In this document: one piece after another, positions 1-64,000 of the stretch
Layout of the letters: each line of letters opens with the position of its first letter
Position numbering within the stretch: the first letter of the stretch is position 1
Origin: Mitsuokella sp. oral taxon 131 str. W9106
GTDB taxonomy: Bacteria; Bacillota; Negativicutes; Selenomonadales; Selenomonadaceae
DNA: 64,000 nt
Assembly: GCF_000469545.1 (NCBI RefSeq)
Contig: NZ_KI273061.1
Coordinates: forward strand, 1 to 64,000
Direction: 5' to 3'
Notes under the pieces: generated by a model
What the model was told of the DNA's origin: nothing
What the model saw: only the letters and a program-made list of their open reading frames with translations
Databases searched by the model: none
Program-made: the position numbers and the translations under genes

Positions 1-29
1 GGCGCAGCGACGCCTTGCGTCACTGCGCC
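1..29. repeat. Perfect hairpin at window edge
   Basis: GGCGCAG and CTGCGCC arms enclose an inner GACGC/GCGTC stem with a CTT loop. No T run follows on the plus strand and the other flank is outside the window, so it may be half of a terminator for the minus-strand LysR gene or part of the upstream gene's terminator. Confidence 0.45.
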
Positions 30-62
30 CGCCGGGAACCCAAAAAGTTGGTTCGGCCTTGC

Positions 63-93
63 GCGTAGCAGCTGTCATGCTGCTGCGCTTTTT
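63..93 (+). terminator. Intrinsic terminator of an upstream plus-strand gene
   Basis: Arms GCGTAGCAGC (63-72) and GCTGCTGCGC (79-88) pair with one wobble and are followed by TTTTT. It would end a plus-strand transcript entering from outside the window, converging on the LysR gene. Confidence 0.7.
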
Positions 94-101
94 CTATGCG
101 G

Positions 102-1007
102 CTATTGCTGCTCTTCGACTTGCGCTGCCCAGTAGCCGCAGATATAGTCGACGAACGTGTGGATCGCGCGCCGCTTCGGCGCGTTTTTCTTGTAGATGAG
201 CACGGCCGTGATCGAGAGCGGCGGGTCGAGCGGGAACGCGCATTCCGTGCGGCCCAGCTCCGCGAGCAGGCGGTGCGGCAGGAGCGCGCAGGCACGCTCT
301 GCCGCCGCATAGCGGATCATCGCGTACGGCGTCGAGAGACGGGCGCAGACGGTGGGCGTCACGCCACCCGCGCAGAAGTAGCCGGCGACGGTGTCCTGGA
401 TGAAGTATTTGGATGGATAGGCGATGAGCGGCAGCTTGGCGAGCTCGGCGCGCGATACGGCTCCTGCGTCCGCCGCGCGGAGGTTCGGGGCGTAGCAGAT
501 GAGTTCGTCCCGCGCGAACGGCACGACCTCATAGCCCGCGAACTCCTCGCGGCGCAGGAGGTAGGCGGAGGCGAGGTCGATGTGTTCGTTCTTTAGGCTG
601 GCGAGAAGCTCTTCTTCCTCCATGTCGTAGATGCAGAGGGTCAGTCCGTGATTTTTTTCGGAAAAGTGCGCGACGTGGCGGTTCATGAGCACATCGCCGA
701 GCGTGCGCAGCACGCCGATGTGCAGGTCGACGGGCGCAGCGGCTTGTTCCTGCACGAGCGCCACAGTTTCCGCGAGATGCCCTAGGATCTCCGCTGCCCG
801 CTCGGCGAAGAGAACGCCTGCGGGCGTCAGGTGGCTGCTCTTTCGCGTGCGCTCGATGAGGCGCGCGCCGACCGTCTCTTCGAGTTTCTGGATCTGCGCG
901 CTGAGTGTCGACTGCGCGATGTTCGCCGTCTGTGCCGCCTGCGTGAAATTCCCCGTGCGTGCATACGCGACGAGATACGTGAGCTGCTGGATGCTTGGCA
1001 GTTCCAT
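102..1007 (-). CDS. LysR-family transcriptional regulator
   Basis: A 301-residue protein of standard LysR length. Residues 1-60 form the winged helix-turn-helix (FTQAAQTANIAQSTLSAQI is the recognition region), and residues about 90-295 form the periplasmic-binding-like effector domain. The ATG follows an AAGGATT ribosome site. The gene is divergent from an MFS transporter 146 bp away, the usual arrangement in which a LysR protein controls itself and its neighbour. A TTATCG/CGATAA inverted repeat lies just upstream of the start. The effector cannot be read from the sequence. Family assignment is secure; the target is inferred. Confidence 0.9.
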   Translation of the reverse strand: MELPSIQQLTYLVAYARTGNFTQAAQTANIAQSTLSAQIQKLEETVGARLIERTRKSSHLTPAGVLFAERAAEILGHLAETVALVQEQAAAPVDLHIGVLRTLGDVLMNRHVAHFSEKNHGLTLCIYDMEEEELLASLKNEHIDLASAYLLRREEFAGYEVVPFARDELICYAPNLRAADAGAVSRAELAKLPLIAYPSKYFIQDTVAGYFCAGGVTPTVCARLSTPYAMIRYAAAERACALLPHRLLAELGRTECAFPLDPPLSITAVLIYKKNAPKRRAIHTFVDYICGYWAAQVEEQQ

Positions 1008-1021
1008 GCGAATCCTTTCTG

Positions 1022-1040
1022 TTATCGAAAAAAGCGATAA
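1022..1040. promoter_or_regulatory. Candidate LysR operator in the divergent intergenic region
   Basis: TTATCG (1022-1027) and CGATAA (1035-1040) form a perfect inverted repeat with a 7-nt spacer, 15 bp upstream of the LysR start. It has the T-N11-A geometry of LysR boxes. Further downstream TATAAT at 1084-1089, with TTATAC 18 bp before it, could be the MFS promoter. Confidence 0.5.
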
Positions 1041-1153
1041 GTCATATTATAATTATCCATTATACAAAGTAGATGGAAATGGTTATAATCTTGCCTGTCG
1101 TTACAACTGGAATATTAGATTTATTTATGGAAAAGGGAAGGTATCATCATTTT

Positions 1154-2380
1154 ATGGCAACGAAAGAACCGTTATGGACACGGGACTTTATCCTGGACAC
1201 ACTGGTCAATTTTCTCATCTACATCGTTTACTACATGCTCGTCGTCATCATTGCGTCGGAGGCCATTCACAGCCTGAACGCATCGCTAAGCGAAGCGGGC
1301 CTTGCCGCCGGCATCTTTATCCTCGGCACGCTGCTCGCGCGTCTCACGGCAGGCCGCTCGATCGAGCTTTTCGGCCGCAAGAAGATGCTCTATGCAGGGC
1401 TCGTTTTTTACCTCGTTACGACGGTCCTCTATCTTTTCGTGAATAGCCTCTCCGTCATGTACGTTGTCCGCTTTTTGAACGGCATCGGCTACGGCGTCAC
1501 CTCGACGGCGACGAGCACGATCATCGCGGGCTGCATCCCGCTTTCGCGCAAGGGCGAGGGCATCAACTACTACGCGCTGAGCATGAGCCTTGCCGCTGCG
1601 ATCGGCCCGCTCATCGGCATGGCGATGCAGCAGGTCGTTTCATTCCATTATATCATAGGCTTCAATGTCGCGGTACTCATCATCTGCTGTGTCTCTTCCG
1701 TCATTCTCCACGTCGAGGAAGTTCAGCTCACGGCGGAACATCTCGCAGAAATCAAGAAGTTCACCATCGACAACTTCATCGAGCCGCGCGTCTATGGCAT
1801 TTCGCTCGTCGCGTTCTTCGTTGGGGTCTGTTACTCGGGCGTCCTCGGCTTCCTCGCAACGTACAGCCAGGAGCTCAACCTCCTTGCGGCAGGCACGCTC
1901 TTCTTCGCCGTCTACGCGGGCGTCGTCACGCTCGCACGTCCGGTCGCAGGCGTTCTCTTTGATCGCCGCGGCGAGGATTTCGTCACGTATCCGACGTTCG
2001 TCTGCCTTGCGATCGGTCTTTTGATCCTCTCCGTCACGACGCAGAGCTGGCAGCTCCTGCTTGCAGGCGTATTCGTCGGTCTTGGCTACGGGACATTCAT
2101 GTCCAATGGGCAGGCGATCTGCGTCAAGCTCACGCCGCCGCACCGCATCGGCGTCGCCGTCTCGACGTACTTCGTCGCACTCGACCTCGGACTCGGCGTC
2201 GGCCCGTATCTGCTCGGCTTCGCAAAGCCGAGCTTCGGATTCACCGGCATCTACTTCAGCACGGGAATCGCGGCGCTTCTCTGCGGCGTGCTGTACTACC
2301 TGATCTACGTTCGCCCACGCGACCGCAAGGCGGCGCTTGCAGCGGCGCAGGGCGAGGGCGGCAGCCATCGCCTCAGGTAA
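1154..2380 (+). CDS. Major facilitator superfamily transporter
   Basis: About 408 residues with some 12 hydrophobic segments, the standard MFS fold. The loop between segments 2 and 3 has the family signature (AGRSIELFGRKKM), and a long central loop (VEEVQLTAEHLAEIKKFTI) separates the two halves. In-frame starts exist at 1073 and 1127, but the ATG at 1154 has AGGGAAGG upstream and begins directly before the first amphipathic stretch. Divergent from the LysR gene, which probably controls it. The substrate is unknown; the likeness is to drug/sugar efflux permeases in general. Confidence 0.85.
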   Translation: MATKEPLWTRDFILDTLVNFLIYIVYYMLVVIIASEAIHSLNASLSEAGLAAGIFILGTLLARLTAGRSIELFGRKKMLYAGLVFYLVTTVLYLFVNSLSVMYVVRFLNGIGYGVTSTATSTIIAGCIPLSRKGEGINYYALSMSLAAAIGPLIGMAMQQVVSFHYIIGFNVAVLIICCVSSVILHVEEVQLTAEHLAEIKKFTIDNFIEPRVYGISLVAFFVGVCYSGVLGFLATYSQELNLLAAGTLFFAVYAGVVTLARPVAGVLFDRRGEDFVTYPTFVCLAIGLLILSVTTQSWQLLLAGVFVGLGYGTFMSNGQAICVKLTPPHRIGVAVSTYFVALDLGLGVGPYLLGFAKPSFGFTGIYFSTGIAALLCGVLYYLIYVRPRDRKAALAAAQGEGGSHRLR

Positions 2381-2407
2381 AGCGCGGGGCGTGCCGTGCG
2401 CTTTACC
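2376..2407 (+). repeat. Inverted repeat overlapping the MFS stop codon
   Basis: GGTAAAGCGC (2376-2385) and GCGCTTTACC (2398-2407) form a perfect 10-bp stem containing the TAA stop. There is no clear T run; the real terminator is probably the next hairpin at 2470. Confidence 0.5.
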
Positions 2408-2469
2408 GTTTGCTTCACCAGGGCTTGCCTGGAAGCATTGCATTTAACCGGAACCGTTTCGATGGAACC

Positions 2470-2505
2470 ACAGGCCTGGCGGATTTGCCGTCAGGCCTGT
2501 TTTTC
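2470..2505 (+). terminator. Intrinsic terminator after the MFS gene
   Basis: ACAGGCCTG-GCGG pairs with CCG-CAGGCCTGT around an ATTT loop and is followed by TTTTC. It is oriented to end the MFS transcript. Confidence 0.8.
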
Positions 2506-2531
2506 GGTAAAATGAACGATAGGCGCGGATT

Positions 2532-3353
2532 TTACGATTCCTTGCGCAAAGGCGTGCAGGATACCGGCGGCTTTTGGTAGAGCGCTTCGCGCCAGTCGTC
2601 GAAGATGTCGAGCTTTTCCTTGACGCTGCGGCGGCGCGCGAGCGGCAGATCGGCCGTGACGATCGCTTCCGTGCCTGCCGCCTCGCCGAGCGATTCGCCC
2701 CACGGATCCAGGAGCACGGAGTGCCCGCCGAGCGTCCTGTCTTTGCTTGCCGCATTGCAGGCGCAGACGAAAATCTGATTTTCGATCGCGCGGGCGCGCA
2801 GGAGCACGCGCCAGTGCGGGAGGCGCACCTTCGGCCATGCGGCGGGAAGGAAGAGGACTTCGGCTCCTGCGCGCGCAAGCGCGGAGAAGAGGGCGGGGAA
2901 GCGCAGATCGTAGCAGATGGCGACGGCGCATGACACGCCGTCGAGCGCGAACGTCACGAGCCGATCGCCTGCCGTAAAATCGTGGTCTTCGCCGCTCGGC
3001 GTGAAGAGGTGGCACTTGTCGTAGGATGCGATGATCGCGCCGCTTCGGTCTGCGATATAGCAGGTATTGTAGGCCTTGCCGCCTTCTAGGCGAGCGACTG
3101 AGCCGCCGACGACGTTCACGCCGAAGCGGCTGGAGAGCGCGGCAAGCACGCGCCTGGCACGCGCTCCGCTAGGGTCGGCATGCGCTTTGATCGGGCGCGG
3201 GTAGAAGCCCGTCGTCCAAAGTTCGGGCAGCACGAGCACGTCGGGATGCTCGCTTTTATTGCGCATGGCATCTTCGGCGAGGCGCAGGAGCGTCGCGGTA
3301 TTTTCCGCTTCGCGCGCGAGGCCCACGTTCATTTGCAGCAGGGAAACGCGCAT
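2532..3353 (-). CDS. Carbon-nitrogen hydrolase (nitrilase/omega-amidase family)
   Basis: 273 residues, the usual length for nitrilase-superfamily amidases. The catalytic triad is visible: Glu44 (VLPELW), Lys113 (YDKCHLF) and Cys147 (ICYDLRFP). The CYDLRFPALF context and length fit the omega-amidase/YafV-like branch, which hydrolyses alpha-keto acid amides such as 2-oxoglutaramate or 2-oxosuccinamate in the cytoplasm. The start follows GAGGTGATCCT. The gene runs opposite to both flanking genes, so it is monocistronic. Family is certain; substrate is inferred from similarity of motif context. Confidence 0.88.
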   Translation of the reverse strand: MRVSLLQMNVGLAREAENTATLLRLAEDAMRNKSEHPDVLVLPELWTTGFYPRPIKAHADPSGARARRVLAALSSRFGVNVVGGSVARLEGGKAYNTCYIADRSGAIIASYDKCHLFTPSGEDHDFTAGDRLVTFALDGVSCAVAICYDLRFPALFSALARAGAEVLFLPAAWPKVRLPHWRVLLRARAIENQIFVCACNAASKDRTLGGHSVLLDPWGESLGEAAGTEAIVTADLPLARRRSVKEKLDIFDDWREALYQKPPVSCTPLRKES

Positions 3354-3392
3354 AGGATCACCTCATTATATTGTGCAGGAAGGAGGAATGGC

Positions 3393-3596
3393 ATGGAAAA
3401 GATTCCGTACAGGATCGGAGACGTCGTCCGCATGAAAAAGCCGCACCCATGCGGAGCGAACGAGTGGGAACTCCTGCGCACGGGCATGGATTTTCGCTTG
3501 AAATGCCTCGGCTGCGGGCATCTCGTGATGCTGCCGCGTCCGAAGTTCGAGAAGATGGTGCGCGCTGTCGTGCGGCGAGCGGATGGACAAGAATAG
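3393..3596 (+). CDS. DUF951 small zinc-ribbon-like protein
   Basis: 67 residues beginning MEKIPYRIGDVVRMKKPHPCG. The order VRMKKPHPCG...W...R.G.D.RLKCLGCGH...PR.KFEK is the DUF951 pattern, with three cysteines (CG and CLGC) likely to bind metal. The ATG at 3393 has AGGAGG six bases upstream; longer in-frame starts overlap the divergent amidase and lack a ribosome site. DUF951 proteins are widespread in Firmicutes and their function is unknown. Ends just before a strong terminator. Confidence 0.85.
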   Translation: MEKIPYRIGDVVRMKKPHPCGANEWELLRTGMDFRLKCLGCGHLVMLPRPKFEKMVRAVVRRADGQE

Positions 3597-3604
3597 TATA
3601 GCAT

Positions 3605-3633
3605 AAGGAGAGGGGCGCTGCCCCTCCTTTTTT
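3605..3633 (+). terminator. Intrinsic terminator after the DUF951 gene
   Basis: AGGGGC (3611-3616) and GCCCCT (3620-3625), extended by flanking AAGGAG/CTCCTT, are followed by six T. Confidence 0.85.
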
Positions 3634-3737
3634 GCGTGGATCATTCTTGGGGGGGACTCAAAAAAAACTTTGCACTTAATTAATTGCCAGTGCAAACTAT
3701 TTAAGCAAAACATCATGCAAAGATAACATCCCTGTAA

Positions 3738-3766
3738 TTGTAATTGACCTAGTCAACTGTTATACT
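3738..3766 (+). promoter_or_regulatory. Predicted sigma-70-type promoter of the SLH porin
   Basis: TTGTAA (3738-3743), 17-bp spacer, TATACT (3761-3766). The start codon is about 118 bp downstream, so the porin mRNA has a leader of roughly 110 nt, including a GGAGGAG ribosome site. The 3634-3737 stretch is AT-rich with no other feature seen. Confidence 0.6.
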
Positions 3767-3883
3767 AAAGGTGTCCTGAGGGAAAGGAGCCAAGAAAAGG
3801 CAGAGGAAACATGGATACTCGCCACGGCGGCTCCCATTCGAGGGAATCAAAAACATTTTGGTTTTGAATGGAGGAGATTTACC

Positions 3884-5146
3884 ATGAAAAAGACTCTTGT
3901 ATCCGCACTCACGGCAGCACTTGCAGTAGGAGCAGCGTCCACGGCGTTTGCGGCGTCGAACCCGTTCTCGGATGTGCCGCAGGGACACTGGGCATACGAT
4001 GCGGTATCCCAGCTCGCGGCAGACGGCGTCATCGAGGGCTACGGCGACGGCACATACCAAGGCGATAAGACGATCACGCGTTACGAGATGGCGCAGATGG
4101 TCGCAAAGGCGATGGCGAAGGAAAGCAGCGCATCGGCGGCTGACAAGGCACTGATCGACAAGCTCGCTGCCGAGTATGCCGACGAGCTCAATAATCTCGG
4201 CGTGCGCGTTTCGAACCTCGAACGCAATGCCGACATGGTCAAGTGGAACGGCGAGATGCGCTACACCTATGCGAAGCAGAAGGCAGACGGCCAGGACAAC
4301 ACGAGCAATGAGTTCAAGTTCCGCCTTGAGCCGTCCGCAGAGGTCAACAGCCATTGGCACGTCAGGTCGCGTCTCGATGCGACGACCAATGCGTCGGAAG
4401 ACGGCGAGTCGAACGTCTCGCTGAAGCGCCTCTACGCGGACGGTGACTATAGCAACTGGAACATCAAGCTCGGCAAGCTCCCTGAGCAGATCGACGGCAA
4501 TCTCTTTGATACGCAGCTTTCGGGCGGTGCAATCGCAGTCGGCAACGATCTCAAGTTCACGGTCGAGGGCGGGCGCATGAACCTCGGCAGGAACAACTTG
4601 ACGAATGATCTCGTCAACGAGGCGAGCAACACCGACCATAAGGCGGACGCGTTCGCAGCTGGGCTTCAGTACACGAAGGACAAGTTCTCCATGGGAGCAG
4701 GCTATCACTATCTCTCAAGCGATGCGTTCAAGGTGGCAAGGGACTACAATACGAACGGTGAAACAGAGAGCAAGGCGACCATTTGGACGGGCAATATGAA
4801 GTATCGCTTTGACAAGAACGTCGCGCTCGGCGGAAGCTACGCGCGCAATACGGCAGCGGATCACTACGACAAAGCGGGCACCGTTGAGCTCGATTATAAA
4901 GGCGCGGAGCCTGCAAACCGCGGCACGTGGGGCGCATACGCTGCTTACCGTTACCTCGGGGATTATGCGGCGATCGCACCGACCTATATGAACGGCGATC
5001 TCTCCGGCGCAAGGGGCTGGGAATTCGGCACGAATTACACGGTCGCGAAGAACACCGTTTTGAATCTCAAGTATTTCAAGGGCAAGGCGCTTCAAGATAG
5101 CAGCAACGCATCCGAAGTGTTCGGTCGCGTGCAGTTCTTCTTCTGA
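3884..5146 (+). CDS. SLH-domain outer membrane porin (OmpM-like)
   Basis: 420 residues. A signal peptide (cleavage after AFA, about residue 23) is followed by one SLH domain (about 25-75: NPFSDVPQGHWAYDAV...ITRYEMA), a short coiled-coil-like linker (about 80-118), and a beta-barrel with alternating hydrophobic strands ending in FGRVQFFF with a terminal Phe, the signal for BAM insertion. This is the porin type of Negativicutes, where the SLH domain binds polyamine-modified peptidoglycan and tethers the outer membrane while the barrel passes small solutes. Own promoter and terminator, so monocistronic. This is one of the best taxonomic markers in the window. Confidence 0.93.
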   Translation: MKKTLVSALTAALAVGAASTAFAASNPFSDVPQGHWAYDAVSQLAADGVIEGYGDGTYQGDKTITRYEMAQMVAKAMAKESSASAADKALIDKLAAEYADELNNLGVRVSNLERNADMVKWNGEMRYTYAKQKADGQDNTSNEFKFRLEPSAEVNSHWHVRSRLDATTNASEDGESNVSLKRLYADGDYSNWNIKLGKLPEQIDGNLFDTQLSGGAIAVGNDLKFTVEGGRMNLGRNNLTNDLVNEASNTDHKADAFAAGLQYTKDKFSMGAGYHYLSSDAFKVARDYNTNGETESKATIWTGNMKYRFDKNVALGGSYARNTAADHYDKAGTVELDYKGAEPANRGTWGAYAAYRYLGDYAAIAPTYMNGDLSGARGWEFGTNYTVAKNTVLNLKYFKGKALQDSSNASEVFGRVQFFF

Positions 5147-5169
5147 GCTAAGCAGACCTTCATAAGGAG

Positions 5170-5197
5170 GGGCATCGCATTTATGCGATGCCCTTTT
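5170..5197. terminator. Terminator between porin and Gx-transporter genes
   Basis: GGGCATCGCAT (5170-5180) and ATGCGATGCCC (5183-5193) form a perfect 11-bp stem followed by TTTT. The converging minus-strand gene ends inside it, so it may serve both directions. Confidence 0.8.
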
Positions 5198-5753
5198 GCT
5201 TTGCCCGATCCCCTGCTCCCATGGGCAAGAGGGCATGTGGCAGGCGAGCCAAGATGCGCGAGGCGCAGACGGCGAGGAGAAGCCCGGTCAAAATGCCGCA
5301 TGGTCCCAAGATGGGGAGGTAGGAAAAGAGGGCTGGCGTGCTTGCGGCGGCTGCGCCGACGGCGAGCTGGGCGGCGTTGTGGAGGAAGCCGCCCGCCGCG
5401 CTGATGGCGAAGAGGGAAAAGGCACGTGTTTTTTTGAGCGCAAGCATGCCGAGGAGGCTCACGGTGCCGCCTGCGAGGCTGTAGAGGAAGACGGTCGGCC
5501 CGCCGCCGAAGAAGGAGGCGAGCGCAATGCGCGTGAGGACGATGAGCGCAGCCGTTCGCGCTGGCATCGTCAGGATGGCGATGAGCGTCACGAGGTTTGC
5601 GATGCCGAGCTTTGCCCCCGGTGCGAGAAACGGGAGCGGGATCAGCCCCTCGAGCAGGAAGAGAGAGAGGGAGAGTGCGACGAGAAGTGCAGCGCGTACG
5701 AGCCGCCGCGTCGCGCTTTCCCTTTGCATGCGGTTTTTGCCGATGGTGTTCAT
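5181..5753 (-). CDS. Gx transporter family membrane protein (EetB-like)
   Basis: 190 residues with about five to six hydrophobic segments. The stretch PLPFLAPGAKLGIANLVTLIAI and the GGGP/GG-rich helices fit the Gx transporter family (formerly heptaprenyl diphosphate synthase component I), distant relatives of ECF S-components. It overlaps the upstream NusG-domain-II gene by ATGA, so the two are translationally coupled. From memory of the family, this pair corresponds to EetA and EetB of flavin-based extracellular electron transfer loci. No ndh-2, apbE or other partner is seen beside it. The biochemical role is unknown. Confidence 0.8.
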   Translation of the reverse strand: MNTIGKNRMQRESATRRLVRAALLVALSLSLFLLEGLIPLPFLAPGAKLGIANLVTLIAILTMPARTAALIVLTRIALASFFGGGPTVFLYSLAGGTVSLLGMLALKKTRAFSLFAISAAGGFLHNAAQLAVGAAAASTPALFSYLPILGPCGILTGLLLAVCASRILARLPHALLPMGAGDRAKQKGIA

Positions 5754-6127
5754 GGTGCTTTGACCTCGATGAGGAGCTTGTGCGGGACGCAGGCGATGAC
5801 GTCGCCCGCGTTTCGTGCCTTGCCGGTCTTGACGCAGATTTTATCGGGGCAGTCCGCCTCCGTGACGGAGATCGTCTCGTCCTCGACGCGGATGGTGTTC
5901 GTGCCGTCTGGCGTCTCAATGGGGATTTCTTCCACGCCGTGATGCCCGGCGAGTGGAATGCGGCGCACTTCTTTCCCGGCGACGGTGACGACGGCGTAGG
6001 TGCTTGCGGGCGCCTTGCCTAGGAAGAGGAGCGGCGTAAAGGAGAGGAGGAGCAAGATAGCGATGAGGAAGCCATCGTTTCGCTTCCATTTCATGGTCTT
6101 CATGGTGGTGTTCATGGTTGTCTTCAT
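5750..6127 (-). CDS. NusG domain II-containing membrane protein (EetA-like)
   Basis: 125 residues: a basic N-terminus, one transmembrane helix (about 20-37, FLIAILLLLSFTPLLFL), then a small extracytoplasmic beta domain with the conserved DCPDKICVKTG motif (two Cys) and ACVPHKLLIEV, diagnostic of NusG domain II proteins. Despite the name this is not the transcription factor. The first 14 codons consist of near-repeats (MKTTMNTTMKTMKW) giving several possible starts; AAGGA lies 13 bases before the first. It is followed by the Gx-transporter gene with a 4-bp overlap. Confidence 0.78.
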   Translation of the reverse strand: MKTTMNTTMKTMKWKRNDGFLIAILLLLSFTPLLFLGKAPASTYAVVTVAGKEVRRIPLAGHHGVEEIPIETPDGTNTIRVEDETISVTEADCPDKICVKTGKARNAGDVIACVPHKLLIEVKAP

Positions 6128-6223
6128 GGTCGCGCAGTTTTCCTTGCGAAGATGGGAGGAGCGGAGTAAAATAGTAGAATCGTAGCAGAATAAATCGGTG
6201 ATTCTCTAGGGGGAGCGTTTCTT

Positions 6224-7333
6224 ATGCCAAATCGCGCGGCTTGGGCGGAGATCGACCTCGGCGCCCTGCGCCATAATTACGAAGCAATCCGGGCACATAT
6301 CAAGGGCGGGACGCGGCTCTGCGCCGTCGTCAAGGCAGATGCCTACGGGCACGGGGCAATCCCTGCGGCACGCGTCGCCGTTGCGGCAGGCGCCTCGTAT
6401 CTCGCCGTCGCGACGCTCGGCGAGGCGGCAGAGCTGCGCCGTGCGGGATTTACCGTGCCGATCCTTCTCTTGGGACTCGTGCTGCAAGAGAGCGCGCGGG
6501 ACATCGTCGATATGGCGGTCACGCAGGTCGTCTGCGAGCTGCCGCTTGCCGAGGCGTTGTCGCGCGAAGCGGTGCGGCAGGGCAGGACGGTGAAGGTGCA
6601 TCTGGGCGTCGAGACGGGCATGGGGCGCATCGGCGTCCGCCCGGAGGAGGCAGGCGCACTCGCCGCTGCCATCGCGAAGCTGCCGAATGTCGAGATCGAG
6701 GGCGTGTTCTCGCATTTCGCGACGGCGGACGCGAAGGACAAGACATTTGCGAAGGAGCAGCTCGCCCGCTTTTGCGCCGCGCTCGATGCCGTCGAAGCGG
6801 CAGGCGTCCATCCTGCCATCCGCCATATCGCGGAGTCGGCGGCGATCCTCGAAATGCCCGAAGCGCATTTCGATATGGTGCGCGCGGGCATCATCCAGTA
6901 CGGGCTTTGGCCGAGCGGGGAGGTCACGCATCCGGTCGACCTTCGTCCCGTCATGAAGCTTTGTGCGAAGGTCGTCTTCGTCAAGACGGTTGAAGCGGGC
7001 GAGAGCATCGGCTACGGACGCGCGTTCAAAGCGAAGCGCAGGAGCCGCATTGCGACACTTCCCATCGGCTACGCCGACGGCTATATCCGCGCCTACGGCA
7101 GAGCGGGCGCCGTATCGTTCGATGGGAAGCGCGCGCCGATCACGGGCCGCATCTGCATGGATCAGGTGATGGTCGATGTGACCGATCTCCCAGAGGTAAA
7201 GGAGGAAAGCACGGCCGTCCTCTTCGGCGGTGCGGGCATCTCGGCAGACGAGGCGGCATCGTGGCTCGGTACGATCAACTACGAGGTGACGTGCCTCGTC
7301 TCGCCGCGCGTGCCGCGCAGCTACATCGGCTGA
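6224..7333 (+). CDS. alr: Alanine racemase
   Basis: 369 residues, the family's usual length. A PLP-dependent fold-type III enzyme that interconverts L- and D-alanine for peptidoglycan. Lys37 in VVKADAYGHG binds PLP; Tyr264 in SIGYGRAF is the opposite catalytic base; ITGRICMDQ and the C-terminal beta domain are typical. The ATG follows GGGGGAG. It faces the minus-strand small-protein gene at its 3' end, with only 9 bp between the stops. No regulatory element was recognised. Confidence 0.96.
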   Translation: MPNRAAWAEIDLGALRHNYEAIRAHIKGGTRLCAVVKADAYGHGAIPAARVAVAAGASYLAVATLGEAAELRRAGFTVPILLLGLVLQESARDIVDMAVTQVVCELPLAEALSREAVRQGRTVKVHLGVETGMGRIGVRPEEAGALAAAIAKLPNVEIEGVFSHFATADAKDKTFAKEQLARFCAALDAVEAAGVHPAIRHIAESAAILEMPEAHFDMVRAGIIQYGLWPSGEVTHPVDLRPVMKLCAKVVFVKTVEAGESIGYGRAFKAKRRSRIATLPIGYADGYIRAYGRAGAVSFDGKRAPITGRICMDQVMVDVTDLPEVKEESTAVLFGGAGISADEAASWLGTINYEVTCLVSPRVPRSYIG

Positions 7334-7342
7334 CGCAGAGCT

Positions 7343-7834
7343 TCAGCTGCGCCCCTTGCTGAGCTCGCGCTGCCAGTAGGCGAGATCGGCTTCATTGAGC
7401 GGCAGGTCGATGGTCTGCCCATTATCGTAGTAGAAGCGGAACCGGACGGTTTCCGCTTTTTTGATGGCGGGCAGGCTCGATCGCGGAAGCTCGACGAAGA
7501 GCTTGTTCTCGTTCTTGTACCGGTTGCCTGGAGCATCGCCGGGCGGCGGCGATTGGCGCGTGGCTGCTTTCATTTCCCATGCGTCGCCGTCTGTGTAGAG
7601 CACGGCCTGCGGCTCCATTTTCGCGCCGTCAAAGCGGTAGTCCCAGAGGGAGAGGACGGCTCCTTCCAGTTTTCCGGCGCTCGTGTAGGAGCTTTGGAAG
7701 TCGATGCGCGCGTAGGCGGAGAGGCTGTCCGCCGTGCGGTGATCGACGCGCCATGTGTACGATATGCCGAAAATGCCGATGAGGATGCAGAGAAAACCGA
7801 ATGTGATGATGATGCGTTTGAGCATGGTAGGCAT
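7343..7834 (-). CDS. Hypothetical membrane-anchored protein
   Basis: 163 residues, not recognised. One N-terminal hydrophobic helix (about 8-27, IIITFGFLCILIGIFGISY) without an obvious cleavage site or lipobox suggests an uncleaved anchor. The rest is a soluble, beta-rich, extracytoplasmic domain ending in a charged helix. The ATG at 7834 has AGGAGG eight bases upstream; an in-frame ATG at 7825 is also possible. TATAAT on the minus strand (complement of 7867-7872) could be its -10. Sits between alr and an RpiR gene; neither suggests a function. Confidence 0.75.
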   Translation of the reverse strand: MPTMLKRIIITFGFLCILIGIFGISYTWRVDHRTADSLSAYARIDFQSSYTSAGKLEGAVLSLWDYRFDGAKMEPQAVLYTDGDAWEMKAATRQSPPPGDAPGNRYKNENKLFVELPRSSLPAIKKAETVRFRFYYDNGQTIDLPLNEADLAYWQRELSKGRS

Positions 7835-7918
7835 GAAGCGATCCTCCTGTCCAGGTTGATTCTTTCATTATACCATGGTTTCGCGCCCCTTGCATTTTCT
7901 GCCGAATGTGAGAAAATA

Positions 7919-7945
7919 GCGATATAGGGAATGATGCTATATCGC
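7919..7945. promoter_or_regulatory. Perfect inverted repeat before the RpiR gene (candidate operator)
   Basis: GCGATATAG (7919-7927) and CTATATCGC (7937-7945) are perfect 9-bp arms around a 9-nt spacer, 33 bp before the GTG start at 7979. It covers an alternative upstream ATG, which argues for the downstream start. Likely autoregulatory. Confidence 0.5.
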
Positions 7946-7978
7946 ACCCACTTAGGGCGCAGGAAAGTAGGGATTGCC

Positions 7979-8827
7979 GTGGAGGATCGTGTACTATCCT
8001 TGATTCGCGTGAAATACAATACGTTTTCCTCTTCGCAGAAGGAGGTTGCAGACTATGTCCTGAACCATGCAGAGGACGTGATGATGCACACGCTGAGCGA
8101 GATTGCTGAGGCCTGCCATGTGAGCGAGACGACGGTCCTGCGTTTCCTGCACAAGATCCATTTCAAGTCGTACCAACTGTTTCGCATCAGCCTGACGCGC
8201 GATCTTTCCAAGGAGCATAACCATACGATTTCCGAGGATGTCAAGGCGGGTGATACGGAAGGGCAGATCATGCAGAAGATCATCACGGCTACGATGGCCT
8301 CCCTGAAGGACAGTCTCGCCGTCATTGATGCGGACAGCCTGCACGGCTTCGTGGATCGCATCCTGGGCGCACAGCGCGTCCTCATCATCGGTGTCGGGGC
8401 ATCGGCGGCGGTTGCCTTGGACCTTTTCCATAAGCTCATCAAGCTCGGCGTTTCTGCGGTGCAGGAAAATGACCCGCACCTCATCAACATCCTGGCCTCG
8501 AATCTGACCGAAAAGGATTTTCTCATTGTGGTGTCGCATTCGGGCGAGAGCCGCGAGGTGCTCGACGGCACGCACCTCGCGCGGGAGAACCACTGTGCGG
8601 TCGGGGCGATTACCAGCTACTCGAAATCGACGCTTTCCCATGCGTCCGACTATGTGCTCTGCAGCTCGTCGCTTGAAACGCGCTATCGATCTGACGCGAT
8701 GACCTCGCGCATCATCCAACTCGTTATCGTGGACATTCTCTACGTCTCGATTGTTACGCGGCTCGGGAAATCCATCTTCCCCCAGATATATAAAACGCGA
8801 ATGGCCGTGGCCAAGAACAAAACCTGA
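7979..8827 (+). CDS. MurR/RpiR-family transcriptional regulator
   Basis: About 282 residues. The N-terminal HTH of the RpiR family (FSSSQKEVADYVLNHAEDV...HVSETTVLRFLHKI) is followed by a SIS domain (about 110-245; VLIIGVGASAAVA and VVSHSGESREV), which senses phosphosugars. The GTG at 7979 has GTAGGGA five bases upstream; ATGs at 7931 and 7934 lie in the putative operator. It precedes an operon for sugar-acid breakdown and is probably its regulator, with the phosphorylated intermediate as effector. Ends at a strong hairpin. Confidence 0.88.
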   Translation: MEDRVLSLIRVKYNTFSSSQKEVADYVLNHAEDVMMHTLSEIAEACHVSETTVLRFLHKIHFKSYQLFRISLTRDLSKEHNHTISEDVKAGDTEGQIMQKIITATMASLKDSLAVIDADSLHGFVDRILGAQRVLIIGVGASAAVALDLFHKLIKLGVSAVQENDPHLINILASNLTEKDFLIVVSHSGESREVLDGTHLARENHCAVGAITSYSKSTLSHASDYVLCSSSLETRYRSDAMTSRIIQLVIVDILYVSIVTRLGKSIFPQIYKTRMAVAKNKT

Positions 8828-8833
8828 AAAACG

Positions 8834-8874
8834 AGGAAACGCCCTGCACGGACTGCCATGCGGGGCGTTTTCCT
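8834..8874 (+). terminator. Terminator after the RpiR gene
   Basis: AGGAAACGCCC and GGGCGTTTTCCT pair around a loop of about 17 nt that can form an extra TGCA-type pairing. The T-rich 3' arm ends TTTTCCT. Confidence 0.7.
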
Positions 8875-8892
8875 ATGCGCAAAAGATTTCAA

Positions 8893-8920
8893 TTGACATT
8901 TTTGTAAAGGTTGCTATACT
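8893..8920 (+). promoter_or_regulatory. Strong sigma-70-type promoter of the dehydrogenase-GntP-kinase-aldolase operon
   Basis: Consensus TTGACA (8893-8898), 16-bp spacer, TATACT (8915-8920). The last base of the -10 box is the first base of the 12-bp inverted repeat at 8920-8950, so a protein bound there would block initiation. Confidence 0.8.
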
Positions 8921-8950
8921 ATATAACAGTAGCAAAATTACTGTTATATA
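8920..8950. promoter_or_regulatory. 12-bp perfect inverted repeat, candidate operator
   Basis: TATATAACAGTA (8920-8931) and TACTGTTATATA (8939-8950) are separated by 7 nt and cover the transcription start region. Probably bound by the adjacent RpiR regulator, although the half-site differs from the GCGATATAG palindrome before that gene; both share a TATA-rich core. Confidence 0.65.
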
Positions 8951-8996
8951 ATATAGCATAGTAGTTTAATTGCAACTATATAAGGAGGATGACATC

Positions 8997-10082
8997 ATGA
9001 AGGCGATCTTACTGGGCGACGCGATGATCCACGGCAAGGGGTTTGAGGGCGCATGGAAGAAGCACATGGCAAGGTACGGCTCAGACATCTGCGTGGGCGA
9101 GTGGGAAAGTGACTGGGACAAGCTGCAGTATCGGCGGTTGGAAGTCGAAAAGCGCGGTCCCGAGATTGAGACGGTCGACGAGCTCATCCAAAAGGAAGGC
9201 AAGGATGCGGACGTGCTCATGGGGCTTTTCGTCCCCGTGTCGAGCAAGGTCATGGACGCGATGCCGAACCTTCGCATCGTCGGGGTGTCGCGCGCTGGTC
9301 TGGAGAATGTCAATGTCGAGGAAGCGACGAAGCGTGGCATTTTAGTATTTCATGTCAAGGGGCGCAACGCGCACGCTGTTTCGGACTTTGCCATCGGCAT
9401 GATGCTCGCGGAGTGCCGCAATATCGCACGCGCGTTTCACGCCATCAAGACGGGAACGTGGCGCAAGACGTTCGTCAACAGCGACTACGTCCCGGAGCTC
9501 GGCGGCAAGATGATTGGCATCGTGGGCTATGGATTCATCGGACACTTGGTCGCAAAGAAGCTCTTTGGCTTCGAGGTGGATGTGCAGGTCTATGATCCGT
9601 ACACGCCTGCCGAGGAAATCGAGAAGAACGGCTGCCGCAAGGTGGAGCTCGATGCGCTGATGAAGACGAGTGACTTCGTCACGATACATGCTCGCCTGAC
9701 CGAGGCAAATCGGAAGATGATTGGCGCACACGAGATTGGGCTTATGAAGCCGACGGCGTACTTCATCAACACGGGGCGCGCGGGACTCATTGACCAAGAT
9801 GCGCTCATTGCGGCACTCCGTGACAAGAAAATCATGGGTGCGGCGCTCGACGTGTTCACGACGGAGCCAATCGAAGAAACGAGCGAGTATCTGAAGCTTG
9901 ACAACGTGACCCTTACGACGCATATTGCCGGCACGACGGCAGACGCGCTCCACAACTCGCCGTATCTTTTGGCGCAGGATGTCGCGACGTTCCTCCATGG
10001 CGGCAAGGCGCGCTTTATCGTCAACCCCGAAGTTATCGAGCAGCCTGCGTTCAAGGCATGGCTGGAGAAGGCAAGAGGATAA
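8997..10082 (+). CDS. D-isomer-specific 2-hydroxyacid dehydrogenase (PGDH-like)
   Basis: 361 residues. The NAD-binding Rossmann core has GIVGYGFIGHLVAKKL (about 168-183) and ends with the catalytic Arg, Glu and His regions (FINTGRAGLID, FTTEPIEE and LTTHIAGTT). Without an ACT domain it is more likely a dedicated sugar-acid dehydrogenase than serine-pathway SerA. The ATG at 8997 follows AAGGAGGATGACATC. First gene of an operon with a GntP permease, FGGY kinase and class II aldolase, so it probably oxidises or reduces an acid-sugar intermediate. The true substrate is unknown. Confidence 0.88.
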   Translation: MKAILLGDAMIHGKGFEGAWKKHMARYGSDICVGEWESDWDKLQYRRLEVEKRGPEIETVDELIQKEGKDADVLMGLFVPVSSKVMDAMPNLRIVGVSRAGLENVNVEEATKRGILVFHVKGRNAHAVSDFAIGMMLAECRNIARAFHAIKTGTWRKTFVNSDYVPELGGKMIGIVGYGFIGHLVAKKLFGFEVDVQVYDPYTPAEEIEKNGCRKVELDALMKTSDFVTIHARLTEANRKMIGAHEIGLMKPTAYFINTGRAGLIDQDALIAALRDKKIMGAALDVFTTEPIEETSEYLKLDNVTLTTHIAGTTADALHNSPYLLAQDVATFLHGGKARFIVNPEVIEQPAFKAWLEKARG

Positions 10083-10084
10083 CA

Positions 10085-10228
10085 ATGGAAACGCATGCGG
10101 AATATATGGAATCGGCAAAAGTCAAAGGAGATGCATTGGAAAAGGGAAAGGAGAATGATTTTTACAGATGTATTCTGCATTATGGGTTATGTGACATAGA
10201 GGAAAAGGCAAGGAGGGAATTGCCATGA
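10085..10228 (+). CDS. Hypothetical 47-residue small protein
   Basis: An open frame starts ATG at 10085, two bases after the dehydrogenase stop, with AGAGGAT just upstream, and ends in a TGA that overlaps the ATG of the permease gene (ATGA at 10225-10228). Residues begin METHAEYMESAKVKGDALEK and include FYRCILHYGLCDIEEKARR; it is charged, with two Cys and no membrane segment. The tight fit between two genes and the ATGA coupling favour real translation. I recognise no family. It could equally be an accidental frame in a 142-bp gap. Confidence 0.45.
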   Translation: METHAEYMESAKVKGDALEKGKENDFYRCILHYGLCDIEEKARRELP

Positions 10229-11617
10229 GCCTGGGTATCTTGCTTGCGATATTCATGGTCGCTCTTTTGTTTGTTCTCGTTTCTATCATTCGGTTCAAGC
10301 TGCACCCGTTTCTTGCGCTTTTGGTTGGCGGCCTCCTCATGGGCATCCTCGCAGGAATGCCGCTCAATAAGACGGCGGCGATGATGGCGGCGGGCTTTGG
10401 CGGTACGATGCAGGGGATCGGCATCATCATTATTCTCGGGGTCGCGCTCGGCACGCTGCTTCACGTATCGGGCTGCACGAGCCAGATTGCGGCGCTTTTG
10501 CTGCGTGCGACGGGGACGCAGAACGCACCGACGGCAATTGCACTGACGGGCTATATTGTTTCGATTCCCGTGTTCTTTGACGCGGCTTTTGTCATTTTAG
10601 TCAATCTCGTCAAGACGCTCTCGCGGCAGGGCAGGATCCCGTTTGCGACGCTGGTGACGGCGCTCGCGGTCGGCCTTATCACGACACACGCGATGGTCAT
10701 CCCGACGCCGGGACCGATCGCCGTCGCGGCGACGATGGGGGTCAATATTGGCTGGTTCCTGCTCTACGCGATTATCGTGAGCTTGCCCGCCGTCATGGTC
10801 GGCGGCGTGCTCTATGGGAAGTATCTTGGGACGCAGGATGCGTACCGGGAGGATTTCGCAAACGCATTTGAAGAGGAGATGGAAGGGGGCGAAGCACCGG
10901 TTGGTGCTACGGTGGAGGCAAGGAATCTGCCTTCTGGAAGCCTCGGCATATTCCTCATCTTCTTCCCGATTTTCATTATCTTGCTCGGCACGGTCGCGGG
11001 CATGGTTTTTGAGAAGGGAACGGCCGCATATATTTTCTTCAACTTCATCGGCGACAAGAACATCGCGCTTCTTTTGGGCCTTTTCATGGCATTCTTCTGC
11101 CTGCGCCCCTATCTGCAGGCAGCCCTTCCATGACTTAGTCAACGAAGCCTGCACGCAGTCGGGGATTATCCTTGCGATCACGGGCGCGGGCGGCGCCTTT
11201 GGCAAGATCATTAATGAGACGGGGATCGGCAAGCAGCTTGTCGAGGGCATGACGGGACTGACGGATGGCACGGGCGTCGCGATTTTGATTGCCTGTTTTG
11301 TTATCAGTCAGGTGCTCCGTGCCGCACAGGGCTCTACAACGGTTGCACTCGTTACGACCTCTGCGATATTTGCTCCTGTGCTCGCGAGCCTGTCCGGTGT
11401 GTCGGCGATCCTCGCCTCGCTTGCCATCTGCGCAGGCGGCATTGGGCTTTCGCTGCCGAATGATTCGGGGTTCTGGGTGATCAACCGTTTTGGCAAGTTT
11501 GACGTGCCGGGTACGATGCGCGTCTGGACGGTCGGTGGAACGATTTCCGGCGTGACGGCGCTCGTCGTCATTTTGATCCTCAGTATGTTCACGAACAGCC
11601 TGCCTGGGCTGCTGTAA
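10225..11617 (+). pseudogene. GntP-family gluconate/acid-sugar permease, frameshifted
   Basis: A GntP-type membrane protein read in two frames. Frame one (10225-11133) starts MSLGILLAIFMVALLFVLVS and has GntP motifs (GITTHAMVIPTPGPIAVAA-like stretch), then stops after FMAFFCLRPYLQ. The downstream +1 frame resumes at QPFHDLVNEACTQSGIILAI and runs through the conserved end (AAQGSTTVALVTTSAI and LSLPNDSGFWVINRF) to 11617. Removing one base near 11115-11122 restores a single protein of about 463 residues, the normal GntP length. Both halves are otherwise well conserved, so this is a recent mutation or a sequencing error. The family imports gluconate-like acids with protons. Confidence 0.8.
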
Positions 11618-11637
11618 GCAAAGCAGGAGAGAAGAAA

Positions 11638-13143
11638 ATGGAACCTATCGTTACGATTGATATTGGGACAATGAGCATGCGAGCGATTCTCTACGACATG
11701 GAGGGGAAATCGCTGTTCATCTCGACGTATGAGTACCATGCAACCTATCTGCCGCGTGGCTATGTGGAACAGGAGACGGAGGATTGGCAGAAGGGACTCC
11801 TGCACACCTTGCAGGAAATGGGGGCGTTTCTAAAGGAAAAAGGGATTCATCCAGCGGCCATTTCTGTGACCTCGCAGCGCGCGTCGGTCATTCCCGTTGA
11901 CCGCGCGGGCAATCCGCTTTACCGTGCGATCACATGGCAGGACAAGCGAAGCGAGCTCATCAGCAATGATCTTGCGGAGGATATGTCCATGCAGGTCATC
12001 TATCGCAAGACGGGACTCCGAGCGAATCCGTATTTCTCCCTGCCCAAAATGATGTGGGTGAAAAGCGAGATGCCGGATGTGTATGCCAAAACGTATAAGT
12101 TCCTCGGCGTTCAGGACTACGTCATTTACCTCCTGACGGGCGAGTTCAAGACGGATTGGTCGCAGGCCGCGCGCACGATGCTCATGAATATCAAGACGTT
12201 CAAATGGAGCACGGATATGCTCGCAGGCTCGAAGATCGACGGGGACCTGCTTCCCGAACTGCAGCCGCCTGGCTCGATCGCAGGAAGTCTCCACGCGGAT
12301 GTTGCGTCGAGGACGGGGATGCCGGAGAATATCCCCGTCATCATGGCGGGCGGCGACCAGCAGAATGCGGCGCTTGCGCTCCATATTCTGAAGCCGGGCT
12401 ACGCGGAGGCGAATACGGGGACGGGCTCGTTCGTCATTGCCTTTTCGGGAAAGCCCGTCTTCGACCGCAAGTGCCGTGTGCTCTGCAGCGCGTCGGCGAT
12501 GCCCGGCAAGTGGATTGTCGAGGCGGGGATATTCAATACGGGTGCGATCTATCGCTGGTACAAGGAACAGTTCTACCAAGGCAAGCAGGCGACGTATGAG
12601 AAGCTTAACGAGGAGGCGGCAAACTCGGCGGTCGGAGCGAATGGTGTCCTCCTGATGCCGCACTTCGAGGGCAGTGCCGCTCCGTTCTGGAATCCGCGTG
12701 CCAAAGGGATGTTCTTCAACCTCTCGCTTGGCACGACGCGCGGCGATATGGCGCGCTCCATCTTCGAGGGAATCGCGCTTGAGATTGCAGAGAATATCGC
12801 GCTCATTGAGTCGATCTCGGGCGAGATTGAAGAGATCAGCGTGGCGGGCGGGATGACGCGGGCGAAGCTCTTTAATCAGATTCAGTCGGACGTCTGCTAC
12901 AAGCCTGTCGTGCAGTACCGAAACAGCGAGGCAACTTCGCTCGGGGCGGCGATGTCGGCTGGCGTGACGCTTGGTATCTTTGACAGCTATACAGAGGCAT
13001 TTCGCAAGCTTGTCGGGGAGGAGGGTTCCGTCTGCAAGCCAAACGCAGAAAATCATATTGCGTATCGGCGGATTCAGGAGCGACGCGAGTATCTTTATGA
13101 CACGCTCGATAAGGCGGAAGTTTATCCGAAATTTGTAAAATGA
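11638..13143 (+). CDS. FGGY-family carbohydrate kinase (xylulokinase-like)
   Basis: 501 residues, standard for FGGY kinases. The N-terminal ATPase-fold motif is IVTIDIGTMSMRAILYD; the sugar-site region has SVTSQRASVIPVD and AITWQDKR; the C-terminal domain has MAGGDQQNAALA, TGTGSFV and the FGGY signature-like GGMTRAKLFNQIQSDV with SLGAAMSAGV. It would phosphorylate an imported sugar or sugar acid with ATP before cleavage by the aldolase encoded next. The start has AGGAG upstream. Substrate is not readable; gluconate, xylulose-like or C4-C6 ketonates are all possible. Confidence 0.9.
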   Translation: MEPIVTIDIGTMSMRAILYDMEGKSLFISTYEYHATYLPRGYVEQETEDWQKGLLHTLQEMGAFLKEKGIHPAAISVTSQRASVIPVDRAGNPLYRAITWQDKRSELISNDLAEDMSMQVIYRKTGLRANPYFSLPKMMWVKSEMPDVYAKTYKFLGVQDYVIYLLTGEFKTDWSQAARTMLMNIKTFKWSTDMLAGSKIDGDLLPELQPPGSIAGSLHADVASRTGMPENIPVIMAGGDQQNAALALHILKPGYAEANTGTGSFVIAFSGKPVFDRKCRVLCSASAMPGKWIVEAGIFNTGAIYRWYKEQFYQGKQATYEKLNEEAANSAVGANGVLLMPHFEGSAAPFWNPRAKGMFFNLSLGTTRGDMARSIFEGIALEIAENIALIESISGEIEEISVAGGMTRAKLFNQIQSDVCYKPVVQYRNSEATSLGAAMSAGVTLGIFDSYTEAFRKLVGEEGSVCKPNAENHIAYRRIQERREYLYDTLDKAEVYPKFVK

Positions 13144-13275
13144 AATGCTGCGGCACTGGCAATCAGGGGGAATCAGGAGGAAATGCAATCTACGGGCTTG
13201 AGGATTTTGCTGCATGTTTGAAAGATGTTCCCAGGCAGTGACAGGCAGTGATATAAGGAAGGGTCGTGACCGAAC

Positions 13276-14115
13276 ATGATGACGAATCTGAAGACGATAC
13301 TCATACCCGCTTACGAGAAAAAGTATGCGGTCGGCTCGTTTAACTCGTACAATTATGAGACGTTCCGGGGAAGTATTGAGGCTGGGGTGGAGACGGGAAC
13401 GCCAATCATTGCTGCCTTTGGTGCGAAATATTTGGCGAATATGTCCTTGGAGACGGCCAGTGCGCTCGTCCATTCGCTCGCTGAGCCGCTGGACATTCCG
13501 ATATGCCTCCATCTGGATCATAGTAAAGATATGGAGGTCATCTTCCGCGCAATTCAAGCGGGATTTGGCTCGGTCATGTACGATGGCTCGGCACTCCCCT
13601 TCGAGGAAAATCTTGCCAATACGCGTGCGGTCTGCCGCGTTGCGCACGCCTGCGGCGTGTCGGTAGAGGCGGAACTCGGAAGTCTCGCGGCAGGCAGGGA
13701 GTCGCATGAGGGTGAGGCAACTGACGTAGAGAAGTATACCGATCCGAAGGCGGCAAAGAAGTTCGTCAGCGCAACGGACGTCGATGCGCTCGCCGTTTCT
13801 ATTGGGACCGTGCACGGGCTTTATAAGGGAAAGCCCAATATCCGCGTCGATATTCTGAAGGAAATCGATCAGGCACTCGGCATTCCGCTCGTCTTGCATG
13901 GCGGCTCGGGGACGCCTAAGGAGGATATCCTGCAGTGCATTGCAAACGGCATTGCGAAAATCAACGTCAATACGGAAATCTCAAGCGACGCGGTTGCGCG
14001 GAGCGCTGCGCTGCTCGCAAAGGAGAAACCGCATTTTTCAGTGCTGTCGCTCCATCAAGTCGATTTTGTCAAGGAGACGGTCAAGAAATACATCGCATTT
14101 TTCCGCAGCCATTGA
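13276..14115 (+). CDS. Class II ketose-bisphosphate aldolase
   Basis: 279 residues, like the FbaA/KbaY/GatY group. The zinc and catalytic residues are in CLHLDHSKD (Asp81, His82), EAELGSLAAGRE, VSIGTVHGLYKG (metal His) and VLHGGSG, with the phosphate-binding NVNTEIS loop. It would split the phosphorylated substrate to dihydroxyacetone phosphate or pyruvate-type products. Preceded by a 132-bp gap containing two short direct repeats (AATCAGG and CAGGCAGTGA) but no gene. Last gene of the operon. Family is certain, exact substrate is not. Confidence 0.9.
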   Translation: MMTNLKTILIPAYEKKYAVGSFNSYNYETFRGSIEAGVETGTPIIAAFGAKYLANMSLETASALVHSLAEPLDIPICLHLDHSKDMEVIFRAIQAGFGSVMYDGSALPFEENLANTRAVCRVAHACGVSVEAELGSLAAGRESHEGEATDVEKYTDPKAAKKFVSATDVDALAVSIGTVHGLYKGKPNIRVDILKEIDQALGIPLVLHGGSGTPKEDILQCIANGIAKINVNTEISSDAVARSAALLAKEKPHFSVLSLHQVDFVKETVKKYIAFFRSH

Positions 14116-14126
14116 CGGGAATTTTC

Positions 14127-14177
14127 GCAAAGAGAGCAGCCCATCCGTGTTGGAGGGTGGAGGGCTGCTCTCTTTGC
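14127..14177 (+). terminator. Long stem-loop after the aldolase gene
   Basis: GCAAAGAGAGCAGCCC (14127-14142) and its perfect complement at 14162-14177 give a 16-bp stem with a 19-nt loop; an outer CGGGAA/TTCCCG pair may extend it. No strong T run follows, so it may stabilise the 3' end rather than terminate by itself. Confidence 0.6.
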
Positions 14178-14192
14178 TGTAGTTTCCCGTAT

Positions 14193-14444
14193 GGTCTGTA
14201 GGTTTGTCAATCCTATGTTGCACTGAGCCAAATGCTTTTTCAAACATTCGTTTGGTGAATCCCAGCCCAGTGGACGCATCGGGAATGCATTGCAGATTCG
14301 ATTGCGCCGAGCCAGCCGCTTCCTGAATTCCGCAAAGGAATCGAACTTGTGGCTCGCATCAAACGCCTCGTTGTCCTTTCGGTGCGAGCGGTAGGCGCGT
14401 ACGGGAGCTTGCCGTTGTGCCGCGGCGTGCAGGGGTGTATCTTT
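14193..14444 (-). pseudogene. Transposase C-terminal remnant (DDE integrase type)
   Basis: Reading the minus strand from 14444 gives a frame with YRSHRKDNEAF, KFDSFAEFRKRLARRNR and FPMRPLGWDSPNECL, the typical end of IS3/IS481-type DDE transposases (RSHRKDNE holds the catalytic Glu region; FPMRPLGW.SP is the C-terminal motif). There is no intact start, a stop lies just upstream at 14445-14447, and the normal stop is missing, so only about 84 codons survive. No inverted terminal repeats were found. This is a fossil of an insertion. Confidence 0.6.
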
Positions 14445-14512
14445 TCATGATTATTTTGTCACACATGTATTGTAACCCTACAAACTCCTGTTTTGACCGT
14501 GCTTCGATTTTC
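14445..14512. other. Remainder of the 505-bp gap before rpsF
   Basis: Between the transposase remnant and the rpsF promoter I see no coding frame, repeat or further signal. Confidence 0.5.
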
Positions 14513-14541
14513 TTGCATGCCGCTTTTTTTCGTGGTATACT
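14513..14541 (+). promoter_or_regulatory. Predicted promoter of rpsF-ssb-rpsR
   Basis: TTGCAT (14513-14518), 17-bp spacer, TATACT (14536-14541), 80 bp before the GTG start of rpsF. Confidence 0.75.
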
Positions 14542-14548
14542 GACGTAG

Positions 14549-14594
14549 TCGCCTTATGGCGAAGGATTGACTCTGCCCTTTCTGCGGGAAGGGC
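14549..14594 (+). promoter_or_regulatory. rpsF leader with two hairpins
   Basis: TCGCC-TTAT-GGCGA (14549-14562) and GCCCTT-N8-AAGGGC (14575-14594) lie between the promoter and rpsF. Leaders of rpsF operons in many bacteria bind the S6:S18 complex for feedback control; whether this one has the CCG-box fold cannot be decided by eye. Confidence 0.35.
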
Positions 14595-14620
14595 CAAAGA
14601 CCAAAGAGGGAGGTGATTTC

Positions 14621-14908
14621 GTGAGGAAGTACGAAGTCATATTTATCGTGAAGCCGCTTGAGGAAGAGGCCACGAACGCCGTCATTGAGAAGTTCTCGAA
14701 GCTGATTGCGGCAAACGGCGGCACGATCGACAAGGAAGACCGCTGGGGCAAGAAGCGTCTTGCCTATGAGATCAAGGACTGCACGGAGGGCTATTACTGC
14801 CTGTTCAACGTGACGTGCGAGCCGGCATGCGTTGCCGAGTGCGACCGCGTCATGAAGATCACGGACGAGCTCTTGAAGCACATGATCGTCCGCGAAGACG
14901 AAACGTGA
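14621..14908 (+). CDS. rpsF: 30S ribosomal protein S6
   Basis: 95 residues: (V)[20 protein letters not shown]...[32 protein letters not shown], the S6 fold. The GTG at 14621 has GGAGGTGA just upstream, so it is preferred over an in-frame ATG at 14567 in the leader. First gene of the conserved rpsF-ssb-rpsR operon; S6 binds with S18 in the platform of the 30S subunit. Confidence 0.97.
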
Positions 14909-14951
14909 GGGAAGCCATTCCCTAAAACCGAAAATGAAAGGAACGAGAAGC

Positions 14952-14966
14952 ACACCCTTAGGGTGT
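14952..14966 (+). repeat. Small hairpin before ssb
   Basis: ACACCC-TTA-GGGTGT is a perfect 6-bp stem located directly before the ssb ribosome site GGGAGGATG. It might tune ssb translation or stability within the operon. Confidence 0.35.
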
Positions 14967-14979
14967 CAGGGAGGATGCC

Positions 14980-15429
14980 ATGAACAAGGTCATCTTGGTG
15001 GGGCGCCTGACGCGCGACCCAGAGGTACGCTATACCCAGTCCGGGACGGCTGTCGCCACGTTTACGCTTGCCGTCGACCGCCGCTTTGCAAAGCGCGATG
15101 CGAATGACGGACGCCCGACGGCGGATTTCATCCCCATCGTCGCATGGCGCAAGCTGGCAGAGATCTGTGGCAACAATTTGGTCAAAGGCCGCCGCATCGG
15201 CGTCGAGGGCAGCATGCAGGTGCGTTCCTATGACGCACAGGACGGCTCGAAGCGCTATGTGACGGAAGTCATCGCCGACGACATCGAGTTCCTCGACTCG
15301 AAGAACGCCGCGCATGAGGGCGGCTATACCGCTCCCGCTCCGTCGAGTTCGGGCGGAGCCGCACCTGCAGCAAAGCCTGCGGGCGGCGGTTTTGGACCAA
15401 CCATCGCGGATGAGGAAATCCCGTTCTAA
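14980..15429 (+). CDS. ssb: Single-stranded DNA-binding protein
   Basis: 149 residues. OB-fold at about 1-107 ([22 protein letters not shown]...[15 protein letters not shown]), then a Gly/Pro/Ala-rich linker and the acidic tip DEEIPF that docks replication and repair proteins. The acidic tip is complete, so this is the main replicative SSB rather than a phage or plasmid copy. Its position between rpsF and rpsR is the conserved bacterial order. Confidence 0.97.
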
Positions 15430-15449
15430 GCAAGGAGGGAACTATCTTG

Positions 15450-15680
15450 ATGAGACGTGACAGAAGCAGAAGACCGCGCAGAAAGGTCTGCTCGTTCTGC
15501 GTGGACAAGGTCGAAGCGATCGACTACAAGGACGTGGCAAAGCTGCGCCGCTTCATTACGGAGCGCGGCAAGATCCTGCCGCGCCGTATTTCGGGCAACT
15601 GCGCCAAGCATCAGCGTCAGGTGACGCTCGCAATCAAGCGCGCCCGCAATATCGCACTCCTGCCCTTTACGGCGGAGTAA
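15450..15680 (+). CDS. rpsR: 30S ribosomal protein S18
   Basis: 76 residues: basic N-terminus, [42 protein letters not shown], then ARNIALLPF. Four Cys (two in CSFC) suggest the zinc-binding C+ form. ATG at 15450 is 11 bases from AGGAGG; a TTG one codon earlier (15447) has better spacing and is an alternative start. Ends the operon before a strong terminator. Confidence 0.96.
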
Positions 15681-15695
15681 GGAATCAAACCATTC

Positions 15696-15743
15696 GGGGC
15701 TGCGGCAAAATGCTTTCGCATTTTGTCCACAGCCCCTTTTTTT
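15696..15743 (+). terminator. Terminator of rpsF-ssb-rpsR
   Basis: GGGGCTG...CAGCCCC with an inner CAAAATGC/GCATTTTG stem and TTTC loop, followed by seven T. Confidence 0.9.
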
Positions 15744-15825
15744 ATGCTGTTTCGGATTTCTTTGGATACGATTTTGGTGCGGATGATTTTGGTGCGGATC
15801 ATGAAATATTTTCTTTTGTTACACC

Positions 15826-15854
15826 TTGAAAAAAATTCATTCATTTAGTACAAT
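15826..15854 (+). promoter_or_regulatory. Predicted promoter of the DeoR-LtaS-like operon
   Basis: TTGAAA (15826-15831), 17-bp spacer, TACAAT (15849-15854), about 78 bp before the DeoR start, in AT-rich DNA. Confidence 0.6.
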
Positions 15855-15931
15855 AATTATACAACAATAGGAAACGATTGATCCGTTTCCGTGTTGTATC
15901 CCATAAGTCTCGTTTGATTAGGAGGACGGAA

Positions 15932-16699
15932 ATGTTTTTGGAAGAACGGCAGGACATCATCCTGTCCATGCTCGCGCGCGACGGCAAGGTCAAAGTACGC
16001 GAGCTCAGCGAGAAGTTCAAGGTAACGGAAGACTGCATTCGCAAGGATCTCGGCGCACTGGAAAAGAAGGGCAAGCTCAAGCGCACCTACGGCGGCGCGG
16101 TTCGCCTGCGCGAGAACCGCCACATGGTCGAGGTCAGCAAGCATCGCCATACGGACATCGAGGCGAAGCAGCACATCGCGCGTGCGGCGACCAAGCTCAT
16201 CCACGAGAAAGACATGGTATTTCTCGACATCTCGACGAGCAACCTTGCGATTGCGGAGCTGCTCGTGACCATGGATTTCGACGTCACGGTCGTCACGAAC
16301 ATGATCGATATCCTCGTCGTGCTCTCGCGCAACCCGAAGATCCACGTCGTCTTTGCGGGCGGCAAGATCAACAAGAGCCGCGACGGCTTCTGGGGCGGCA
16401 TGACGCTCGACTTCATCTCGAAGCTCAAGCCCGACATCGCATTCGTCGGCGCGGTCGGGGTCGACGTCAAGGAGAACAGCGTCTCGACGTACGACATCGA
16501 CGACGGCATCAACAAGGCGGCGATCATCCGCCACAGCAAAAAGGCGTACGTCGTTGCCGAGGCGCGCAAGCTCAGCTCGGACGGCAACTACAACTATACG
16601 ACGCTTGACACGCTCTCCGGCCTCATCACGGACTCTGAGCCTCCGGCGGACATCCGCGCGGCGGCGGACTCCTACGGCGTGGAGATCCTTGTCCCATGA
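15932..16699 (+). CDS. DeoR/GlpR-family transcriptional regulator
   Basis: 255 residues. N-terminal DeoR HTH (ERQDIILSMLARDGKVKVRELSEKF...EDCIRKDLGALEKKGKLKRTYGGAV) and a C-terminal sugar-phosphate sensor domain (DISTSNLAIAEL, FAGGKINKSRDGF, GAVGVDVKENSVSTYD). The ATG at 15932 follows TTAGGAGGACGGAA. It overlaps the next gene by ATGA, so it is cotranslated with the LtaS-like protein, an unusual partner for a DeoR protein. Effector unknown; a phosphorylated sugar is expected from the family. Confidence 0.9.
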   Translation: MFLEERQDIILSMLARDGKVKVRELSEKFKVTEDCIRKDLGALEKKGKLKRTYGGAVRLRENRHMVEVSKHRHTDIEAKQHIARAATKLIHEKDMVFLDISTSNLAIAELLVTMDFDVTVVTNMIDILVVLSRNPKIHVVFAGGKINKSRDGFWGGMTLDFISKLKPDIAFVGAVGVDVKENSVSTYDIDDGINKAAIIRHSKKAYVVAEARKLSSDGNYNYTTLDTLSGLITDSEPPADIRAAADSYGVEILVP

Positions 16700-18711
16700 T
16701 CCACCGCCTTTCATGGGCGAATTGGGGACATTTCTATAGGGCATTTCTAAAGGGACTGAAGGTATGCGTCTTTTACCTCGCAGTCCTTTCCCTTTTCCGC
16801 CTCTTCTTTATCGCGTGGCTGCATGCGTACATGGCGCCCGGCACGGGCACTGCGGACGTCATCGCGGCGCTCCTTCGTGGCACGAGACTCAGCATGCAGA
16901 CGGCAGGCGCGCTCGCCGTCTGTTCCTTCCTGCCGTACCTCGTGCTCGCGGCGCACGCGCAGATGGCGCGGCGCGTCTTTCTCGCGATAAACGGCGTGCT
17001 GCTCGCCGTGCTTTCCGTGCTCTACGTCGCGAGCTTTCCGTTCTACCGCCAGTTCCACGCGAATTTCAATCAGATGCTCTTCACGGGCGCGCATGACGAT
17101 ATCGGTGCGCTCTTTTGGACGATGGTGTCCGAGCACGCGCTGCCCGTGCGGCTCGCGGGCGCGCTCTTGCTCGCCTGCATGCTGTGGCGCGTTCTGCGCG
17201 CACTCTTTGATTGGAACTTCTTCGAGTGCGTCTTTTCGGCGCGCAGCTTTTCGGCACCTGTCCGCTTTCTTGGCCGGATGGCGTTTCTCGTGCTGCTCTG
17301 CCTCGCGGGGCTCCTCGCCGTATTCGGCGGAAGCCTCGGCTGGGAAACTGCGGTAAATTGGGAAAACGCGGGCGTGACGCGCGACGCGTTCCTCAATGAG
17401 GCCATTCTTGACAACGCGCAGGCGATTTACCGTGCCCGTGAACTCAACCGCCGCATGCTTGCCTGCAATGGGCTCGATTTTACGGCGGACGACATCCGGC
17501 TGCTCGCTGCACGGCTCGCGCACCGAGAGCCGACGAGCGACGATCTCGACGACTATCTCATGCGTACGGCGGAGGGCGCACGGCTCGAAAAACCGCGCCA
17601 CGTCATCGTCGTGCTCTCGGAGAGCCTTGCGAACTGGCCGCTGCTCGACAAGTACAAAAACATTCCGATAGCGAGCGGCCTTCGCTCGCTCATCGCGGAA
17701 GAGGACACCGACTACTGCCCGACCTTCCTGCCGAATGGCGCGAGCACCGTATCCGCTGTCACAGGCGTCGTGACGGGCTTCGCCGATGCGAATCTCTACC
17801 TCACGACGATGCCCGAGGCGTTTGCCGCGCCGTATCCGACGGCTTCTGCGCCGCAGATGGAGCGGCTCGGCTACGAGACCAATTTTTGGTATGCAGGACC
17901 GGCGACGTGGGAGCGCATCGGCGCATTCACGCAGGCACAGGGCTTTGCGCACTTCTACAGCCGCGGCGACTTCGGCGACGTGCCGGGAAGCGTTTGGGGC
18001 TGCGAGGACGAAGTGCTCTACGAAAAGGTGCTCGCGGGGCTGACGGACGAGCCGAGCTTCAACGTTGTCCTGAATGCCTCGAACCATTCGCCCTATGACC
18101 TCGACCTTCAGGCAAAGGGATTTGACGCAGCGGCCGTGCGCGCCGCGCTTCCCGCTGAGGCGCAGAAAGACGACTGGCTCGTGAAAGAGCTCGGCCACTA
18201 CTGGTACGCCGACCGCGAGCTTACGAAATTCGTTCATGCCGTGCGCGAAAAAGATCCGACGGCGCTCCTCGTCATCGTCGGCGACCACGGCGACCGCTAC
18301 AACATCGACAAGACGCCGCTCCTGTACGAGCGCTACGGCATCCCGTTCATCGTGACGGGCGCGGGCATTCGAAAAGGCGTGCTCTCTGCTGAAAGCGCGG
18401 GCAGCCAGATCGACATCCTGCCGACGCTTTTCGAACTCATCGCGCCGAAGGGCTTCGCCTATAGCGCGATCGGCACGAGCCTTACCCAAAACACGCAGGG
18501 GGTCAACTACGGCTTTTGGATCACGCGCCATGCGATCGGCAAGGCGGACACCGCGCCGCTCGTGCCCGAAAGCCTTACAGGCGGTGAGCCGCCTGCTATC
18601 GACGATGCCGCGCTGCAGGACTACATGGATGCCGTGCGGAGCATCTCGTGGTGGCGGGCGAAGTACGGGAATATCCTGGACGACCGAATCTTAGAAGAAA
18701 AGGGGCGCTGA
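16696..18711 (+). CDS. LTA synthase/sulfatase-family membrane protein
   Basis: 671 residues: about five N-terminal transmembrane helices (to about residue 220), a linker, then an extracytoplasmic sulfatase-type domain (about 300-600). Visible motifs are HVIVVLSESLANWPLL (metal-binding Glu), PTFLPNGASTVSAVTG (likely Ser/Thr nucleophile), LNASNHSPYDLDL and VIVGDHGDRYN (metal Asp/His). In Gram-positives such proteins polymerise glycerol phosphate; diderm Firmicutes lack typical LTA, so here it may add phosphoglycerol or phosphoethanolamine to a lipid or glycan. Start overlaps deoR by 4 bp. Confidence 0.82.
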   Translation: MIHRLSWANWGHFYRAFLKGLKVCVFYLAVLSLFRLFFIAWLHAYMAPGTGTADVIAALLRGTRLSMQTAGALAVCSFLPYLVLAAHAQMARRVFLAINGVLLAVLSVLYVASFPFYRQFHANFNQMLFTGAHDDIGALFWTMVSEHALPVRLAGALLLACMLWRVLRALFDWNFFECVFSARSFSAPVRFLGRMAFLVLLCLAGLLAVFGGSLGWETAVNWENAGVTRDAFLNEAILDNAQAIYRARELNRRMLACNGLDFTADDIRLLAARLAHREPTSDDLDDYLMRTAEGARLEKPRHVIVVLSESLANWPLLDKYKNIPIASGLRSLIAEEDTDYCPTFLPNGASTVSAVTGVVTGFADANLYLTTMPEAFAAPYPTASAPQMERLGYETNFWYAGPATWERIGAFTQAQGFAHFYSRGDFGDVPGSVWGCEDEVLYEKVLAGLTDEPSFNVVLNASNHSPYDLDLQAKGFDAAAVRAALPAEAQKDDWLVKELGHYWYADRELTKFVHAVREKDPTALLVIVGDHGDRYNIDKTPLLYERYGIPFIVTGAGIRKGVLSAESAGSQIDILPTLFELIAPKGFAYSAIGTSLTQNTQGVNYGFWITRHAIGKADTAPLVPESLTGGEPPAIDDAALQDYMDAVRSISWWRAKYGNILDDRILEEKGR

Positions 18712-18712
18712 C

Positions 18713-19624
18713 ATGCTGAGCCTTACGGCGTGCAACCTGTGCCCGCGCCTCTGCGGCATTGACCGGCGTGCTGCGCGCGGCTGCTGCGGCGCAGGAGAGC
18801 GGGCGCGCGTCGCACTCGTCTCGCTCCACAAGTGGGAAGAGCCTTGCCTCATCGGCGCGGACGGGAAAGGCGCGGGCACGGTCTTTTTCTCGCACTGCAA
18901 CCTGCGCTGCTGCTACTGCCAGAACCACGAGATCTCGCACGGCGGCAAGGGCGAGACCGTCACGGACGAACGCCTTGCCGAAATTTTCTTGGAGCAGCAG
19001 GAGCGCGGCGCGGCCACGCTCGACCTCGTGACGCCCACGCACTACGCCGTGCAGATCCTCCATGCGCTCGCCATCGCAAAGGCAATGGGATTTTCTCTGC
19101 CCGTCGTCTACAATACGAGCGGATACGAGCGCACGGAGACTCTCGAAGCGCTCGCTGGGCACGTCGCTATATACCTTCCTGACCTCAAGTACGGGGATGA
19201 AAAAAGCGCCCGCGCCTACTCGCGGGCGGCGGACTACTTCAAGGTGGCAAGCCGCGCGATTTGCCGCATGGTCGAGCAGGTCGGCGCCGTCGCATTCTCT
19301 GCGGACGGACAGCTCCTGCGCGGCGTCCTCGTGCGTCACCTCGTGCTGCCCGGACACCGCCACGAGAGCATGAAGCTCCTCGATTGGCTCTATCACACGT
19401 TCGGCGATGCGGTTCAAATTGCCCTCATGAACCAGTACACCCCGCTCTACAAGGCAGGCGCGCATAAGGAAATCAACCGCCGCCTCACGACCTTCGAGTA
19501 CGAGAGCGTCGTCCGCCATGCGCAGGATCTCGGCATCACGCGCTGCTATGTGCAGGAAGGCCGCACCGCCGACGCGAAATTCGTCCCCGTCTTCGATGGG
19601 CGCGGAGTGCGCAAAAACAAATAA
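18713..19624 (+). CDS. Radical SAM protein, PflX-like (pyruvate formate-lyase-activating-enzyme related)
   Basis: 303 residues. The radical SAM cluster motif is CNLRCCYC (C-x3-C-x2-C, Cys62/66/69), followed by QNHEISHGGKG. Extra cysteines sit at the N-terminus (CNLCPRLCGIDR and CCG), typical of COG1313 proteins. These enzymes use a 4Fe-4S cluster and SAM to generate a radical; the physiological target of the PflX group is not established. It starts one base after the LtaS-like stop and is probably in the same transcript. Confidence 0.85.
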   Translation: MLSLTACNLCPRLCGIDRRAARGCCGAGERARVALVSLHKWEEPCLIGADGKGAGTVFFSHCNLRCCYCQNHEISHGGKGETVTDERLAEIFLEQQERGAATLDLVTPTHYAVQILHALAIAKAMGFSLPVVYNTSGYERTETLEALAGHVAIYLPDLKYGDEKSARAYSRAADYFKVASRAICRMVEQVGAVAFSADGQLLRGVLVRHLVLPGHRHESMKLLDWLYHTFGDAVQIALMNQYTPLYKAGAHKEINRRLTTFEYESVVRHAQDLGITRCYVQEGRTADAKFVPVFDGRGVRKNK

Positions 19625-19626
19625 AG

Positions 19627-19657
19627 GAAAAGCTCTCGCGTTTTGCGGGAGCTTTTC
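19627..19657. terminator. Terminator after the radical SAM gene
   Basis: GAAAAGCTCTCGC (19627-19639) and GCGGGAGCTTTTC (19645-19657) with a GTTTT loop. T-rich on both strands, so it can also stop minus-strand transcription from the ABC operon. Confidence 0.85.
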
Positions 19658-19663
19658 TGTCAT

Positions 19664-19852
19664 ACCTGTGTCGAGGATCATAAATCCGCCCGTGCTATTG
19701 AGCCGTGGCGCAACGCGGCCGAAGATGTTCCACTCGATGCCTTGGCTGCGGGCTAGGCCGTCCATCCCATAGTGCAGCATACGCTGAGGCACTGAGTGCC
19801 GTGAGGGCGGTGATGATCGCTGCGGTCAACTGCTTTTCCCCATGGGTGCCAT
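19664..19852 (-). pseudogene. Decayed exported-protein gene remnant
   Basis: On the minus strand an AAGGAAGG ribosome site precedes ATG at 19852, but that frame stops after eight codons. The next frame reads EKQLTAAIITALTALSASAYA, a good signal-peptide core, and the third frame reads on with MDGLARSQGIEWNIFGRV...GGFMILDTG, which looks coding. Two frameshifts would be needed to join these, so a short exported protein gene appears to have decayed here at the end of the cobalamin-controlled operon. I do not recognise the family. Confidence 0.3.
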
Positions 19853-19886
19853 TTCCTTCCTTGATTTCCCTTGCAGGCGTGCGTGC

Positions 19887-21377
19887 TCATAGCACGCGTC
19901 CTGCCTCCAGCAAATGAATCGTGTCGGCAAAGTCACGGAGCAATGCGTGCTCATGTGAGATGAGGAGCATGCCAAGTCCTCGCTCGGTGCGCAGGCGCAG
20001 GAATAGATCCAGGATCTGCGCCTGCAGGGAAATGTCGAGCATGGTCGTCGGCTCGTCTAGGAGCAGGATGCGCGGCTTTGTGAGGAGTGCCCGCGCAATT
20101 GCCGCGCGCTGAAGCTCTCCTCCTGAGAGCTCGTGCGGATAGCGCGCGAGGATGTGCTCCGTCAGCTCTGCTGCCGAAAGCGCGTCTATGACCTGCTCCC
20201 TTTTCGTTCGCCCCGCGCGCAGTAAAATGGGATGGACGGCAAAGACCTCGGCAAGGCTCATCCCGATGCTGCGGCGCGGATCAAACGCCTGTTCCGGGTT
20301 CTGTGCGACAAGCTGCACGTCTCTGTGAAAGGCGGGGGCATCGGCACGCGGAAGCGCGGCGATATCACGGCCATTCCAGCGCACGGTGCCGTCATCGGTG
20401 GGCAGGAGTCCGAGCAGGATCCGTACGAGCGTGCTCTTTCCTGCGCCGCTTTGCCCTTCGAGCCCAACCGCACGTCCTGTGTCGACCGTCAGGCTGCAGT
20501 CCGTGAGCACGCGCATCTGCGCGCCGCTCCTACGGTCGCGCATGTATTTTGTCACGCCCTCTGCTGCAAGGACAGCGTGATCTTTTGGCGGCACGGGATC
20601 CACTCGGCGTACCTCCCGCTTGGCGGTGTGGGCGGATTCTTCCACTTGGGCATTCACCGCTTCATCTGCCCGCCCTTGTGTGACGATCTGCCCCGCCTGC
20701 AGGACGACGACGCGGTCCGCCAAACGCCGCGCAAGCGGGAGGTCGTGCGTGATGAGGAGAAAGGAGCCGCCTGCGCGTGCGGCGAGGCAGGACAGCTCCT
20801 CTGCGACCATCTGCCATACGGCTGGATCGAGCCCTTTCGTCGGTTCATCGGCAAGGATCCATGACGGTTCGCCCGCATCCGCCATCGCACAGAGCACGCG
20901 CTGCAGCATGCCACCAGACAGTTCGTGGGGATAGGCGTGCAGGATGCGCTGCGGATCGTCGAACCCGAACCGTTCGAGAAGGGATATATATGCTGCCGCA
21001 TCCCATGGCGGGCGCCCTGCACCGCGCCGCACGTCCGCTAATTGCCGCCCGATCCGATGCACGGGGCTGAGTGCGGCGCGCGGCAACTGCGGCACGATGC
21101 CCCACTGTTTGCCCCAGTACTGCGTACGCAGGATCGCTTGCGGGCAGGCAAGCACATCCATGCCCGCAAATCGGATGCTGCCGCTCGCCTGTGCGCCTGC
21201 AGGCAGTGCGCCGTAGAGTGCCTGTCCGAGCGTTGACTTCCCGCTGCCGCTCTCCCCGATGATCGCCGTGACTTCGCCCGCGGGAAAGGTCGCGCTCACG
21301 CCGTTGAGCGCCCGCACTCCGTTCGGGTAGCAGACCGTGAGATCGTGCACGGCAAATCCGTTTTCCTGTGCCGTCAT
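19887..21377 (-). CDS. Fused double ATP-binding protein of a peptide/nickel-type ABC transporter (DppD-DppF-like)
   Basis: 496 residues with two complete ABC domains. Domain one (about 1-235) has GESGSGKST, the LSGGMLQRV signature and WILADEPTKGLD; domain two (about 265-495) has GQSGAGKST, LSGGELQRAAIARAL and ILLLDEPTTMLD. Each subunit of the Opp/Dpp/Nik family is usually a separate gene; here both are one chain. The ATG overlaps the upstream permease stop (ATGA). The stop codon lies in a GCGTGC/GCACGC hairpin. Energises import by the two permeases upstream in the operon. Confidence 0.92.
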   Translation of the reverse strand: MTAQENGFAVHDLTVCYPNGVRALNGVSATFPAGEVTAIIGESGSGKSTLGQALYGALPAGAQASGSIRFAGMDVLACPQAILRTQYWGKQWGIVPQLPRAALSPVHRIGRQLADVRRGAGRPPWDAAAYISLLERFGFDDPQRILHAYPHELSGGMLQRVLCAMADAGEPSWILADEPTKGLDPAVWQMVAEELSCLAARAGGSFLLITHDLPLARRLADRVVVLQAGQIVTQGRADEAVNAQVEESAHTAKREVRRVDPVPPKDHAVLAAEGVTKYMRDRRSGAQMRVLTDCSLTVDTGRAVGLEGQSGAGKSTLVRILLGLLPTDDGTVRWNGRDIAALPRADAPAFHRDVQLVAQNPEQAFDPRRSIGMSLAEVFAVHPILLRAGRTKREQVIDALSAAELTEHILARYPHELSGGELQRAAIARALLTKPRILLLDEPTTMLDISLQAQILDLFLRLRTERGLGMLLISHEHALLRDFADTIHLLEAGRVL

Positions 21378-22186
21378 CCGCGTACCTCCTGCCGAACGTC
21401 GAGACGCCGATGCAGCATCTGTCCGACTAAGTTGAGCGAGCTCACGAGCAGGATGATCGCCGCTCCTGGGACGATGATGAGATGCGGCGCCTGCCGATAG
21501 TAGAGCATGGCATCGCTGATCATCGTGCTCCAGTCTGGCGTCGGCGGCTGGACGCCGAGTCCGAGGAAGCTGAGTCCTGCGACTGCAAGCACGCCGCGTC
21601 CGAGCCGCAGCGTGCCGAGCACGAGGAGGGTTCCGCCGAGTGCGGGCAGAAGATGGAAGAGGATGATGCGCCCATCACTGCAGCCGAGGACGCGAAGCTG
21701 CTCGACGTACGGCTCTGCTGCGCGCTGCATCACCTCTGCGCGCACGATGCGCGAAAAACCTGCCCACGAACCCGCCACGAGTGCGAGCAGGAGCCCCGTG
21801 ACGCCGGGACCGACGAATCCCGCCACTGCTACCATGAAACTGATGCCCGGAATTCCTTGAAAGATATTGGTCAGCGTTGTGAGTGCGGCATCCGTCCGGC
21901 CGCCGAAATAGCCTGCAAGCATCCCTACGAGCGTACCAATGCCGAGCGCGAGCAGCGTCGAGACGAGGGAGAGAAGGAGCGCACTGCGCCCGCCGTAGAG
22001 CATGCGGCTGAGCAGGTCGCGTCCGAGTGCGTCCGTTCCGAGGAGGTGCGCCATGGAGGGGGGCTGCAGACGGATCGCCATATTTGGTTCGAACGGATTC
22101 ATCGGGGCGAGCTGCGGGGCGAAGATCCCCGACAGCACGATTCCCGCCAGCACGAGGAGAGCGGCATAGCCCGTCATTCGATCCAT
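21374..22186 (-). CDS. ABC transporter permease (DppC/NikC-like)
   Basis: 270 residues, about six transmembrane segments. The N-terminal LAPMNPFEPN...LLGTDALGRDLLSRMLYGGR motif is diagnostic for the DppC/NikC family, and the EAA-like loop is FSRIVRAEVMQ. Overlaps the upstream permease by one base and the downstream ATPase by four. Inner-membrane half of an importer with the DppB-like protein. Confidence 0.92.
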   Translation of the reverse strand: MDRMTGYAALLVLAGIVLSGIFAPQLAPMNPFEPNMAIRLQPPSMAHLLGTDALGRDLLSRMLYGGRSALLLSLVSTLLALGIGTLVGMLAGYFGGRTDAALTTLTNIFQGIPGISFMVAVAGFVGPGVTGLLLALVAGSWAGFSRIVRAEVMQRAAEPYVEQLRVLGCSDGRIILFHLLPALGGTLLVLGTLRLGRGVLAVAGLSFLGLGVQPPTPDWSTMISDAMLYYRQAPHLIIVPGAAIILLVSSLNLVGQMLHRRLDVRQEVRG

Positions 22187-23139
22187 CAGCGCTCACCTCC
22201 TAGGGCAATGCGCGGATCCATGCGTGCCAGCACGAGATCCACTGCGAGCGTCACCAAAACGTAGATGCCGCCCAAGAAGAGCACGTAACCCTGCAGCAGC
22301 GGATAGTCCCGATAGTGAATCGCCTCGAGCGCAAGCGATCCGATTCCCGGAAGGGCAAAGACCGTTTCTACAATGATCGCTCCGCCGAGCACTGCCGCTG
22401 CGAAATTGCCGAGCATGGCCGTCACGGGCACGAGCGCGTTGGGCAGCGCATAGGAGAGGAGCACGCGCGTTTCGGAAAGCCCGCGCAGGCGTGCCGTCTG
22501 GGCATAGAGCGAGGAAAGCGCCTCGCGCAGATGCGCATCGAGGAGCTGTGCTGTCATCGCGAGTGTCACAAGGGCGAGCGCGAGTGAGGGCAGGAGATAG
22601 CCCGCCGCTGACTCCACCCCGTTGGTCGGCAGGACATGCAGCCAGACGCCAAAGACGAGGATGAGAAGGATCGCCGTCAGGAAGGACGGCACTGCGAGCA
22701 TGACCTGTGCCATCCCGCGAAGCAGCATCGCTGCCGTCCCGCGAAGCCGCACCATCAAGAGACCGAGACCGATGCCGCCAGCCATCGCCCAAAGGAGCGC
22801 CGCTCCCGCAAGGGCCGCCGTCACGGGCAGGCGATCCAAAAGAGCGGTAAAGACCGGAATTCCCAAATGGTAGGACATTCCGCCGTCACCATGCAGGAGA
22901 CGCCAAAGCCAAAGCCCATACTGCACGTAGGGCGGTGCATCGAGTCCGAGATAGCTGCGCAGCGCGGCGACCTCCGCATCGGACGGCATCCCCGTCCCTG
23001 CGCCCTCGAGCAGGATCTCCGCTGGATCGCCCGGCGAGAGCTGGGCAAGGATAAAGGCGAGCAGGCTGATGCCGAAGAGCACGGGCAGCGCACCGAGAAG
23101 CCGCCATGCAATGTATCGCTGCCATGCATTCATCGCCAA
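22186..23139 (-). CDS. ABC transporter permease (DppB/NikB-like)
   Basis: 317 residues with six predicted membrane segments. RYIAWRLLGALPVLFGISLLAF and LSPGDPAEILL at the N-terminus, and SYALPNALVPVTAMLGNF with GAIIVETVFALPGIGSLALEAI near the C-terminus are DppB/NikB hallmarks. Its start overlaps the end of the binding-protein gene by 10 bp. Forms the translocation pore with the DppC-like subunit. Confidence 0.92.
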   Translation of the reverse strand: MAMNAWQRYIAWRLLGALPVLFGISLLAFILAQLSPGDPAEILLEGAGTGMPSDAEVAALRSYLGLDAPPYVQYGLWLWRLLHGDGGMSYHLGIPVFTALLDRLPVTAALAGAALLWAMAGGIGLGLLMVRLRGTAAMLLRGMAQVMLAVPSFLTAILLILVFGVWLHVLPTNGVESAAGYLLPSLALALVTLAMTAQLLDAHLREALSSLYAQTARLRGLSETRVLLSYALPNALVPVTAMLGNFAAAVLGGAIIVETVFALPGIGSLALEAIHYRDYPLLQGYVLFLGGIYVLVTLAVDLVLARMDPRIALGGER

Positions 23140-24680
23140 TTTACCTCCCGCAGGGACACGCCATAGCGCAGGGCACGATAGCCCGTCAGGCGCGCCTTGT
23201 TATAGACTGCAATGGTTTCATCGTAGTAGAGCGGAACCAGCGGCTGCTCTGCCACGCTGATCGCTTGGATCCGATCAAACATCGCGCGTCGCTTTCCCTC
23301 ATCGGGCTCGGTGTTCAACGCTGCCAGCAGAGTATCGATCTCGGGGTTGTCATAGCCGAGGGATAGAGCCTTGTTACGCGTTCCGTTTGGCGAGAAAAAA
23401 CCGTTGAACACGTATAGGGGATCGCCGCTCGGCAGTCCCTGCTGCGAGCGCGCCATATCATAGTCCCCGCGCCGCATTACCGCCGTCATCATGGGCGACT
23501 CAAGTGCCTCAATGCGCACATCGAGTCCGAGATCCGCGAGCCAGTAGGCGATCAGCTCCGCCTCGCCCTTGGCGATCGGATCCGCGCCGTTCACGCAGTA
23601 GACGACCTTTTGCCGCCTATCGCCGAGCACTTCGTGCGCGAGCCGCTTTGCTTCCGTGGCATCCTGTTCTATAGGAAACGCCTTGTAAAAAGGGCTTGCT
23701 ATGCTCAAGAGGTTCATTGTCGGTGTCGCGTAGCCGAGATAGAGCGCGTCCACGAGCAGGCGGCGGTTGATCAGGAGACTCACCGCGCGGCGCATCCGCA
23801 CATCGTCAAATGGATGGCGCGTCCCATTCATCGCGAGATAACGCACCATGATGGAGCGGCTCGTCGAGACGGCGAACCGTTCATCCTGCGCCAGCTCGTC
23901 GGCGAGCACGGGCGGCATCGCATTGAGATCCAAGACGCCCATGATCTCCTCCGCCTTGAGCGCAGCGAAGCGTACCTCTGGACTCGGGATGCTGCGCACC
24001 ATGATGCGGCGCGCGCGCGCCTTCTCGCCGTAGTAGTTTTCATTGCGTTCGAGGAGGACATAGCGGTCCTTCACGTTCTCCACGATGCGAAATGGACCCG
24101 TCCCGACCGCAACGCCTGAGAAATTGCCGTCATCCGCAAGACAGGAGGGGGCATAGACCGGGCTGCCGAAATTCATCATATTATAGAGTTGGTTGATGTT
24201 CGGTTGGGAGAACGTCATGCGCACCGTCAGCTCATCGAGTGCCTCCACGTGCACGAGATTTGGATAGTAAGTCTTGCGGCTGCGCGCATAGAATGCCGTA
24301 CTGCGCGGCTCTTTTGCCATCCAGTCCAAATTCGTGACGACAGCCTGCGCCGTAAGGGGCGTGCCGTCGTGGAAGCGGACTCCCGCGCGCAGGTGAAACA
24401 CCCAGACGCGTCCTCCCTCCAGCATCTCCCATGAGGTCGCGAGGCATGGCGCGGGCTCGCCCGTCTCCTCGTCCGCCGTGATGAGCGGTTCCCAGACATC
24501 GAGGATCCTGCTGCAGTAGTAGCCGTCATTTTCGCCTGGCGCAAGCTGGCGGTAGGCGGCGAGCACGATGGTATCCCCGTCTGTCGCAGCATGCTCGGAT
24601 TCCCCCTGCTCTGCCCTTTGCCCGCAGCCTGCGACGGCGGTCAGGAGTATGAGCAGGAACAGGGCACGCAAAAATCGCAT
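23130..24680 (-). CDS. ABC transporter substrate-binding lipoprotein (SBP family 5)
   Basis: 516 residues. A lipoprotein signal (FLLILLTAVAGC) is lipidated at the Cys near residue 19. The family-5 solute-binding fold is shown by LATSWEMLEGGRVWVFHLRAGVRFHDGTPLTAQAVVTNLDW and the later VAVGTGPFRI and RRAVSLLINRRLLVDALYLG. Family 5 binds peptides, nickel chelates, haem and similar ligands. In this operon, behind a cobalamin riboswitch and a TonB receptor, a cobalt chelate or corrinoid is the likelier ligand. ATG at 24680 is chosen over 24710 because it begins the signal peptide after GGGGGATG. Confidence 0.9.
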   Translation of the reverse strand: MRFLRALFLLILLTAVAGCGQRAEQGESEHAATDGDTIVLAAYRQLAPGENDGYYCSRILDVWEPLITADEETGEPAPCLATSWEMLEGGRVWVFHLRAGVRFHDGTPLTAQAVVTNLDWMAKEPRSTAFYARSRKTYYPNLVHVEALDELTVRMTFSQPNINQLYNMMNFGSPVYAPSCLADDGNFSGVAVGTGPFRIVENVKDRYVLLERNENYYGEKARARRIMVRSIPSPEVRFAALKAEEIMGVLDLNAMPPVLADELAQDERFAVSTSRSIMVRYLAMNGTRHPFDDVRMRRAVSLLINRRLLVDALYLGYATPTMNLLSIASPFYKAFPIEQDATEAKRLAHEVLGDRRQKVVYCVNGADPIAKGEAELIAYWLADLGLDVRIEALESPMMTAVMRRGDYDMARSQQGLPSGDPLYVFNGFFSPNGTRNKALSLGYDNPEIDTLLAALNTEPDEGKRRAMFDRIQAISVAEQPLVPLYYDETIAVYNKARLTGYRALRYGVSLREVNWR

Positions 24681-24751
24681 AGGACATCCATCCCCCTTTT
24701 GGAGCGACAAAAAGGGCAGGAAAAACGTCTGCCCTCCCTGCTTTTCTTCCT

Positions 24752-26965
24752 TTAGAGATCCATTGACATCGTGAGCGCGAGCGTGCGCGGCGTCGAGAGA
24801 ATGAGATTGTTGTTGTCGCGCGAGACCATCCAGTAGTCCTTGTTTAGTGCGTTGTACAGGGTTAAGCCGAACGTTGTTGGCACAGTGCCCAGCTTCGTCT
24901 TATACGTCATACCGAGATCGAGCACCGTAAACGAAGGAGCTTTGAACCTTTCGTTCAGTATATAGGCACTGCCCGCATAGGAAATGCGACCGAAGGCACT
25001 GAACCGATCATCCGCTGCATACTGTGCCGTCAAGGAGCCATGCCAGCGCGGCTGGCCATCCTTTGCCACACCGTCGAGTACGCCGCCCTTCGTCTTTTCA
25101 TTTGTTGCATTCATATAGGTCAGCCCCGCCGCAAGTGTCCATTTCGACGCGATCTTCCCCGCCATGCCGAATTCTGCCCCACGGTGACGGTCCTTCCCAT
25201 CCTGCCGCAGGTAGTTGTTCACGGCTATGTTATTTGCCTGTGTGATGTCAAAGAGTGCGAGCGAGTAGAGAACGCCCTTGTTCGCATACTTGACGCCGAT
25301 CTCGTTTTGTTTCGTCTTCGCAGGCGGCAGGATCTCGCCGCTATTCACATACGAACTGCCAACCACCGAACCGACATTAAAGTACTCTGCATGGCTGACA
25401 TAGACCGCTGTATCCTTTGTCGGATGATAGGCCAGCGCAAGCGTCGGGGTCGTCGCACTGGACGAAACGCTCGAGGTTATATGCCCCGCCCGATTGTAGC
25501 TGTCCACGTCGGCAGTGTGGTGATGCACCCCGACCATCAGATTCCACTTGTCCAAATCAACCGAATCAACAAAGGAAATGCCCTTGATCGTCGTCTTGCT
25601 CTTCGTCCCCGCCACGTAGTCCGTCGGCGGCATCTGCGCCTGATGAAGGATCCCCGTGTAGATATTCCCCGTCCCAAGGCTCGTGGTGGAAAAGCCGAAC
25701 ACACCGCCGAGATTCCGCCATGCGCGGTCTGCCGCAAGCGTCAGCGTATGCTCTGCCCTGCCCGTCCTTGCCTTGCCGCTCACGCCCGCCTGCAGGTAAC
25801 TCGCACGCTGCGGTGTTCCCGTCGTCTGGGATTTCAGCGCGAAATCCCCTGCGTCGTTTAGGATCGTCACGGCGCTGTACTCAGGCATGACATTCTTGTT
25901 CAGCTTGTTCTTGAGATAGCCTGCGTTGACAAACCAGTTCCAATCCTTCGAGAATTTCTGCTCGTGGTTGAGGATCATCATCCAGCCATAGGATTCCTTG
26001 TCCATGCCGTCAAACGCGTAGCTGCGCGATGCCTTTGGCACAGACGGGAAGCGGGTCACCCCAGTGCCGAGCTTGAACCAGCGCACGCCGCCGACGACCT
26101 CGTTCTGACGATAGCCCGTAAAGAAGTTTGTCTTGCTTTTTGCATCGCTGTGGTCGAGGTTGATATAGATGCTCGACGCCTTTACCTTCTGCCCATCGAC
26201 TGCGGTCTCGCCGTCCACCTTCTCTGCCATGAGCCGTGCGCCCCAATCCTTGTCCCTGCCAAAGCGGCGGGAGAGGTCGAGATAGGCGCCGCCCATGCTC
26301 TGCCCGCCGTGGGTGAGCGTGAAACGTGTTAGGTCACGATAGCCCGCGCGCTTCGTCGTAAGGTTCACAAGACCGCCCGCCGCCGAGGACTCGTACTGCG
26401 TCCCAGTGCCCGATAGGCCGCTGTTCGGTCCCGAAACCACGTCCGCCTTCCCGATGACATACATCGGCGCGTTGAACTGCGTGAACATCCCCGGCACGCC
26501 ATTGACATACAGGCTGGTTCCATTCGCGCGAAAGCCCCGATGCTGGAAATCGTTGTGCAGGATGCTGCCCGTTGCACGAATCGACGGTGAGATGCGGAGC
26601 ACACTGTCGAGTGGTTGCGTTGGGTCGCCGAAGGCTTGGATCGCCTTCTGCGTCATGTTCGTCGTCGTAAACGGGACATCCATGGCGTCCTTCTCACCGA
26701 GGAAGCCGAACGTCCCGTGCCGTGTGACAAAGCCGTCATGTTCCGTGCGGCGCGCTGTCACGACCGTCTCTTGAAGTTCGTGGGCGTTGCTGTCCGCGGC
26801 TTTTTCTGCTGGCTGGTCCTCCTGCGCCGCCGGCGTTTCTGCCGCCGCAGGTTCCCCTGCTGCGGCCGGGACGGCGGCATCGCTCTCCTGCGCTGCGGCC
26901 GGGTACGTCCACGCCGCGCCGAGCGTCACCAGCGCGGCCACGAAAGCCAAATTTCGTTTTGTCAT
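24752..26965 (-). CDS. TonB-dependent outer membrane receptor
   Basis: About 737 residues. Signal peptide (cleavage near AAA-Q), an Ala/Glu/Pro-rich stretch (about 30-60), TonB box ETVVTARR, plug domain (about 80-220: RISPSIRATG, HRGFRANGTSLYVNGVPGM, GAGG-like SSAAGGLVNLTTKRA) and a 22-strand barrel. ATG at 26965 has GGGGG eight bases upstream; an ATG two codons earlier is too close. Homologous in style to siderophore receptors, but it follows a cobalamin riboswitch, which suggests a corrinoid or cobalt complex as ligand. First gene of the ABC operon; also evidence for an outer membrane. Confidence 0.92.
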   Translation of the reverse strand: MTKRNLAFVAALVTLGAAWTYPAAAQESDAAVPAAAGEPAAAETPAAQEDQPAEKAADSNAHELQETVVTARRTEHDGFVTRHGTFGFLGEKDAMDVPFTTTNMTQKAIQAFGDPTQPLDSVLRISPSIRATGSILHNDFQHRGFRANGTSLYVNGVPGMFTQFNAPMYVIGKADVVSGPNSGLSGTGTQYESSAAGGLVNLTTKRAGYRDLTRFTLTHGGQSMGGAYLDLSRRFGRDKDWGARLMAEKVDGETAVDGQKVKASSIYINLDHSDAKSKTNFFTGYRQNEVVGGVRWFKLGTGVTRFPSVPKASRSYAFDGMDKESYGWMMILNHEQKFSKDWNWFVNAGYLKNKLNKNVMPEYSAVTILNDAGDFALKSQTTGTPQRASYLQAGVSGKARTGRAEHTLTLAADRAWRNLGGVFGFSTTSLGTGNIYTGILHQAQMPPTDYVAGTKSKTTIKGISFVDSVDLDKWNLMVGVHHHTADVDSYNRAGHITSSVSSSATTPTLALAYHPTKDTAVYVSHAEYFNVGSVVGSSYVNSGEILPPAKTKQNEIGVKYANKGVLYSLALFDITQANNIAVNNYLRQDGKDRHRGAEFGMAGKIASKWTLAAGLTYMNATNEKTKGGVLDGVAKDGQPRWHGSLTAQYAADDRFSAFGRISYAGSAYILNERFKAPSFTVLDLGMTYKTKLGTVPTTFGLTLYNALNKDYWMVSRDNNNLILSTPRTLALTMSMDL

Positions 26966-27026
26966 TTCCATGTCCCCCTAGATCCTTCGTCTTTTCGCCC
27001 TGCACAGGATGTGCCAATATGCCCAC

Positions 27027-27055
27027 AAAAAAGCCGCCCCAATAGGACGGCTTTT
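27027..27055 (-). terminator. Riboswitch-controlled intrinsic terminator before the TonB receptor
   Basis: On the minus strand GCCGTCC-TATT-GGGGCGGC is followed by six T. The 5' arm AGCCGTCCT region (27044-27051) is exactly complementary to 27072-27079 just upstream, giving a competing antiterminator helix (AGGACGGC with GCCGTCCT). Confidence 0.85.
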
Positions 27056-27131
27056 CCACACGAAAGAATCTGCCGTCCTGTCCATCGCAGGATGCAGTAG
27101 GGGGCGCGCCAACGGCACCGCACTCCGACGT

Positions 27132-27290
27132 ACAAGATTCGGTAGGTCTTCCGGCTCTGCTTCATCGTTGCCCTGCCTTCCCAGTCTCCCAGTGACATAT
27201 TCGGGCATCCTCAGCATTACGGCGGCGGGACCGCATCGGCATTGCACCGATTTCCCTGTTACGCCCCGAGGGGCACCGAACCTGCTAATT
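27132..27290 (-). promoter_or_regulatory. Cobalamin riboswitch
   Basis: Read on the minus strand, the leader has the conserved order GGTTCGGTGCC, GGGAAATCGGTG, GCGGTCCCGCC, TGTCACTGGGAGACTGGG, AAGGC and finally AGCCGGAAGACCTACC (complement of about 27135-27156). TTCGGT and ACCGAA at the ends pair as the closing P1 helix. This is the adenosylcobalamin-type aptamer, placed upstream of a terminator, so the TonB-ABC operon should be off when cobalamin is abundant. Confidence 0.93.
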
Positions 27291-27305
27291 TGTATTTGCT
27301 GTCGT

Positions 27306-27334
27306 AGTATACTATACGCCTATCGTTCCGTCAA
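27306..27334 (-). promoter_or_regulatory. Promoter of the cobalamin-regulated operon
   Basis: On the minus strand TTGACG (complement of 27329-27334), 17-bp spacer, TATACT (complement of 27306-27311); the riboswitch starts about 15 nt downstream. Confidence 0.8.
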
Positions 27335-27394
27335 ACCTTCTCGCGGCAACCTCACAGAATCGGCTCCGCTGCTTTCGCGGTTCGCAGGCGGGCG

Positions 27395-29653
27395 TCAGCC
27401 CTTCGCTTTGAGCACGTAGAGGCGCGACCAGTAGTCGGTGCAGTGCTTGCCCGCCTCGCGCGGCGCTTCGCCTGCGGAGAAATCGCTCGTGACGAGACCG
27501 GCGCGCATGAGCTCTGCGCCCGTGTAGTCGCCGAAGTCCGTGCGCCCGTCGATCTTGACGGCGTAGTCCGCCCTGGCGTCGAGTCCCTGGAGGCGGAGGC
27601 GCTGGAAGGGGCTGCAGGTGGAGTTCAAGACCTTGTAGCAGCCGACGAGGGCTTTTTTCTTGTCTGCGGAGACGACCATCCACGCGGTGACATTGCCCGC
27701 AAACGGGCTTTTGAGGCGGTAGAACGTGCCATGCTGGATGAGCTCGCGGTGCTCTTTCATGAAGGCGATCTGCCCGCGCACTTCCGCGAGTTCTTCCGCG
27801 GACAGCGTGCCGAGGTCGAGCTCGTACCCGAATGTGCCGAAGTAGGCGACGTCGCCGCGCATCTTGAGCGAGGTCTCGCGGAAAACCTGATGGTTCGGCA
27901 CGGCGGAGACGTGCGAGCCCATCGAGACGATCGGGTAGGCGTACGACGTGCCGTATTGGATGGAAAGGCGCTCGACGGCGTCCGTGTCGTCGCTCGTCCA
28001 TGCCTGCGGCGCGTAGTAGAGCATGCCGGGATCGAAGCGCCCGCCGCCCGAAGCGCACGACTCGAAGAGGATGTGCGGGAACTCGGTGCGCAGGCGCTCG
28101 TAGAGGTCGTAGACGCCGAGAATGTAGCGGTGGAAGATCTCGCCCTGCCTTTTTGCGGGGAATCCTTTCGAGCCGCATTCCGTAATGCTGCGGTTCATGT
28201 CCCACTTGATGTAGTCGACGGAGGAGGCGCGCAGGACTTTCGCGATGGAATCGTGGATGCAGTCGACGACTTCCTTGCGCGAAAAGTCGAGGACGTACTG
28301 ATTGCGCCCGTGCGACTCGCGGCGCCCGTCGACGTGGAGGATCCAGTCGGGATGGGCGCGGTAGAGGTCGCTGTCCTTGTTCGCCATCTCAAGCTCGACC
28401 CAAAGACCGAATTTCATGCCGAGCGCGTGTATCTTTTCGGAAAGCCCCTTGATGCCGTTCGGCAGGCGATCCGTGTTCGGCTGCCAGTCGCCGAGCCCGC
28501 TCGTATCGGAGCAGCGCGCGCCGAACCAGCCGTCGTCGAGCACGAAGAGTTCGACGCCGACGTCATGCGCCGTCCTGGCGATCTTCAGGAGCTTGTCCTC
28601 GTCAAAGTCGAAGTACGTCGCTTCCCAGTTGTTGATGAGGATCGGACGCACCTTGTCGCGCCATGTGCCGCGTGCAAGGCGCGTGCGGTAGAGCGCGTGG
28701 AAGGTCTGGCTCATCGCGTTGAGCCCGCCTGCCGCATAGACCATGACGGCTTCCGGCGTCTGGAAGTGCTCGCCGCGCGCAAGGCACCAATCGAATGCGT
28801 GCGGATGGATGCCCATGGAAACGCGCGTGACGTCCATCGTGTCGACTTCCGCCTGCGCAAGAAAGTTGCCGCTGTAAACGAGGGAGAAACCAATCGCCTC
28901 GCCTTGGCTTTCATCTGTGTGCGGGCGCTTTAGGATGAGCAGCGGATTGTGGACGTGCCCCGAATGGCCGCGCAGGCTGCCGACGGACTGAATGCCGGGC
29001 GCGAGCGGACGCGTGACGAGGTGACGCTCGCGCGCCCACCATCCAGAGAGCTGCAGCATTTCGTAGTCCGCGTCCGGGAGGTCGATGGAGAGGCTCATCG
29101 CGCGCGTGATGTCTAGGCCAGCACTTCCGTTGTTTTGGAAGCATGCATGGCGGGCAATCGCATCAAAATCGCGGAAAATCGTATAGGAAAGGACGAGTTC
29201 CGCGTCGATTTTTTCGTCGCGCAGCGTGATGGCAAGCGTCTGCGCCTCGTCCGCGCGCTCGGCGTAAGTCGCGGGGAGGCCTTGGAGCTTTGGCTTTCCA
29301 TCCATGATTTCATGCGAGGCGTAGACGAAGTCCGTAATGCGGCTGCCGTCCTCCTGCCGGATCTCGAACGCCGGCATGCGGTAGTCCGTCGTGCCGTAAG
29401 CGGGATACTCCTGCCGTACGTGTTCGAGCGAGAAGGTGAAGTCGCCCTCGTAGACGTACGACGAAGTCGCGCGCTTCACGCCCTCGAAGAGGTAGGTGTA
29501 GTCATGTCCCTTCGGCATCTCGCCCGCAGCAGGCAGGCGGCTCCCGAAGTAGAGCTGTCCGAGCTGTCCGTTCCGAAGGACGGCGAGCAGGTAGCTGATG
29601 CGGTCGTTGCAGAGGTGGAATACTTGGTGCTTGGCGTCGTACTGAATCCCCAT
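27395..29653 (-). CDS. Alpha-galactosidase, GH36
   Basis: 752 residues, the length of bacterial GH36 tetrameric enzymes. A beta-sandwich N-domain, central TIM barrel (about 330-640) and C-terminal beta domain. The nucleophile is Asp485 in YIKWDMNR; the acid/base Asp lies in WTSDDTDAVERL; LFVLDDGWFG and FESCASGGGRFD are also conserved. It removes alpha-1,6 galactose from melibiose or raffinose sugars. No signal peptide, so cytoplasmic. The usual WFEPEMV motif reads WVELEMA here. No transporter is encoded next to it. Family is secure. Confidence 0.94.
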   Translation of the reverse strand: MGIQYDAKHQVFHLCNDRISYLLAVLRNGQLGQLYFGSRLPAAGEMPKGHDYTYLFEGVKRATSSYVYEGDFTFSLEHVRQEYPAYGTTDYRMPAFEIRQEDGSRITDFVYASHEIMDGKPKLQGLPATYAERADEAQTLAITLRDEKIDAELVLSYTIFRDFDAIARHACFQNNGSAGLDITRAMSLSIDLPDADYEMLQLSGWWARERHLVTRPLAPGIQSVGSLRGHSGHVHNPLLILKRPHTDESQGEAIGFSLVYSGNFLAQAEVDTMDVTRVSMGIHPHAFDWCLARGEHFQTPEAVMVYAAGGLNAMSQTFHALYRTRLARGTWRDKVRPILINNWEATYFDFDEDKLLKIARTAHDVGVELFVLDDGWFGARCSDTSGLGDWQPNTDRLPNGIKGLSEKIHALGMKFGLWVELEMANKDSDLYRAHPDWILHVDGRRESHGRNQYVLDFSRKEVVDCIHDSIAKVLRASSVDYIKWDMNRSITECGSKGFPAKRQGEIFHRYILGVYDLYERLRTEFPHILFESCASGGGRFDPGMLYYAPQAWTSDDTDAVERLSIQYGTSYAYPIVSMGSHVSAVPNHQVFRETSLKMRGDVAYFGTFGYELDLGTLSAEELAEVRGQIAFMKEHRELIQHGTFYRLKSPFAGNVTAWMVVSADKKKALVGCYKVLNSTCSPFQRLRLQGLDARADYAVKIDGRTDFGDYTGAELMRAGLVTSDFSAGEAPREAGKHCTDYWSRLYVLKAKG

Positions 29654-29684
29654 GGTCGGCCCCCCTTATCATAATCATAAAAAA

Positions 29685-29697
29685 GAAAACGTTTACA
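29685..29697. promoter_or_regulatory. Candidate LacI-type/cre-like operator before the alpha-galactosidase
   Basis: GAAAACGTTTACA, with the central AACGTT palindrome, lies about 35 bp upstream of the start in AT-rich DNA, where a promoter should be. LacI-family and CcpA-type sites share this CG-centred shape. The binding protein is not in the window. Confidence 0.35.
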
Positions 29698-30022
29698 TAA
29701 ATAATTCTACCATAAAGAAAAAAGAAGTCAAGGCATACGCGCCATCGTTTCCCGTGTGACGCGAGGAAATGCCCGCGCGCCTTGCAGGCGGGATGGATTT
29801 CGAAAGCGAGGTGGATTTCGAAAAAGGAATGAGAGATGCGCGACTTTAGCAGGAGATTGGAATCTGCCTGTCGAAAAAGAAATCGTTGGTGTATGAAAAT
29901 CTGAAAATCGTCTGTGTGGGAGGAAACCCGCAGGGGGCCTCACTGCGCCGCATGATGGTTTTGCCGTGCGCCAAAGAGCAGGCACACGGTTCATGCGCAA
30001 GGAGAAAAGAGGAGGAAAAGAC
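29698..30022. other. Intergenic region before the hydrogenase
   Basis: A roughly 325-bp gap. It holds two GGATTTCGAAA copies (29795-29805 and 29813-29823, 18 bp apart) that could be an operator, and the AGGAGG site for the small subunit at 30010. I could not settle on a promoter and see no coding frame with a ribosome site. Confidence 0.4.
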
Positions 30023-31120
30023 GTGGAAAAACGGGAGAGCATGTGGGATGTATATCTCAGGCGCGGCATGAGCCGTCGCAGCTTCGTAAAGGGCTGCGTC
30101 GCATTGACATCCCTGATGGGGCTGTCGACGGACATGCTGCCGAAGGTCGTGGAGGCGGCGGAATCGAAGCCGCTGCCGGTCGTCATTTGGATCCATGGGC
30201 ATGAGTGCACGGGCTGCGATGAGTCGTTCATCCGTTCGGGCGCCCCGCTCGCGTCGGACCTCATCCTGACGCAGATCGCACTCGAGTACGACCATCTGCT
30301 TGCCGCTGCCTGCGGCGAGCCGTTTGAGGCGCATCTCGAAAAGACCATCGAAACGTACAAGGGGAAGTACATCCTCGCAGTCGAGGGCGCCGCCTGCACG
30401 AAGGATAGTGGCGTCTACTGCATGTCGGGCGGGCATACGTTCACGGAGACGCTTCGCCGTGCGGCAGCGAATGCGGCGGCGGTCATCGCGTATGGCACGT
30501 GCGCTGTTTCGGGCGGCATTCAGGCGGCAAATCCGAACCCGACGGGGTCTTCTGGCATCGCGCAGTTCGTCGGCAAGACGCCGCTGGTGAACGTGCCGGG
30601 CTGCCCGCCGATCCCGGAGGTCATGACGGGCGTTGTCATGCACGTCGCGCTCTTCGGCACGATCCCGCCGGTCGACGGCTCGGGACAGCCGAAGCAGTTC
30701 TACGGCAACCGCATCCACGATACGTGCTACCGCCGTCCGTTCTTCGACGCGGGCATGTTCGCGGAGAGCTATGACGACGCGGGCTCGAAGGCGGGCTGGT
30801 GCCTCTACAAGCTCGGCTGCCGCGGCCCTGAGACGTACAATTCGTGCGGCAACCTGCGCTGGTATCAGGGCATGAGCTATCCGATCCAGTCGGGGGCGCC
30901 GTGCATCGGCTGCTCGAACGCGCATTTCTGGGACGATGGCGCGATGAGCGAGCGCCTGCCGAAGTTCGCTTACCCGATCGGCGATGTCGACAAGATCGGC
31001 GCGGCGATCGCAGGCGTGACGGCGGTCGGCGTTGCAGCGCACGCAGCGGCAAGCGTCGTGCAGCGCAACAAGCATCGCGCGGAGAAGGCGAAAGAAAACG
31101 GGGAGCAGGTGACGAAGTAA
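30023..31120 (+). CDS. hyaA: [NiFe] uptake hydrogenase small subunit
   Basis: 365 residues. The Tat signal has SRRSFVKGC (residues 17-25), so the folded heterodimer is exported. Proximal cluster ligands are Cys62 and Cys65 in HECTGCDESF; the position that is Cys in oxygen-tolerant enzymes is Gly here. Distal and medial ligands are in IHDTCYRR, GWCLYKLGCRGPETYNSCG and GAPCIGCSN. A C-terminal hydrophobic helix (AAIAGVTAVGVAAHAAASVV) anchors it to cytochrome b. The GTG at 30023 follows AGGAGG by seven bases; the ATG 19 codons upstream has none. Group 1 respiratory H2 oxidation. Confidence 0.95.
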   Translation: MEKRESMWDVYLRRGMSRRSFVKGCVALTSLMGLSTDMLPKVVEAAESKPLPVVIWIHGHECTGCDESFIRSGAPLASDLILTQIALEYDHLLAAACGEPFEAHLEKTIETYKGKYILAVEGAACTKDSGVYCMSGGHTFTETLRRAAANAAAVIAYGTCAVSGGIQAANPNPTGSSGIAQFVGKTPLVNVPGCPPIPEVMTGVVMHVALFGTIPPVDGSGQPKQFYGNRIHDTCYRRPFFDAGMFAESYDDAGSKAGWCLYKLGCRGPETYNSCGNLRWYQGMSYPIQSGAPCIGCSNAHFWDDGAMSERLPKFAYPIGDVDKIGAAIAGVTAVGVAAHAAASVVQRNKHRAEKAKENGEQVTK

Positions 31121-33034
31121 ATGAAACACGTAGTAATTGATCCAATCACGAGAATCGAAGGCCATCTGCGCACGGAAATACAAGTCGATGAAGCGACGGG
31201 CAAGGTGACGGACGCCATTTCTTCCGGCACGGCCTGGCGCGGGCTCGAGCTCGTCATGCAGGACCGCGACCCGCGCGATGCGTGGGCGTACATCCAGCGC
31301 ATCTGCGGCGTCTGCACGTCGGCGCACGCGCTTTGCTCGCTTCGTGCCGTCGAGGACGCCCTCGGCATCACGATCCCGAAGAACGCGCACTACATCCGAA
31401 ACATCATGGCCGCGACACTGACGGTGCACGATCACGTCGTCCATTTCTACCATCTTCATGCGCTCGACTGGGTCAGCCCCGTCGAGGCGCTTGCGGCTGA
31501 CCCCGTCGCTGCGGCGAACCTCCAGAACACGGTTCTCGGCGCATATCGCCTGCCGCTGCACGCGCCGGGCACGTCGAATACGGAAGCCTATGATCACGAT
31601 TTCCCGAAGGCTTCGCCGCAGTACTACGCAGAGCTCAAGGACAAGCTCAAGGCGATCGTCGAGAGCGGGCAGCTCGGCATTTTCTCGGCGAACTGGTGGG
31701 ATCACCCCGACTATAAGCTGCTTCCGCCTGAGGTGCATCTCATGGCGGTCGGACATTACCTCGAAATGCTTGACAAGCAGCGCGAGCTCGTCACGCCGCA
31801 CGTCATATTCGGCGGCAAGAACCCGCACCCGCACTACGTCGTCGGCGGCATGCCCTGCTCCGTTTCGATGCAGGACGGCAACGCGCCGGTGAACACGGCG
31901 CGCCTCGACATCGTGGACCGTGCGATCAATCTCGGCCGCACGCTTGCAAACAACTTCTACATTCCCGATGTGCTCGCCATCGGCTCGGCCTACGTCAAGG
32001 CAGGCCGCGTCGATGGCGGCGGCCTCGCGAAGACGCGCGTGCTCGGCTACGGCGCGTATCCGATCGAGCCGTCTGCCGGCACGCAGAACGGCGGATTCTT
32101 CCAAAACCTCCTCGTACGCTGCAACGGCGTGGTCGAGGACTTCGGCAAGGGGCTTGCAGCGGCGAAGATCTACGAGATCAACGAGGCGGATTTCAACGAT
32201 CCTGCGGTCTTCACGGAGGGCGTTGAGCACGCATGGTACGAGTACCCCGAAAAGGGACCGAAGGACCGCAATCCTTGGGACGGCGTGACCAGCCCAAAGT
32301 ACACGGGACCGAAGGATGGAAGCGCGACGGAGTGGAAGGCGCTCGACGAAGGCGGCAAGTATTCCTGGCTCAAGACGCCGAAATGGCGCGGCAGGGTCTG
32401 CGAAGTCGGCCCGCTCGCACGCTATATCATCGTCTACGCGAAGGCGCAGAAGGGCATGCTGTCGGAGCCGACTTGGGCAGAGAAGATGATGCTCGATCAG
32501 ATCGCGGCAGTCTCGAAGGTTCTCGCCCTCGCGCCGGAAGTCTGGCTCCCGACGATGGTCGGGCGCACGGCTGCCCGCGCACTCGACGCGCAGCTTGCCG
32601 CAGAGGTCAACAAGTTCTTCTTCGACAAGCTCATCGCGAACATCAAGGCGGGCGATACGCGCATGGCGAACGCGGAGAAGTGGGATCCGTCCTCCTGGCC
32701 GAAAGAGGCAAAGGGCGTCGGTCTCTACGAAGCACCGCGCGGCGCGCTTTCGCATTACATCGTCATCAAGGACGGCAAAACGGCGAACTACCAGTGCGTC
32801 GTGCCGACGACTTGGAACGCTTGCCCACGTGATGCGGTGAGCGGGCATGGCGCATACGAGCTTGCGATGATGGATACGCACGTCGGGATCCCCGACAAGC
32901 CGCTTGAAATCGCGCGCGTCGTCCGCTCGTTCGATCCGTGCATGGCGTGCTCGACGCACATGTTCAACGCGGCGGGCGAGAAGATTCGCGTCTTTACGAC
33001 CGATCCTTACGCCGGCATCAAGGTCGATGAGTGA
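31121..33034 (+). CDS. hyaB: [NiFe] uptake hydrogenase large subunit
   Basis: 637 residues. The active-site cysteines are in RICGVCTSAHA (Cys62, Cys65) and DPCMACSTH (Cys607, Cys610, ending at His613). The 24 residues after His613 would be removed by the maturation protease encoded downstream once nickel is in place. Starts immediately after the small subunit stop. Splits H2 at the Ni-Fe(CN)2CO centre and passes electrons to the small subunit clusters. No Tat signal of its own, so it is carried out with the small subunit. Confidence 0.96.
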   Translation: MKHVVIDPITRIEGHLRTEIQVDEATGKVTDAISSGTAWRGLELVMQDRDPRDAWAYIQRICGVCTSAHALCSLRAVEDALGITIPKNAHYIRNIMAATLTVHDHVVHFYHLHALDWVSPVEALAADPVAAANLQNTVLGAYRLPLHAPGTSNTEAYDHDFPKASPQYYAELKDKLKAIVESGQLGIFSANWWDHPDYKLLPPEVHLMAVGHYLEMLDKQRELVTPHVIFGGKNPHPHYVVGGMPCSVSMQDGNAPVNTARLDIVDRAINLGRTLANNFYIPDVLAIGSAYVKAGRVDGGGLAKTRVLGYGAYPIEPSAGTQNGGFFQNLLVRCNGVVEDFGKGLAAAKIYEINEADFNDPAVFTEGVEHAWYEYPEKGPKDRNPWDGVTSPKYTGPKDGSATEWKALDEGGKYSWLKTPKWRGRVCEVGPLARYIIVYAKAQKGMLSEPTWAEKMMLDQIAAVSKVLALAPEVWLPTMVGRTAARALDAQLAAEVNKFFFDKLIANIKAGDTRMANAEKWDPSSWPKEAKGVGLYEAPRGALSHYIVIKDGKTANYQCVVPTTWNACPRDAVSGHGAYELAMMDTHVGIPDKPLEIARVVRSFDPCMACSTHMFNAAGEKIRVFTTDPYAGIKVDE

Positions 33035-33050
33035 GGAAAGGGTGATTCCA

Positions 33051-33761
33051 ATGAAACCAATGAAGGAAGAGAAACGCAAAGTTTACTACATCTTCAGCCC
33101 GTTTCTTCGCATTTTCCACTGGATCATGGTCGTCGCGATCGTGACGCTCTTCATCACGGGACTCTTCATCACGAAGCCTCCCGTGGTGCTCGGCATCGAG
33201 CCGACGTACACGAGCTTTTTCACGAACTGGGTGCGCAACATCCACTTCCTCGCGGCGTTCACGTTCTGTGCGGCGTTCATCCTGCGCATCTACGGCTTTA
33301 TCATCAACAAGGGGGATCGGCTGTTCCCGCGCGTTTGGGAGGGGCATTTCTACCGGGAGACGCTTGACGTCGCGCTCCACTACATGCTGCTGAAGCCGAC
33401 GCATGCGCCGTTTTTGCGCAACCCGCTCGCGCGCGCGTCGTACGCGGGGCTCTACGTCTTGGTGCTCATCGAGATTCTGACGGGCTTTGCGATGTTCTTC
33501 GCGAAGAACCCGAACTCGATCGGATCGAGCCTGTTCCTTTGGGTGAACGTCGTGCTCTGTGATGAGATGGTCACGCACTGGGTGCATCACATCGTCGCAT
33601 GGCTCATCATGGTCTTCGCGATCGGTCACGTCTATATGGTCGCACGCGCGGATATCATGGAGGCAGAGGGCGAGGCTTCGAGCATGTTCTCGGGGGTCAA
33701 GTTCCTCGAGCATACGCCGCTCGACGCTTGCGAGCTCGGCAAGGAAAGCGAAGGAAAATAA
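33051..33761 (+). CDS. hyaC: Hydrogenase b-type cytochrome subunit
   Basis: 236 residues with four transmembrane helices. Haem-ligand histidines are visible in FLRIFHWIMV, WVRNIHFLAAF, and HWVHHIVAWLIMVFAIGHVYM. Family Ni/Fe-hydrogenase b-type cytochrome (HupC/HyaC). It anchors the dimer and hands electrons from H2 to menaquinone. ATG at 33051 has GGAAAGGGTGA before it; an ATG at 33027 overlapping the large-subunit stop is an alternative. Confidence 0.93.
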   Translation: MKPMKEEKRKVYYIFSPFLRIFHWIMVVAIVTLFITGLFITKPPVVLGIEPTYTSFFTNWVRNIHFLAAFTFCAAFILRIYGFIINKGDRLFPRVWEGHFYRETLDVALHYMLLKPTHAPFLRNPLARASYAGLYVLVLIEILTGFAMFFAKNPNSIGSSLFLWVNVVLCDEMVTHWVHHIVAWLIMVFAIGHVYMVARADIMEAEGEASSMFSGVKFLEHTPLDACELGKESEGK

Positions 33762-33831
33762 GAGGAAATCAAGGGAAGGCGGCTGCGGCACGCGTGTGCG
33801 GGAGCAGCTTCCGTTATAAGGAGACGGTTTT

Positions 33832-34074
33832 ATGTGTAAGGAATGCGGCTGCGGCGAGACGAATGGCAACACGCGCCTGCAGTTTCAGGTGACAGGCTAT
33901 ACGGAAGCGAGCGCGAAGGACGCGGAAAAGGCGCTGCTGGGGCTTCCCGGTGTATTGTACGTCCACATCCACGCGCACGACGGCGAGACGACCGTCGACT
34001 ACAGCCCGAAGAAGACGAAGCTCATGGATATTTTGGGCGTGTTTCAGGCTCGCGGGCTCGAGGCGGCGCTCTAA
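33832..34074 (+). CDS. Small HMA-like protein with HypB-type CxxCGCGE nickel motif
   Basis: 80 residues. It starts MCKECGCGETNGN: Cys2, Cys5 and Cys7 match the high-affinity nickel site at the start of E. coli HypB (MCTTCGCGE). The rest (QFQVTGYTEASAKDAEKALLGLPGVLYVHIHAHDGETTVDYSPKKTKLMDIL) has the beta-alpha-beta-beta-alpha-beta order of heavy-metal-associated domains but lacks the HMA CxxC loop. The gene lies between the structural genes and hypA, with a good AAGGAG site. The local HypB has no such N-terminus, so this may be its detached nickel-binding module. Function is inferred. Confidence 0.8.
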   Translation: MCKECGCGETNGNTRLQFQVTGYTEASAKDAEKALLGLPGVLYVHIHAHDGETTVDYSPKKTKLMDILGVFQARGLEAAL

Positions 34075-34161
34075 AAGGCTTGGTGGCTTGGCAGCTGATC
34101 TGTCGCAGGTGGGCGTATGTCGATGCGGCGTGGTGTGAGACGGCCGCAGGTGGATGCGCGT

Positions 34162-34177
34162 CGATGCGAACGCATCG
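34162..34177. repeat. Perfect short hairpin
   Basis: CGATGCG (34162-34168) and CGCATCG (34171-34177) with an AA loop, extended by GCGCG-type flanks; it stands directly before the large compound hairpin. Confidence 0.5.
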
Positions 34178-34188
34178 CTGCGCGAGCT

Positions 34189-34279
34189 GACGCCCTCCCG
34201 TTTCTCTGCATACCGTCCTCTTGTCAAACGCACGTCGTTTGGACGAGACAATCGGACGGGGGAGAATCGGGAGGGCGTC
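34189..34279 (+). ncRNA. 91-nt compound hairpin between the CxxCGCGE gene and hypA
   Basis: Nested complementary segments: GACGCCCTCCCG with CGGGAGGGCGTC (12 bp, 34189-34200 and 34268-34279), TTCTC with GAGAA, CCGTCC with GGACGG, TTGTC with GACAA, and AAACG with CGTTT around a CACGT loop. Only small internal loops interrupt it. No T run follows, so it is not a simple terminator. Possible roles are an mRNA processing or stability element splitting the hya and hyp halves, a protein-binding leader, or a palindromic mobile repeat. The strand is assigned from the operon. Confidence 0.55.
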
Positions 34280-34455
34280 TTGACGCTTGCTCCACTATGG
34301 CTCGCTTATGGACGCCGTGCCACGGCAAGCAGGGCAGGCCGTGCGACAGCTGCGCTGCATCCGATGCGTGCTTGACGCGACAGACGCGTCTGGCTTGATG
34401 TGCGGGCTTGGACTTGTGCTTGCGGTGCTTTTGGATGGACGCATGGGAGACGATG
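34280..34455. other. Rest of the 381-bp hya-hyp gap
   Basis: GC-rich with further short palindromes (GACGCGACAGACGCGTC region) and a Cys-rich open frame that I could not support as a gene. The hypA ribosome site GGGAG is at 34445. Confidence 0.4.
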
Positions 34456-34797
34456 ATGCACGAGATGGCGATCGCGGAGGGGATCTTGGATATTGCCCTC
34501 GACTACGGGAAGCGCAATGACGCGAAGCGCATTGCAGAGATCGGGCTTTTGATCGGCGACATGTCGGGCGTGGTCGTGGACTCCTTGGTCTTCTCCTTTG
34601 GGATGCTGGCAAAGGGGACGATCGCAGACGGCGCGAAGCTCGCGATTGAGCACGTGCCGCTTCGCGGGCGCTGTACGAAATGCGGCAGGGAGTTTCCCAT
34701 TTCGCACTACGATTTTTGGTGCCCCGCATGCGGGGACGGCGTTCTTGAGACGATCTCGGGGCGCGAGATGCAGGTGAAGTATTTGGAGGTGGACTAG
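34456..34797 (+). CDS. hypA: Hydrogenase nickel incorporation protein HypA
   Basis: 113 residues. His2 in MHEMAIAEGIL is the nickel ligand; a zinc finger is formed by Cys73, Cys76 (CTKCGREF) and Cys89, Cys92 (CPACGDG). HypA receives nickel and docks on the large subunit together with HypB. The ATG at 34456 follows GGGAG; the in-frame upstream ATG would remove His from position 2. Followed by hypB one base after its stop. Confidence 0.95.
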   Translation: MHEMAIAEGILDIALDYGKRNDAKRIAEIGLLIGDMSGVVVDSLVFSFGMLAKGTIADGAKLAIEHVPLRGRCTKCGREFPISHYDFWCPACGDGVLETISGREMQVKYLEVD

Positions 34798-34798
34798 C

Positions 34799-35461
34799 TT
34801 GGCAGAAATCGAGGTCATGAAAAATATTTTGGGTGAAAACGACCGCGTGGCGGCGGAGAACCAAGCGCTCTTTCGCGAGAAGAACGTCTACGTGCTCAAT
34901 CTCATGGGCTCGCCGGGCGCGGGCAAGACATCGCTCCTGGAGCGCACGATGGAGCGGCTCAAGGGAAGGACGCGCATGGCGGTCATCGAGGGCGACCTCT
35001 TCACGAGCCGGGACGCCGACCGCATCGAGCGGCACGGCGTGCCCGTCATCCAGATCAACACGGCGGGCGGCTGCCACCTCGACGCGCCGATGGTGCAGAA
35101 GGTCGCGAAGAAGCTGGATCTAGGGGCACTTGACCTGCTCCTCGTCGAGAACGTCGGCAACCTCGTCTGCCCTGCGGAATTCGCGGTCGGCGAGGACGAG
35201 AAGGCGGTCGTGCTCTCGATCACGGAGGGCGACGACAAGCCGATGAAATACCCGCTGATTTTCAAGGAATCCGCGATCGCGCTCCTCAACAAGGCCGATC
35301 TTTTGCCGTACTGCGATTTCGATATGGCGGCAGCGAGGGACGACATCCAGACGCTTCATCCCGGCATGGACATCATCGAATTGTCCTGCACGCAGGACAT
35401 GGGGCTTTCGGCTTGGTGTGACTGGCTGCTCGCACGCATCGCGGCGAAGGAAGAAGCATGA
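34799..35461 (+). CDS. hypB: Hydrogenase nickel incorporation GTPase HypB
   Basis: 220 residues, TTG start with GGAGG ten bases upstream. SIMIBI GTPase: P-loop GSPGAGKTS (37-45), IEGD (switch), NKADLLP (guanine specificity). Metal-site residues in the G domain are Cys92, His93 and Cys124 (GGCHLD and NLVCPAEF). The N-terminus (MAEIEVMKNIL) has neither the CxxCGCG site nor the His-rich stretch found in many HypB proteins; the CxxCGCGE motif occurs in the separate gene upstream. Couples GTP hydrolysis to nickel delivery. Confidence 0.95.
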   Translation: MAEIEVMKNILGENDRVAAENQALFREKNVYVLNLMGSPGAGKTSLLERTMERLKGRTRMAVIEGDLFTSRDADRIERHGVPVIQINTAGGCHLDAPMVQKVAKKLDLGALDLLLVENVGNLVCPAEFAVGEDEKAVVLSITEGDDKPMKYPLIFKESAIALLNKADLLPYCDFDMAAARDDIQTLHPGMDIIELSCTQDMGLSAWCDWLLARIAAKEEA

Positions 35462-35472
35462 GGAGGCAGGAG

Positions 35473-36057
35473 ATGGCAGGACGCGAACAGGCGGATTGGA
35501 ATTTTGTGCTCCACCCGTCGGAGGTCACGATCCTCGGCGTTGGCAATGTCATCCTGCGCGATGAGGGATTCGGCGTGCGCGTTGCGGAGTATCTCGACGC
35601 GCACTACACATTTCCGGGCTGCGTGCAGATCGTCGACGGCGGCACGCTCGGCATCGAGCTCACGCAGTACGTGACGGGGACGAAGAAGCTTCTCGTCATC
35701 GATTCCATCAACGGCGGCAAGGTGCCGGGCACGCGCTTCGCATTCCGCAACGATGCGGTCATGGCGCATTTTCAGGAAAAGCTCAGCGCGCATGAAGTCG
35801 GCATTCAGGACGTGCTCGCCCTGCTCGCGGTGACGGGGAAGAAGATCCCCGAAGTCGCGGTCATCGGCGCGCAGCCGTACGACCTTGAGGCGGGCGTCGC
35901 GCTGTCGGACGAGATGCTGGCGCTCGTTCCCGAGGTCGCAGCGGAAGGGATCGCGATCCTCAAGGACTGGGGAATCGAAGCGCGCGGGAAGGAAGCGGCG
36001 GGCAGGATGGACTTTCAGACCGTCGCCGAGGAAGAAATCCGAAAATCCATGGCGTAA
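35473..36057 (+). CDS. hyaD: Hydrogenase maturation protease (HyaD/HybD family)
   Basis: About 194 residues. Nickel-sensing carboxylates are in GVGNVILRDEGFG (Glu/Asp) and DSINGG (Asp), with the later His (AHEVGIQD). It cleaves the C-terminal tail of the large subunit after His613 when nickel has been inserted. The ATG at 35473 has AGGAGG six bases upstream; an ATG at 35458 overlapping the hypB stop is a possible alternative, adding five residues. Confidence 0.92.
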   Translation: MAGREQADWNFVLHPSEVTILGVGNVILRDEGFGVRVAEYLDAHYTFPGCVQIVDGGTLGIELTQYVTGTKKLLVIDSINGGKVPGTRFAFRNDAVMAHFQEKLSAHEVGIQDVLALLAVTGKKIPEVAVIGAQPYDLEAGVALSDEMLALVPEVAAEGIAILKDWGIEARGKEAAGRMDFQTVAEEEIRKSMA

Positions 36058-36073
36058 GACTGTGGCATGGCGA

Positions 36074-36100
36074 ATTGCGGCAGATTGCGGCAGATTGCGG
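36074..36100 (+). repeat. Short tandem repeat before hypC
   Basis: The unit ATTGCGGCAG is repeated nearly three times in the 56-bp gap between the protease gene and hypC, just before the GGAGG site. Confidence 0.7.
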
Positions 36101-36113
36101 AAAAGGAGGAAAT

Positions 36114-36395
36114 ATGTGCTTGGCTGTACCGGCGAAGGTGCTTGAAATAAATGGTTCGATGGGCAAGGTAGAGCTTTCCGGCGTGACGCGCGACGTGTCG
36201 ATGATGCTGCTGCCGGAGGCAGAGGTCGGCGACTGCGTGCTCGTCCATGCAGGGTTTGCGATGCAGGTCGTGACGGAGAAAGACATCGAGGAGACCAATG
36301 CGCTGCTCGCGGAGATGAACGGCGCACCGCGCACGCTGGAGGATATCCCGGAGATGGCATCGCGGCAAGGGGCGCCCGCAGAGGCAGGCGCATGA
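36114..36395 (+). CDS. hypC: Hydrogenase assembly chaperone HypC
   Basis: 93 residues starting MCLAVPAKVLEINGSMGKVEL. Cys2 binds the Fe(CN)2CO group with HypD and later contacts the large subunit. VGDCVLVHAGFAMQV is also typical. The ATG at 36114 follows AAGGAGGAAAT; an in-frame start at 36075 would bury Cys2. Overlaps hypD by four bases. Confidence 0.95.
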   Translation: MCLAVPAKVLEINGSMGKVELSGVTRDVSMMLLPEAEVGDCVLVHAGFAMQVVTEKDIEETNALLAEMNGAPRTLEDIPEMASRQGAPAEAGA

Positions 36396-37498
36396 CGAAG
36401 GCAGAGGAAAGGGCGCTCGCGAAACGACTCGTCGCAGAGATCGGGCGCATGGCGGATGAGACGGAGAGAAACCTGCGCTTCATGGAGGTCTGCGGCACGC
36501 ATACCGTCGCGATCTTTCGTGCAGGGCTTCGCCAGATGCTGCCAGAGGGCGTTGCGCTCGTCTCAGGTCCCGGCTGTCCCGTCTGCGTGACGCCCGATGC
36601 CTATATGGACAAGGCGATCGCCTATGCAAAACGCACGGACGTGATCCTCGCGACATTCGGCGATATGCTGAAAGTGCCGGGCTCGGCATCGAGTCTCGCC
36701 GAGGCGCAGGCGGACGGCGCGGACATCCGCATCGTCTACTCGCCGATGGACGCGCTCCCCATTGCGCGGGACAATCCCGGCAAGAAGGTGGTCTTTCTCG
36801 CGGTCGGATTCGAGACGACGGCGCCGACGGCGGCAGGCGCCGTGCTCGCGGCAAAAGAAGCGGGGATTGCGAATCTCTACCTGCTGTCGGCGCACAAGCT
36901 CGTGCCGCCGGCGCTTCGCGCGCTGCTCGCGGACCCTTTGGTGGCGGTCGACGGCTTCATCCTGCCGGGGCACGTCTCCGTCATCACGGGGCTTTCGTGC
37001 TATTCGTTCCTGGCGGACGAATTCCATACGCCGGGCGTCGTCACGGGCTTTGAGCCACTCCAGATCCTGCGCTCGCTCTACCGCCTCATGAAGCAGGTGT
37101 CGGCGGGCGAGGCGCGCATCGAGAACGAGTATGAGAGCGTCGTACGCGCGGACGGAAGCCCCGTCGCGAGACGCGTCGTGGACATGGTCTACGAAGAAGC
37201 GGATGCGGCCTGGCGCGGCATCGGCATCATTCCGAAGTCAGGGCTTAGGATGCGCGAAACATTCGCGGACTACGACATCGAGCGGCTCCTCCCGCTCGAT
37301 ATTCCCATGGGGGCGGGGAGACCGGGCTGCCGCTGCGGCGAGGTGCTGCGCGGCATCGTGACGCCGAGGGAATGCCCGCTCTTCGGGGGCGCATGCGTGC
37401 CGACACACGCCGTAGGCCCCTGCATGGTCTCCGTCGAGGGCGTCTGCGCGGCATGGTACAAGTATGGACAGGGGAGGTTTTCCTATGGCAGACGATAA
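36392..37498 (+). CDS. hypD: Hydrogenase formation protein HypD
   Basis: 368 residues. Conserved motifs are MEVCGTHT (Cys), SGPGCPVCVTP, GFETTAPT, and LPGHVSVITG, then the 4Fe-4S cluster region CRCGEVLRG...CPLFG..C. With HypC it assembles the iron cyanide/carbonyl ligands. The start overlaps hypC (ATGA) and the end overlaps hypE. Confidence 0.96.
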   Translation: MTKAEERALAKRLVAEIGRMADETERNLRFMEVCGTHTVAIFRAGLRQMLPEGVALVSGPGCPVCVTPDAYMDKAIAYAKRTDVILATFGDMLKVPGSASSLAEAQADGADIRIVYSPMDALPIARDNPGKKVVFLAVGFETTAPTAAGAVLAAKEAGIANLYLLSAHKLVPPALRALLADPLVAVDGFILPGHVSVITGLSCYSFLADEFHTPGVVTGFEPLQILRSLYRLMKQVSAGEARIENEYESVVRADGSPVARRVVDMVYEEADAAWRGIGIIPKSGLRMRETFADYDIERLLPLDIPMGAGRPGCRCGEVLRGIVTPRECPLFGGACVPTHAVGPCMVSVEGVCAAWYKYGQGRFSYGRR

Positions 37499-38492
37499 GG
37501 TGACGATGGCGCATGGCGCGGGCGGCAGGATGAGCCATGCGCTCATGGAAGAAATCATCCTGCCGGCGTTCGGCAATCCGCTCCTGAATGAGCTGCACGA
37601 TGGCGCACGGCTTGAAATGCGCGGCGAAATCGCGTTCACGACGGATTCATACGTCGTGCGCCCGCTCTTTTTCCGCGGCGGCAACATCGGCAAGCTCGCC
37701 GTCTGCGGCACGGTCAACGACCTCGCGATGACGGGCGCTGTCCCGCGCTACCTCTCCGCCGGCGTCATCCTGGAGGAGGGATTCCCGTTTGAAGACCTGC
37801 GGAAAATCGTCGCAGCGATGCGAAAGGCTGCTGACGAGGCGGGCGTCGCCATCGTGACGGGCGATACGAAAGTCGTCGAGCGCGGCAAGGCGGACGGCAT
37901 CTTCATCAACACGGCAGGGGTCGGCGACCTCATCGCGGGCACGCGCATCTCGCCGAAAGCGGCAAAGCCTGGCATGAAGGTGCTGCTTTCCGGCACCATC
38001 GGCGACCATGCGGCGACGGTGCTCGCGGGGCGACATGGACTTGCGCTGCCAAGTGAGATCAAGACGGACTGCGCACCCCTCGCCGGGCTGACGCAGGCCG
38101 TGCTCGCCGCCGCACCGCACACGGCTGTCCTGCGCGATCCGACGCGCGGCGGCGTCGCGGCGGTGCTCAACGAGATCGCCGAAGCGTCTGGCTGCGGCAT
38201 CCTCATCGACGAGGACGCGATTCCCGTGCGCGAGGCTGTGCGCGGCGTCTGCGACCTCCTGGGCTTCGACCCGCTCTACCTCGCGAACGAGGGCAAGTGC
38301 ATCGCCATCGTGCCGGCGGGCGAGGCGGATGCGGCGCTCGAAGCCATGCGCGCGTCGCCGTACGGCACACAGGCGGCGATCATCGGCGAAGTCAGCGAGG
38401 AGGCGGCCGGGCAGGTCGGCCTTCGCACGGCGATCGGCGGCATCCGCATCGTCGACATGCCGCTCGGCAACATCGTTCCGCGCATTTGTTGA
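37485..38492 (+). CDS. hypE: Carbamoyl-dehydratase HypE
   Basis: 335 residues. PurM-like ATP-binding fold (MAHGAGGRMSHALMEEIILPAF, FTTDSYVVRPLFFRGG, VTGDTKVVERGK) ending in PRIC, whose terminal Cys is converted by ATP-dependent dehydration to the thiocyanate that supplies the CN ligands. The substrate carbamoyl group comes from HypF, which is not encoded in this window. The start at 37485 follows GGGGAGG inside the end of hypD. Confidence 0.95.
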   Translation: MADDKVTMAHGAGGRMSHALMEEIILPAFGNPLLNELHDGARLEMRGEIAFTTDSYVVRPLFFRGGNIGKLAVCGTVNDLAMTGAVPRYLSAGVILEEGFPFEDLRKIVAAMRKAADEAGVAIVTGDTKVVERGKADGIFINTAGVGDLIAGTRISPKAAKPGMKVLLSGTIGDHAATVLAGRHGLALPSEIKTDCAPLAGLTQAVLAAAPHTAVLRDPTRGGVAAVLNEIAEASGCGILIDEDAIPVREAVRGVCDLLGFDPLYLANEGKCIAIVPAGEADAALEAMRASPYGTQAAIIGEVSEEAAGQVGLRTAIGGIRIVDMPLGNIVPRIC

Positions 38493-38514
38493 AACGCGAT
38501 TGCCCGAACAGGTG

Positions 38515-38532
38515 CGGCTGGATTTACAGCCG
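38515..38532 (+). terminator. Weak hairpin after hypE
   Basis: CGGCTG-GATTTA-CAGCCG, followed by GACACTTTTGG. A plausible but weak end for the hya-hyp operon. Confidence 0.35.
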
Positions 38533-38573
38533 GACACTTTTGGAAATTACAGGCAAATCTAACGCGCTACATA

Positions 38574-38602
38574 TAGACATCAATTTTCATTTCCTTTATA
38601 CT
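38574..38602 (+). promoter_or_regulatory. Predicted promoter of the lipoprotein gene
   Basis: TAGACA (38574-38579), 17-bp spacer, TATACT (38597-38602). The leader carries a perfect 8-bp hairpin CTGCAGGA/TCCTGCAG (38627-38649). Confidence 0.55.
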
Positions 38603-38699
38603 ATAGGAGATCGTTTTCCGGGGATTCTGCAGGATGCGGTTTCCTGCAGATGGCAGGAGAGAGCGATTGCTTTCCCTTGCAAAAGGAGATGTATTTTGG

Positions 38700-39356
38700 A
38701 TGGATCGGATTGTCAAATGGAAGAAACTCTCTGCCGTCTTGGTATTCGTCCTCATGGTTGCCGTTGCGGCGGGCTGCAAGCTGCTTTCCAAGCCGGAAGT
38801 GGACATCCAGACGTATGCGGAGGCGGTCGGCCATCTCAACGAGTCCGCAGCGAAGGAATTCAACCTCGACCTCGCGCAGCTTCGCGAAGAGCGCGAGGCC
38901 TCGTCAAAGCAGGCATTCGCTGCGTTTATACCGGCTGGAATCGATACCACAAAGCTCGATGAAACAACAGATGCCCTATACGAGAAGATGATGACGCTCA
39001 ACATCAAGACCAAACTCATCTCGAAGGACGGCGATACGGCACGGGTCAAGGTCACGACGGACTATATCGACTACATCGGCATTCTGCCGGGCGTCATGCG
39101 GTCATTCCGCGCCGATCTCGCGGCGGATGCGGACAAGATGAATGCGATGAGCCAGCAGGACGCGCTGCATTACGCCATGGGCAAGATGTTCACGAAGATT
39201 GCCGACGGCATCAAAAACGCGGAGATCAAGGGGCAGAATACCTTTGAGACCACGGCGAAGTACGACGACAAGCTCGGCAAGTGGGTGCCGGAAGAAGAGC
39301 AGGCCTTCCAGCAGACGCTCTATCGCAATATGCTCATGGGCGAGGATAAAAAATAA
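38700..39356 (+). CDS. Hypothetical lipoprotein
   Basis: 218 residues. Basic start then a hydrophobic stretch ending in the lipobox VAVAAGC, so a lipoprotein with a helical, charged, soluble domain (about 35-218) containing YTD-type beta strands and many Lys/Asp. The shape recalls DUF5105-like exported lipoproteins of Firmicutes but I cannot assign a family. ATG at 38700 is ten bases after AAGGAGATG. Monocistronic between its own promoter and the metK promoter. Confidence 0.75.
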   Translation: MDRIVKWKKLSAVLVFVLMVAVAAGCKLLSKPEVDIQTYAEAVGHLNESAAKEFNLDLAQLREEREASSKQAFAAFIPAGIDTTKLDETTDALYEKMMTLNIKTKLISKDGDTARVKVTTDYIDYIGILPGVMRSFRADLAADADKMNAMSQQDALHYAMGKMFTKIADGIKNAEIKGQNTFETTAKYDDKLGKWVPEEEQAFQQTLYRNMLMGEDKK

Positions 39357-39390
39357 TTCGTTTTGGCGAATGAATCCTGTTCATTTTTGC

Positions 39391-39419
39391 TTGACAGAAC
39401 GGAATGGGCGGAGTATGAT
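39391..39419 (+). promoter_or_regulatory. Promoter of metK
   Basis: Consensus TTGACA (39391-39396), 17-bp spacer, TATGAT (39414-39419), 22 nt before the riboswitch. Confidence 0.85.
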
Positions 39420-39440
39420 AAGTCCATAAAACAGAATACA

Positions 39441-39543
39441 GACTCATCCAGAGCAGCGGAGGGATCGGCCCGATGAAGCTGCGGCAACCATGACGATGTC
39501 AAACGGTGCCAATTCCTTTAGGCAATGCCCTATAAGATGAGAG
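39441..39543 (+). promoter_or_regulatory. SAM-I riboswitch (S-box)
   Basis: P1 arms CTCATC (39443-39448) and GATGAG (39536-39541); between them the S-box order AGAGCAGCGGAGGGA, GGCCCGATGAAGC, GCGGCAACC, AAACGGTGCCAATTCC and a short P4 hairpin. A terminator follows, so high SAM should stop transcription before metK. Confidence 0.95.
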
Positions 39544-39551
39544 ATACGTTG

Positions 39552-39581
39552 CGCGCTCTCGTCTCACGGGAGCGCGTTTTT
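39552..39581 (+). terminator. Riboswitch terminator before metK
   Basis: CGCGCTC (39552-39558) and GAGCGCG (39570-39576) followed by TTTTT; the expression platform of the SAM-I riboswitch. Confidence 0.85.
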
Positions 39582-39645
39582 GGATGAAGCAGGTTCTGTT
39601 CCGTAGATTCCGTAGCGATATTTTGCAGGCTGCAAGGAGGCTATC

Positions 39646-40836
39646 ATGAGCAAGAAACGTATGCTTTTTACGTCGGAGTCCGTCACCGAAGGGCATCCCG
39701 ACAAGATGGCGGATCAGATTTCCGACAGCATTCTCGATGCGATCCTCGCAAAGGATCCGCAGGGACGCGTTGCGTGTGAGACGCTCGTGACAACGGGACA
39801 GGTGCACGTCGTCGGCGAGATCTCGACGTCGTGCTACATCGACATCCCGAAGATCATCCGCGAGACGATCTCGGAGATCGGCTACACGCGCGCGAAGTTC
39901 GGCTTCGATGCCGAGACGTGCGGCATCCTCGTCTCGCTCGACGAGCAGTCGCCGGACATCGCGCAGGGCGTCAACAAGGCGCTCGAAGCGCGCGAGGGCA
40001 AGATGGATGAGGCGGATGCCGTCGGCGCAGGCGACCAGGGCATGATGTTCGGCTACGCGACGAATGAGACGCCGGAGTACATGCCGCTGCCGATCGCGCT
40101 CGCGCATCGTCTCGCACGCCGCCTCGCCGAGGTGCGCAAAAGCGGCGAGCTGGGGTACCTGCGCCCCGACGGCAAGACGCAGGTCACGGTCGCTTATGTG
40201 GACGGCAAGGCCGTCGCCGTCGATACGATCGTCGTCTCGACGCAGCATGACGACAATGTGACGCTGGAGCAGATTCGCAAGGATATCATTGAAACGGTCA
40301 TCAAGCCGACCATTCCGCCTGCGCTTTTGAAGGACGATACGAAGATCTTCGTCAATCCGACGGGCAAGTTCGTCATCGGCGGGCCGCAGGGCGACGCCGG
40401 GCTCACGGGACGCAAGATCATCGTCGACACGTACGGCGGCTTGGCGCGCCACGGCGGCGGCGCATTCTCTGGCAAGGACCCCACGAAAGTCGACCGCAGC
40501 GCGGCCTATGCCGCACGATACGTCGCGAAGAACATTGTCGCGGCGGGTCTTGCAGATAAATGCGAGATCCAGCTCGCCTATGCGATCGGCGTCGCCTATC
40601 CGGTCTCCATCATGGTGGATACGTTCGGCACGCACAAGATCGCGGAGGAGAAGATCGAGGCGCTCGTAGCAAAGCACTTCGACCTGCGGCCGGCGGGCAT
40701 CATCAAGATGCTCGACCTGCGCCGCCCAATCTACAAGCAGACGGCGGCGTACGGCCATTTCGGCCGCACGGATGTCGATCTTCCGTGGGAACACACGGAC
40801 AAGGCTGCTGCGCTCAAGGCAGAAGCCGGACTCTAA
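39646..40836 (+). CDS. metK: S-adenosylmethionine synthetase
   Basis: 396 residues, the standard length. Motifs [36 protein letters not shown] (signature 1) and [16 protein letters not shown] (signature 2, phosphate binding). Makes SAM from methionine and ATP in the cytosol. Start after GCAAGGAGGCTATC. Controlled by the SAM-I riboswitch and ended by a strong terminator; monocistronic. Confidence 0.98.
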
Positions 40837-40878
40837 GCCGCTCCCCGCACCGTTTAGGCGGTTCGAATGGGAAAGGGC

Positions 40879-40910
40879 GCCTCGCACCATCGCTGTGCGA
40901 GGCGTTTTTT
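40879..40910 (+). terminator. Terminator of metK
   Basis: CGCCTCGCAC and GTGCGAGGCG around a short loop, followed by six T. Confidence 0.9.
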
Positions 40911-41013
40911 GGTGCCGATTCCGATTATCGGGAAATCCTGCATGGCTTTCCGCATTTCCGCACGCAGGCGGTCATCAAAAAATAAGATTTTATAAAAAAC
41001 AGATGGATTTCGT

Positions 41014-41042
41014 TTGCGTCATCGAAAAAGGAAGCGTATAAT
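41014..41042 (+). promoter_or_regulatory. Predicted promoter of the dicarboxylate transporter
   Basis: TTGCGT (41014-41019), 17-bp spacer, TATAAT (41037-41042), about 150 bp before the start. The 40911-41191 gap holds nothing else I recognise; the leader of roughly 140 nt is unexplained. Confidence 0.65.
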
Positions 41043-41191
41043 GAGAAAGTCAGTTTGTCCTGCTATAGATTCGGTTGATGAAAGGATAAATGGAGGTTCT
41101 CCTTTCCGGTCGAATCAACGGAACGTGTGCGTGGGAAATGGCGCAGGCAGGATAATGGGAAAAGGGATTCCAAGGAAAAGAGAGGGATATT

Positions 41192-42535
41192 ATGGAAATG
41201 TTATTCGGATTCGTCGTACTGATCATCTGTTTGTTGGTCGGCGTCCGCCACGGTGGGCTCGGCCTTGCCGTCATCAGTGGCATCGGTCTCGTCATTTTTA
41301 CCTTCGTATTCGGCTACAAGCCCGGCAAGCCGCCGATTGACGTCATGCTCATCATCATGGCAGTCGTGACGTGCGCGGGATTCCTGCAGACGTCGGGCGG
41401 TCTTACGGTCATGCTGAAGTACGCAGAGAAGTTCCTGCGCAGCAACCCGAAGCAAGTCACGATCTTCGCGCCGCTGACGACTTGGTTCCTGACCGTCCTG
41501 TGCGGCACGGGGCACGTCGTCTACACGATGTTCCCGATCATCTACGATATTGCGATCAAGCAGGGCATTCGCCCGGAGCGCCCGATGGCGGTCGCGTCCG
41601 TCGCTTCGCAGATGGGCATCTGCGCATCGCCGGTCTCGGTCGCCGTCGTCTCGGTCGTCGCATTCCTCGCGGCGGCAGGATACAATTTCTCCGTGCTTCA
41701 GATTCTCTCCGTGTCCATTCCGGCAACGGGCTGCGGCGCACTCGCCGCAGCGATTTGGAGCTATCGCCGCGGCAAAGATCTCGCGGACGATGAACGCTTC
41801 CAGGAATTCATCAAGGATCCTGCGAACAAGGAATACGTCTACGGCGATTCGGAGTCCCTCATGGGCAAAGAGCTTCCGAAAGAATACTACCGCGCCATGT
41901 ACATCTTCCTTTTCGGCATCGTCGTCATCGCGTTTCTCGGCAATATGCCGTCGCTCCTCCCGCACTTCGTCATGAAGGAAGGAGCTGCGCCGCAGCCCAT
42001 CTCGATGGTCGTCGTCATCCAGATGGTCATGCTCTTCGTCGGCGCGCTCATCCTGCTCACCTGCAAGATCAAGGCGAAGGATGTCGGCAACAGCCAGGTC
42101 TTCCGTTCCGGTGTCGTCGCACTCGTCTCGGTCTACGGTGTCGCTTGGATGGCTGATACGTACTTTGCGAACCACATGGCATTCCTGAAGCAGTTCCTCG
42201 GCGAGGCCGTCAAGTCTTATCCGTGGGCATACGCGATTCTCGCATTCTTGACCTCGAAGCTCGTCAACTCGCAGGGCGCGGCGATCGCGATTGTCGTTCC
42301 GATGGCGTTGAACGTCGGCATGGATCCGATCCTGGTCCTTTCCTTTATTTCCGCGTGCTACGGTTACTTCTTCCTGCCGACTTACCCGTCCGACCTCGCC
42401 TGCATCGGCTTTGACCGCTCGGGCACGACGCGTATCGGCAAGTACATCCTGAACCACAGCTTCATGATTCCGGGCCTCATCGGCGTCATAACGGGATGCT
42501 GTGTCGGCTACGTCATCGCACACATCCTCTACTGA
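41192..42535 (+). CDS. Anaerobic C4-dicarboxylate transporter, DcuA/DcuB family
   Basis: 447 residues with about 10-12 hydrophobic segments. Conserved Dcu stretches: GGLTVMLKYAEKFLR, CGTGHVVYTMFPIIYDIAIK, RPERPMAVASVASQMGICASPVS, and the C-terminal PTYPSDLACIGFDRSGTTRIGKYILNHSFM. The family exchanges fumarate, malate or aspartate for succinate during fumarate respiration, which fits an H2-oxidising, succinate-forming anaerobe. DcuA and DcuB cannot be told apart by eye. Single gene between a promoter and a bidirectional terminator. Confidence 0.93.
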   Translation: MEMLFGFVVLIICLLVGVRHGGLGLAVISGIGLVIFTFVFGYKPGKPPIDVMLIIMAVVTCAGFLQTSGGLTVMLKYAEKFLRSNPKQVTIFAPLTTWFLTVLCGTGHVVYTMFPIIYDIAIKQGIRPERPMAVASVASQMGICASPVSVAVVSVVAFLAAAGYNFSVLQILSVSIPATGCGALAAAIWSYRRGKDLADDERFQEFIKDPANKEYVYGDSESLMGKELPKEYYRAMYIFLFGIVVIAFLGNMPSLLPHFVMKEGAAPQPISMVVVIQMVMLFVGALILLTCKIKAKDVGNSQVFRSGVVALVSVYGVAWMADTYFANHMAFLKQFLGEAVKSYPWAYAILAFLTSKLVNSQGAAIAIVVPMALNVGMDPILVLSFISACYGYFFLPTYPSDLACIGFDRSGTTRIGKYILNHSFMIPGLIGVITGCCVGYVIAHILY

Positions 42536-42547
42536 TCGGGAACCATG

Positions 42548-42590
42548 CATCAAAAAATCGGCAAGGCATCGCCTTGCCGATTTTTTGATG
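42548..42590. terminator. Perfect 20-bp palindromic bidirectional terminator
   Basis: Arms 42548-42567 and 42571-42590 are perfectly complementary over 20 bp (CATCAAAAAATCGGCAAGGC) with an ATC loop, and give an A run before and a T run after on both strands. It separates the converging transporter genes. Confidence 0.9.
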
Positions 42591-42602
42591 CCGTTCTTGC
42601 CT

Positions 42603-43931
42603 TTAGGATTCGGGCGCGACCGCTTCGCCCGGCGTACTTGGCGCAGCTTTGCGCGCGCCGTTCAGCCGGTATCGGATCGTCAGCACGAGGAGCCCCGAGA
42701 GGAACATCATCGCGCCCATGATGTAGTAGCCGAGGTCGAATGCACCCGTGCTGACCTTGACCCATGCCATGAGATTCGGCCCGACCCAGCCGCCGATATT
42801 GCCGCAGGAATTGATGAGGGCGATTGAGCCGGCGGCGGCAGGCCCCGTGAGAAATGTCGTCGGGATCGTCCACCAAACGCCCATCGAGGCGTGGATGCCA
42901 ATCGCGGAGAGACAGACGAGGAAGAGCGCAGCGGGGATGCTGCTCGCGTGCGGCGAGAGCGAAAGCCCGATCGCGCCGACGAAGAGCGCGCCCGCGACGT
43001 GCCAGACCTTGTCGCCTGTGCGCGTCGCCGTATGGCCGATGAGGATCTGCACGACGAGCGCCGCCGTCATCGGGATCGCGATCGCGCCGCCTAAGAGCGA
43101 GGTGGAGAGACCAGAAAGATCTTTCAGCACCGTCGGCATCCAGAAGTAGAACCCCCAGAAACCGACGACCCAAAGGAAGTAGATCAGGCAGAGCTTCAAG
43201 ACCTTCGGATCGCGGAATGCCTGCAGCACCGTGTACTTCCTGCGGTTCTTCAGGGCGGCCTGCTCGCGTTCGAACTGCTCCGTGAGGTAATCCTTTTCCG
43301 CCTGCGTGAGCCAGCTCACTTCAGCGGGGCGATCCTTTACGAAGAAGAAGAAAAAGAGGGCGAAGGCGAGCGCGGGGATCGCTTCCAGGATGAAGAGCTC
43401 CTGCCAGCCGTGCAGGCCGAAGAACGAGCTTTCGAGCAGGACGCCCGCAATCGGTGCGCCGATGATGTTCGAGAGCAGCAGCGACGTGAGCATGAGGCTC
43501 GTCGCGCGCGCTCTCTCCGCACCCGAGAACCAGCGCGGGAAGAGGACGGAGTAGATGACGGGGTAGAGGCTCGCCTCTGACGCACCGAGCAGGAAGCGGC
43601 AGAGGTAGAACTGGAACTCCGTCGAGATGAATGCCATAAAGACGCAGACGAGCCCCCAGGTGAACATGATGCGCGCGATCCACTTCGTCGCGGAGAAATG
43701 CGCGGCGACGAGCGAGCCGGGAATCTCGAAGATCAGATAGCCGATGAAGAAGATGCCTGCACCGGCGCCGAATACCTCCGGCGTGATCCACGGCAAATCC
43801 TCGACCATCGTGAGCTTGGCGTATGCGACGTTGACGCGGTCGATACAAGCGATGATCGAGACGAAGAAGACGGGCAGGACAATGCGCAGGTCGCGCAGCC
43901 GCTTCAAGCGGCCGAAATCGATGTTTTCCAT
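42603..43931 (-). CDS. MFS transporter, anion:cation symporter (ACS) family
   Basis: 442 residues, 12 membrane segments. RVNVAYAKLTMVEDL, FFIGYLIFEIPGSLVA, LCRFLLGASEASLYPVIYSVLFPRWF and the loop WLTQAEKDYLTEQFE are typical of ACS permeases for organic anions such as tartrate, phthalate or glucarate. ATG preceded by GGAGG at good spacing. The gene follows a T-box leader on the same strand, so expression should depend on uncharged tRNA, suggesting an amino-acid-related anion as substrate. Converges on the Dcu gene. Confidence 0.9.
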   Translation of the reverse strand: MENIDFGRLKRLRDLRIVLPVFFVSIIACIDRVNVAYAKLTMVEDLPWITPEVFGAGAGIFFIGYLIFEIPGSLVAAHFSATKWIARIMFTWGLVCVFMAFISTEFQFYLCRFLLGASEASLYPVIYSVLFPRWFSGAERARATSLMLTSLLLSNIIGAPIAGVLLESSFFGLHGWQELFILEAIPALAFALFFFFFVKDRPAEVSWLTQAEKDYLTEQFEREQAALKNRRKYTVLQAFRDPKVLKLCLIYFLWVVGFWGFYFWMPTVLKDLSGLSTSLLGGAIAIPMTAALVVQILIGHTATRTGDKVWHVAGALFVGAIGLSLSPHASSIPAALFLVCLSAIGIHASMGVWWTIPTTFLTGPAAAGSIALINSCGNIGGWVGPNLMAWVKVSTGAFDLGYYIMGAMMFLSGLLVLTIRYRLNGARKAAPSTPGEAVAPES

Positions 43932-44002
43932 AGTAAAGCCTCCATGTCATCATTGCGTGTCGGTAGTCTTCTTCATCCACTTTCGTAACCTGTTATGGCA
44001 AT

Positions 44003-44031
44003 AAAAAAAGCCCGCCCCGAAAGGGACGGAC
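44003..44031 (-). terminator. T-box leader terminator
   Basis: On the minus strand GTCCGTCCC-TTTC-GGGGCGGGC with two G-T pairs, followed by seven T. It is preceded directly by the T-box sequence. Confidence 0.85.
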
Positions 44032-44292
44032 CGATCCGCGTTACCACCCAAATTCCGCCAAGCGGCGGCACTTGCTGCGTACACCAAGCACAACGTACCA
44101 TCATACGCGGTTCCGCTAACGGGGAACAGGCGCGGCTTCCTACTGTCGTTCAGCGCCGCATCTCGGGGAGGATTTTCCGCTATCGCCCATCGCCGGCTCT
44201 CATCAACCGCGGCTCGCTTTGCATGGGAGGGAAAGCGTACTCGTTCCCGTCATCGACTGTTTATCAAATATGGATAGTTGTTTCGACTACGG
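44010..44292 (-). promoter_or_regulatory. T-box leader (tRNA-sensing)
   Basis: The minus-strand leader has a Stem I start GATGACGGGAACGAGTA (AGTA loop-E element), an apical GATGAGAGCCGG segment, then GCTGAACGACAG and the T-box GGGTGGTAACGCGG next to the terminator. By the usual GAA-N-codon-purine spacing the specifier reads GAC (Asp; complement of 44145-44147), but the variable T of TGGT prefers a tRNA with discriminator A, so the amino acid is not settled. Confidence 0.85.
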
Positions 44293-44297
44293 GTACT

Positions 44298-44326
44298 ATC
44301 ATAACGCGAACCTGTACCCATGTCAA
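44298..44326 (-). promoter_or_regulatory. Promoter of the T-box/MFS transcript
   Basis: On the minus strand TTGACA (complement of 44321-44326), 17-bp spacer, TATGAT (complement of 44298-44303). Confidence 0.85.
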
Positions 44327-44384
44327 TCCTTTTTTGCGAGACAGTCACACGATCTTAAAACAATTTAAGAGATTGCAGATAACA

Positions 44385-44553
44385 CGTATGTGAAGCTATA
44401 GAAACATATGTGAAAGTAAATATAAAAATACCGATAAAATAGTATGCTAATAAAGAAAATCGAGAATTATTGCTTGCAATATATGACTGAATGCGCTACT
44501 ATGACCGTAGTTACTGAGCATAACTTTCGAGATGCTTGTTCTCATATGTGAAG
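44385..44553 (+). promoter_or_regulatory. Three TATGTGAA repeats around the SorC-operon promoter
   Basis: CGTATGTGAAG (44385-44395), CATATGTGAAA (44405-44415) and CATATGTGAAG (44543-44553). The first two are 20 bp apart, upstream of the promoter; the third overlaps the regulator's ribosome site. Candidate sites for the SorC protein or a CRP/FNR-type factor (TGTGA half-sites). Confidence 0.4.
44474..44502 (+). promoter_or_regulatory. Promoter of the glucitol operon
   Basis: TTGCAA (44474-44479), 17-bp spacer, TACTAT (44497-44502), 63 bp before the SorC-family start. Confidence 0.6.
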
Positions 44554-44564
44554 GCGGTGACGAC

Positions 44565-45503
44565 ATGCTCCTTGTCGAAAAGCGGATCTTGATCAAGGTA
44601 TCCAACATGTATTATGTGGATCATCTGAAGCAAAGTGAAATTGCGAAGCGGATGGGGGTCGACCGCACAACGATAAGCAAATATCTAAAACGTGCACAGG
44701 AGAATGGAATCGTGCGCATCATTGTGGAAAGCAATTCGTATGAAGATGTCGAAGCCGCGCTTGAGAAACGGTTTTTCTTGCGAGAAGCCTATGTCGTTCC
44801 GTCGAACTATGATCTCCAAGCCGTCAAAACGAATATGGCGCGAGCCGGGCTGACTCTTCTGAGGCGTATTGTTGCCGACGGGCAAGTCGTTGGCATGGCA
44901 TGGGGAACGAGCATACAGGAATTGACCCGTCAGGCACGCTATGAGAAACTGCCGCGTATCGATGCGGATTTTATACCCGTAGATGGCGGTCCGGAAAACA
45001 TCGACAGCGACTATCATGTCAATACGCTGTGCTATGAATTGGCACGGGCTTTTGGCGCAAGGAGCCATTATATCTACGCGCCCGCTATCACGCGGACCCC
45101 GGAGATTCGGGACGCAATCCTGCAGGATGGGAATTACGAAAAGGTTTCGGCATTTTGGAAGCGATTGGATATTGCGATTGTCGGAATCGGCGCGCCGGTC
45201 AAGTCGTCCAATTTGGTATGGGCGGGCGACTTTGGGCGTGAGGCAATTGATTCCCTGATGCGGACGGGAGCCGTAGGAGAGATCTGTTCGATATTTTATG
45301 ACATCAATGGCAAGCCCGTAAAAACGGATTTTTCAGAGCGAACGATTGCCGTTCCGCTGAAGACGCTTTCGGAAACACCGTACTGCATCGGGATGGCGGC
45401 ATCGCGCGAGAAAGTCCCTGCAATCCTGGGCGCACTTCGCGGGCGGCTGATCAATGTATTGATCACCGATGAGAAAACAGCCAAAATCCTGCTTAATGAA
45501 TGA
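44565..45503 (+). CDS. SorC/DeoR-family sugar-binding transcriptional regulator
   Basis: 312 residues. N-terminal HTH (YYVDHLKQSEIAKRMGVDRTTISKYLKRAQENGIV) and a C-terminal sugar-phosphate-binding domain with VGMAWGTSIQELT, FIPVDGG, and VVGIG-like DIAIVGIGAP and CSIFYDINGK. SorC-type proteins control sorbose and hexitol operons with the phosphorylated sugar as signal. ATG at 44565 follows AAGGCGGTGA; a start at 44532 is less likely. First gene of the glucitol operon. Confidence 0.9.
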   Translation: MLLVEKRILIKVSNMYYVDHLKQSEIAKRMGVDRTTISKYLKRAQENGIVRIIVESNSYEDVEAALEKRFFLREAYVVPSNYDLQAVKTNMARAGLTLLRRIVADGQVVGMAWGTSIQELTRQARYEKLPRIDADFIPVDGGPENIDSDYHVNTLCYELARAFGARSHYIYAPAITRTPEIRDAILQDGNYEKVSAFWKRLDIAIVGIGAPVKSSNLVWAGDFGREAIDSLMRTGAVGEICSIFYDINGKPVKTDFSERTIAVPLKTLSETPYCIGMAASREKVPAILGALRGRLINVLITDEKTAKILLNE

Positions 45504-45544
45504 GCGGGCTTGGAATAAAATTTTTGCCGAAAAGGAGGGATATC

Positions 45545-45976
45545 ATGCTGTATGCGTTGATCTTGCTTGCTGTTGTGGCATGGGTGCTTCAGCTCGTTCT
45601 TGGGATGCGGCAGCTTCGTCGTTTCCAGCATCATGTCAGGACGCTTCGTGCTGCGAAAGGACGTGTTGCGATTGGCAAGTCGAAAGGACGGATCCTTGCG
45701 GGTGCCATCATGCTGCTGTGCATTGATGAAGCGTGTCATATCGTATATGGGGAAGTCATGCAAGGCTTTACCGTGTTTGCGCGGTTCCGCCCGTTTGACA
45801 AGCTCAACGGTCTTTCGCTTTTGGCACTTGATGAAGCGATCTGCCGTGCGCACGGATTGGATCGCCAACAGGCGAAAGCGGCGCTTTCCGCACGCAAGGA
45901 TTATTTGGATTATGAAGCAAAGGTGCAGGAAGAAGGGAAAGGCGCAAAGCAGCCGGTGCACACGGAGGGATTGTAG
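45545..45976 (+). CDS. gutM: GutM-like transcriptional activator of the glucitol operon
   Basis: 143 residues with one N-terminal membrane helix ([21 protein letters not shown]) and [34 protein letters not shown] in the centre, the GutM/SrlM pattern. In E. coli GutM is an auxiliary activator of the glucitol (gut/srl) operon. Starts after AAAAGGAGGG. Lies between the SorC-family regulator and the PTS genes, as in other Firmicute gut operons. Confidence 0.8.
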
Positions 45977-46017
45977 GAGATGCGTTCAGTAGTTGGATTC
46001 ATGAAGGAGAGATGAAA

Positions 46018-46572
46018 ATGGACACGTTGATTTTCTTGGCACAGGGATTCATCGGGATGTTCAACAAAGGCGGCGAAACGTTCGTCGGCTGGGTGACCGG
46101 GATCATTCCGACATTGATTTGCTTGCTCGTTGCGATGAATTCCATTGTGCTTTTTGTCGGACAGGAAAAGATTGAACGGTTTGCGAAACTTTGCGGCGGG
46201 AATCCGATTACGCGTTACGTCGTGCTTCCCGTGGTCGGAACATTCTTTTTCTGCAACCCTATGACACTCTCGCTCGGCAAGTTCCTGCCGTCGTATTACA
46301 AGCCTTCGTATTATGCGGCGGGCAGTGCTTCCTGCCATACGCTCAATGGGCTTTTCCCGCATGTCAATCCAGGTGAGCTGTTTGTCTTCCTCGGCGTCGC
46401 AAATGGCATTTCGATGTTAGGGCTTCCTACGGTAGATCTTGCGCTTCGTTACTTCCTGATCGGCGTCGTCATCAACTTCCTCCGCGGTTGGATCACGGAT
46501 TTTACGACAGCGTATGTTCAGAAGCAGCAGGGTGTTTCCTTGGAAAAGGTCCTGGTCGGATCGAAGGACTGA
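46018..46572 (+). CDS. srlA: PTS glucitol/sorbitol-specific EIIC component
   Basis: 184 residues: [57 protein letters not shown] and [14 protein letters not shown] are hallmarks of EIIC-Gut. Integral membrane part of the sorbitol permease. ATG at 46018 has AAGGAG nine bases upstream; an ATG two codons earlier overlaps that site. Confidence 0.95.
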
Positions 46573-46606
46573 TTCTTTTTGAAGCTGGAAAAGGAGTGGA
46601 TTCATT

Positions 46607-47620
46607 ATGGCAGACTATAAGGACGTAGTAGTGACAGCAGGCAGCGGCGGCTTCGGCGGCCCATTGGTGCTCCATCCTGATGAAAAGCGGAATAAGATCG
46701 TAAATATCACGGGCGGCGTCATGTCCCCGGTCTCACAGAAGCTGGCTGAGATGACGGGCTGCGACTTGGTCGATGGATTCAAGACGAGCGTGCCGGATGA
46801 AGAGATTCTTGCGGTTGTAATCGATTGCGGCGGAACACTGCGCTGCGGCATTTATCCGCAGAAGCGGATCGATACGATCAATCTGAATCCGACTGGCGCC
46901 AGCGGCCCTTTGGCGCAATATATCAAGCCGGATATCTACGTTTCCGCAGTCCGCGAGAAGAATCTTGCATTTGCGGACGGCACCGAGGCTCCTGTCATGG
47001 CAGAGCCTGAGACGAAGGAAGATACGGCAGTTTCCGGCAGAGTGGGAAAAAGAACGTATGATACGAGCAAGAAGATCTCCGAGCAGCAGGTCGGCCTGAT
47101 GGCAAGGATCGGTCAGTTCATGGGCGGCATCGTAGCGGTGTTCTACCAGGCTGGGCGCGATACCATCAACACGATGATCAAGACGATCTTGCCGTTCATG
47201 GCATTCGTGTCCATGCTCATCGGCATCATCTTGTCGACCGGCGTCGGTGATGTCATCGCACATTTGTTGGTCCCGCTTGCCGGTTCCATCGGCGGTCTTA
47301 TCATCTTGTCGTTGATCTGCTCGTTCCCGTTTCTTTCCCCGTTCCTCGGACCGGGCGCGGTCATCGCACAGGTCATTGGCGTACTGATCGGCGTGGAGAT
47401 CGGCAAGGGTTCCATCCCCCCGCATCTTGCCCTTCCGGCACTGTTCGCCATCAATGCGCAGTGCGCTTGCGACTTCATCCCCGTTGGCCTCGGTCTGGCG
47501 GAATCGGATGCGCAGACCGTCGAGGTCGGCGTTCCCTCCGTTTTGTACTCCCGCTTTATCACGGGACCCATTTCTGTCGTCCTCGCTTGGCTCGCAAGCT
47601 TCGGGCTTTATGAGGCGTAA
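46607..47620 (+). CDS. srlE: PTS glucitol/sorbitol-specific EIIBC component
   Basis: 337 residues. The N-terminal EIIB part (about 1-130) has [14 protein letters not shown] with Cys74 and Cys80, one of which carries the phosphoryl group; the C-terminal part (about 165-335) is a membrane domain with [21 protein letters not shown] and [20 protein letters not shown]. Works with the EIIC and EIIA encoded on either side to import and phosphorylate D-glucitol to glucitol 6-phosphate. Confidence 0.95.
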
Positions 47621-47658
47621 GCGTCCATCGCAGTTGATTTTCATATGGAGGAACGAAC

Positions 47659-48027
47659 ATGAAGAAGTATTATTCCACTGTCGTGCAGGAGCTCGGCGTT
47701 CAGGTGCACGCATTCAAAGAGGCGCGAATGCTGATTCTGTTCAATGAAAATGCACCGAAAGAGTTACGGGAATACTGCGTGCTCCATTGCGGGAACAAAT
47801 TGGAAGATACCGTTCGGGCAGGCGATGTGTTCTGCTTAGGCAAAGAGGAGTACCGCATCGTGTTCGTCGGGAGTGAGGTGCAGAAGAACCTTCGGGATCT
47901 CGGGCACATCACATTGCGCTTCAATGGAAATGAAGAGGGAGAATCGCTCGAAGGAAGCCTGTATCTCGAATCAAAGGGCGTCGCAGATGTAAAAGTGGGC
48001 GACGAAATCGCCATCTATCGTCCGTGA
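47659..48027 (+). CDS. srlB: PTS glucitol/sorbitol-specific EIIA component
   Basis: 122 residues. The EIIA-Gut fold; His43 in YCVLHCGN is the likely phosphorylation site that takes phosphate from HPr. DLGHITLRFNG and SLYLESKGV are conserved. ATG after GGAGGAACGAAC. Third PTS subunit of this operon. Confidence 0.93.
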   Translation: MKKYYSTVVQELGVQVHAFKEARMLILFNENAPKELREYCVLHCGNKLEDTVRAGDVFCLGKEEYRIVFVGSEVQKNLRDLGHITLRFNGNEEGESLEGSLYLESKGVADVKVGDEIAIYRP

Positions 48028-48065
48028 AACGTTTGTCTGTAGATGGAATATAGGAGGAAAATGGC

Positions 48066-48884
48066 ATGGCATCGTGGTTGAACTTAGAGGGAAAGACGGC
48101 TGTCGTGACAGGTGGCGCTTCCGGGATCGGAAAAGCTGTCGTACAGGCTTTCTTGGATAACGGAACAAATGTCGTCGTTTGCGATATGAACCCCAACGAG
48201 CCAACCTTCTCGCGCAAAGAGGGAAGCGGAGAAGTCCTGTACGTCGTGACGGATGTGTCCAAGGCGGACAGTGTCAAGGCAATGGTGGAACAGGCGAAGG
48301 CGAAGTTTGGCAAATTGGATATTTTGGTGAATAACGCGGGAATCAATATCCCCTGCCTGCTTGTTGATCCGAAAGATCCGTATGGCAAATATGAGCTCAG
48401 TGAAAGGATTTTCGACAAGGTGGTGGGCGTCAACCTAAAAGGCGTCTATCTCATGGCGCAGGCGTTGGGACATGAGTTCGTCAGGAACGGGGCAGGCGTC
48501 ATGATCAACATGAGTTCGGAGAGCGGCTTGGAAGGCTCGGAAGGACAGAGCATCTATGCGGCGACGAAGAATGCCGTCAACTCGTTTACGCGTTCCTGGT
48601 CAAAGGAGCTCGGACGCTATCATGTCCGCGTCGTCGCCGTTGCACCGGGCATTTTGGAAGCGACGGGGCTTCGTACGCCCGCTTATGAAGAGGCGTTGGC
48701 CTATACGCGCGGCATCACGGTCGAGGACCTTCGCAAAGGCTATGAGAGCACGAAGACAACGCCGCTCGGACGCAGCGGGAAGCTCAGGGAGGTTGCAGAC
48801 CTTGTTCTGTTCCTTGCGAGCGACCGTGCATCCTATATCCATGGCGTTACGTATAATATCGCAGGCGGAAAAACGCGCGGATAA
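48066..48884 (+). CDS. srlD: Sorbitol-6-phosphate 2-dehydrogenase (SDR family)
   Basis: 272 residues. NAD(P)-binding TGGASGIG (15-22), NNAGIN (89-94), and catalytic Ser150/151, Tyr164 and Lys168 (YAATK). Lactobacillus-type SorD/SrlD proteins share MASWLNLEGKTAVVTGGASGIG. It oxidises D-glucitol 6-phosphate to fructose 6-phosphate, and also finishes the L-sorbose route once sorbose 1-phosphate has been reduced. Ends the operon before a terminator. Confidence 0.93.
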   Translation: MASWLNLEGKTAVVTGGASGIGKAVVQAFLDNGTNVVVCDMNPNEPTFSRKEGSGEVLYVVTDVSKADSVKAMVEQAKAKFGKLDILVNNAGINIPCLLVDPKDPYGKYELSERIFDKVVGVNLKGVYLMAQALGHEFVRNGAGVMINMSSESGLEGSEGQSIYAATKNAVNSFTRSWSKELGRYHVRVVAVAPGILEATGLRTPAYEEALAYTRGITVEDLRKGYESTKTTPLGRSGKLREVADLVLFLASDRASYIHGVTYNIAGGKTRG

Positions 48885-48913
48885 GTCCTCTCCTCTATAC
48901 GGGTTATGGGGAA

Positions 48914-48940
48914 AATGCTGCAGAAATGCAGCATTTTTTC
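48914..48940 (+). terminator. Terminator of the glucitol operon
   Basis: AATGCTGCA (48914-48922) and TGCAGCATT (48927-48935), followed by a six-T run in all. Confidence 0.88.
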
Positions 48941-48973
48941 ATGTGCAAGAAATTTAGCTCTCAGAAATTTTCA

Positions 48974-49003
48974 TTGACAAAATTTTATTTTATCAATTAT
49001 AAT
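48974..49003 (+). promoter_or_regulatory. Promoter of the sorbose-type PTS operon
   Basis: TTGACA (48974-48979), 18-bp spacer, TATAAT (48998-49003), in very AT-rich DNA. Confidence 0.8.
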
Positions 49004-49006
49004 ACC

Positions 49007-49050
49007 GATAAGAAATAAAACTCTTTGATATGGAATGATAAGAAATAAAA
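49007..49050 (+). promoter_or_regulatory. Direct 14-bp repeats, candidate operator
   Basis: GATAAGAAATAAAA occurs at 49007-49020 and 49037-49050, 30 bp apart, or about three helical turns. An inverted near-copy TTTTATTTTATC lies in the promoter spacer (48983-48994). Probable binding sites of the RpiR regulator encoded at the end of the operon. Confidence 0.6.
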
Positions 49051-49071
49051 TTTTTCAAGGAGGGGATACGG

Positions 49072-49545
49072 ATGAAGATCAAATTATGCAGGATTGATGA
49101 TCGGCTCATTCACGGGCAAGTTGCTACGGTATGGGCACATGAGGCAGATGCAGAACGGATTGTCGTATGCAGCGATGAGGTTGCGAACGATGAAATCCGC
49201 AGGACGCTTTTGAAGCAAGTCGCACCGCCGGGCATCAAGGTGAATGTCGTTGCGATCGAGAAGGCCATACGCGTTTACAACAATCCGAAGTATGAAGAAG
49301 ATAGTGTATTTTTCCTCTATACTTGTCCACAGGATGTTTTGCGGATGGCGAAAGGCGGGGTTCCGATTAAGAGCGTCAATATTGGGGGGATGTCGTTCAA
49401 GGAAGGGAAACAACAGATCACGAAGGCGATTTCGGTGGATGAAAGCGACAAAGAAGCGTTCCGTGCATTGCATGCTATGGGGGTGGAACTGGAGATTCGT
49501 ACCGTGGCAACAGACCCAAAAGTCAATTTGATGGATAAAATTTAA
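49072..49545 (+). CDS. PTS mannose/sorbose-family EIIB component
   Basis: 157 residues. MKIKLCRIDDRLIHGQVATVW with His14 is the mannose-family EIIB phosphorylation site, and VVAIEKAIRVYNN with the later GG motif (VNIGGMSFKEGKQQI) completes the fold. Cytoplasmic; passes phosphate from an EIIA domain to the imported sugar. In view of the sorE gene downstream it is most likely SorB. First gene of the operon, with AGGAGGGG upstream. Confidence 0.92.
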   Translation: MKIKLCRIDDRLIHGQVATVWAHEADAERIVVCSDEVANDEIRRTLLKQVAPPGIKVNVVAIEKAIRVYNNPKYEEDSVFFLYTCPQDVLRMAKGGVPIKSVNIGGMSFKEGKQQITKAISVDESDKEAFRALHAMGVELEIRTVATDPKVNLMDKI

Positions 49546-49572
49546 TTGGATTGGGAAGTGGAGGGATGAGCT

Positions 49573-50379
49573 ATGGAAATCAGTACGTTGCAGGTTGCTC
49601 TGATTGTTCTTGTTTCGGCTATTGTGGGAATGGGCAGTGTTCTCGATTCGTTCCAAACGCATCGGCCGCTGATTGCTTGCACACTGATCGGATTGATTCT
49701 CGGTGATGTTACGACGGGCGTCATCCTAGGCGGCACGTTGGAATTTATTGCATTAGGCTGGATGAATATTGGCGCGGCGCAGTCGCCGGACTCGGCGTTG
49801 GCAAGCATCATATCCACGATTTTGGTCATTGTTGGAAACCAGTCCATTGCGACAGGCATTGCCATTGCGCTGCCGCTTTCCGCTGCAGGACAGGTATTGA
49901 CCGTCATTGCCAGAACCATTACCGTGTTCTTCCAGCATGCAGGTGATCGTTATGCGGAAGAAGCGAATTTCAATGGGATTGATTTCTGCCATGTCTGCGC
50001 GTTGGTGGTGCAGGCACTTCGCGTCGCCATACCGGCGTTTCTCGTCACGATTTTCGCCAGTCCGGAAGCGATCCGGTCCATGCTGGATATGATACCGGCA
50101 TTCATCACGCATGGCCTTCAGGTGGCAAGCGGGTTCGTCGTGGTCGTCGGGTTCTCCATGGTCATCAATATGATGGGCGCGAAGTATCTGATGCCGTTTT
50201 TCTTCTTGGGCTTTGTATTCGCAAGCTTCACCAGTTTCAACCTGGTCGCCTTTGGCGTGATTGGCGCAGTGATGGCGATCATCTATGTGCAGCTGAATCC
50301 AAAGTTCCAAAAGAATGCAGCAGCTCCTGCCGCGGCAGTTGGGACAAATGCTGCAGACGATGAATTTGATGATGATTGA
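49573..50379 (+). CDS. PTS mannose/sorbose-family EIIC component
   Basis: 268 residues, about seven hydrophobic segments. MEISTLQVALIVLVSAIVGMGSVLDSFQTHRPLIACTLIGL and LGDVTTGVILGGTLEFIALGWMNIGAAQSPDSALA are typical EIIC-Man/Sor sequences. Membrane channel part of the transporter (SorA-like). Short charged Asp-rich tail at the C-terminus. Confidence 0.93.
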   Translation: MEISTLQVALIVLVSAIVGMGSVLDSFQTHRPLIACTLIGLILGDVTTGVILGGTLEFIALGWMNIGAAQSPDSALASIISTILVIVGNQSIATGIAIALPLSAAGQVLTVIARTITVFFQHAGDRYAEEANFNGIDFCHVCALVVQALRVAIPAFLVTIFASPEAIRSMLDMIPAFITHGLQVASGFVVVVGFSMVINMMGAKYLMPFFFLGFVFASFTSFNLVAFGVIGAVMAIIYVQLNPKFQKNAAAPAAAVGTNAADDEFDDD

Positions 50380-50395
50380 TTGGGAGGCAAATGAC

Positions 50396-51229
50396 ATGGA
50401 ACAAGAAAAGAAGCAACTAACGAAGGCCGATTTGTTCAATATGTTCCTGCGTACCAATCTGCAGCAAGCCTCTTTCAATTTTGAGCGCATTCATGCGCTC
50501 GGCTTCTGCTTTGACATGGTTCCCGCAATCAAACGCCTATACCGTGACAAGAAGGATCAATCGGCGGCATTGAATCGACATATGACCTTCTTCAACGTAA
50601 CGCCTGCGTGTGTCGGCCCGGTATTGGGCGTTACTGCCGCCATGGAAGAGGCAAAGGCAAATGGCGCGGCTGTTGAAGACGGTGCGATCAGCAGTCTGAA
50701 GATCGGTCTTATGGGGCCGCTCTGCGGCGTAGGTGATCCGATTTTTTGGGGTACGCTGCGTCCAATCACGGCTGCGCTCGGCGCGTCCATGGCAGTTCAG
50801 GGGAGCTTGCTTGGTCCGGTGCTCTTTTTCCTGCTGTTCAACATCGTGCGATTGGCGGCATTGTGGTTTGGGCTCGTATATGGGTATGAGCGCGGACTGC
50901 AGGTCGTCCTGCAGAATTTAGGTGGGAATCTGCTCCAAAAGATCACGGAAGGTGCTACGATTTTAGGCATGTTCGTCATGGGTGCGCTCGTATCGAAGTG
51001 GACGGTTATCAAGGTTCCTGTCGTCGTATCGACGATTACGGGACCGGACGGCAATACGGTTGTGACGACGGTACAGAATATTTTGGATCAGCTTATGCCG
51101 GGCTTGCTTGCGCTATGTTTGACACTCATCGTCTGCAAACTGCTCAAGAAGAACATCACGCCGATCACGTTGATTTTCGGGCTATTTGCCGTCGGCATCA
51201 TCGGCGCGGCATTGGGACTTTTGGAGTAA
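50396..51229 (+). CDS. PTS mannose/sorbose-family EIID component
   Basis: 277 residues. KADLFNMFLRTNLQQASFNFERIHALGFCFDMVPAIKRLY and KIGLMGPLCGVGDPIFWGTLRPI are EIID hallmarks; the C-terminus is hydrophobic. SorM-like partner of the EIIC. ATG at 50396 follows GGGAGGCAAATGAC. No EIIA of this family follows, although it is normally encoded in the same operon. Confidence 0.93.
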   Translation: MEQEKKQLTKADLFNMFLRTNLQQASFNFERIHALGFCFDMVPAIKRLYRDKKDQSAALNRHMTFFNVTPACVGPVLGVTAAMEEAKANGAAVEDGAISSLKIGLMGPLCGVGDPIFWGTLRPITAALGASMAVQGSLLGPVLFFLLFNIVRLAALWFGLVYGYERGLQVVLQNLGGNLLQKITEGATILGMFVMGALVSKWTVIKVPVVVSTITGPDGNTVVTTVQNILDQLMPGLLALCLTLIVCKLLKKNITPITLIFGLFAVGIIGAALGLLE

Positions 51230-51257
51230 AGAAGGATCGGGATAAGGGAGTGATTCG

Positions 51258-52502
51258 ATGCGGACGCGGGCAGTTCGGTTATATGGCAAGCAGGATCTGC
51301 GGTTGGAGGAATTTGATTTGCCGGAGCTTCGTTCGGATGAAATCCTTGCAGAGGTGTATACGGATAGTCTCTGCATGTCCACGCTGAAAGCCGTGGATCG
51401 TGGGGCGGATCATAAAAAAGTACCCGACGATATTGCGGAACATCCGATTATACTGGGGCATGAGTTTTGCGGCAAGATCATCGATGTTGGAATGGATTGG
51501 AAAACGCAGTACCATGCGGGCGATCGATTCGTCATTCAGCCGAACATTGGAGACGCGCGAAGCTATGCGCCGGGCTATTCATTCCCTTATGTCGGCGGGG
51601 ATGCGACCAAGGTCATCTTTCATGCGCAGGTCATGCAGAATGGAAGCCTGCTTCCGTATGCTGGGAAATCGTATTTTGAAGGATCTTTGGTAGAACCGCT
51701 TTCCTGCGTGACCGGTGCGTTCAACACCAATTATCATCTCCCCGATCAATATAGTCATAAGCATATCATGGGGATTAAGCGCGGCGGAAACATGGCGCTT
51801 TTGGGCGCTACAGGGCCAATGGGGTTCCTCGCGATTGACCTTGCGCTGCATGGGAAGCAGCGTCCGAGGCATTTGGTCGTCACGGGACATACGCAGTCCA
51901 AATTGGATATGGCAGAGCGGCTTTATCCGAAAGAAGAGGCAAAAGCATGCGGCGTAGAGCTGCACTACATCAACACCGATAGGATGGAAGACTTTTCACC
52001 GGCGCTGCAGGCTCTTTTGCCAGCGGGTGAGGGATACGATGATGTCCTTCTCTTTGTAGCAGATCCGTCCATGACGACGCAGGCAGTACAGATCCTTGGA
52101 ATGGATGGATGCCTGAATTTCTTTGCGGGCCCATTGGATAAGAATTTCTCTGCAAAGATGAATTTCTTTGATGTGCATTACAATATGATCCACATTGTCG
52201 GAAATAGCGGCGGGAATACCGAGGATATGAGAGAAGCGATTGCTTTGATTGAGCAGGGAACGGTGCAAGCGAACAAAATCGTAAGCCACATTATGGGACT
52301 GGATCAAGTCGTGCCCTCCACGCTGCAGCTTCGGACCTTGCCGCCTGGCAAGAAAGTCGTTTATACGCATTTGGAGTTTCCTAGGTATAGCTTGGCGGAT
52401 TTGATGGAAGGCGCCATGGGGAAAGACCTTGCGAAATGCGTGCAGGAGGCGCAGGGATTTTGGAATGCGGAAGCGGAAGCCTGCCTGCTGAAGCAGATGT
52501 AA
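51258..52502 (+). CDS. sorE: L-sorbose-1-phosphate reductase (zinc-dependent dehydrogenase)
   Basis: 414 residues of the medium-chain dehydrogenase family. Catalytic zinc ligands are Cys39 (SLCMST) and His68/Glu69 (ILGHEFCG); the nucleotide fold has LLGATGPMGFLAIDLAL. The stretches DHKKVPDDIAEHPII, FVIQPNIGDARSYAPGYSFPY and SLVEPLSCVTGAFN agree closely with SorE as I recall it. It reduces L-sorbose 1-phosphate to D-glucitol 6-phosphate, linking this PTS to the dehydrogenase in the glucitol operon. Confidence 0.88.
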   Translation: MRTRAVRLYGKQDLRLEEFDLPELRSDEILAEVYTDSLCMSTLKAVDRGADHKKVPDDIAEHPIILGHEFCGKIIDVGMDWKTQYHAGDRFVIQPNIGDARSYAPGYSFPYVGGDATKVIFHAQVMQNGSLLPYAGKSYFEGSLVEPLSCVTGAFNTNYHLPDQYSHKHIMGIKRGGNMALLGATGPMGFLAIDLALHGKQRPRHLVVTGHTQSKLDMAERLYPKEEAKACGVELHYINTDRMEDFSPALQALLPAGEGYDDVLLFVADPSMTTQAVQILGMDGCLNFFAGPLDKNFSAKMNFFDVHYNMIHIVGNSGGNTEDMREAIALIEQGTVQANKIVSHIMGLDQVVPSTLQLRTLPPGKKVVYTHLEFPRYSLADLMEGAMGKDLAKCVQEAQGFWNAEAEACLLKQM

Positions 52503-52585
52503 AAGGAAGGCTTTCAGGAGAAAACAGCGTCTTGTCGGGGCGCGCCTTTTGCGATAAGATAGGATGGAAAGGGAGGCCGATCTTA

Positions 52586-53449
52586 TTGCAAACGGAAGAC
52601 AATATATCGGTCTTGGATAAAGTCCTGTCCAATTATTCGAGCTTGTTTGAAGCGGAAAAAAAGGTTGCGGATTTTGTCTTGGACCATTCCACAGAAGTCA
52701 TTGATATGACGGTGGCGGAAGTGGCGAACGACTGCAGCGTGAGCGAGGCAACCGTTATTCGCTTTTGCAAACGATGCGGCTGTCAAGGGTTTCATCGTCT
52801 TAAGCTGGATTTGGCGCGGGAATCCGATACGCATGGCATCAAGAAAGACATTCCGAACGAGCTGCACGCGAATGATATCGGAAGTTCGATACGGAATATT
52901 TTGGCAAACAAGCAGGAGGAACTGCAGGAAACGTTGGCGGGAATTGATCCGAGCCAATGCGACCGCGTCCTGAATCTGCTGCAAGGGGCGCGCACGGTCG
53001 TTTTTTCCGCCGTCGGCAATACGATCCCGATTGCCTTGGACGGCGCGTACAAGTTCAATGAGCTGGGCATCACGTCCTTTACCTCATCCGTATGGGAAAA
53101 CATGCTGGCGATGCTGCGGACATTGCCGTCGGATGCCGTCATGATCGCGCTGTCCGCATCTGGGGAATCCAAGCATCTGCTTTACATGGTCGACTGCGCA
53201 GTGGAACGCAAGATTCCGATTATCGCCGTTACGAATCACATCCATTCCTCTTTGGCAAAGAAGAGCACCTACGTTTTGCGGTCTGTGTCCAGGGAAAGGA
53301 TGTTCTTTCGGAATCATAGTTTCCTATCGACGCGGCTGTCTATGATGGCTGTGGTCGAGATTTTATATTTTTTATTGTGCAGCAGAAAGGAGGACTCCTT
53401 TCATTGTATTGACGTGCATGAGCAATCCATCGCAGATGAGAAGATGTGA
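52586..53449 (+). CDS. MurR/RpiR-family transcriptional regulator
   Basis: About 287 residues from a TTG with GGGAGG nine bases upstream; a longer frame to 52436 overlaps sorE and has no ribosome site. HTH region FEAEKKVADFVLDHSTEVI...CSVSEATVIRFCKRCGCQGF and SIS domain (VVFSAVGNTIPIA, IALSASGESKHLL). Member of the sorbose-type operon and the likely binder of the direct repeats at its promoter, with a sugar phosphate as effector. Confidence 0.87.
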   Translation: MQTEDNISVLDKVLSNYSSLFEAEKKVADFVLDHSTEVIDMTVAEVANDCSVSEATVIRFCKRCGCQGFHRLKLDLARESDTHGIKKDIPNELHANDIGSSIRNILANKQEELQETLAGIDPSQCDRVLNLLQGARTVVFSAVGNTIPIALDGAYKFNELGITSFTSSVWENMLAMLRTLPSDAVMIALSASGESKHLLYMVDCAVERKIPIIAVTNHIHSSLAKKSTYVLRSVSRERMFFRNHSFLSTRLSMMAVVEILYFLLCSRKEDSFHCIDVHEQSIADEKM

Positions 53450-53533
53450 GAGGATGCAGCTTGGACGTTTGCCATGTGCTGCGGTGCGAGACGGGCAATG
53501 GGATGATAAATCGGGTGGCAAGGAGATGGGGCA

Positions 53534-54214
53534 ATGAAATTCCTGATCGATCATGCTGACATGGAACAAATCAAGAGGATATATGCGATCTATCCAGTGG
53601 ATGGCGTCACGACGAATCCTTCTATTCTGGCTGCGGGAACGAAGCAGCCGTACGAGGCACTGCGGGAGATCCGTGCCTTTATCGGAGCGGATGCGGATTT
53701 GCACGTGCAGGCAGTGGCGAATACCGTTGCGGGAATTTGTGCGGATGCTGACCGCATACGCGCGGAGGTCGGCGAGCAGACGTACATCAAAGTGCCGGCT
53801 ACGACGGTAGGGCTTGCTGCGATGAAGAAGCTGAAGAAGAAGGGCGCCCGGATTACGGCAACGGCGATCTATGCGCCGTTGCAGGCATTCCTTGCGGCGA
53901 AGGCAGGCGCGGACTTTGTCGCACCTTACGTCAACCGCATGGACAACCTTGGCGTGAATGGAATCCAGATGACGAAGACGATGCAGGATATTTTGGACAA
54001 GAACAGACTCAAAACCCAAATCCTGGCAGCGAGCTTCAAGAATTCGCAGCAGGTGCTCGAGCTTTGCGAATACGGGATCGGCGCGGCGACGATTGCGCCG
54101 GATGTCATCGACGGGCTCATTCGAAACGATTGCGTGGAACAGGCCGTTTGTGCGTTTGTAAAGGATTTTGAATCCCTTTGCGGCAAGGGCGTAACAATGA
54201 AAGACGCACATTAA
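53534..54214 (+). CDS. Transaldolase/fructose-6-phosphate aldolase (FSA-like)
   Basis: 226 residues, the short transaldolase type. MKFLIDHADMEQI, DGVTTNPSILA, and Lys86 in TYIKVPAT (Schiff base), then FVAPYVNRMDNLG and ILAASFKNSQQVLE. FSA-type enzymes cleave fructose 6-phosphate to dihydroxyacetone and glyceraldehyde 3-phosphate; others act as true transaldolases. It closes an operon that delivers fructose 6-phosphate. Start after AAGGAGATGGGGCA. Confidence 0.88.
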   Translation: MKFLIDHADMEQIKRIYAIYPVDGVTTNPSILAAGTKQPYEALREIRAFIGADADLHVQAVANTVAGICADADRIRAEVGEQTYIKVPATTVGLAAMKKLKKKGARITATAIYAPLQAFLAAKAGADFVAPYVNRMDNLGVNGIQMTKTMQDILDKNRLKTQILAASFKNSQQVLELCEYGIGAATIAPDVIDGLIRNDCVEQAVCAFVKDFESLCGKGVTMKDAH

Positions 54215-54225
54215 AAAGCATTTGC

Positions 54226-54270
54226 GAAAAAGGCTCCCAGCCTTTGGTTGAAAGACTGGGAGCCTTTTTC
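54226..54270. terminator. Bidirectional terminator between fsa-like gene and metQ
   Basis: GAAAAAGGCTCCCAG (54226-54240) and CTGGGAGCCTTTTTC (54256-54270) are a perfect 15-bp stem with A and T tracts on both sides; serves the two converging operons. Confidence 0.9.
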
Positions 54271-54302
54271 ACGGTTTTTGCCGATTGGATTCCTTAGATT
54301 CC

Positions 54303-55151
54303 TTAGAACGCCGGTACGACAGCACCCTTGTACTTTTCATTGATGAAGTCCTTGATCTCTTGGCTGTGGAGCGCCGCAATGAGCGCTTGGATCTCCGGCC
54401 GGTTCTCGTCGCCCGCGCGGACGGCGACGATGTTGACGTAAGGCGACGTGCTGTCTTCCATGAAGAGCGCGTCCTTCGTCGGAACGAGGTTTGCCTGCAT
54501 CGCGTAGTTCGTGTTGATGACGGCAGCATCGACGTCGTCAAGCGTGCGCGGCACCTGCGCTGCCTCGACTTCTTGGAAACGGAGGTTCTTCTTGTTCTCG
54601 ATGATGTCGTGGAGCGTTGCTTTCTCGTTGACGCCGTCCTTGAGTTTGATGATGCCGGCCTTTTCGAGGAGGAGCAGCGAGCGTCCGCCGTTCGTCGGAT
54701 CGTTCGGGATGGCGACGGTGGCGCCGTCCGCGAGCTCGTCGAGCTTCTGGATCTTTTTCGAGTAGACGCCCATCGGCTCGATGTGCACGCCGGCGGCGTT
54801 CACGAGCTTGACTTCGTGATGCTCTTCGATGAAGTTCTTGAGGTAGGGCTCATGCTGGAAGAAGTTCGCGTCGAGTTCCTTGTCGTTGACAGCGAGGTTC
54901 GGCTGGACGTAGTCGTTGAACTCGACGATGTCGAGCTTGATGCCCTGCTTTTCGAGGATCGGCTTGACCTTTTCGAGGATCTCGGCGTGCGGCACGGCCG
55001 TTGCGCCGACCTTGAGCGTCTTCATGCCAGAGCTCGACTGCGCGACGGCATTCGTGCCCGAGGAGCTCGAGGCGCCGTTGTTTGCACCGCAGCCTGCGAG
55101 CGCGAGCACGGCGATGGAAAGCGTCGTGATGAGTGCTAGGATTTTCTTCAT
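54303..55151 (-). CDS. metQ: Methionine-binding lipoprotein MetQ
   Basis: 282 residues. Lipobox LAGC near residue 21, a Ser/Asn-rich linker, then the NlpA/MetQ fold: LKVGATAVPHAEILEKVKPILEKQGI, DYVQPNLAVNDKELDANFFQHEPYL, IPNDPTNGGRSLLLLEKAG and TNYAMQANL. Binds methionine outside the inner membrane for MetNI. Start after AAAAAGGAGGTCATTCC. Last gene of metN-metI-metQ. Confidence 0.96.
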   Translation of the reverse strand: MKKILALITTLSIAVLALAGCGANNGASSSSGTNAVAQSSSGMKTLKVGATAVPHAEILEKVKPILEKQGIKLDIVEFNDYVQPNLAVNDKELDANFFQHEPYLKNFIEEHHEVKLVNAAGVHIEPMGVYSKKIQKLDELADGATVAIPNDPTNGGRSLLLLEKAGIIKLKDGVNEKATLHDIIENKKNLRFQEVEAAQVPRTLDDVDAAVINTNYAMQANLVPTKDALFMEDSTSPYVNIVAVRAGDENRPEIQALIAALHSQEIKDFINEKYKGAVVPAF

Positions 55152-55186
55152 GGAATGACCTCCTTTTTGCGTCCGAATGAATGGAT

Positions 55187-55840
55187 TTATCGCTTGTCCA
55201 AACGCGCCGCGATCCGATTGCCCACGAATTGGACGGCTTGGACGAGGATGACGAGGATGATGACCGTCGCGACCATGACTTCGGGACGGAAGCGCTGGTA
55301 GCCGTAGCGGATCGCGAGATCGCCGAGACCGCCGCCGCCGACGGCGCCCGCCATGGCGGACTCGCCGACGAGGGCGATGAGGGTGGTCGTGAGCTGTGCG
55401 ACGATGCTCGGCATCGCTTCAGGAAGCAGGACGCGCCATACGATCTGCGCAGGACTTGCGCCCATGGATTCCGCCGCCTCGATGAGACCGGACGGAACCT
55501 CTTTGAGGCTCGTTTCGACCTGCCTGCCGATGAATGGGACGGCAGCGATGACGAGCGGCACCATGGCGGCCGTCGTGCCGATTGCCGAGCCGACGATGAG
55601 GCGCGTGAACGGGATGATCGCGACGAGCAGGATGATGAATGGGATCGAGCGGATCGTGTTGACGACGGTGGAAATCGCGCGGTTGAACACGGGGGCGGCA
55701 AGGATCTGCCCCGTTTCCGTCGTGTGCAGGAGCACGCCGAGCGGCACGCCGATAGCGGTCGCGATCGCCATCGAGACGAAGACCATGTAAATGGTTTCGC
55801 CGAGTGCCTTAGAGAGAAGCGGCATCATGTCTGCGGGCAT
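55187..55840 (-). CDS. metI: Methionine ABC transporter permease MetI
   Basis: 217 residues, five membrane segments: ETIYMVFVSMAIATAIGVPLGVLL, NTIRSIPFIILLVAIIPFTRLIVG and the coupling loop EAAESMGASPAQIVWRVLLPEAMPSI. ATG at 55840 has AGGAGGTGAT upstream and lies within the end of metN (32-bp overlap). Confidence 0.95.
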   Translation of the reverse strand: MPADMMPLLSKALGETIYMVFVSMAIATAIGVPLGVLLHTTETGQILAAPVFNRAISTVVNTIRSIPFIILLVAIIPFTRLIVGSAIGTTAAMVPLVIAAVPFIGRQVETSLKEVPSGLIEAAESMGASPAQIVWRVLLPEAMPSIVAQLTTTLIALVGESAMAGAVGGGGLGDLAIRYGYQRFRPEVMVATVIILVILVQAVQFVGNRIAARLDKR

Positions 55841-56870
55841 AGCCGATCACCTCCTCCTGAAGTTCCTGCTCGCGCAGGTAGGCGAGCGCGGCGTCGATTC
55901 GTTCCTTCCCGCCGCGCATGCCGATGATCATGCGGCCGAACGGCGTCGCCTTGATTTGGTCGAGGCTGCCGAACAGCATCGTGACCTCGACGTCCGGGAA
56001 GCGGCGTATCATGCCCGCGAGCACGGGATCGTCCGCCGACTCCCCGATGAACGTCAGGCGCACGAGCAGGTAAGCGTCCGCCTGCGGCTCTTTCGATACC
56101 TTGCCGCCGCGGAATGCCGCAGGGAGGTCGTTTGAGAGCAGGACGCTGATGAACTCTTTCGTGATCGGCTTTTGCGGATGCGTGAAGACGTCGAGCACGC
56201 TGCCTTCCTCCGCGATGATGCCGTTCTCGATGACGGCGACGCGGTCGCAGAGCTCCTTGATGACCTGCATCTCATGCGTGATGACGACGACGGTCAGACC
56301 GAGCTTTTGGTTGATGTCCGTGATGAGTGCGAGGATCGCTTTCGTCGTCTGCGGGTCGAGCGCGCTCGTCGCCTCGTCGCAGAGCAGCACCTTCGGCTCG
56401 CTCGCGAGCGCACGCGCGATGCCGACGCGCTGTTTCTGACCGCCCGACAGTTGGGACGGGTACTGGTGCGCCTTGTCCGAAAGGCCGACGAGCGTGAGCA
56501 GCGGCGTGACTTTTTTCTGGATCTCCGCCGCGCTCTTTCCCGCGAGTTTCAGCGGGAATGCGATGTTGTCGTAGACGGTCGCGGACGAGAGCAGGTTGAA
56601 GTGCTGGAAAATCATGCCGATGTTCTTGCGCGCTTCGCGAAGCTCTGCGCCGCTCATCGCCGTCATGTCCTTGCCGTCGACGGTGACCTTGCCTGCTGTC
56701 GGGCGTTCGAGCATGTTGATGCAGCGGATGAGCGTCGACTTGCCCGCGCCCGAAAGACCGATGATGCCGTAGATTTCGCCGCGGCCGATGGTGAGATCGA
56801 TGCCTTTCAGCGCCTTGACGGGACCGGCCGGGCTATCGTAGGTTTTCTCAATATGGGAAAGCTCTATCAC
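55809..56870 (-). CDS. metN: Methionine ABC transporter ATP-binding protein MetN
   Basis: 353 residues from a GTG with GAGGCG upstream; a longer frame lacks a ribosome site. ABC motifs: GLSGAGKST (Walker A), LSGGQKQRVGIARAL (signature), VLLCDEATSALDP (Walker B). A C-terminal NIL/ACT-like domain (about 270-345) allows feedback inhibition by methionine. No S-box is seen in its leader, unlike metK. Confidence 0.95.
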   Translation of the reverse strand: MIELSHIEKTYDSPAGPVKALKGIDLTIGRGEIYGIIGLSGAGKSTLIRCINMLERPTAGKVTVDGKDMTAMSGAELREARKNIGMIFQHFNLLSSATVYDNIAFPLKLAGKSAAEIQKKVTPLLTLVGLSDKAHQYPSQLSGGQKQRVGIARALASEPKVLLCDEATSALDPQTTKAILALITDINQKLGLTVVVITHEMQVIKELCDRVAVIENGIIAEEGSVLDVFTHPQKPITKEFISVLLSNDLPAAFRGGKVSKEPQADAYLLVRLTFIGESADDPVLAGMIRRFPDVEVTMLFGSLDQIKATPFGRMIIGMRGGKERIDAALAYLREQELQEEVIGYARRHDAASL

Positions 56871-56909
56871 GTATTTCGCCTCGAATCCATAGTTACGATA
56901 TATGTTTGA

Positions 56910-56938
56910 ATGGTAGCATAGGATGGAGCGGTTGTCAA
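56910..56938 (-). promoter_or_regulatory. Promoter of metN-metI-metQ
   Basis: On the minus strand TTGACA (complement of 56933-56938), 17-bp spacer, TACCAT (complement of 56910-56915), 40 bp before the GTG. Confidence 0.7.
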
Positions 56939-57021
56939 TGCTTTTCGACACGCCGCCAATCCTCTTCATTATAGCATGATAGCATGATTCCATGCACGGG
57001 ATTGAAAATTTATTTTATATA

Positions 57022-57050
57022 TTGAAAATCAATATCACTTATGATAATAT
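57022..57050 (+). promoter_or_regulatory. Promoter with a Fur-box-like site
   Basis: TTGAAA (57022-57027), 17-bp spacer, TAATAT (57045-57050). TGAAAATCAATATCA (57023-57037) matches the Fur 7-1-7 core TGATAATNATTATCA at 12 of 14 defined positions and covers the -35 box and spacer, so iron-Fur would be expected to repress the two genes downstream. Confidence 0.55.
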
Positions 57051-57154
57051 GGGCTACGTGAGGGAATTTTTTCAGTGAACAGTCATAGCGGTCATAAGGA
57101 AGCCGGCCATTTGGCGTATCGCTGCGGCTGCGCCGTGCGTGAGGAAAGGCAGTG

Positions 57155-57742
57155 ATGGCATTGGGGACGACGAAAACGTTTGAAGCAATCTTGGGGCAGC
57201 ACGCAGCGCCGACGCTCGTCGGCATCAAGGCCGCGAGCCTGCTCTCATTCCGCAAGGACCGCTATCGCGATTTCAACGCGCTTCTCGCTTCGTATCAGCC
57301 GTGCTTTTCGTGCAAGGGCATAGCGACGTTTCGCGTCGCGGAGGGCGAGGCATTCGTCCTCCTCCTGTTCTACCGCGAGGGGGCGCTCATGGAGACGATG
57401 CGAAGGGCGTTTTCCGTGCCGGAGGCACGGCAGCTCTTGGTGTCGCTTGGCTATCGCACGGACGATGCGCTTGCCGATCTTTTGGAGCATCTGCGCCTGC
57501 GCATGCGCCTTCGGAAGACGTTTCCGCATGAGATCGGACTTTTTCTCGGCTACCCGCCGGAAGATGTTGTGGGATTTATCAAATACAACGGGCAGAATTT
57601 CTGCTATAGTGGGTACTGGAAGGTCTACGCGAACGAGAAGGAGACGCGTGCGCTCTTTGAGCAGTACTCCGTCTGCACGCATGAGTTCTGCACGCGCCTC
57701 GAAAGCGGGACGTCGTTCCCAGAGCTCGTGCAGGCGAGCTGA
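57155..57742 (+). CDS. DUF3793 family protein
   Basis: 195 residues. The order APTLVGIKAASLLSF, FRVAEGEAFVLLLFYRE, FPHEIGLFLGYPPEDVVGFI and YCYSGYWKVY-like FCYSGYWKVYANEKE is that of DUF3793, a family of unknown function common in anaerobic Firmicutes, often beside a flavodoxin as here. ATG at 57155 after AGGAAAGG; a GTG one codon earlier is possible. Downstream of a Fur-like site, so perhaps part of the iron-limitation response. Confidence 0.85.
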   Translation: MALGTTKTFEAILGQHAAPTLVGIKAASLLSFRKDRYRDFNALLASYQPCFSCKGIATFRVAEGEAFVLLLFYREGALMETMRRAFSVPEARQLLVSLGYRTDDALADLLEHLRLRMRLRKTFPHEIGLFLGYPPEDVVGFIKYNGQNFCYSGYWKVYANEKETRALFEQYSVCTHEFCTRLESGTSFPELVQAS

Positions 57743-57794
57743 GCAGTGAGACTGGCGCCTTTTGAGGCGCGTTTGGAGATAAGGAGGATTTGCC

Positions 57795-58226
57795 ATGAGC
57801 AAAGTAGCAATCGTTTTTTGGTCCGGCACGGGCAATACGCAGGAGATGGCACAGGCCATCGAGAAGGGCGCGAAAGCGGCAGGCGCCGAGACGAGTCTCT
57901 TCGAAGTCGAGAGCTTCGACAAGGGCACGCTCGCAGACTACGACGGGATTCTCTTCGGCTGTCCCGCAATGGGCGACGAGGTGCTTGAAGAGGGTACGTT
58001 TGAGCCGTTTTTCGCGGAGGTCGAGGGAAGCCTTTCGGGCGTCCCCGTCGCCCTCTTCGGCTCGTACGGATGGGGCGGCGGCGCATGGATGGCAGACTGG
58101 GCAGCGCGCACGAAGAAGGCGGGCGCAAAGCTGTTTTCGGACGGGCTCGCGGTCGAGAACGCGCCCGATGCGGACGCACTCGCGGCATGCGAGAAGCTCG
58201 GCAAGGACTTTGCGGCATCGCTCTAG
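57795..58226 (+). CDS. Flavodoxin
   Basis: 143 residues. FMN phosphate loop WSGTGNTQEMA (about 9-19), then FGCPAMGDEVLEEG and LFGSYGWGGGAWM, the two isoalloxazine loops of short-chain flavodoxins. Cytosolic one-electron carrier able to replace ferredoxin under iron shortage, which fits the Fur-box-like promoter before the DUF3793 gene. Start after AAGGAGG; ends before a terminator. Confidence 0.94.
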   Translation: MSKVAIVFWSGTGNTQEMAQAIEKGAKAAGAETSLFEVESFDKGTLADYDGILFGCPAMGDEVLEEGTFEPFFAEVEGSLSGVPVALFGSYGWGGGAWMADWAARTKKAGAKLFSDGLAVENAPDADALAACEKLGKDFAASL

Positions 58227-58256
58227 TCCTGTCTTCAGGCCATTCGGGTTGGCTCG

Positions 58257-58285
58257 GCGCATCGGCTTTTGCCGGTGCGCTTTTT
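58257..58285 (+). terminator. Terminator after flavodoxin
   Basis: GCGCATCGGC-TTTT-GCCGGTGCGC, then five T. Confidence 0.9.
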
Positions 58286-58372
58286 GGTTCGGCGTGAGCA
58301 TCGTGCAAGGGGAGCGGGATTATGATATAATGGCGCGGTATGATGGATACGGCAATCGAGGAGGCTATCGCT

Positions 58373-59308
58373 ATGAAAATACTCGTCACGGGCGGCGCGG
58401 GATTTATCGGCTCGCACCTCGTCCGTCTCTTGCTCGAACAAGGACATGCAGTCACGGTCCTAGACGACCTCAGCACGGGCGCGAAGGCGCATATCGAAGG
58501 GCTGCCGATTGGGCTTTGGCGGGCGGATATCCGCGAGAAGGCGGTCACGGCGCGCATCGCGGCAGCACGTTTTGACGCCGTCGTGCATCTCGCGGCGCAG
58601 ACGATGGTCGACGCCTCCCTTCGCGACCCGCATTTTGACGCGGAGGAGAACGTCATCGGGCTCGTGAATGTCCTTGAGGGCGCACGTCTCGGCGGCACGC
58701 GCCGCGTTGTTTTCGCGTCGACGGCGGCAGTGTACGGCGATGTCTCTGCGCGCGATCTTCCCGTCCGCGAGGAGCAGGCGCTCGCGCCGCTCTCGTTCTA
58801 CGGCATGACGAAGGTGGCCGGCGAGCAGTATCTCGCACTCTACAAAAAGATTTTCGGCCTCGACTACGTCGTCCTGCGCTTTGCGAACGTCTACGGCGAG
58901 CGGCAGGGCGACAGGGGCGAGGGCGGCGTCATCAGCATTTTTGCAAAGCGCGTCGCGCGCGGCGCGGGCATCACGATCTTCGGCGACGGCGGGCAGACGC
59001 GCGACTTCATCTATGCGGGCGATATCGCATCGGGCATCGCGTGTGCGCTTCGGACGAAGCATGCGTGCCGCGCGTACAACCTCGGCACGCAGACGGAGCT
59101 GTCCTTAAACGAGCTCGTGCGCGTCCTCGGCAAAGCTGCAGGAAAGGCGCTTGCGCCTGCGTACGCCGCGCCGCGTGAAGGGGACATCTACCGTTCGGCA
59201 CTCTCCAATGCGGCGGCGAGGAGGAATCTCGGCTGGACGCCTAAGGTGACGCTTGAAGAAGGGCTTCGCCGCACGTACGCGTACGTCAAGGAGACCGCAG
59301 CGCAATGA
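58373..59308 (+). CDS. NAD-dependent sugar-nucleotide epimerase (UDP-glucose 4-epimerase-like)
   Basis: 311 residues, extended SDR family. NAD-binding TGGAGFIGSHLV, substrate/catalytic YGMTKVAGEQY (Tyr and Lys) and FASTAAVYGD, RFANVYGERQ. Closest in style to bacterial GalE-type UDP-glucose 4-epimerases; other hexose-nucleotide epimerases cannot be excluded. ATG at 58373 has GAGGAGG nine bases upstream. TATAAT at 58326-58331 may be its -10 box, with no good -35. Confidence 0.88.
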   Translation: MKILVTGGAGFIGSHLVRLLLEQGHAVTVLDDLSTGAKAHIEGLPIGLWRADIREKAVTARIAAARFDAVVHLAAQTMVDASLRDPHFDAEENVIGLVNVLEGARLGGTRRVVFASTAAVYGDVSARDLPVREEQALAPLSFYGMTKVAGEQYLALYKKIFGLDYVVLRFANVYGERQGDRGEGGVISIFAKRVARGAGITIFGDGGQTRDFIYAGDIASGIACALRTKHACRAYNLGTQTELSLNELVRVLGKAAGKALAPAYAAPREGDIYRSALSNAAARRNLGWTPKVTLEEGLRRTYAYVKETAAQ

Positions 59309-59427
59309 AGACCTTCGGATTGGCGCGGATCTCCGTCGAGGTGCGGGCAAAGCGATGCGCCTGGATGGAGACGCCTATCCGTGCATTCCGATCGATCCGG
59401 CAAAACGACGAAAAGCAGGCGATACGC

Positions 59428-59456
59428 TTGACTGTTGTAACGTTGTAACCTATAAT
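59428..59456 (+). promoter_or_regulatory. Promoter of the liv operon
   Basis: TTGACT (59428-59433), 17-bp spacer, TATAAT (59451-59456), 67 bp before livJ. The preceding 59309-59427 gap shows no feature. Confidence 0.8.
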
Positions 59457-59458
59457 AG

Positions 59459-59488
59459 TTCCATCATCTTCCATCATCTTCCATCATC
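59459..59488 (+). repeat. Three tandem TTCCATCATC repeats in the liv leader
   Basis: Perfect 10-bp unit at 59459-59468, 59469-59478 and 59479-59488, beginning 2 bp after the -10 box, so it forms the first part of the mRNA. Copy number could vary by slippage. Confidence 0.85.
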
Positions 59489-59522
59489 GAAAGGCATATC
59501 GGTATCGTTAGGGGGAATCCAA

Positions 59523-60695
59523 ATGAAGTTTGGCAAGAAGAGCTTGCGTCTTGCGGCGCTCGCTGCGACGCTTTTGGTGGGCGGCGCACTCGCGGGCTGC
59601 GGCGGCAGCGGCGCGGACAGCAATGAAATCAAGGTCGGTGCGAACTTTGAGATGACGGGCAACGTCGCCAACTACGGCAGCGCGACGCTCGATGGGCTCA
59701 AGCTCGCGATTGACGAGGTCAACGAGGCAGGCGGCGTCGACGGCAAGAAGATCACGCTCGTGACGGCGGACAACAAGTCCGAGGCGTCCGAGGCGGTCAA
59801 TGCGGCGACGAAGCTCATCTCCGACGACAAGGTCTCCGTCATCGTCGGTCCGGCGGTCACGGCGAACGTCATCGCGGAGTCGCAGGTCGCGACGGACAAT
59901 AAAGTCCCGGTCATCGCACCGGACGGCACGAGCCCCGATGTCACGGTGGAGAACGGCAAGACGAAACCGTTCATCTTCCGAAGCTGCTTCATCGACCCCC
60001 AGCAGGGAACGGTCATGGCGAAGTTCGCAAGCGAGAACCTCAAGGCGAAGACGGCGGTCATCTACGTCGACAACAGCACGGACTACAGCAAGAGCCTCGG
60101 CAAGGTCTTCAAGGAGAAGTTTGAGGCAGCCGGCGGCAAGGTCGTCATGGAAGAGGCCTTCCTCGCAAAGGATCAGGATTTCAAGGCGACGCTGACGAAG
60201 CTCAAGACGGCGAATGCGGACATCCTGTTCGTCCCCGCTTACTATGAGGAAGTCGGCAAGATCGTCAAGCAGGCGCGCGAGCTCGGCATGACGATGCCGA
60301 TTCTCGGCACGGATGGCTGGGATGACCCGAAGGTCGCCGACATCGCCGGCGCGGATGCACTGAACAATACGTTCTTCAGCACGCACTACTCCGACAAGGA
60401 CGAGGAAGTCAAGGGCTTTGTCGATGCGTTCCACCAAAAGTACGGCCATGCGCCGAATGTCTTTGCGGCGCTCGGCTACGACGCAGGCAAGATGCTCATT
60501 GACGCGATCCGCCGCGCGGGCAGCGCCGACCCGGAAAAGATCCGTCAGGCCATCGAGGATACGAAGGATCTGAAGGTCGGAACGGGCACGATCACGATGG
60601 ACAAGAACCACAATCCCATCAAGCAGGCCGTCATTTTGGAGAACAAGGGAGGCGACCGCGTGATGGTGGCAAAGATCATGCCGGATGCGGAATAA
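59523..60695 (+). CDS. livJ: Branched-chain amino acid ABC transporter substrate-binding lipoprotein
   Basis: 390 residues. Lipobox GALAGC near residue 23, then a periplasmic-binding type I fold (NEIKVGANFEMTGNVANYGSATLDGLKLAIDEVN, VIVGPAVTANV, and PAYYEEVGKIVKQARELG). Captures leucine, isoleucine, valine or related ligands outside the inner membrane. The ATG at 59523 follows TTAGGGGGAATCC; upstream in-frame ATGs overlap the epimerase. First of five liv genes. Confidence 0.92.
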   Translation: MKFGKKSLRLAALAATLLVGGALAGCGGSGADSNEIKVGANFEMTGNVANYGSATLDGLKLAIDEVNEAGGVDGKKITLVTADNKSEASEAVNAATKLISDDKVSVIVGPAVTANVIAESQVATDNKVPVIAPDGTSPDVTVENGKTKPFIFRSCFIDPQQGTVMAKFASENLKAKTAVIYVDNSTDYSKSLGKVFKEKFEAAGGKVVMEEAFLAKDQDFKATLTKLKTANADILFVPAYYEEVGKIVKQARELGMTMPILGTDGWDDPKVADIAGADALNNTFFSTHYSDKDEEVKGFVDAFHQKYGHAPNVFAALGYDAGKMLIDAIRRAGSADPEKIRQAIEDTKDLKVGTGTITMDKNHNPIKQAVILENKGGDRVMVAKIMPDAE

Positions 60696-60773
60696 GCACA
60701 TCACAAATAGGACACGTGGAATGGGGTCGCAGCGATGCGGCCTCAATCTATGTGTTTGGAAAAGGAGCAGTTC

Positions 60774-61661
60774 ATGGAAGTCACGCAGCAGGTCTTGCAG
60801 CAGCTCATCAACGGCATTTCGCTCGGCAGCATCTACGCGCTGATCGCGCTCGGCTACACGATGATCTACGGCATTATCAAGCTCATCAACTTCGCGCACG
60901 GCGACATTTACATGGTCGGCGCGTACATCGGTTTTTTCTCCATCACGCAGGCGGGGCTCGGCGTGATCCCGTCGCTCATGATCTCGCTCGTCACGACGGG
61001 GCTTTTGGGCATGGCCGTCGAGCGGATCGCGTATCGGCCGCTGCGCCATGCGCCGCGCATTTCGGTGCTCATCACGGCGATCGGCGTCTCGTTCTTTTTG
61101 GAGTACACGAGCATGTACTTCGTCTCGCCGACGCCGCGGACGTTCCCCGCGCTGTTCGGCGATGTCGCCGTGGATTTCATGGGCATCGTCATCAATGGGC
61201 AGCAGATGCTCATTCTCGGCATCACGGCAATCCTCATGGTCGTGCTCACCTACATCGTCCAGCGCACGAAGACGGGAAAGGCGATGCGCGCGACGTCGTT
61301 CGATACGGAGACGGCGGAGCTCATGGGCATCAACTCGGACCGCATCATCTCCATCACGTTCGGCATCGGCTCGGCGCTCGCTGCCGTTGCGGGCGTGCTC
61401 GTCGGCATCTACTACAATTCGATCGACCCCTTGATGGGCATCATGCCGGGACTCAAGGCATTCGTCGCCGCCGTCCTGGGCGGCATTGGCATCCTGCCGG
61501 GCGCCGTCGTCGGGGGGCTGATCCTGGGCGTCGTCGAGGCGCTCGTCTCGGGCTTCCTCTCGTCGACGTTCCGCGACGCGGCGGCGTTCGCCATACTCAT
61601 CCTCGTGCTTCTCGTCCGCCCGACCGGGCTTTTCGGCAAGAACACGAAGGAAAAGGTTTAA
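60774..61661 (+). CDS. livH: Branched-chain amino acid ABC transporter permease LivH
   Basis: 295 residues with about eight membrane segments. LLQ-type start QQLINGISLGSIYALIALGYTMIYGIIKLINFAHGDIYM is the LivH signature, and AFVAAVLGGIGILPGAVVGGLILG near the C-terminus is also conserved. ATG at 60774 has AAGGAG upstream; an ATG at 60735 has none. Confidence 0.95.
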   Translation: MEVTQQVLQQLINGISLGSIYALIALGYTMIYGIIKLINFAHGDIYMVGAYIGFFSITQAGLGVIPSLMISLVTTGLLGMAVERIAYRPLRHAPRISVLITAIGVSFFLEYTSMYFVSPTPRTFPALFGDVAVDFMGIVINGQQMLILGITAILMVVLTYIVQRTKTGKAMRATSFDTETAELMGINSDRIISITFGIGSALAAVAGVLVGIYYNSIDPLMGIMPGLKAFVAAVLGGIGILPGAVVGGLILGVVEALVSGFLSSTFRDAAAFAILILVLLVRPTGLFGKNTKEKV

Positions 61662-61673
61662 GGAGGTGCGCGC

Positions 61674-62636
61674 ATGAAACGCAATTTTTTAAGGCGGAAT
61701 GATCTCATCATGCTCGTGTTCGCCATCATCCTGTTTGCCGTTTTGCAGGGGCTGATCGAAGGGCGCGTCTTGAGCTCCTTTTGGCAGCTCAACCTCCTCA
61801 TCATCGGCATCAACGTCATTCTCGCGGCGAGCCTCAACCTCATCAACGGCTACACGGGGCAGTTCTCGCTCGGCCATGCGGGCTTTATGGCAGTCGGCGC
61901 CTACGTCGGCGTCGTCCTCACGACGAACTTCTCCGTGCCGTTCGGCGCGGCGCTCGTGGCGGGCGGCATCGCGGCAGGGGCGCTGGGCTTTCTCATCGGC
62001 ATCCCGACGCTTCGCCTGCGCGGCGACTACCTTGCGATCGCGACGCTCGGACTCGGCGAAATCATCCGCATCGTCATCATGAACATCCAGTACGTCGGCG
62101 GCGCGGCGGGCTTCAAGGGCATCCCGCACCACACGACGTTTGCGTGGGTGTTCTTCATCATGCTGTTTACGCTGTTCTTCATCAAAAACTTCGTGAACTC
62201 GACGCACGGGCGCGCCTGCCTTGCGATCCGCGAGAATGAAATCGCAGCGGAGTCGATGGGCATCAACACGACGAAGTACAAAGTCATGGCGTTCACGATC
62301 GGCGCGGCGTTCGCAGGCGTCGCGGGCGGGCTGTTCGCGCATGCGTTCTACCTCATCACGCCCGCGTCGTTTACCTTTATGCAGACGTTCAACTACCTCA
62401 TCATGGTCGTCATGGGCGGTCTCGGCTCGATCACGGGCTCGATTGCGGGCGCGTTCGTCGTCACCTTCATCTCGGCGGCGCTCGCGAGCTGGCCGGAATT
62501 CCGCATGATCATCTACGCGGTCGCGCTGATCCTTTTGATGTTCTACCGCCCGCAGGGCCTCTTCGGCTACAAGGAAATCACGAACATGGGCATCTTCAGG
62601 AAATGCTTTGCGAAGGGAGGGAAGGCGAATGGATGA
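61674..62636 (+). CDS. livM: Branched-chain amino acid ABC transporter permease LivM
   Basis: 320 residues. NLINGYTGQFSLGHAGFMAVGAY, RGDYLAIATLGLGEIIRI and AIRENEIAAESMGI are LivM motifs. Follows livH by 12 bp after AAGGAGGTGCGCGC and overlaps livG by 8 bp. Confidence 0.95.
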   Translation: MKRNFLRRNDLIMLVFAIILFAVLQGLIEGRVLSSFWQLNLLIIGINVILAASLNLINGYTGQFSLGHAGFMAVGAYVGVVLTTNFSVPFGAALVAGGIAAGALGFLIGIPTLRLRGDYLAIATLGLGEIIRIVIMNIQYVGGAAGFKGIPHHTTFAWVFFIMLFTLFFIKNFVNSTHGRACLAIRENEIAAESMGINTTKYKVMAFTIGAAFAGVAGGLFAHAFYLITPASFTFMQTFNYLIMVVMGGLGSITGSIAGAFVVTFISAALASWPEFRMIIYAVALILLMFYRPQGLFGYKEITNMGIFRKCFAKGGKANG

Positions 62637-63393
62637 GCTCTTGCAAGCGGAACATGTTTCCATGGTATTCGGCGGGCTCAAAGCCGTCTCGAACTTCAAC
62701 CTGCACCTAAACAAGGGGGAGCTCGTCGGTCTCATCGGGCCGAACGGCGCGGGCAAGACGACGGCATTCAACATGCTGACGGGCGTCTATCGGCCGACGA
62801 CGGGAAGCATAACCTTCGCGGGGAAAAGCATTGTCGGGCTGCCCCCGTATGAGGTCACGCAGCGCGGCATCGCGCGCACGTTCCAGAACATCCGCCTGTT
62901 TTCCGAGCTGACCGTCCTCGAAAACGTCAAGATCGCATTCCACTTCCACGTGAAGTACGGCCTGATCGAGGCGGTTCTGCGCGTCGGGCGCTACTTCCGC
63001 GAAGAGCAGGAAATCGAGGAGGAAGCGATGGAGCTCCTCCGAATCTTCCACCTCGAAGACAAGGCGGACGAGGTCGCGAAGAACCTGCCGTACGGCGCAC
63101 AGCGCCGCCTCGAGATCGCGCGTGCGCTCGCGGCGAAGCCGAAGCTCCTGCTGCTCGACGAGCCGGCGGCTGGCATGAACCCGCAGGAGACGCACGAGCT
63201 CATGGAAATGATCCGCTGGATCCGAAGGGAGTTCGCCCTTACCATCCTCCTCATCGAGCACGACATGAGTCTCGTCATGGGGATCTGCGAGCGCATCTAC
63301 GTCTTGGAGTACGGCGAGATCCTCGCCGAGGGCACGCCGAAGGAAATCAAAGCGAATCCAGAAGTCATTCGCGCATACCTCGGAGGGGAGTGA
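62629..63393 (+). CDS. livG: Branched-chain amino acid ABC transporter ATP-binding protein LivG
   Basis: 254 residues. GPNGAGKTT (Walker A), GIARTFQNIRLF (Q-loop region), a long helical insertion (about 95-135), LPYGAQRRLEIARAL (signature variant with YGAQ) and LLLLDEPAAGMNP (Walker B). ATG at 62629 overlaps the end of livM after GGGAGGGAAGG. Confidence 0.95.
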   Translation: MDELLQAEHVSMVFGGLKAVSNFNLHLNKGELVGLIGPNGAGKTTAFNMLTGVYRPTTGSITFAGKSIVGLPPYEVTQRGIARTFQNIRLFSELTVLENVKIAFHFHVKYGLIEAVLRVGRYFREEQEIEEEAMELLRIFHLEDKADEVAKNLPYGAQRRLEIARALAAKPKLLLLDEPAAGMNPQETHELMEMIRWIRREFALTILLIEHDMSLVMGICERIYVLEYGEILAEGTPKEIKANPEVIRAYLGGE

Positions 63394-63397
63394 GAGC

Positions 63398-64000
63398 ATG
63401 GCAGAAACGATGCTGCAAATCGACCATATCGACGTATTCTACGGCGCAATCCACGCATTGAAGGGCGTGAGCCTGGAAGTCCAGACGGGCGAGATTGTCA
63501 CGCTCATCGGCGCGAACGGCGCGGGCAAGTCGACGACGCTGCGCACGATCTCCGGCCTGCTCGCGCCGAAAGCGGGAACAATTACGTTCCTCGGCGCGGA
63601 CATCACGGGGAAAAAGGCGCATGAGATCGTCAAGGACGGCATTTCGCAGGTCCCCGAAGGGCGCCGCGTCTTCGCCGAGATGACCGTGCTCGAAAATCTC
63701 GAGCTCGGCGCGTTCACGCGCACGGACAAGGCGGGCATCGCAAGCGACCTCGAAATGGTCTTCGCGCGCTTTCCGCGCCTTAAAGAGCGGAGGGCGCAGC
63801 TCGCGGGCACGCTTTCGGGCGGCGAGCAGCAGATGCTCGCGATGGGGCGCGCGCTCATGAGCCGCCCGAAGCTCCTGCTCCTCGACGAGCCTTCGATGGG
63901 GCTCGCGCCGCTCCTCATCCGCGAGATCTTCGACATCATCGCCGATATCAACAAGGAGGGCACGACCGTCCTCCTCGTCGAGCAGAACGCGAACATGGCG
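63398..64000 (+). CDS. livF: Branched-chain amino acid ABC transporter ATP-binding protein LivF (partial)
   Basis: Open to the window edge, 201 codons seen of about 235. ATG four bases after the livG stop, with GGAGGGGAG upstream. GANGAGKST (Walker A), GISQVPEGRRVFAEMTVLENL, LSGGEQQMLAMGRAL (signature), and LLLLDEPSMGLAP (Walker B) are the LivF pattern. The C-terminus lies outside the window. Confidence 0.95.
   Translation, partial: MAETMLQIDHIDVFYGAIHALKGVSLEVQTGEIVTLIGANGAGKSTTLRTISGLLAPKAGTITFLGADITGKKAHEIVKDGISQVPEGRRVFAEMTVLENLELGAFTRTDKAGIASDLEMVFARFPRLKERRAQLAGTLSGGEQQMLAMGRALMSRPKLLLLDEPSMGLAPLLIREIFDIIADINKEGTTVLLVEQNANMA

Follow-up and report, generated by a model that had tools for sequence, protein, structure and literature searches.

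The window, a stretch of 64 kb of DNA, carries a run of genes in a single orientation that encodes, in order, the small and large subunits of a [NiFe]-hydrogenase, a cytochrome b subunit, a small protein, HypA, HypB, a HyaD-type protease, HypC, HypD and HypE. The features of this run, with the models or other evidence on which each assignment is based, are as follows.

29966–31120, + strand: [NiFe]-hydrogenase small subunit (Pfam PF14720 and PF01058).
31121–33034, + strand: [NiFe]-hydrogenase large subunit (Pfam PF00374, 588.9 bits).
33027–33761 (start approximate), + strand: cytochrome b subunit, immediately preceding the small gene (Pfam PF01292).
33818–33823, + strand: ribosome-binding site AAGGAG (sequence), 8 bases ahead of the ATG of the small gene.
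33832–34074, + strand: open reading frame of the small protein, 80 amino acids, with a MCKECGCGE tail and an HMA-fold body (sequence, model and family conservation).
33832–33858, + strand: codons 1–9, MCKECGCGE, with CxxCGC starting from a Cys at residue 2, as in the Escherichia coli HypB nickel site.
33964–33978, + strand: codons 45–49, HIHAH, on the second strand of the fold, with H45 and H47 invariant and H49 nearly so (alignment and model).
34453–34797, + strand: HypA (TIGR00100, 90.0 bits).
34799–35461, + strand: HypB GTPase without an N-terminal Cys tail (TIGR00073, 261.8 bits; N-terminus read).
35458–36057, + strand: HyaD/HybD-type maturation protease (TIGR00072, 129.1 bits; TIGR00140, 142.5 bits, just under the 151.8 cut-off).
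36111–36395, + strand: HypC (TIGR00074).
36392–37498, + strand: HypD (TIGR00075).
37464–38492, + strand: HypE (TIGR02124).

The gap between the small gene and hypA is unusually long (378 bp), has an RNA fold z-score of −3.5 and contains an imperfect palindrome of about 90 bp at 34189–34279. Four other partial copies of this palindrome lie at separate places in the same genome, which suggests a small dispersed repeat element. On the opposite strand, 3 kb from the hydrogenase operon and following a siderophore-type TonB-dependent receptor, positions 19890–26971 hold an operon of NikA-, NikB- and NikC-like genes with a fused NikD–NikE-like ATPase. The best models for these genes are nickel ones, all scoring below cut-off, and the operon possibly serves nickel uptake.

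The small open reading frame specifies the protein MCKECGCGETNGNTRLQFQVTGYTEASAKDAEKALLGLPGVLYVHIHAHDGETTVDYSPKKTKLMDILGVFQARGLEAAL. Among 95 distinct 80-residue copies, Cys2, Cys5, Gly6, Cys7, His45 and His47 are invariant even as the codons for these residues vary; the tail (codons 1–9) has a pN/pS of 0.13 and the rest of the protein 0.29. The open reading frame is therefore a real coding gene, and its N-terminal tail is under strong constraint. These data, along with the rarity of the pattern, rule out a chance motif. Specifically, the 64 kb contain a single start codon with CxxCGC immediately after it, against 0.01 expected from shuffles, and the same pattern turns up three times in 17 other genomes of the family, as the full gene, as a remnant in genome G030 and as an apparent chance match. 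A preliminary description of this DNA had proposed an 80-residue protein opening with MCKECGCGE, which is confirmed by the ribosome-binding site and the conservation. Its comparison with E. coli HypB was also right in kind, as the latter forms its nickel site from Cys2, Cys5, Cys7 and the N-terminal amine (PMC7055735) and the three cysteine positions are shared. Both proteins are also linked to hypA, hypC, hypD, hypE and [NiFe]-hydrogenase genes, but the tail examined here belongs to a separate gene and is joined to an HMA body rather than to the HypB GTPase. The roles considered for the very tight HypB site are storage, regulation or delivery (PMC7055735).

The body of the protein adopts a predicted HMA fold, as previously proposed, without the HMA cysteines. 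The Pfam HMA model (PF00403) yields 19.7 bits, under its gathering cut-off of 24.8, and a profile built from 25 relatives hits HMA domains of known structure, with CopZ at 3e-11. An AlphaFold model (mean pLDDT 88.9, with residues 1–4 as the sole run below 50) exhibits the beta-alpha-beta-beta-alpha-beta order of HMA domains and matches CopZ (2qif) over 68 residues with a Z score of 13.1 at 1.2 Å. The GMTCxxC copper loop is replaced by GYTEASA, and no row of two family alignments (A1 and A2) has a cysteine pair in this loop. Strand 2 (residues 41–47 in the model) bears the sequence VHIHAH, wherein the three histidines should face one side because they alternate along the strand. Thus, the protein resembles the CopZ/Atx1 metallochaperones (PF00403) in fold, in profile over residues 13–80 and as a small single-domain carrier, but differs from them in lacking the GMTCxxC loop, in having the CxxCGC tail and the HxHxH strand, and in being found in hydrogenase operons.

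A domain of the nickel protein UreE resembles Atx1. UreE is absent among the 50 structure matches listed for the model, a listing that is no test of kinship. Both UreE, which binds nickel via histidines and serves urease, and SCO4226, a small nickel protein with a ferredoxin-like fold (PMC4186839), are work-alikes in the sense of being small nickel-binding proteins, but neither carries a CxxCGC tail, and the likeness drawn here is one of function.

Closest to the small protein are HMA proteins with the same MCxxCGC tail that retain a copper-type CxxC, such as MCKDCGCGEDNGVVTKVFTVPGMMCNNC in Veillonellaceae and MCKTCGCHG...GMSCAHC proteins in Sporomusa-like families. In a tree, forms with and without CxxC lie on opposite sides of one branch (support 96/89). 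As tail and copper-type CxxC coexist in these HMA relatives, the HMA lineage is a nearer source for the small protein than HypB, and the most economical scenario is that it arose by loss of the loop cysteines from a tailed HMA protein. The tailed CxxC-HMA proteins of Negativicutes (MCKDCGC...GMMCNNC), for which no family name was found, share the fold as well as the tail, but they keep the CxxC, have no hyp genes within reach and lack any nickel marker at 12 of 16 loci. Such tails need not mean nickel, since some CopZ-like proteins near CsoR or CopA carry one. Outside Negativicutes, a search of 398 genomes of the phylum with the family profile returned only ordinary CopZ and CopA HMA domains, a few of them with MCxHCG-like starts, and none of the best-scoring matches that were read is of the HxHxH type.

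The order is represented here by one family, Selenomonadaceae, with 189 genomes, of which 160 carry the small gene and 159 carry HypB above cut-off (152 both, 7 HypB only, 8 the small gene only and 22 neither). For the 99 near-complete genomes, the corresponding counts are 83, 3, 1 and 12, with a Fisher p of 6e-12 that is overstated because the genomes are related and no phylogeny correction was applied; E-values come from single-genome searches. The small gene, HypB and a hydrogenase large subunit of full strength are jointly missing from genus g2 (all 16 genomes) and from G022 in another genus, and two genomes (G065 and G103) have hydrogenase and HypB and lack the small gene. The usual place of the gene is directly after cytochrome b and before hypA, an order of hydrogenase, cytochrome b, small gene, hypA and hypB that is kept across many genera. 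In one genus (g10), in g18 and in part of g8, the gene stands alone, with hydrogenase and hyp genes elsewhere in the same genome; nearly all of these orphan-copy genomes retain HypB. The co-occurrence with hyp genes anticipated in the preliminary description is thus borne out by the 152 genomes with both and by the joint absences, whereas the pattern it had named as damaging, homologues mostly away from hyp genes, applies to the orphan copies in g10, g18 and part of g8 and not to the genomes with the gene in the operon.

Histidine runs occur in many HypB tails, and the copy in g11 has such a run, reading MCATCGCGNHDHHHDHD ahead of the HMA body. In the complete genome G030, the HMA body has been deleted, and the start codon, the ribosome-binding site and the sequence MCKECGCGH are kept; about 25 residues then lead, with no intervening stop, into HypA in that frame, and HypA's own ribosome-binding site is also kept. 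At this locus (L220, 9272–9709), what is left after the natural deletion is a 34-residue peptide, MCKECGCGHRERTIHIHSRMRKRRESIVRKEEPK, in frame with HypA, which could represent either a tail–HypA fusion or a decaying remnant.

Copies without the CxxC outside Selenomonadaceae also lie near nickel genes. They reside in [NiFe]-hydrogenase operons (G560, G569, G578 and G609), directly after HypE (G608 and G596, the latter with CO dehydrogenase nearby), in convergent orientation to LarC (G600), next to nickel-pincer isomerase group 22 (G599, G600, G601 and G603), and after or near NikA-like transporter operons (G556 and G545). Markers within about 7 kb were counted, taking HypE, CO dehydrogenase, LarC, nickel-pincer isomerase, NikA-like transporter and CbiM as nickel markers. 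At least one is present at 14 of 21 no-CxxC loci, at 4 of 16 tailed CxxC-HMA loci and at 0 of 20 control regions placed at fixed coordinates, although the first value is optimistic because the list was partly chosen after the loci had been seen. NikA-like proteins score below nickel-specific cut-offs, and CbiM may carry cobalt. All four tailed CxxC-HMA loci with a marker come from one genus and have only CbiM, about 6 kb off. When only hyp and hydrogenase markers are used, which were fixed beforehand from the window, the counts are 6/21, 0/16 and 0/20, respectively. A genomic tie to nickel enzymes and transporters, as for a metallochaperone, is therefore present, with g10, g18 and G580 as exceptions. 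The last of these genomes has two no-CxxC copies and no HypB. One of its operons (L198, 7383–11930) encodes CbiM, PDGLE, SDR, the large and small subunits of an [FeFe] hydrogenase, cytochrome b and the small protein. Strict partnership with hydrogenase as the sole rule is ruled out by the orphan copies and by the copies at LarC, LarA-like, NikA-like and [FeFe] loci.

The small protein is probably a cytosolic two-part nickel carrier for hydrogenase maturation, composed of tail and HMA body, that hands nickel to HypA/HypB or buffers it and that comes from a copper-chaperone-like ancestor. A Met that precedes Cys is normally removed, and the identity and position of the motif suggest that, once Met1 is gone, Cys2, Cys5, Cys7 and the free N-terminal amine would hold one Ni(II). 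The HMA body, having lost its own CxxC, may act as a docking platform to HypA/HypB, and the HxHxH on the second strand could form a second, looser site or a contact face. Nickel would then be handed to HypA/HypB or buffered for them. As for descent, the tree and the tailed CxxC-HMA relatives point to a copper-chaperone-like HMA protein, already tailed, that may have lost its loop cysteines and joined nickel-enzyme operons.

This carrier function is favoured by the invariance of the three tail cysteines and of His45 and His47, by the conserved place in the operon, by the distribution relative to HypB (83 near-complete genomes with both, 12 with neither and 4 discordant) and by the joint losses in g2 and G022. 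Also consistent with it are the nickel markers that adjoin deep no-CxxC relatives, the histidine run in the g11 copy, the tail kept in frame with HypA in G030 after loss of the HMA body, and the HMA fold with its two forms divided by a single branch. The nickel role proposed in the preliminary description is likely. Arguing against the carrier function are the copies in g10, g18 and part of g8 that lie apart from hydrogenase genes, the two copies in G580, the tailed CopZ-like proteins near CsoR and CopA, the partly post hoc choice of neighbour markers, and the lack of the small gene in G065 and G103.

A broader proposal, which we put forward only tentatively, is that these proteins constitute a new Negativicutes family of stand-alone nickel metallochaperones, derived from copper chaperones, in which the metal site has left the HMA loop for an N-terminal Ni(S3,NH2) tail and which serves a range of nickel systems (hydrogenase, CO dehydrogenase, nickel-pincer enzymes and nickel uptake). 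If true, this would clearly exemplify a copper-chaperone fold that has switched metal by relocating its site to a terminal tail. We found no report of such a tailed stand-alone HMA protein of nickel type in the open-access literature searched. With a HypB-type site residing on its own small protein, Selenomonas-type gut bacteria would allow the contribution of this site to be separated from that of the GTPase by deletion, mutation or titration.

Alternatively, the protein could be a copper or zinc chaperone or buffer whose tail, like that of its CopZ-like kin, takes up Cu(I) or Zn(II), with the operon giving only co-expression, for example to keep copper off the maturation proteins. Thiols prefer Cu(I), the fold is closest to copper chaperones, and tailed CopZ-like proteins do adjoin CsoR and CopA. 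However, the no-CxxC clade has lost the HMA copper loop, has nickel genes rather than copA or csoR as neighbours, and lacks the small gene jointly with HypB and hydrogenase, which makes this explanation unlikely. Somewhat less likely still is a structural or assembly partner of the hydrogenase–cytochrome b unit, or a redox or metal sensor, with thiols that carry no nickel. Such a role fits the position of the gene directly 3′ of cytochrome b in most loci, including the [FeFe] operon of G580, but not its position after HypE in G596 and G608, nor the copies at LarC, at a LarA-like gene and at a NikA-like operon with no hydrogenase gene in view; moreover, the nickel geometry of a CxxCGC motif that starts precisely at residue 2 is known.

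The preliminary description had instead interpreted the protein as a HypB tail split off as its own gene. It was correct that the local HypB, which begins MAEIEVMKNILGENDR, has no CxxC tail; tail and GTPase are encoded by separate open reading frames. However, 62 HypB N-termini read besides the local one, drawn from Selenomonadaceae and about 25 further genera of Negativicutes, all lack a CxxCxC motif ahead of the P-loop, whether or not the genome encodes the small protein, and HypB_prefix_1 (NF053667) has no match in 299 genomes of the phylum. The proposed check, that the small protein occurs only where HypB is tail-less, cannot discriminate because no HypB examined in the class has a tail. 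Thus, although the tail equals the HypB nickel site in letters and position, the local HypB is tail-less and the small protein matches HypB_prefix_1 weakly (17.1 bits, cut-off 30), we reject as very improbable an origin in which an ancestral HypB tail became a separate gene and gained an HMA body, leaving HypB as a GTPase only, given the absence of tailed HypB and of HypB_prefix_1 and the identical tail on CxxC-bearing HMA proteins within the class.

Two variants were observed among the tailed HMA relatives. G547 (L211, 6713–7286) carries a tandem tailed pair, one member with GMTCGHC and the other decayed to DMKNNDC, which shows the copper loop in the course of being lost. Within one genus, a sub-branch (L202, L195, L306 and L307) carries ISIN instead of VHIH (MCKDCGCPAHGSSQVKFF) and lies next to nickel-pincer isomerase group 22 in every case.
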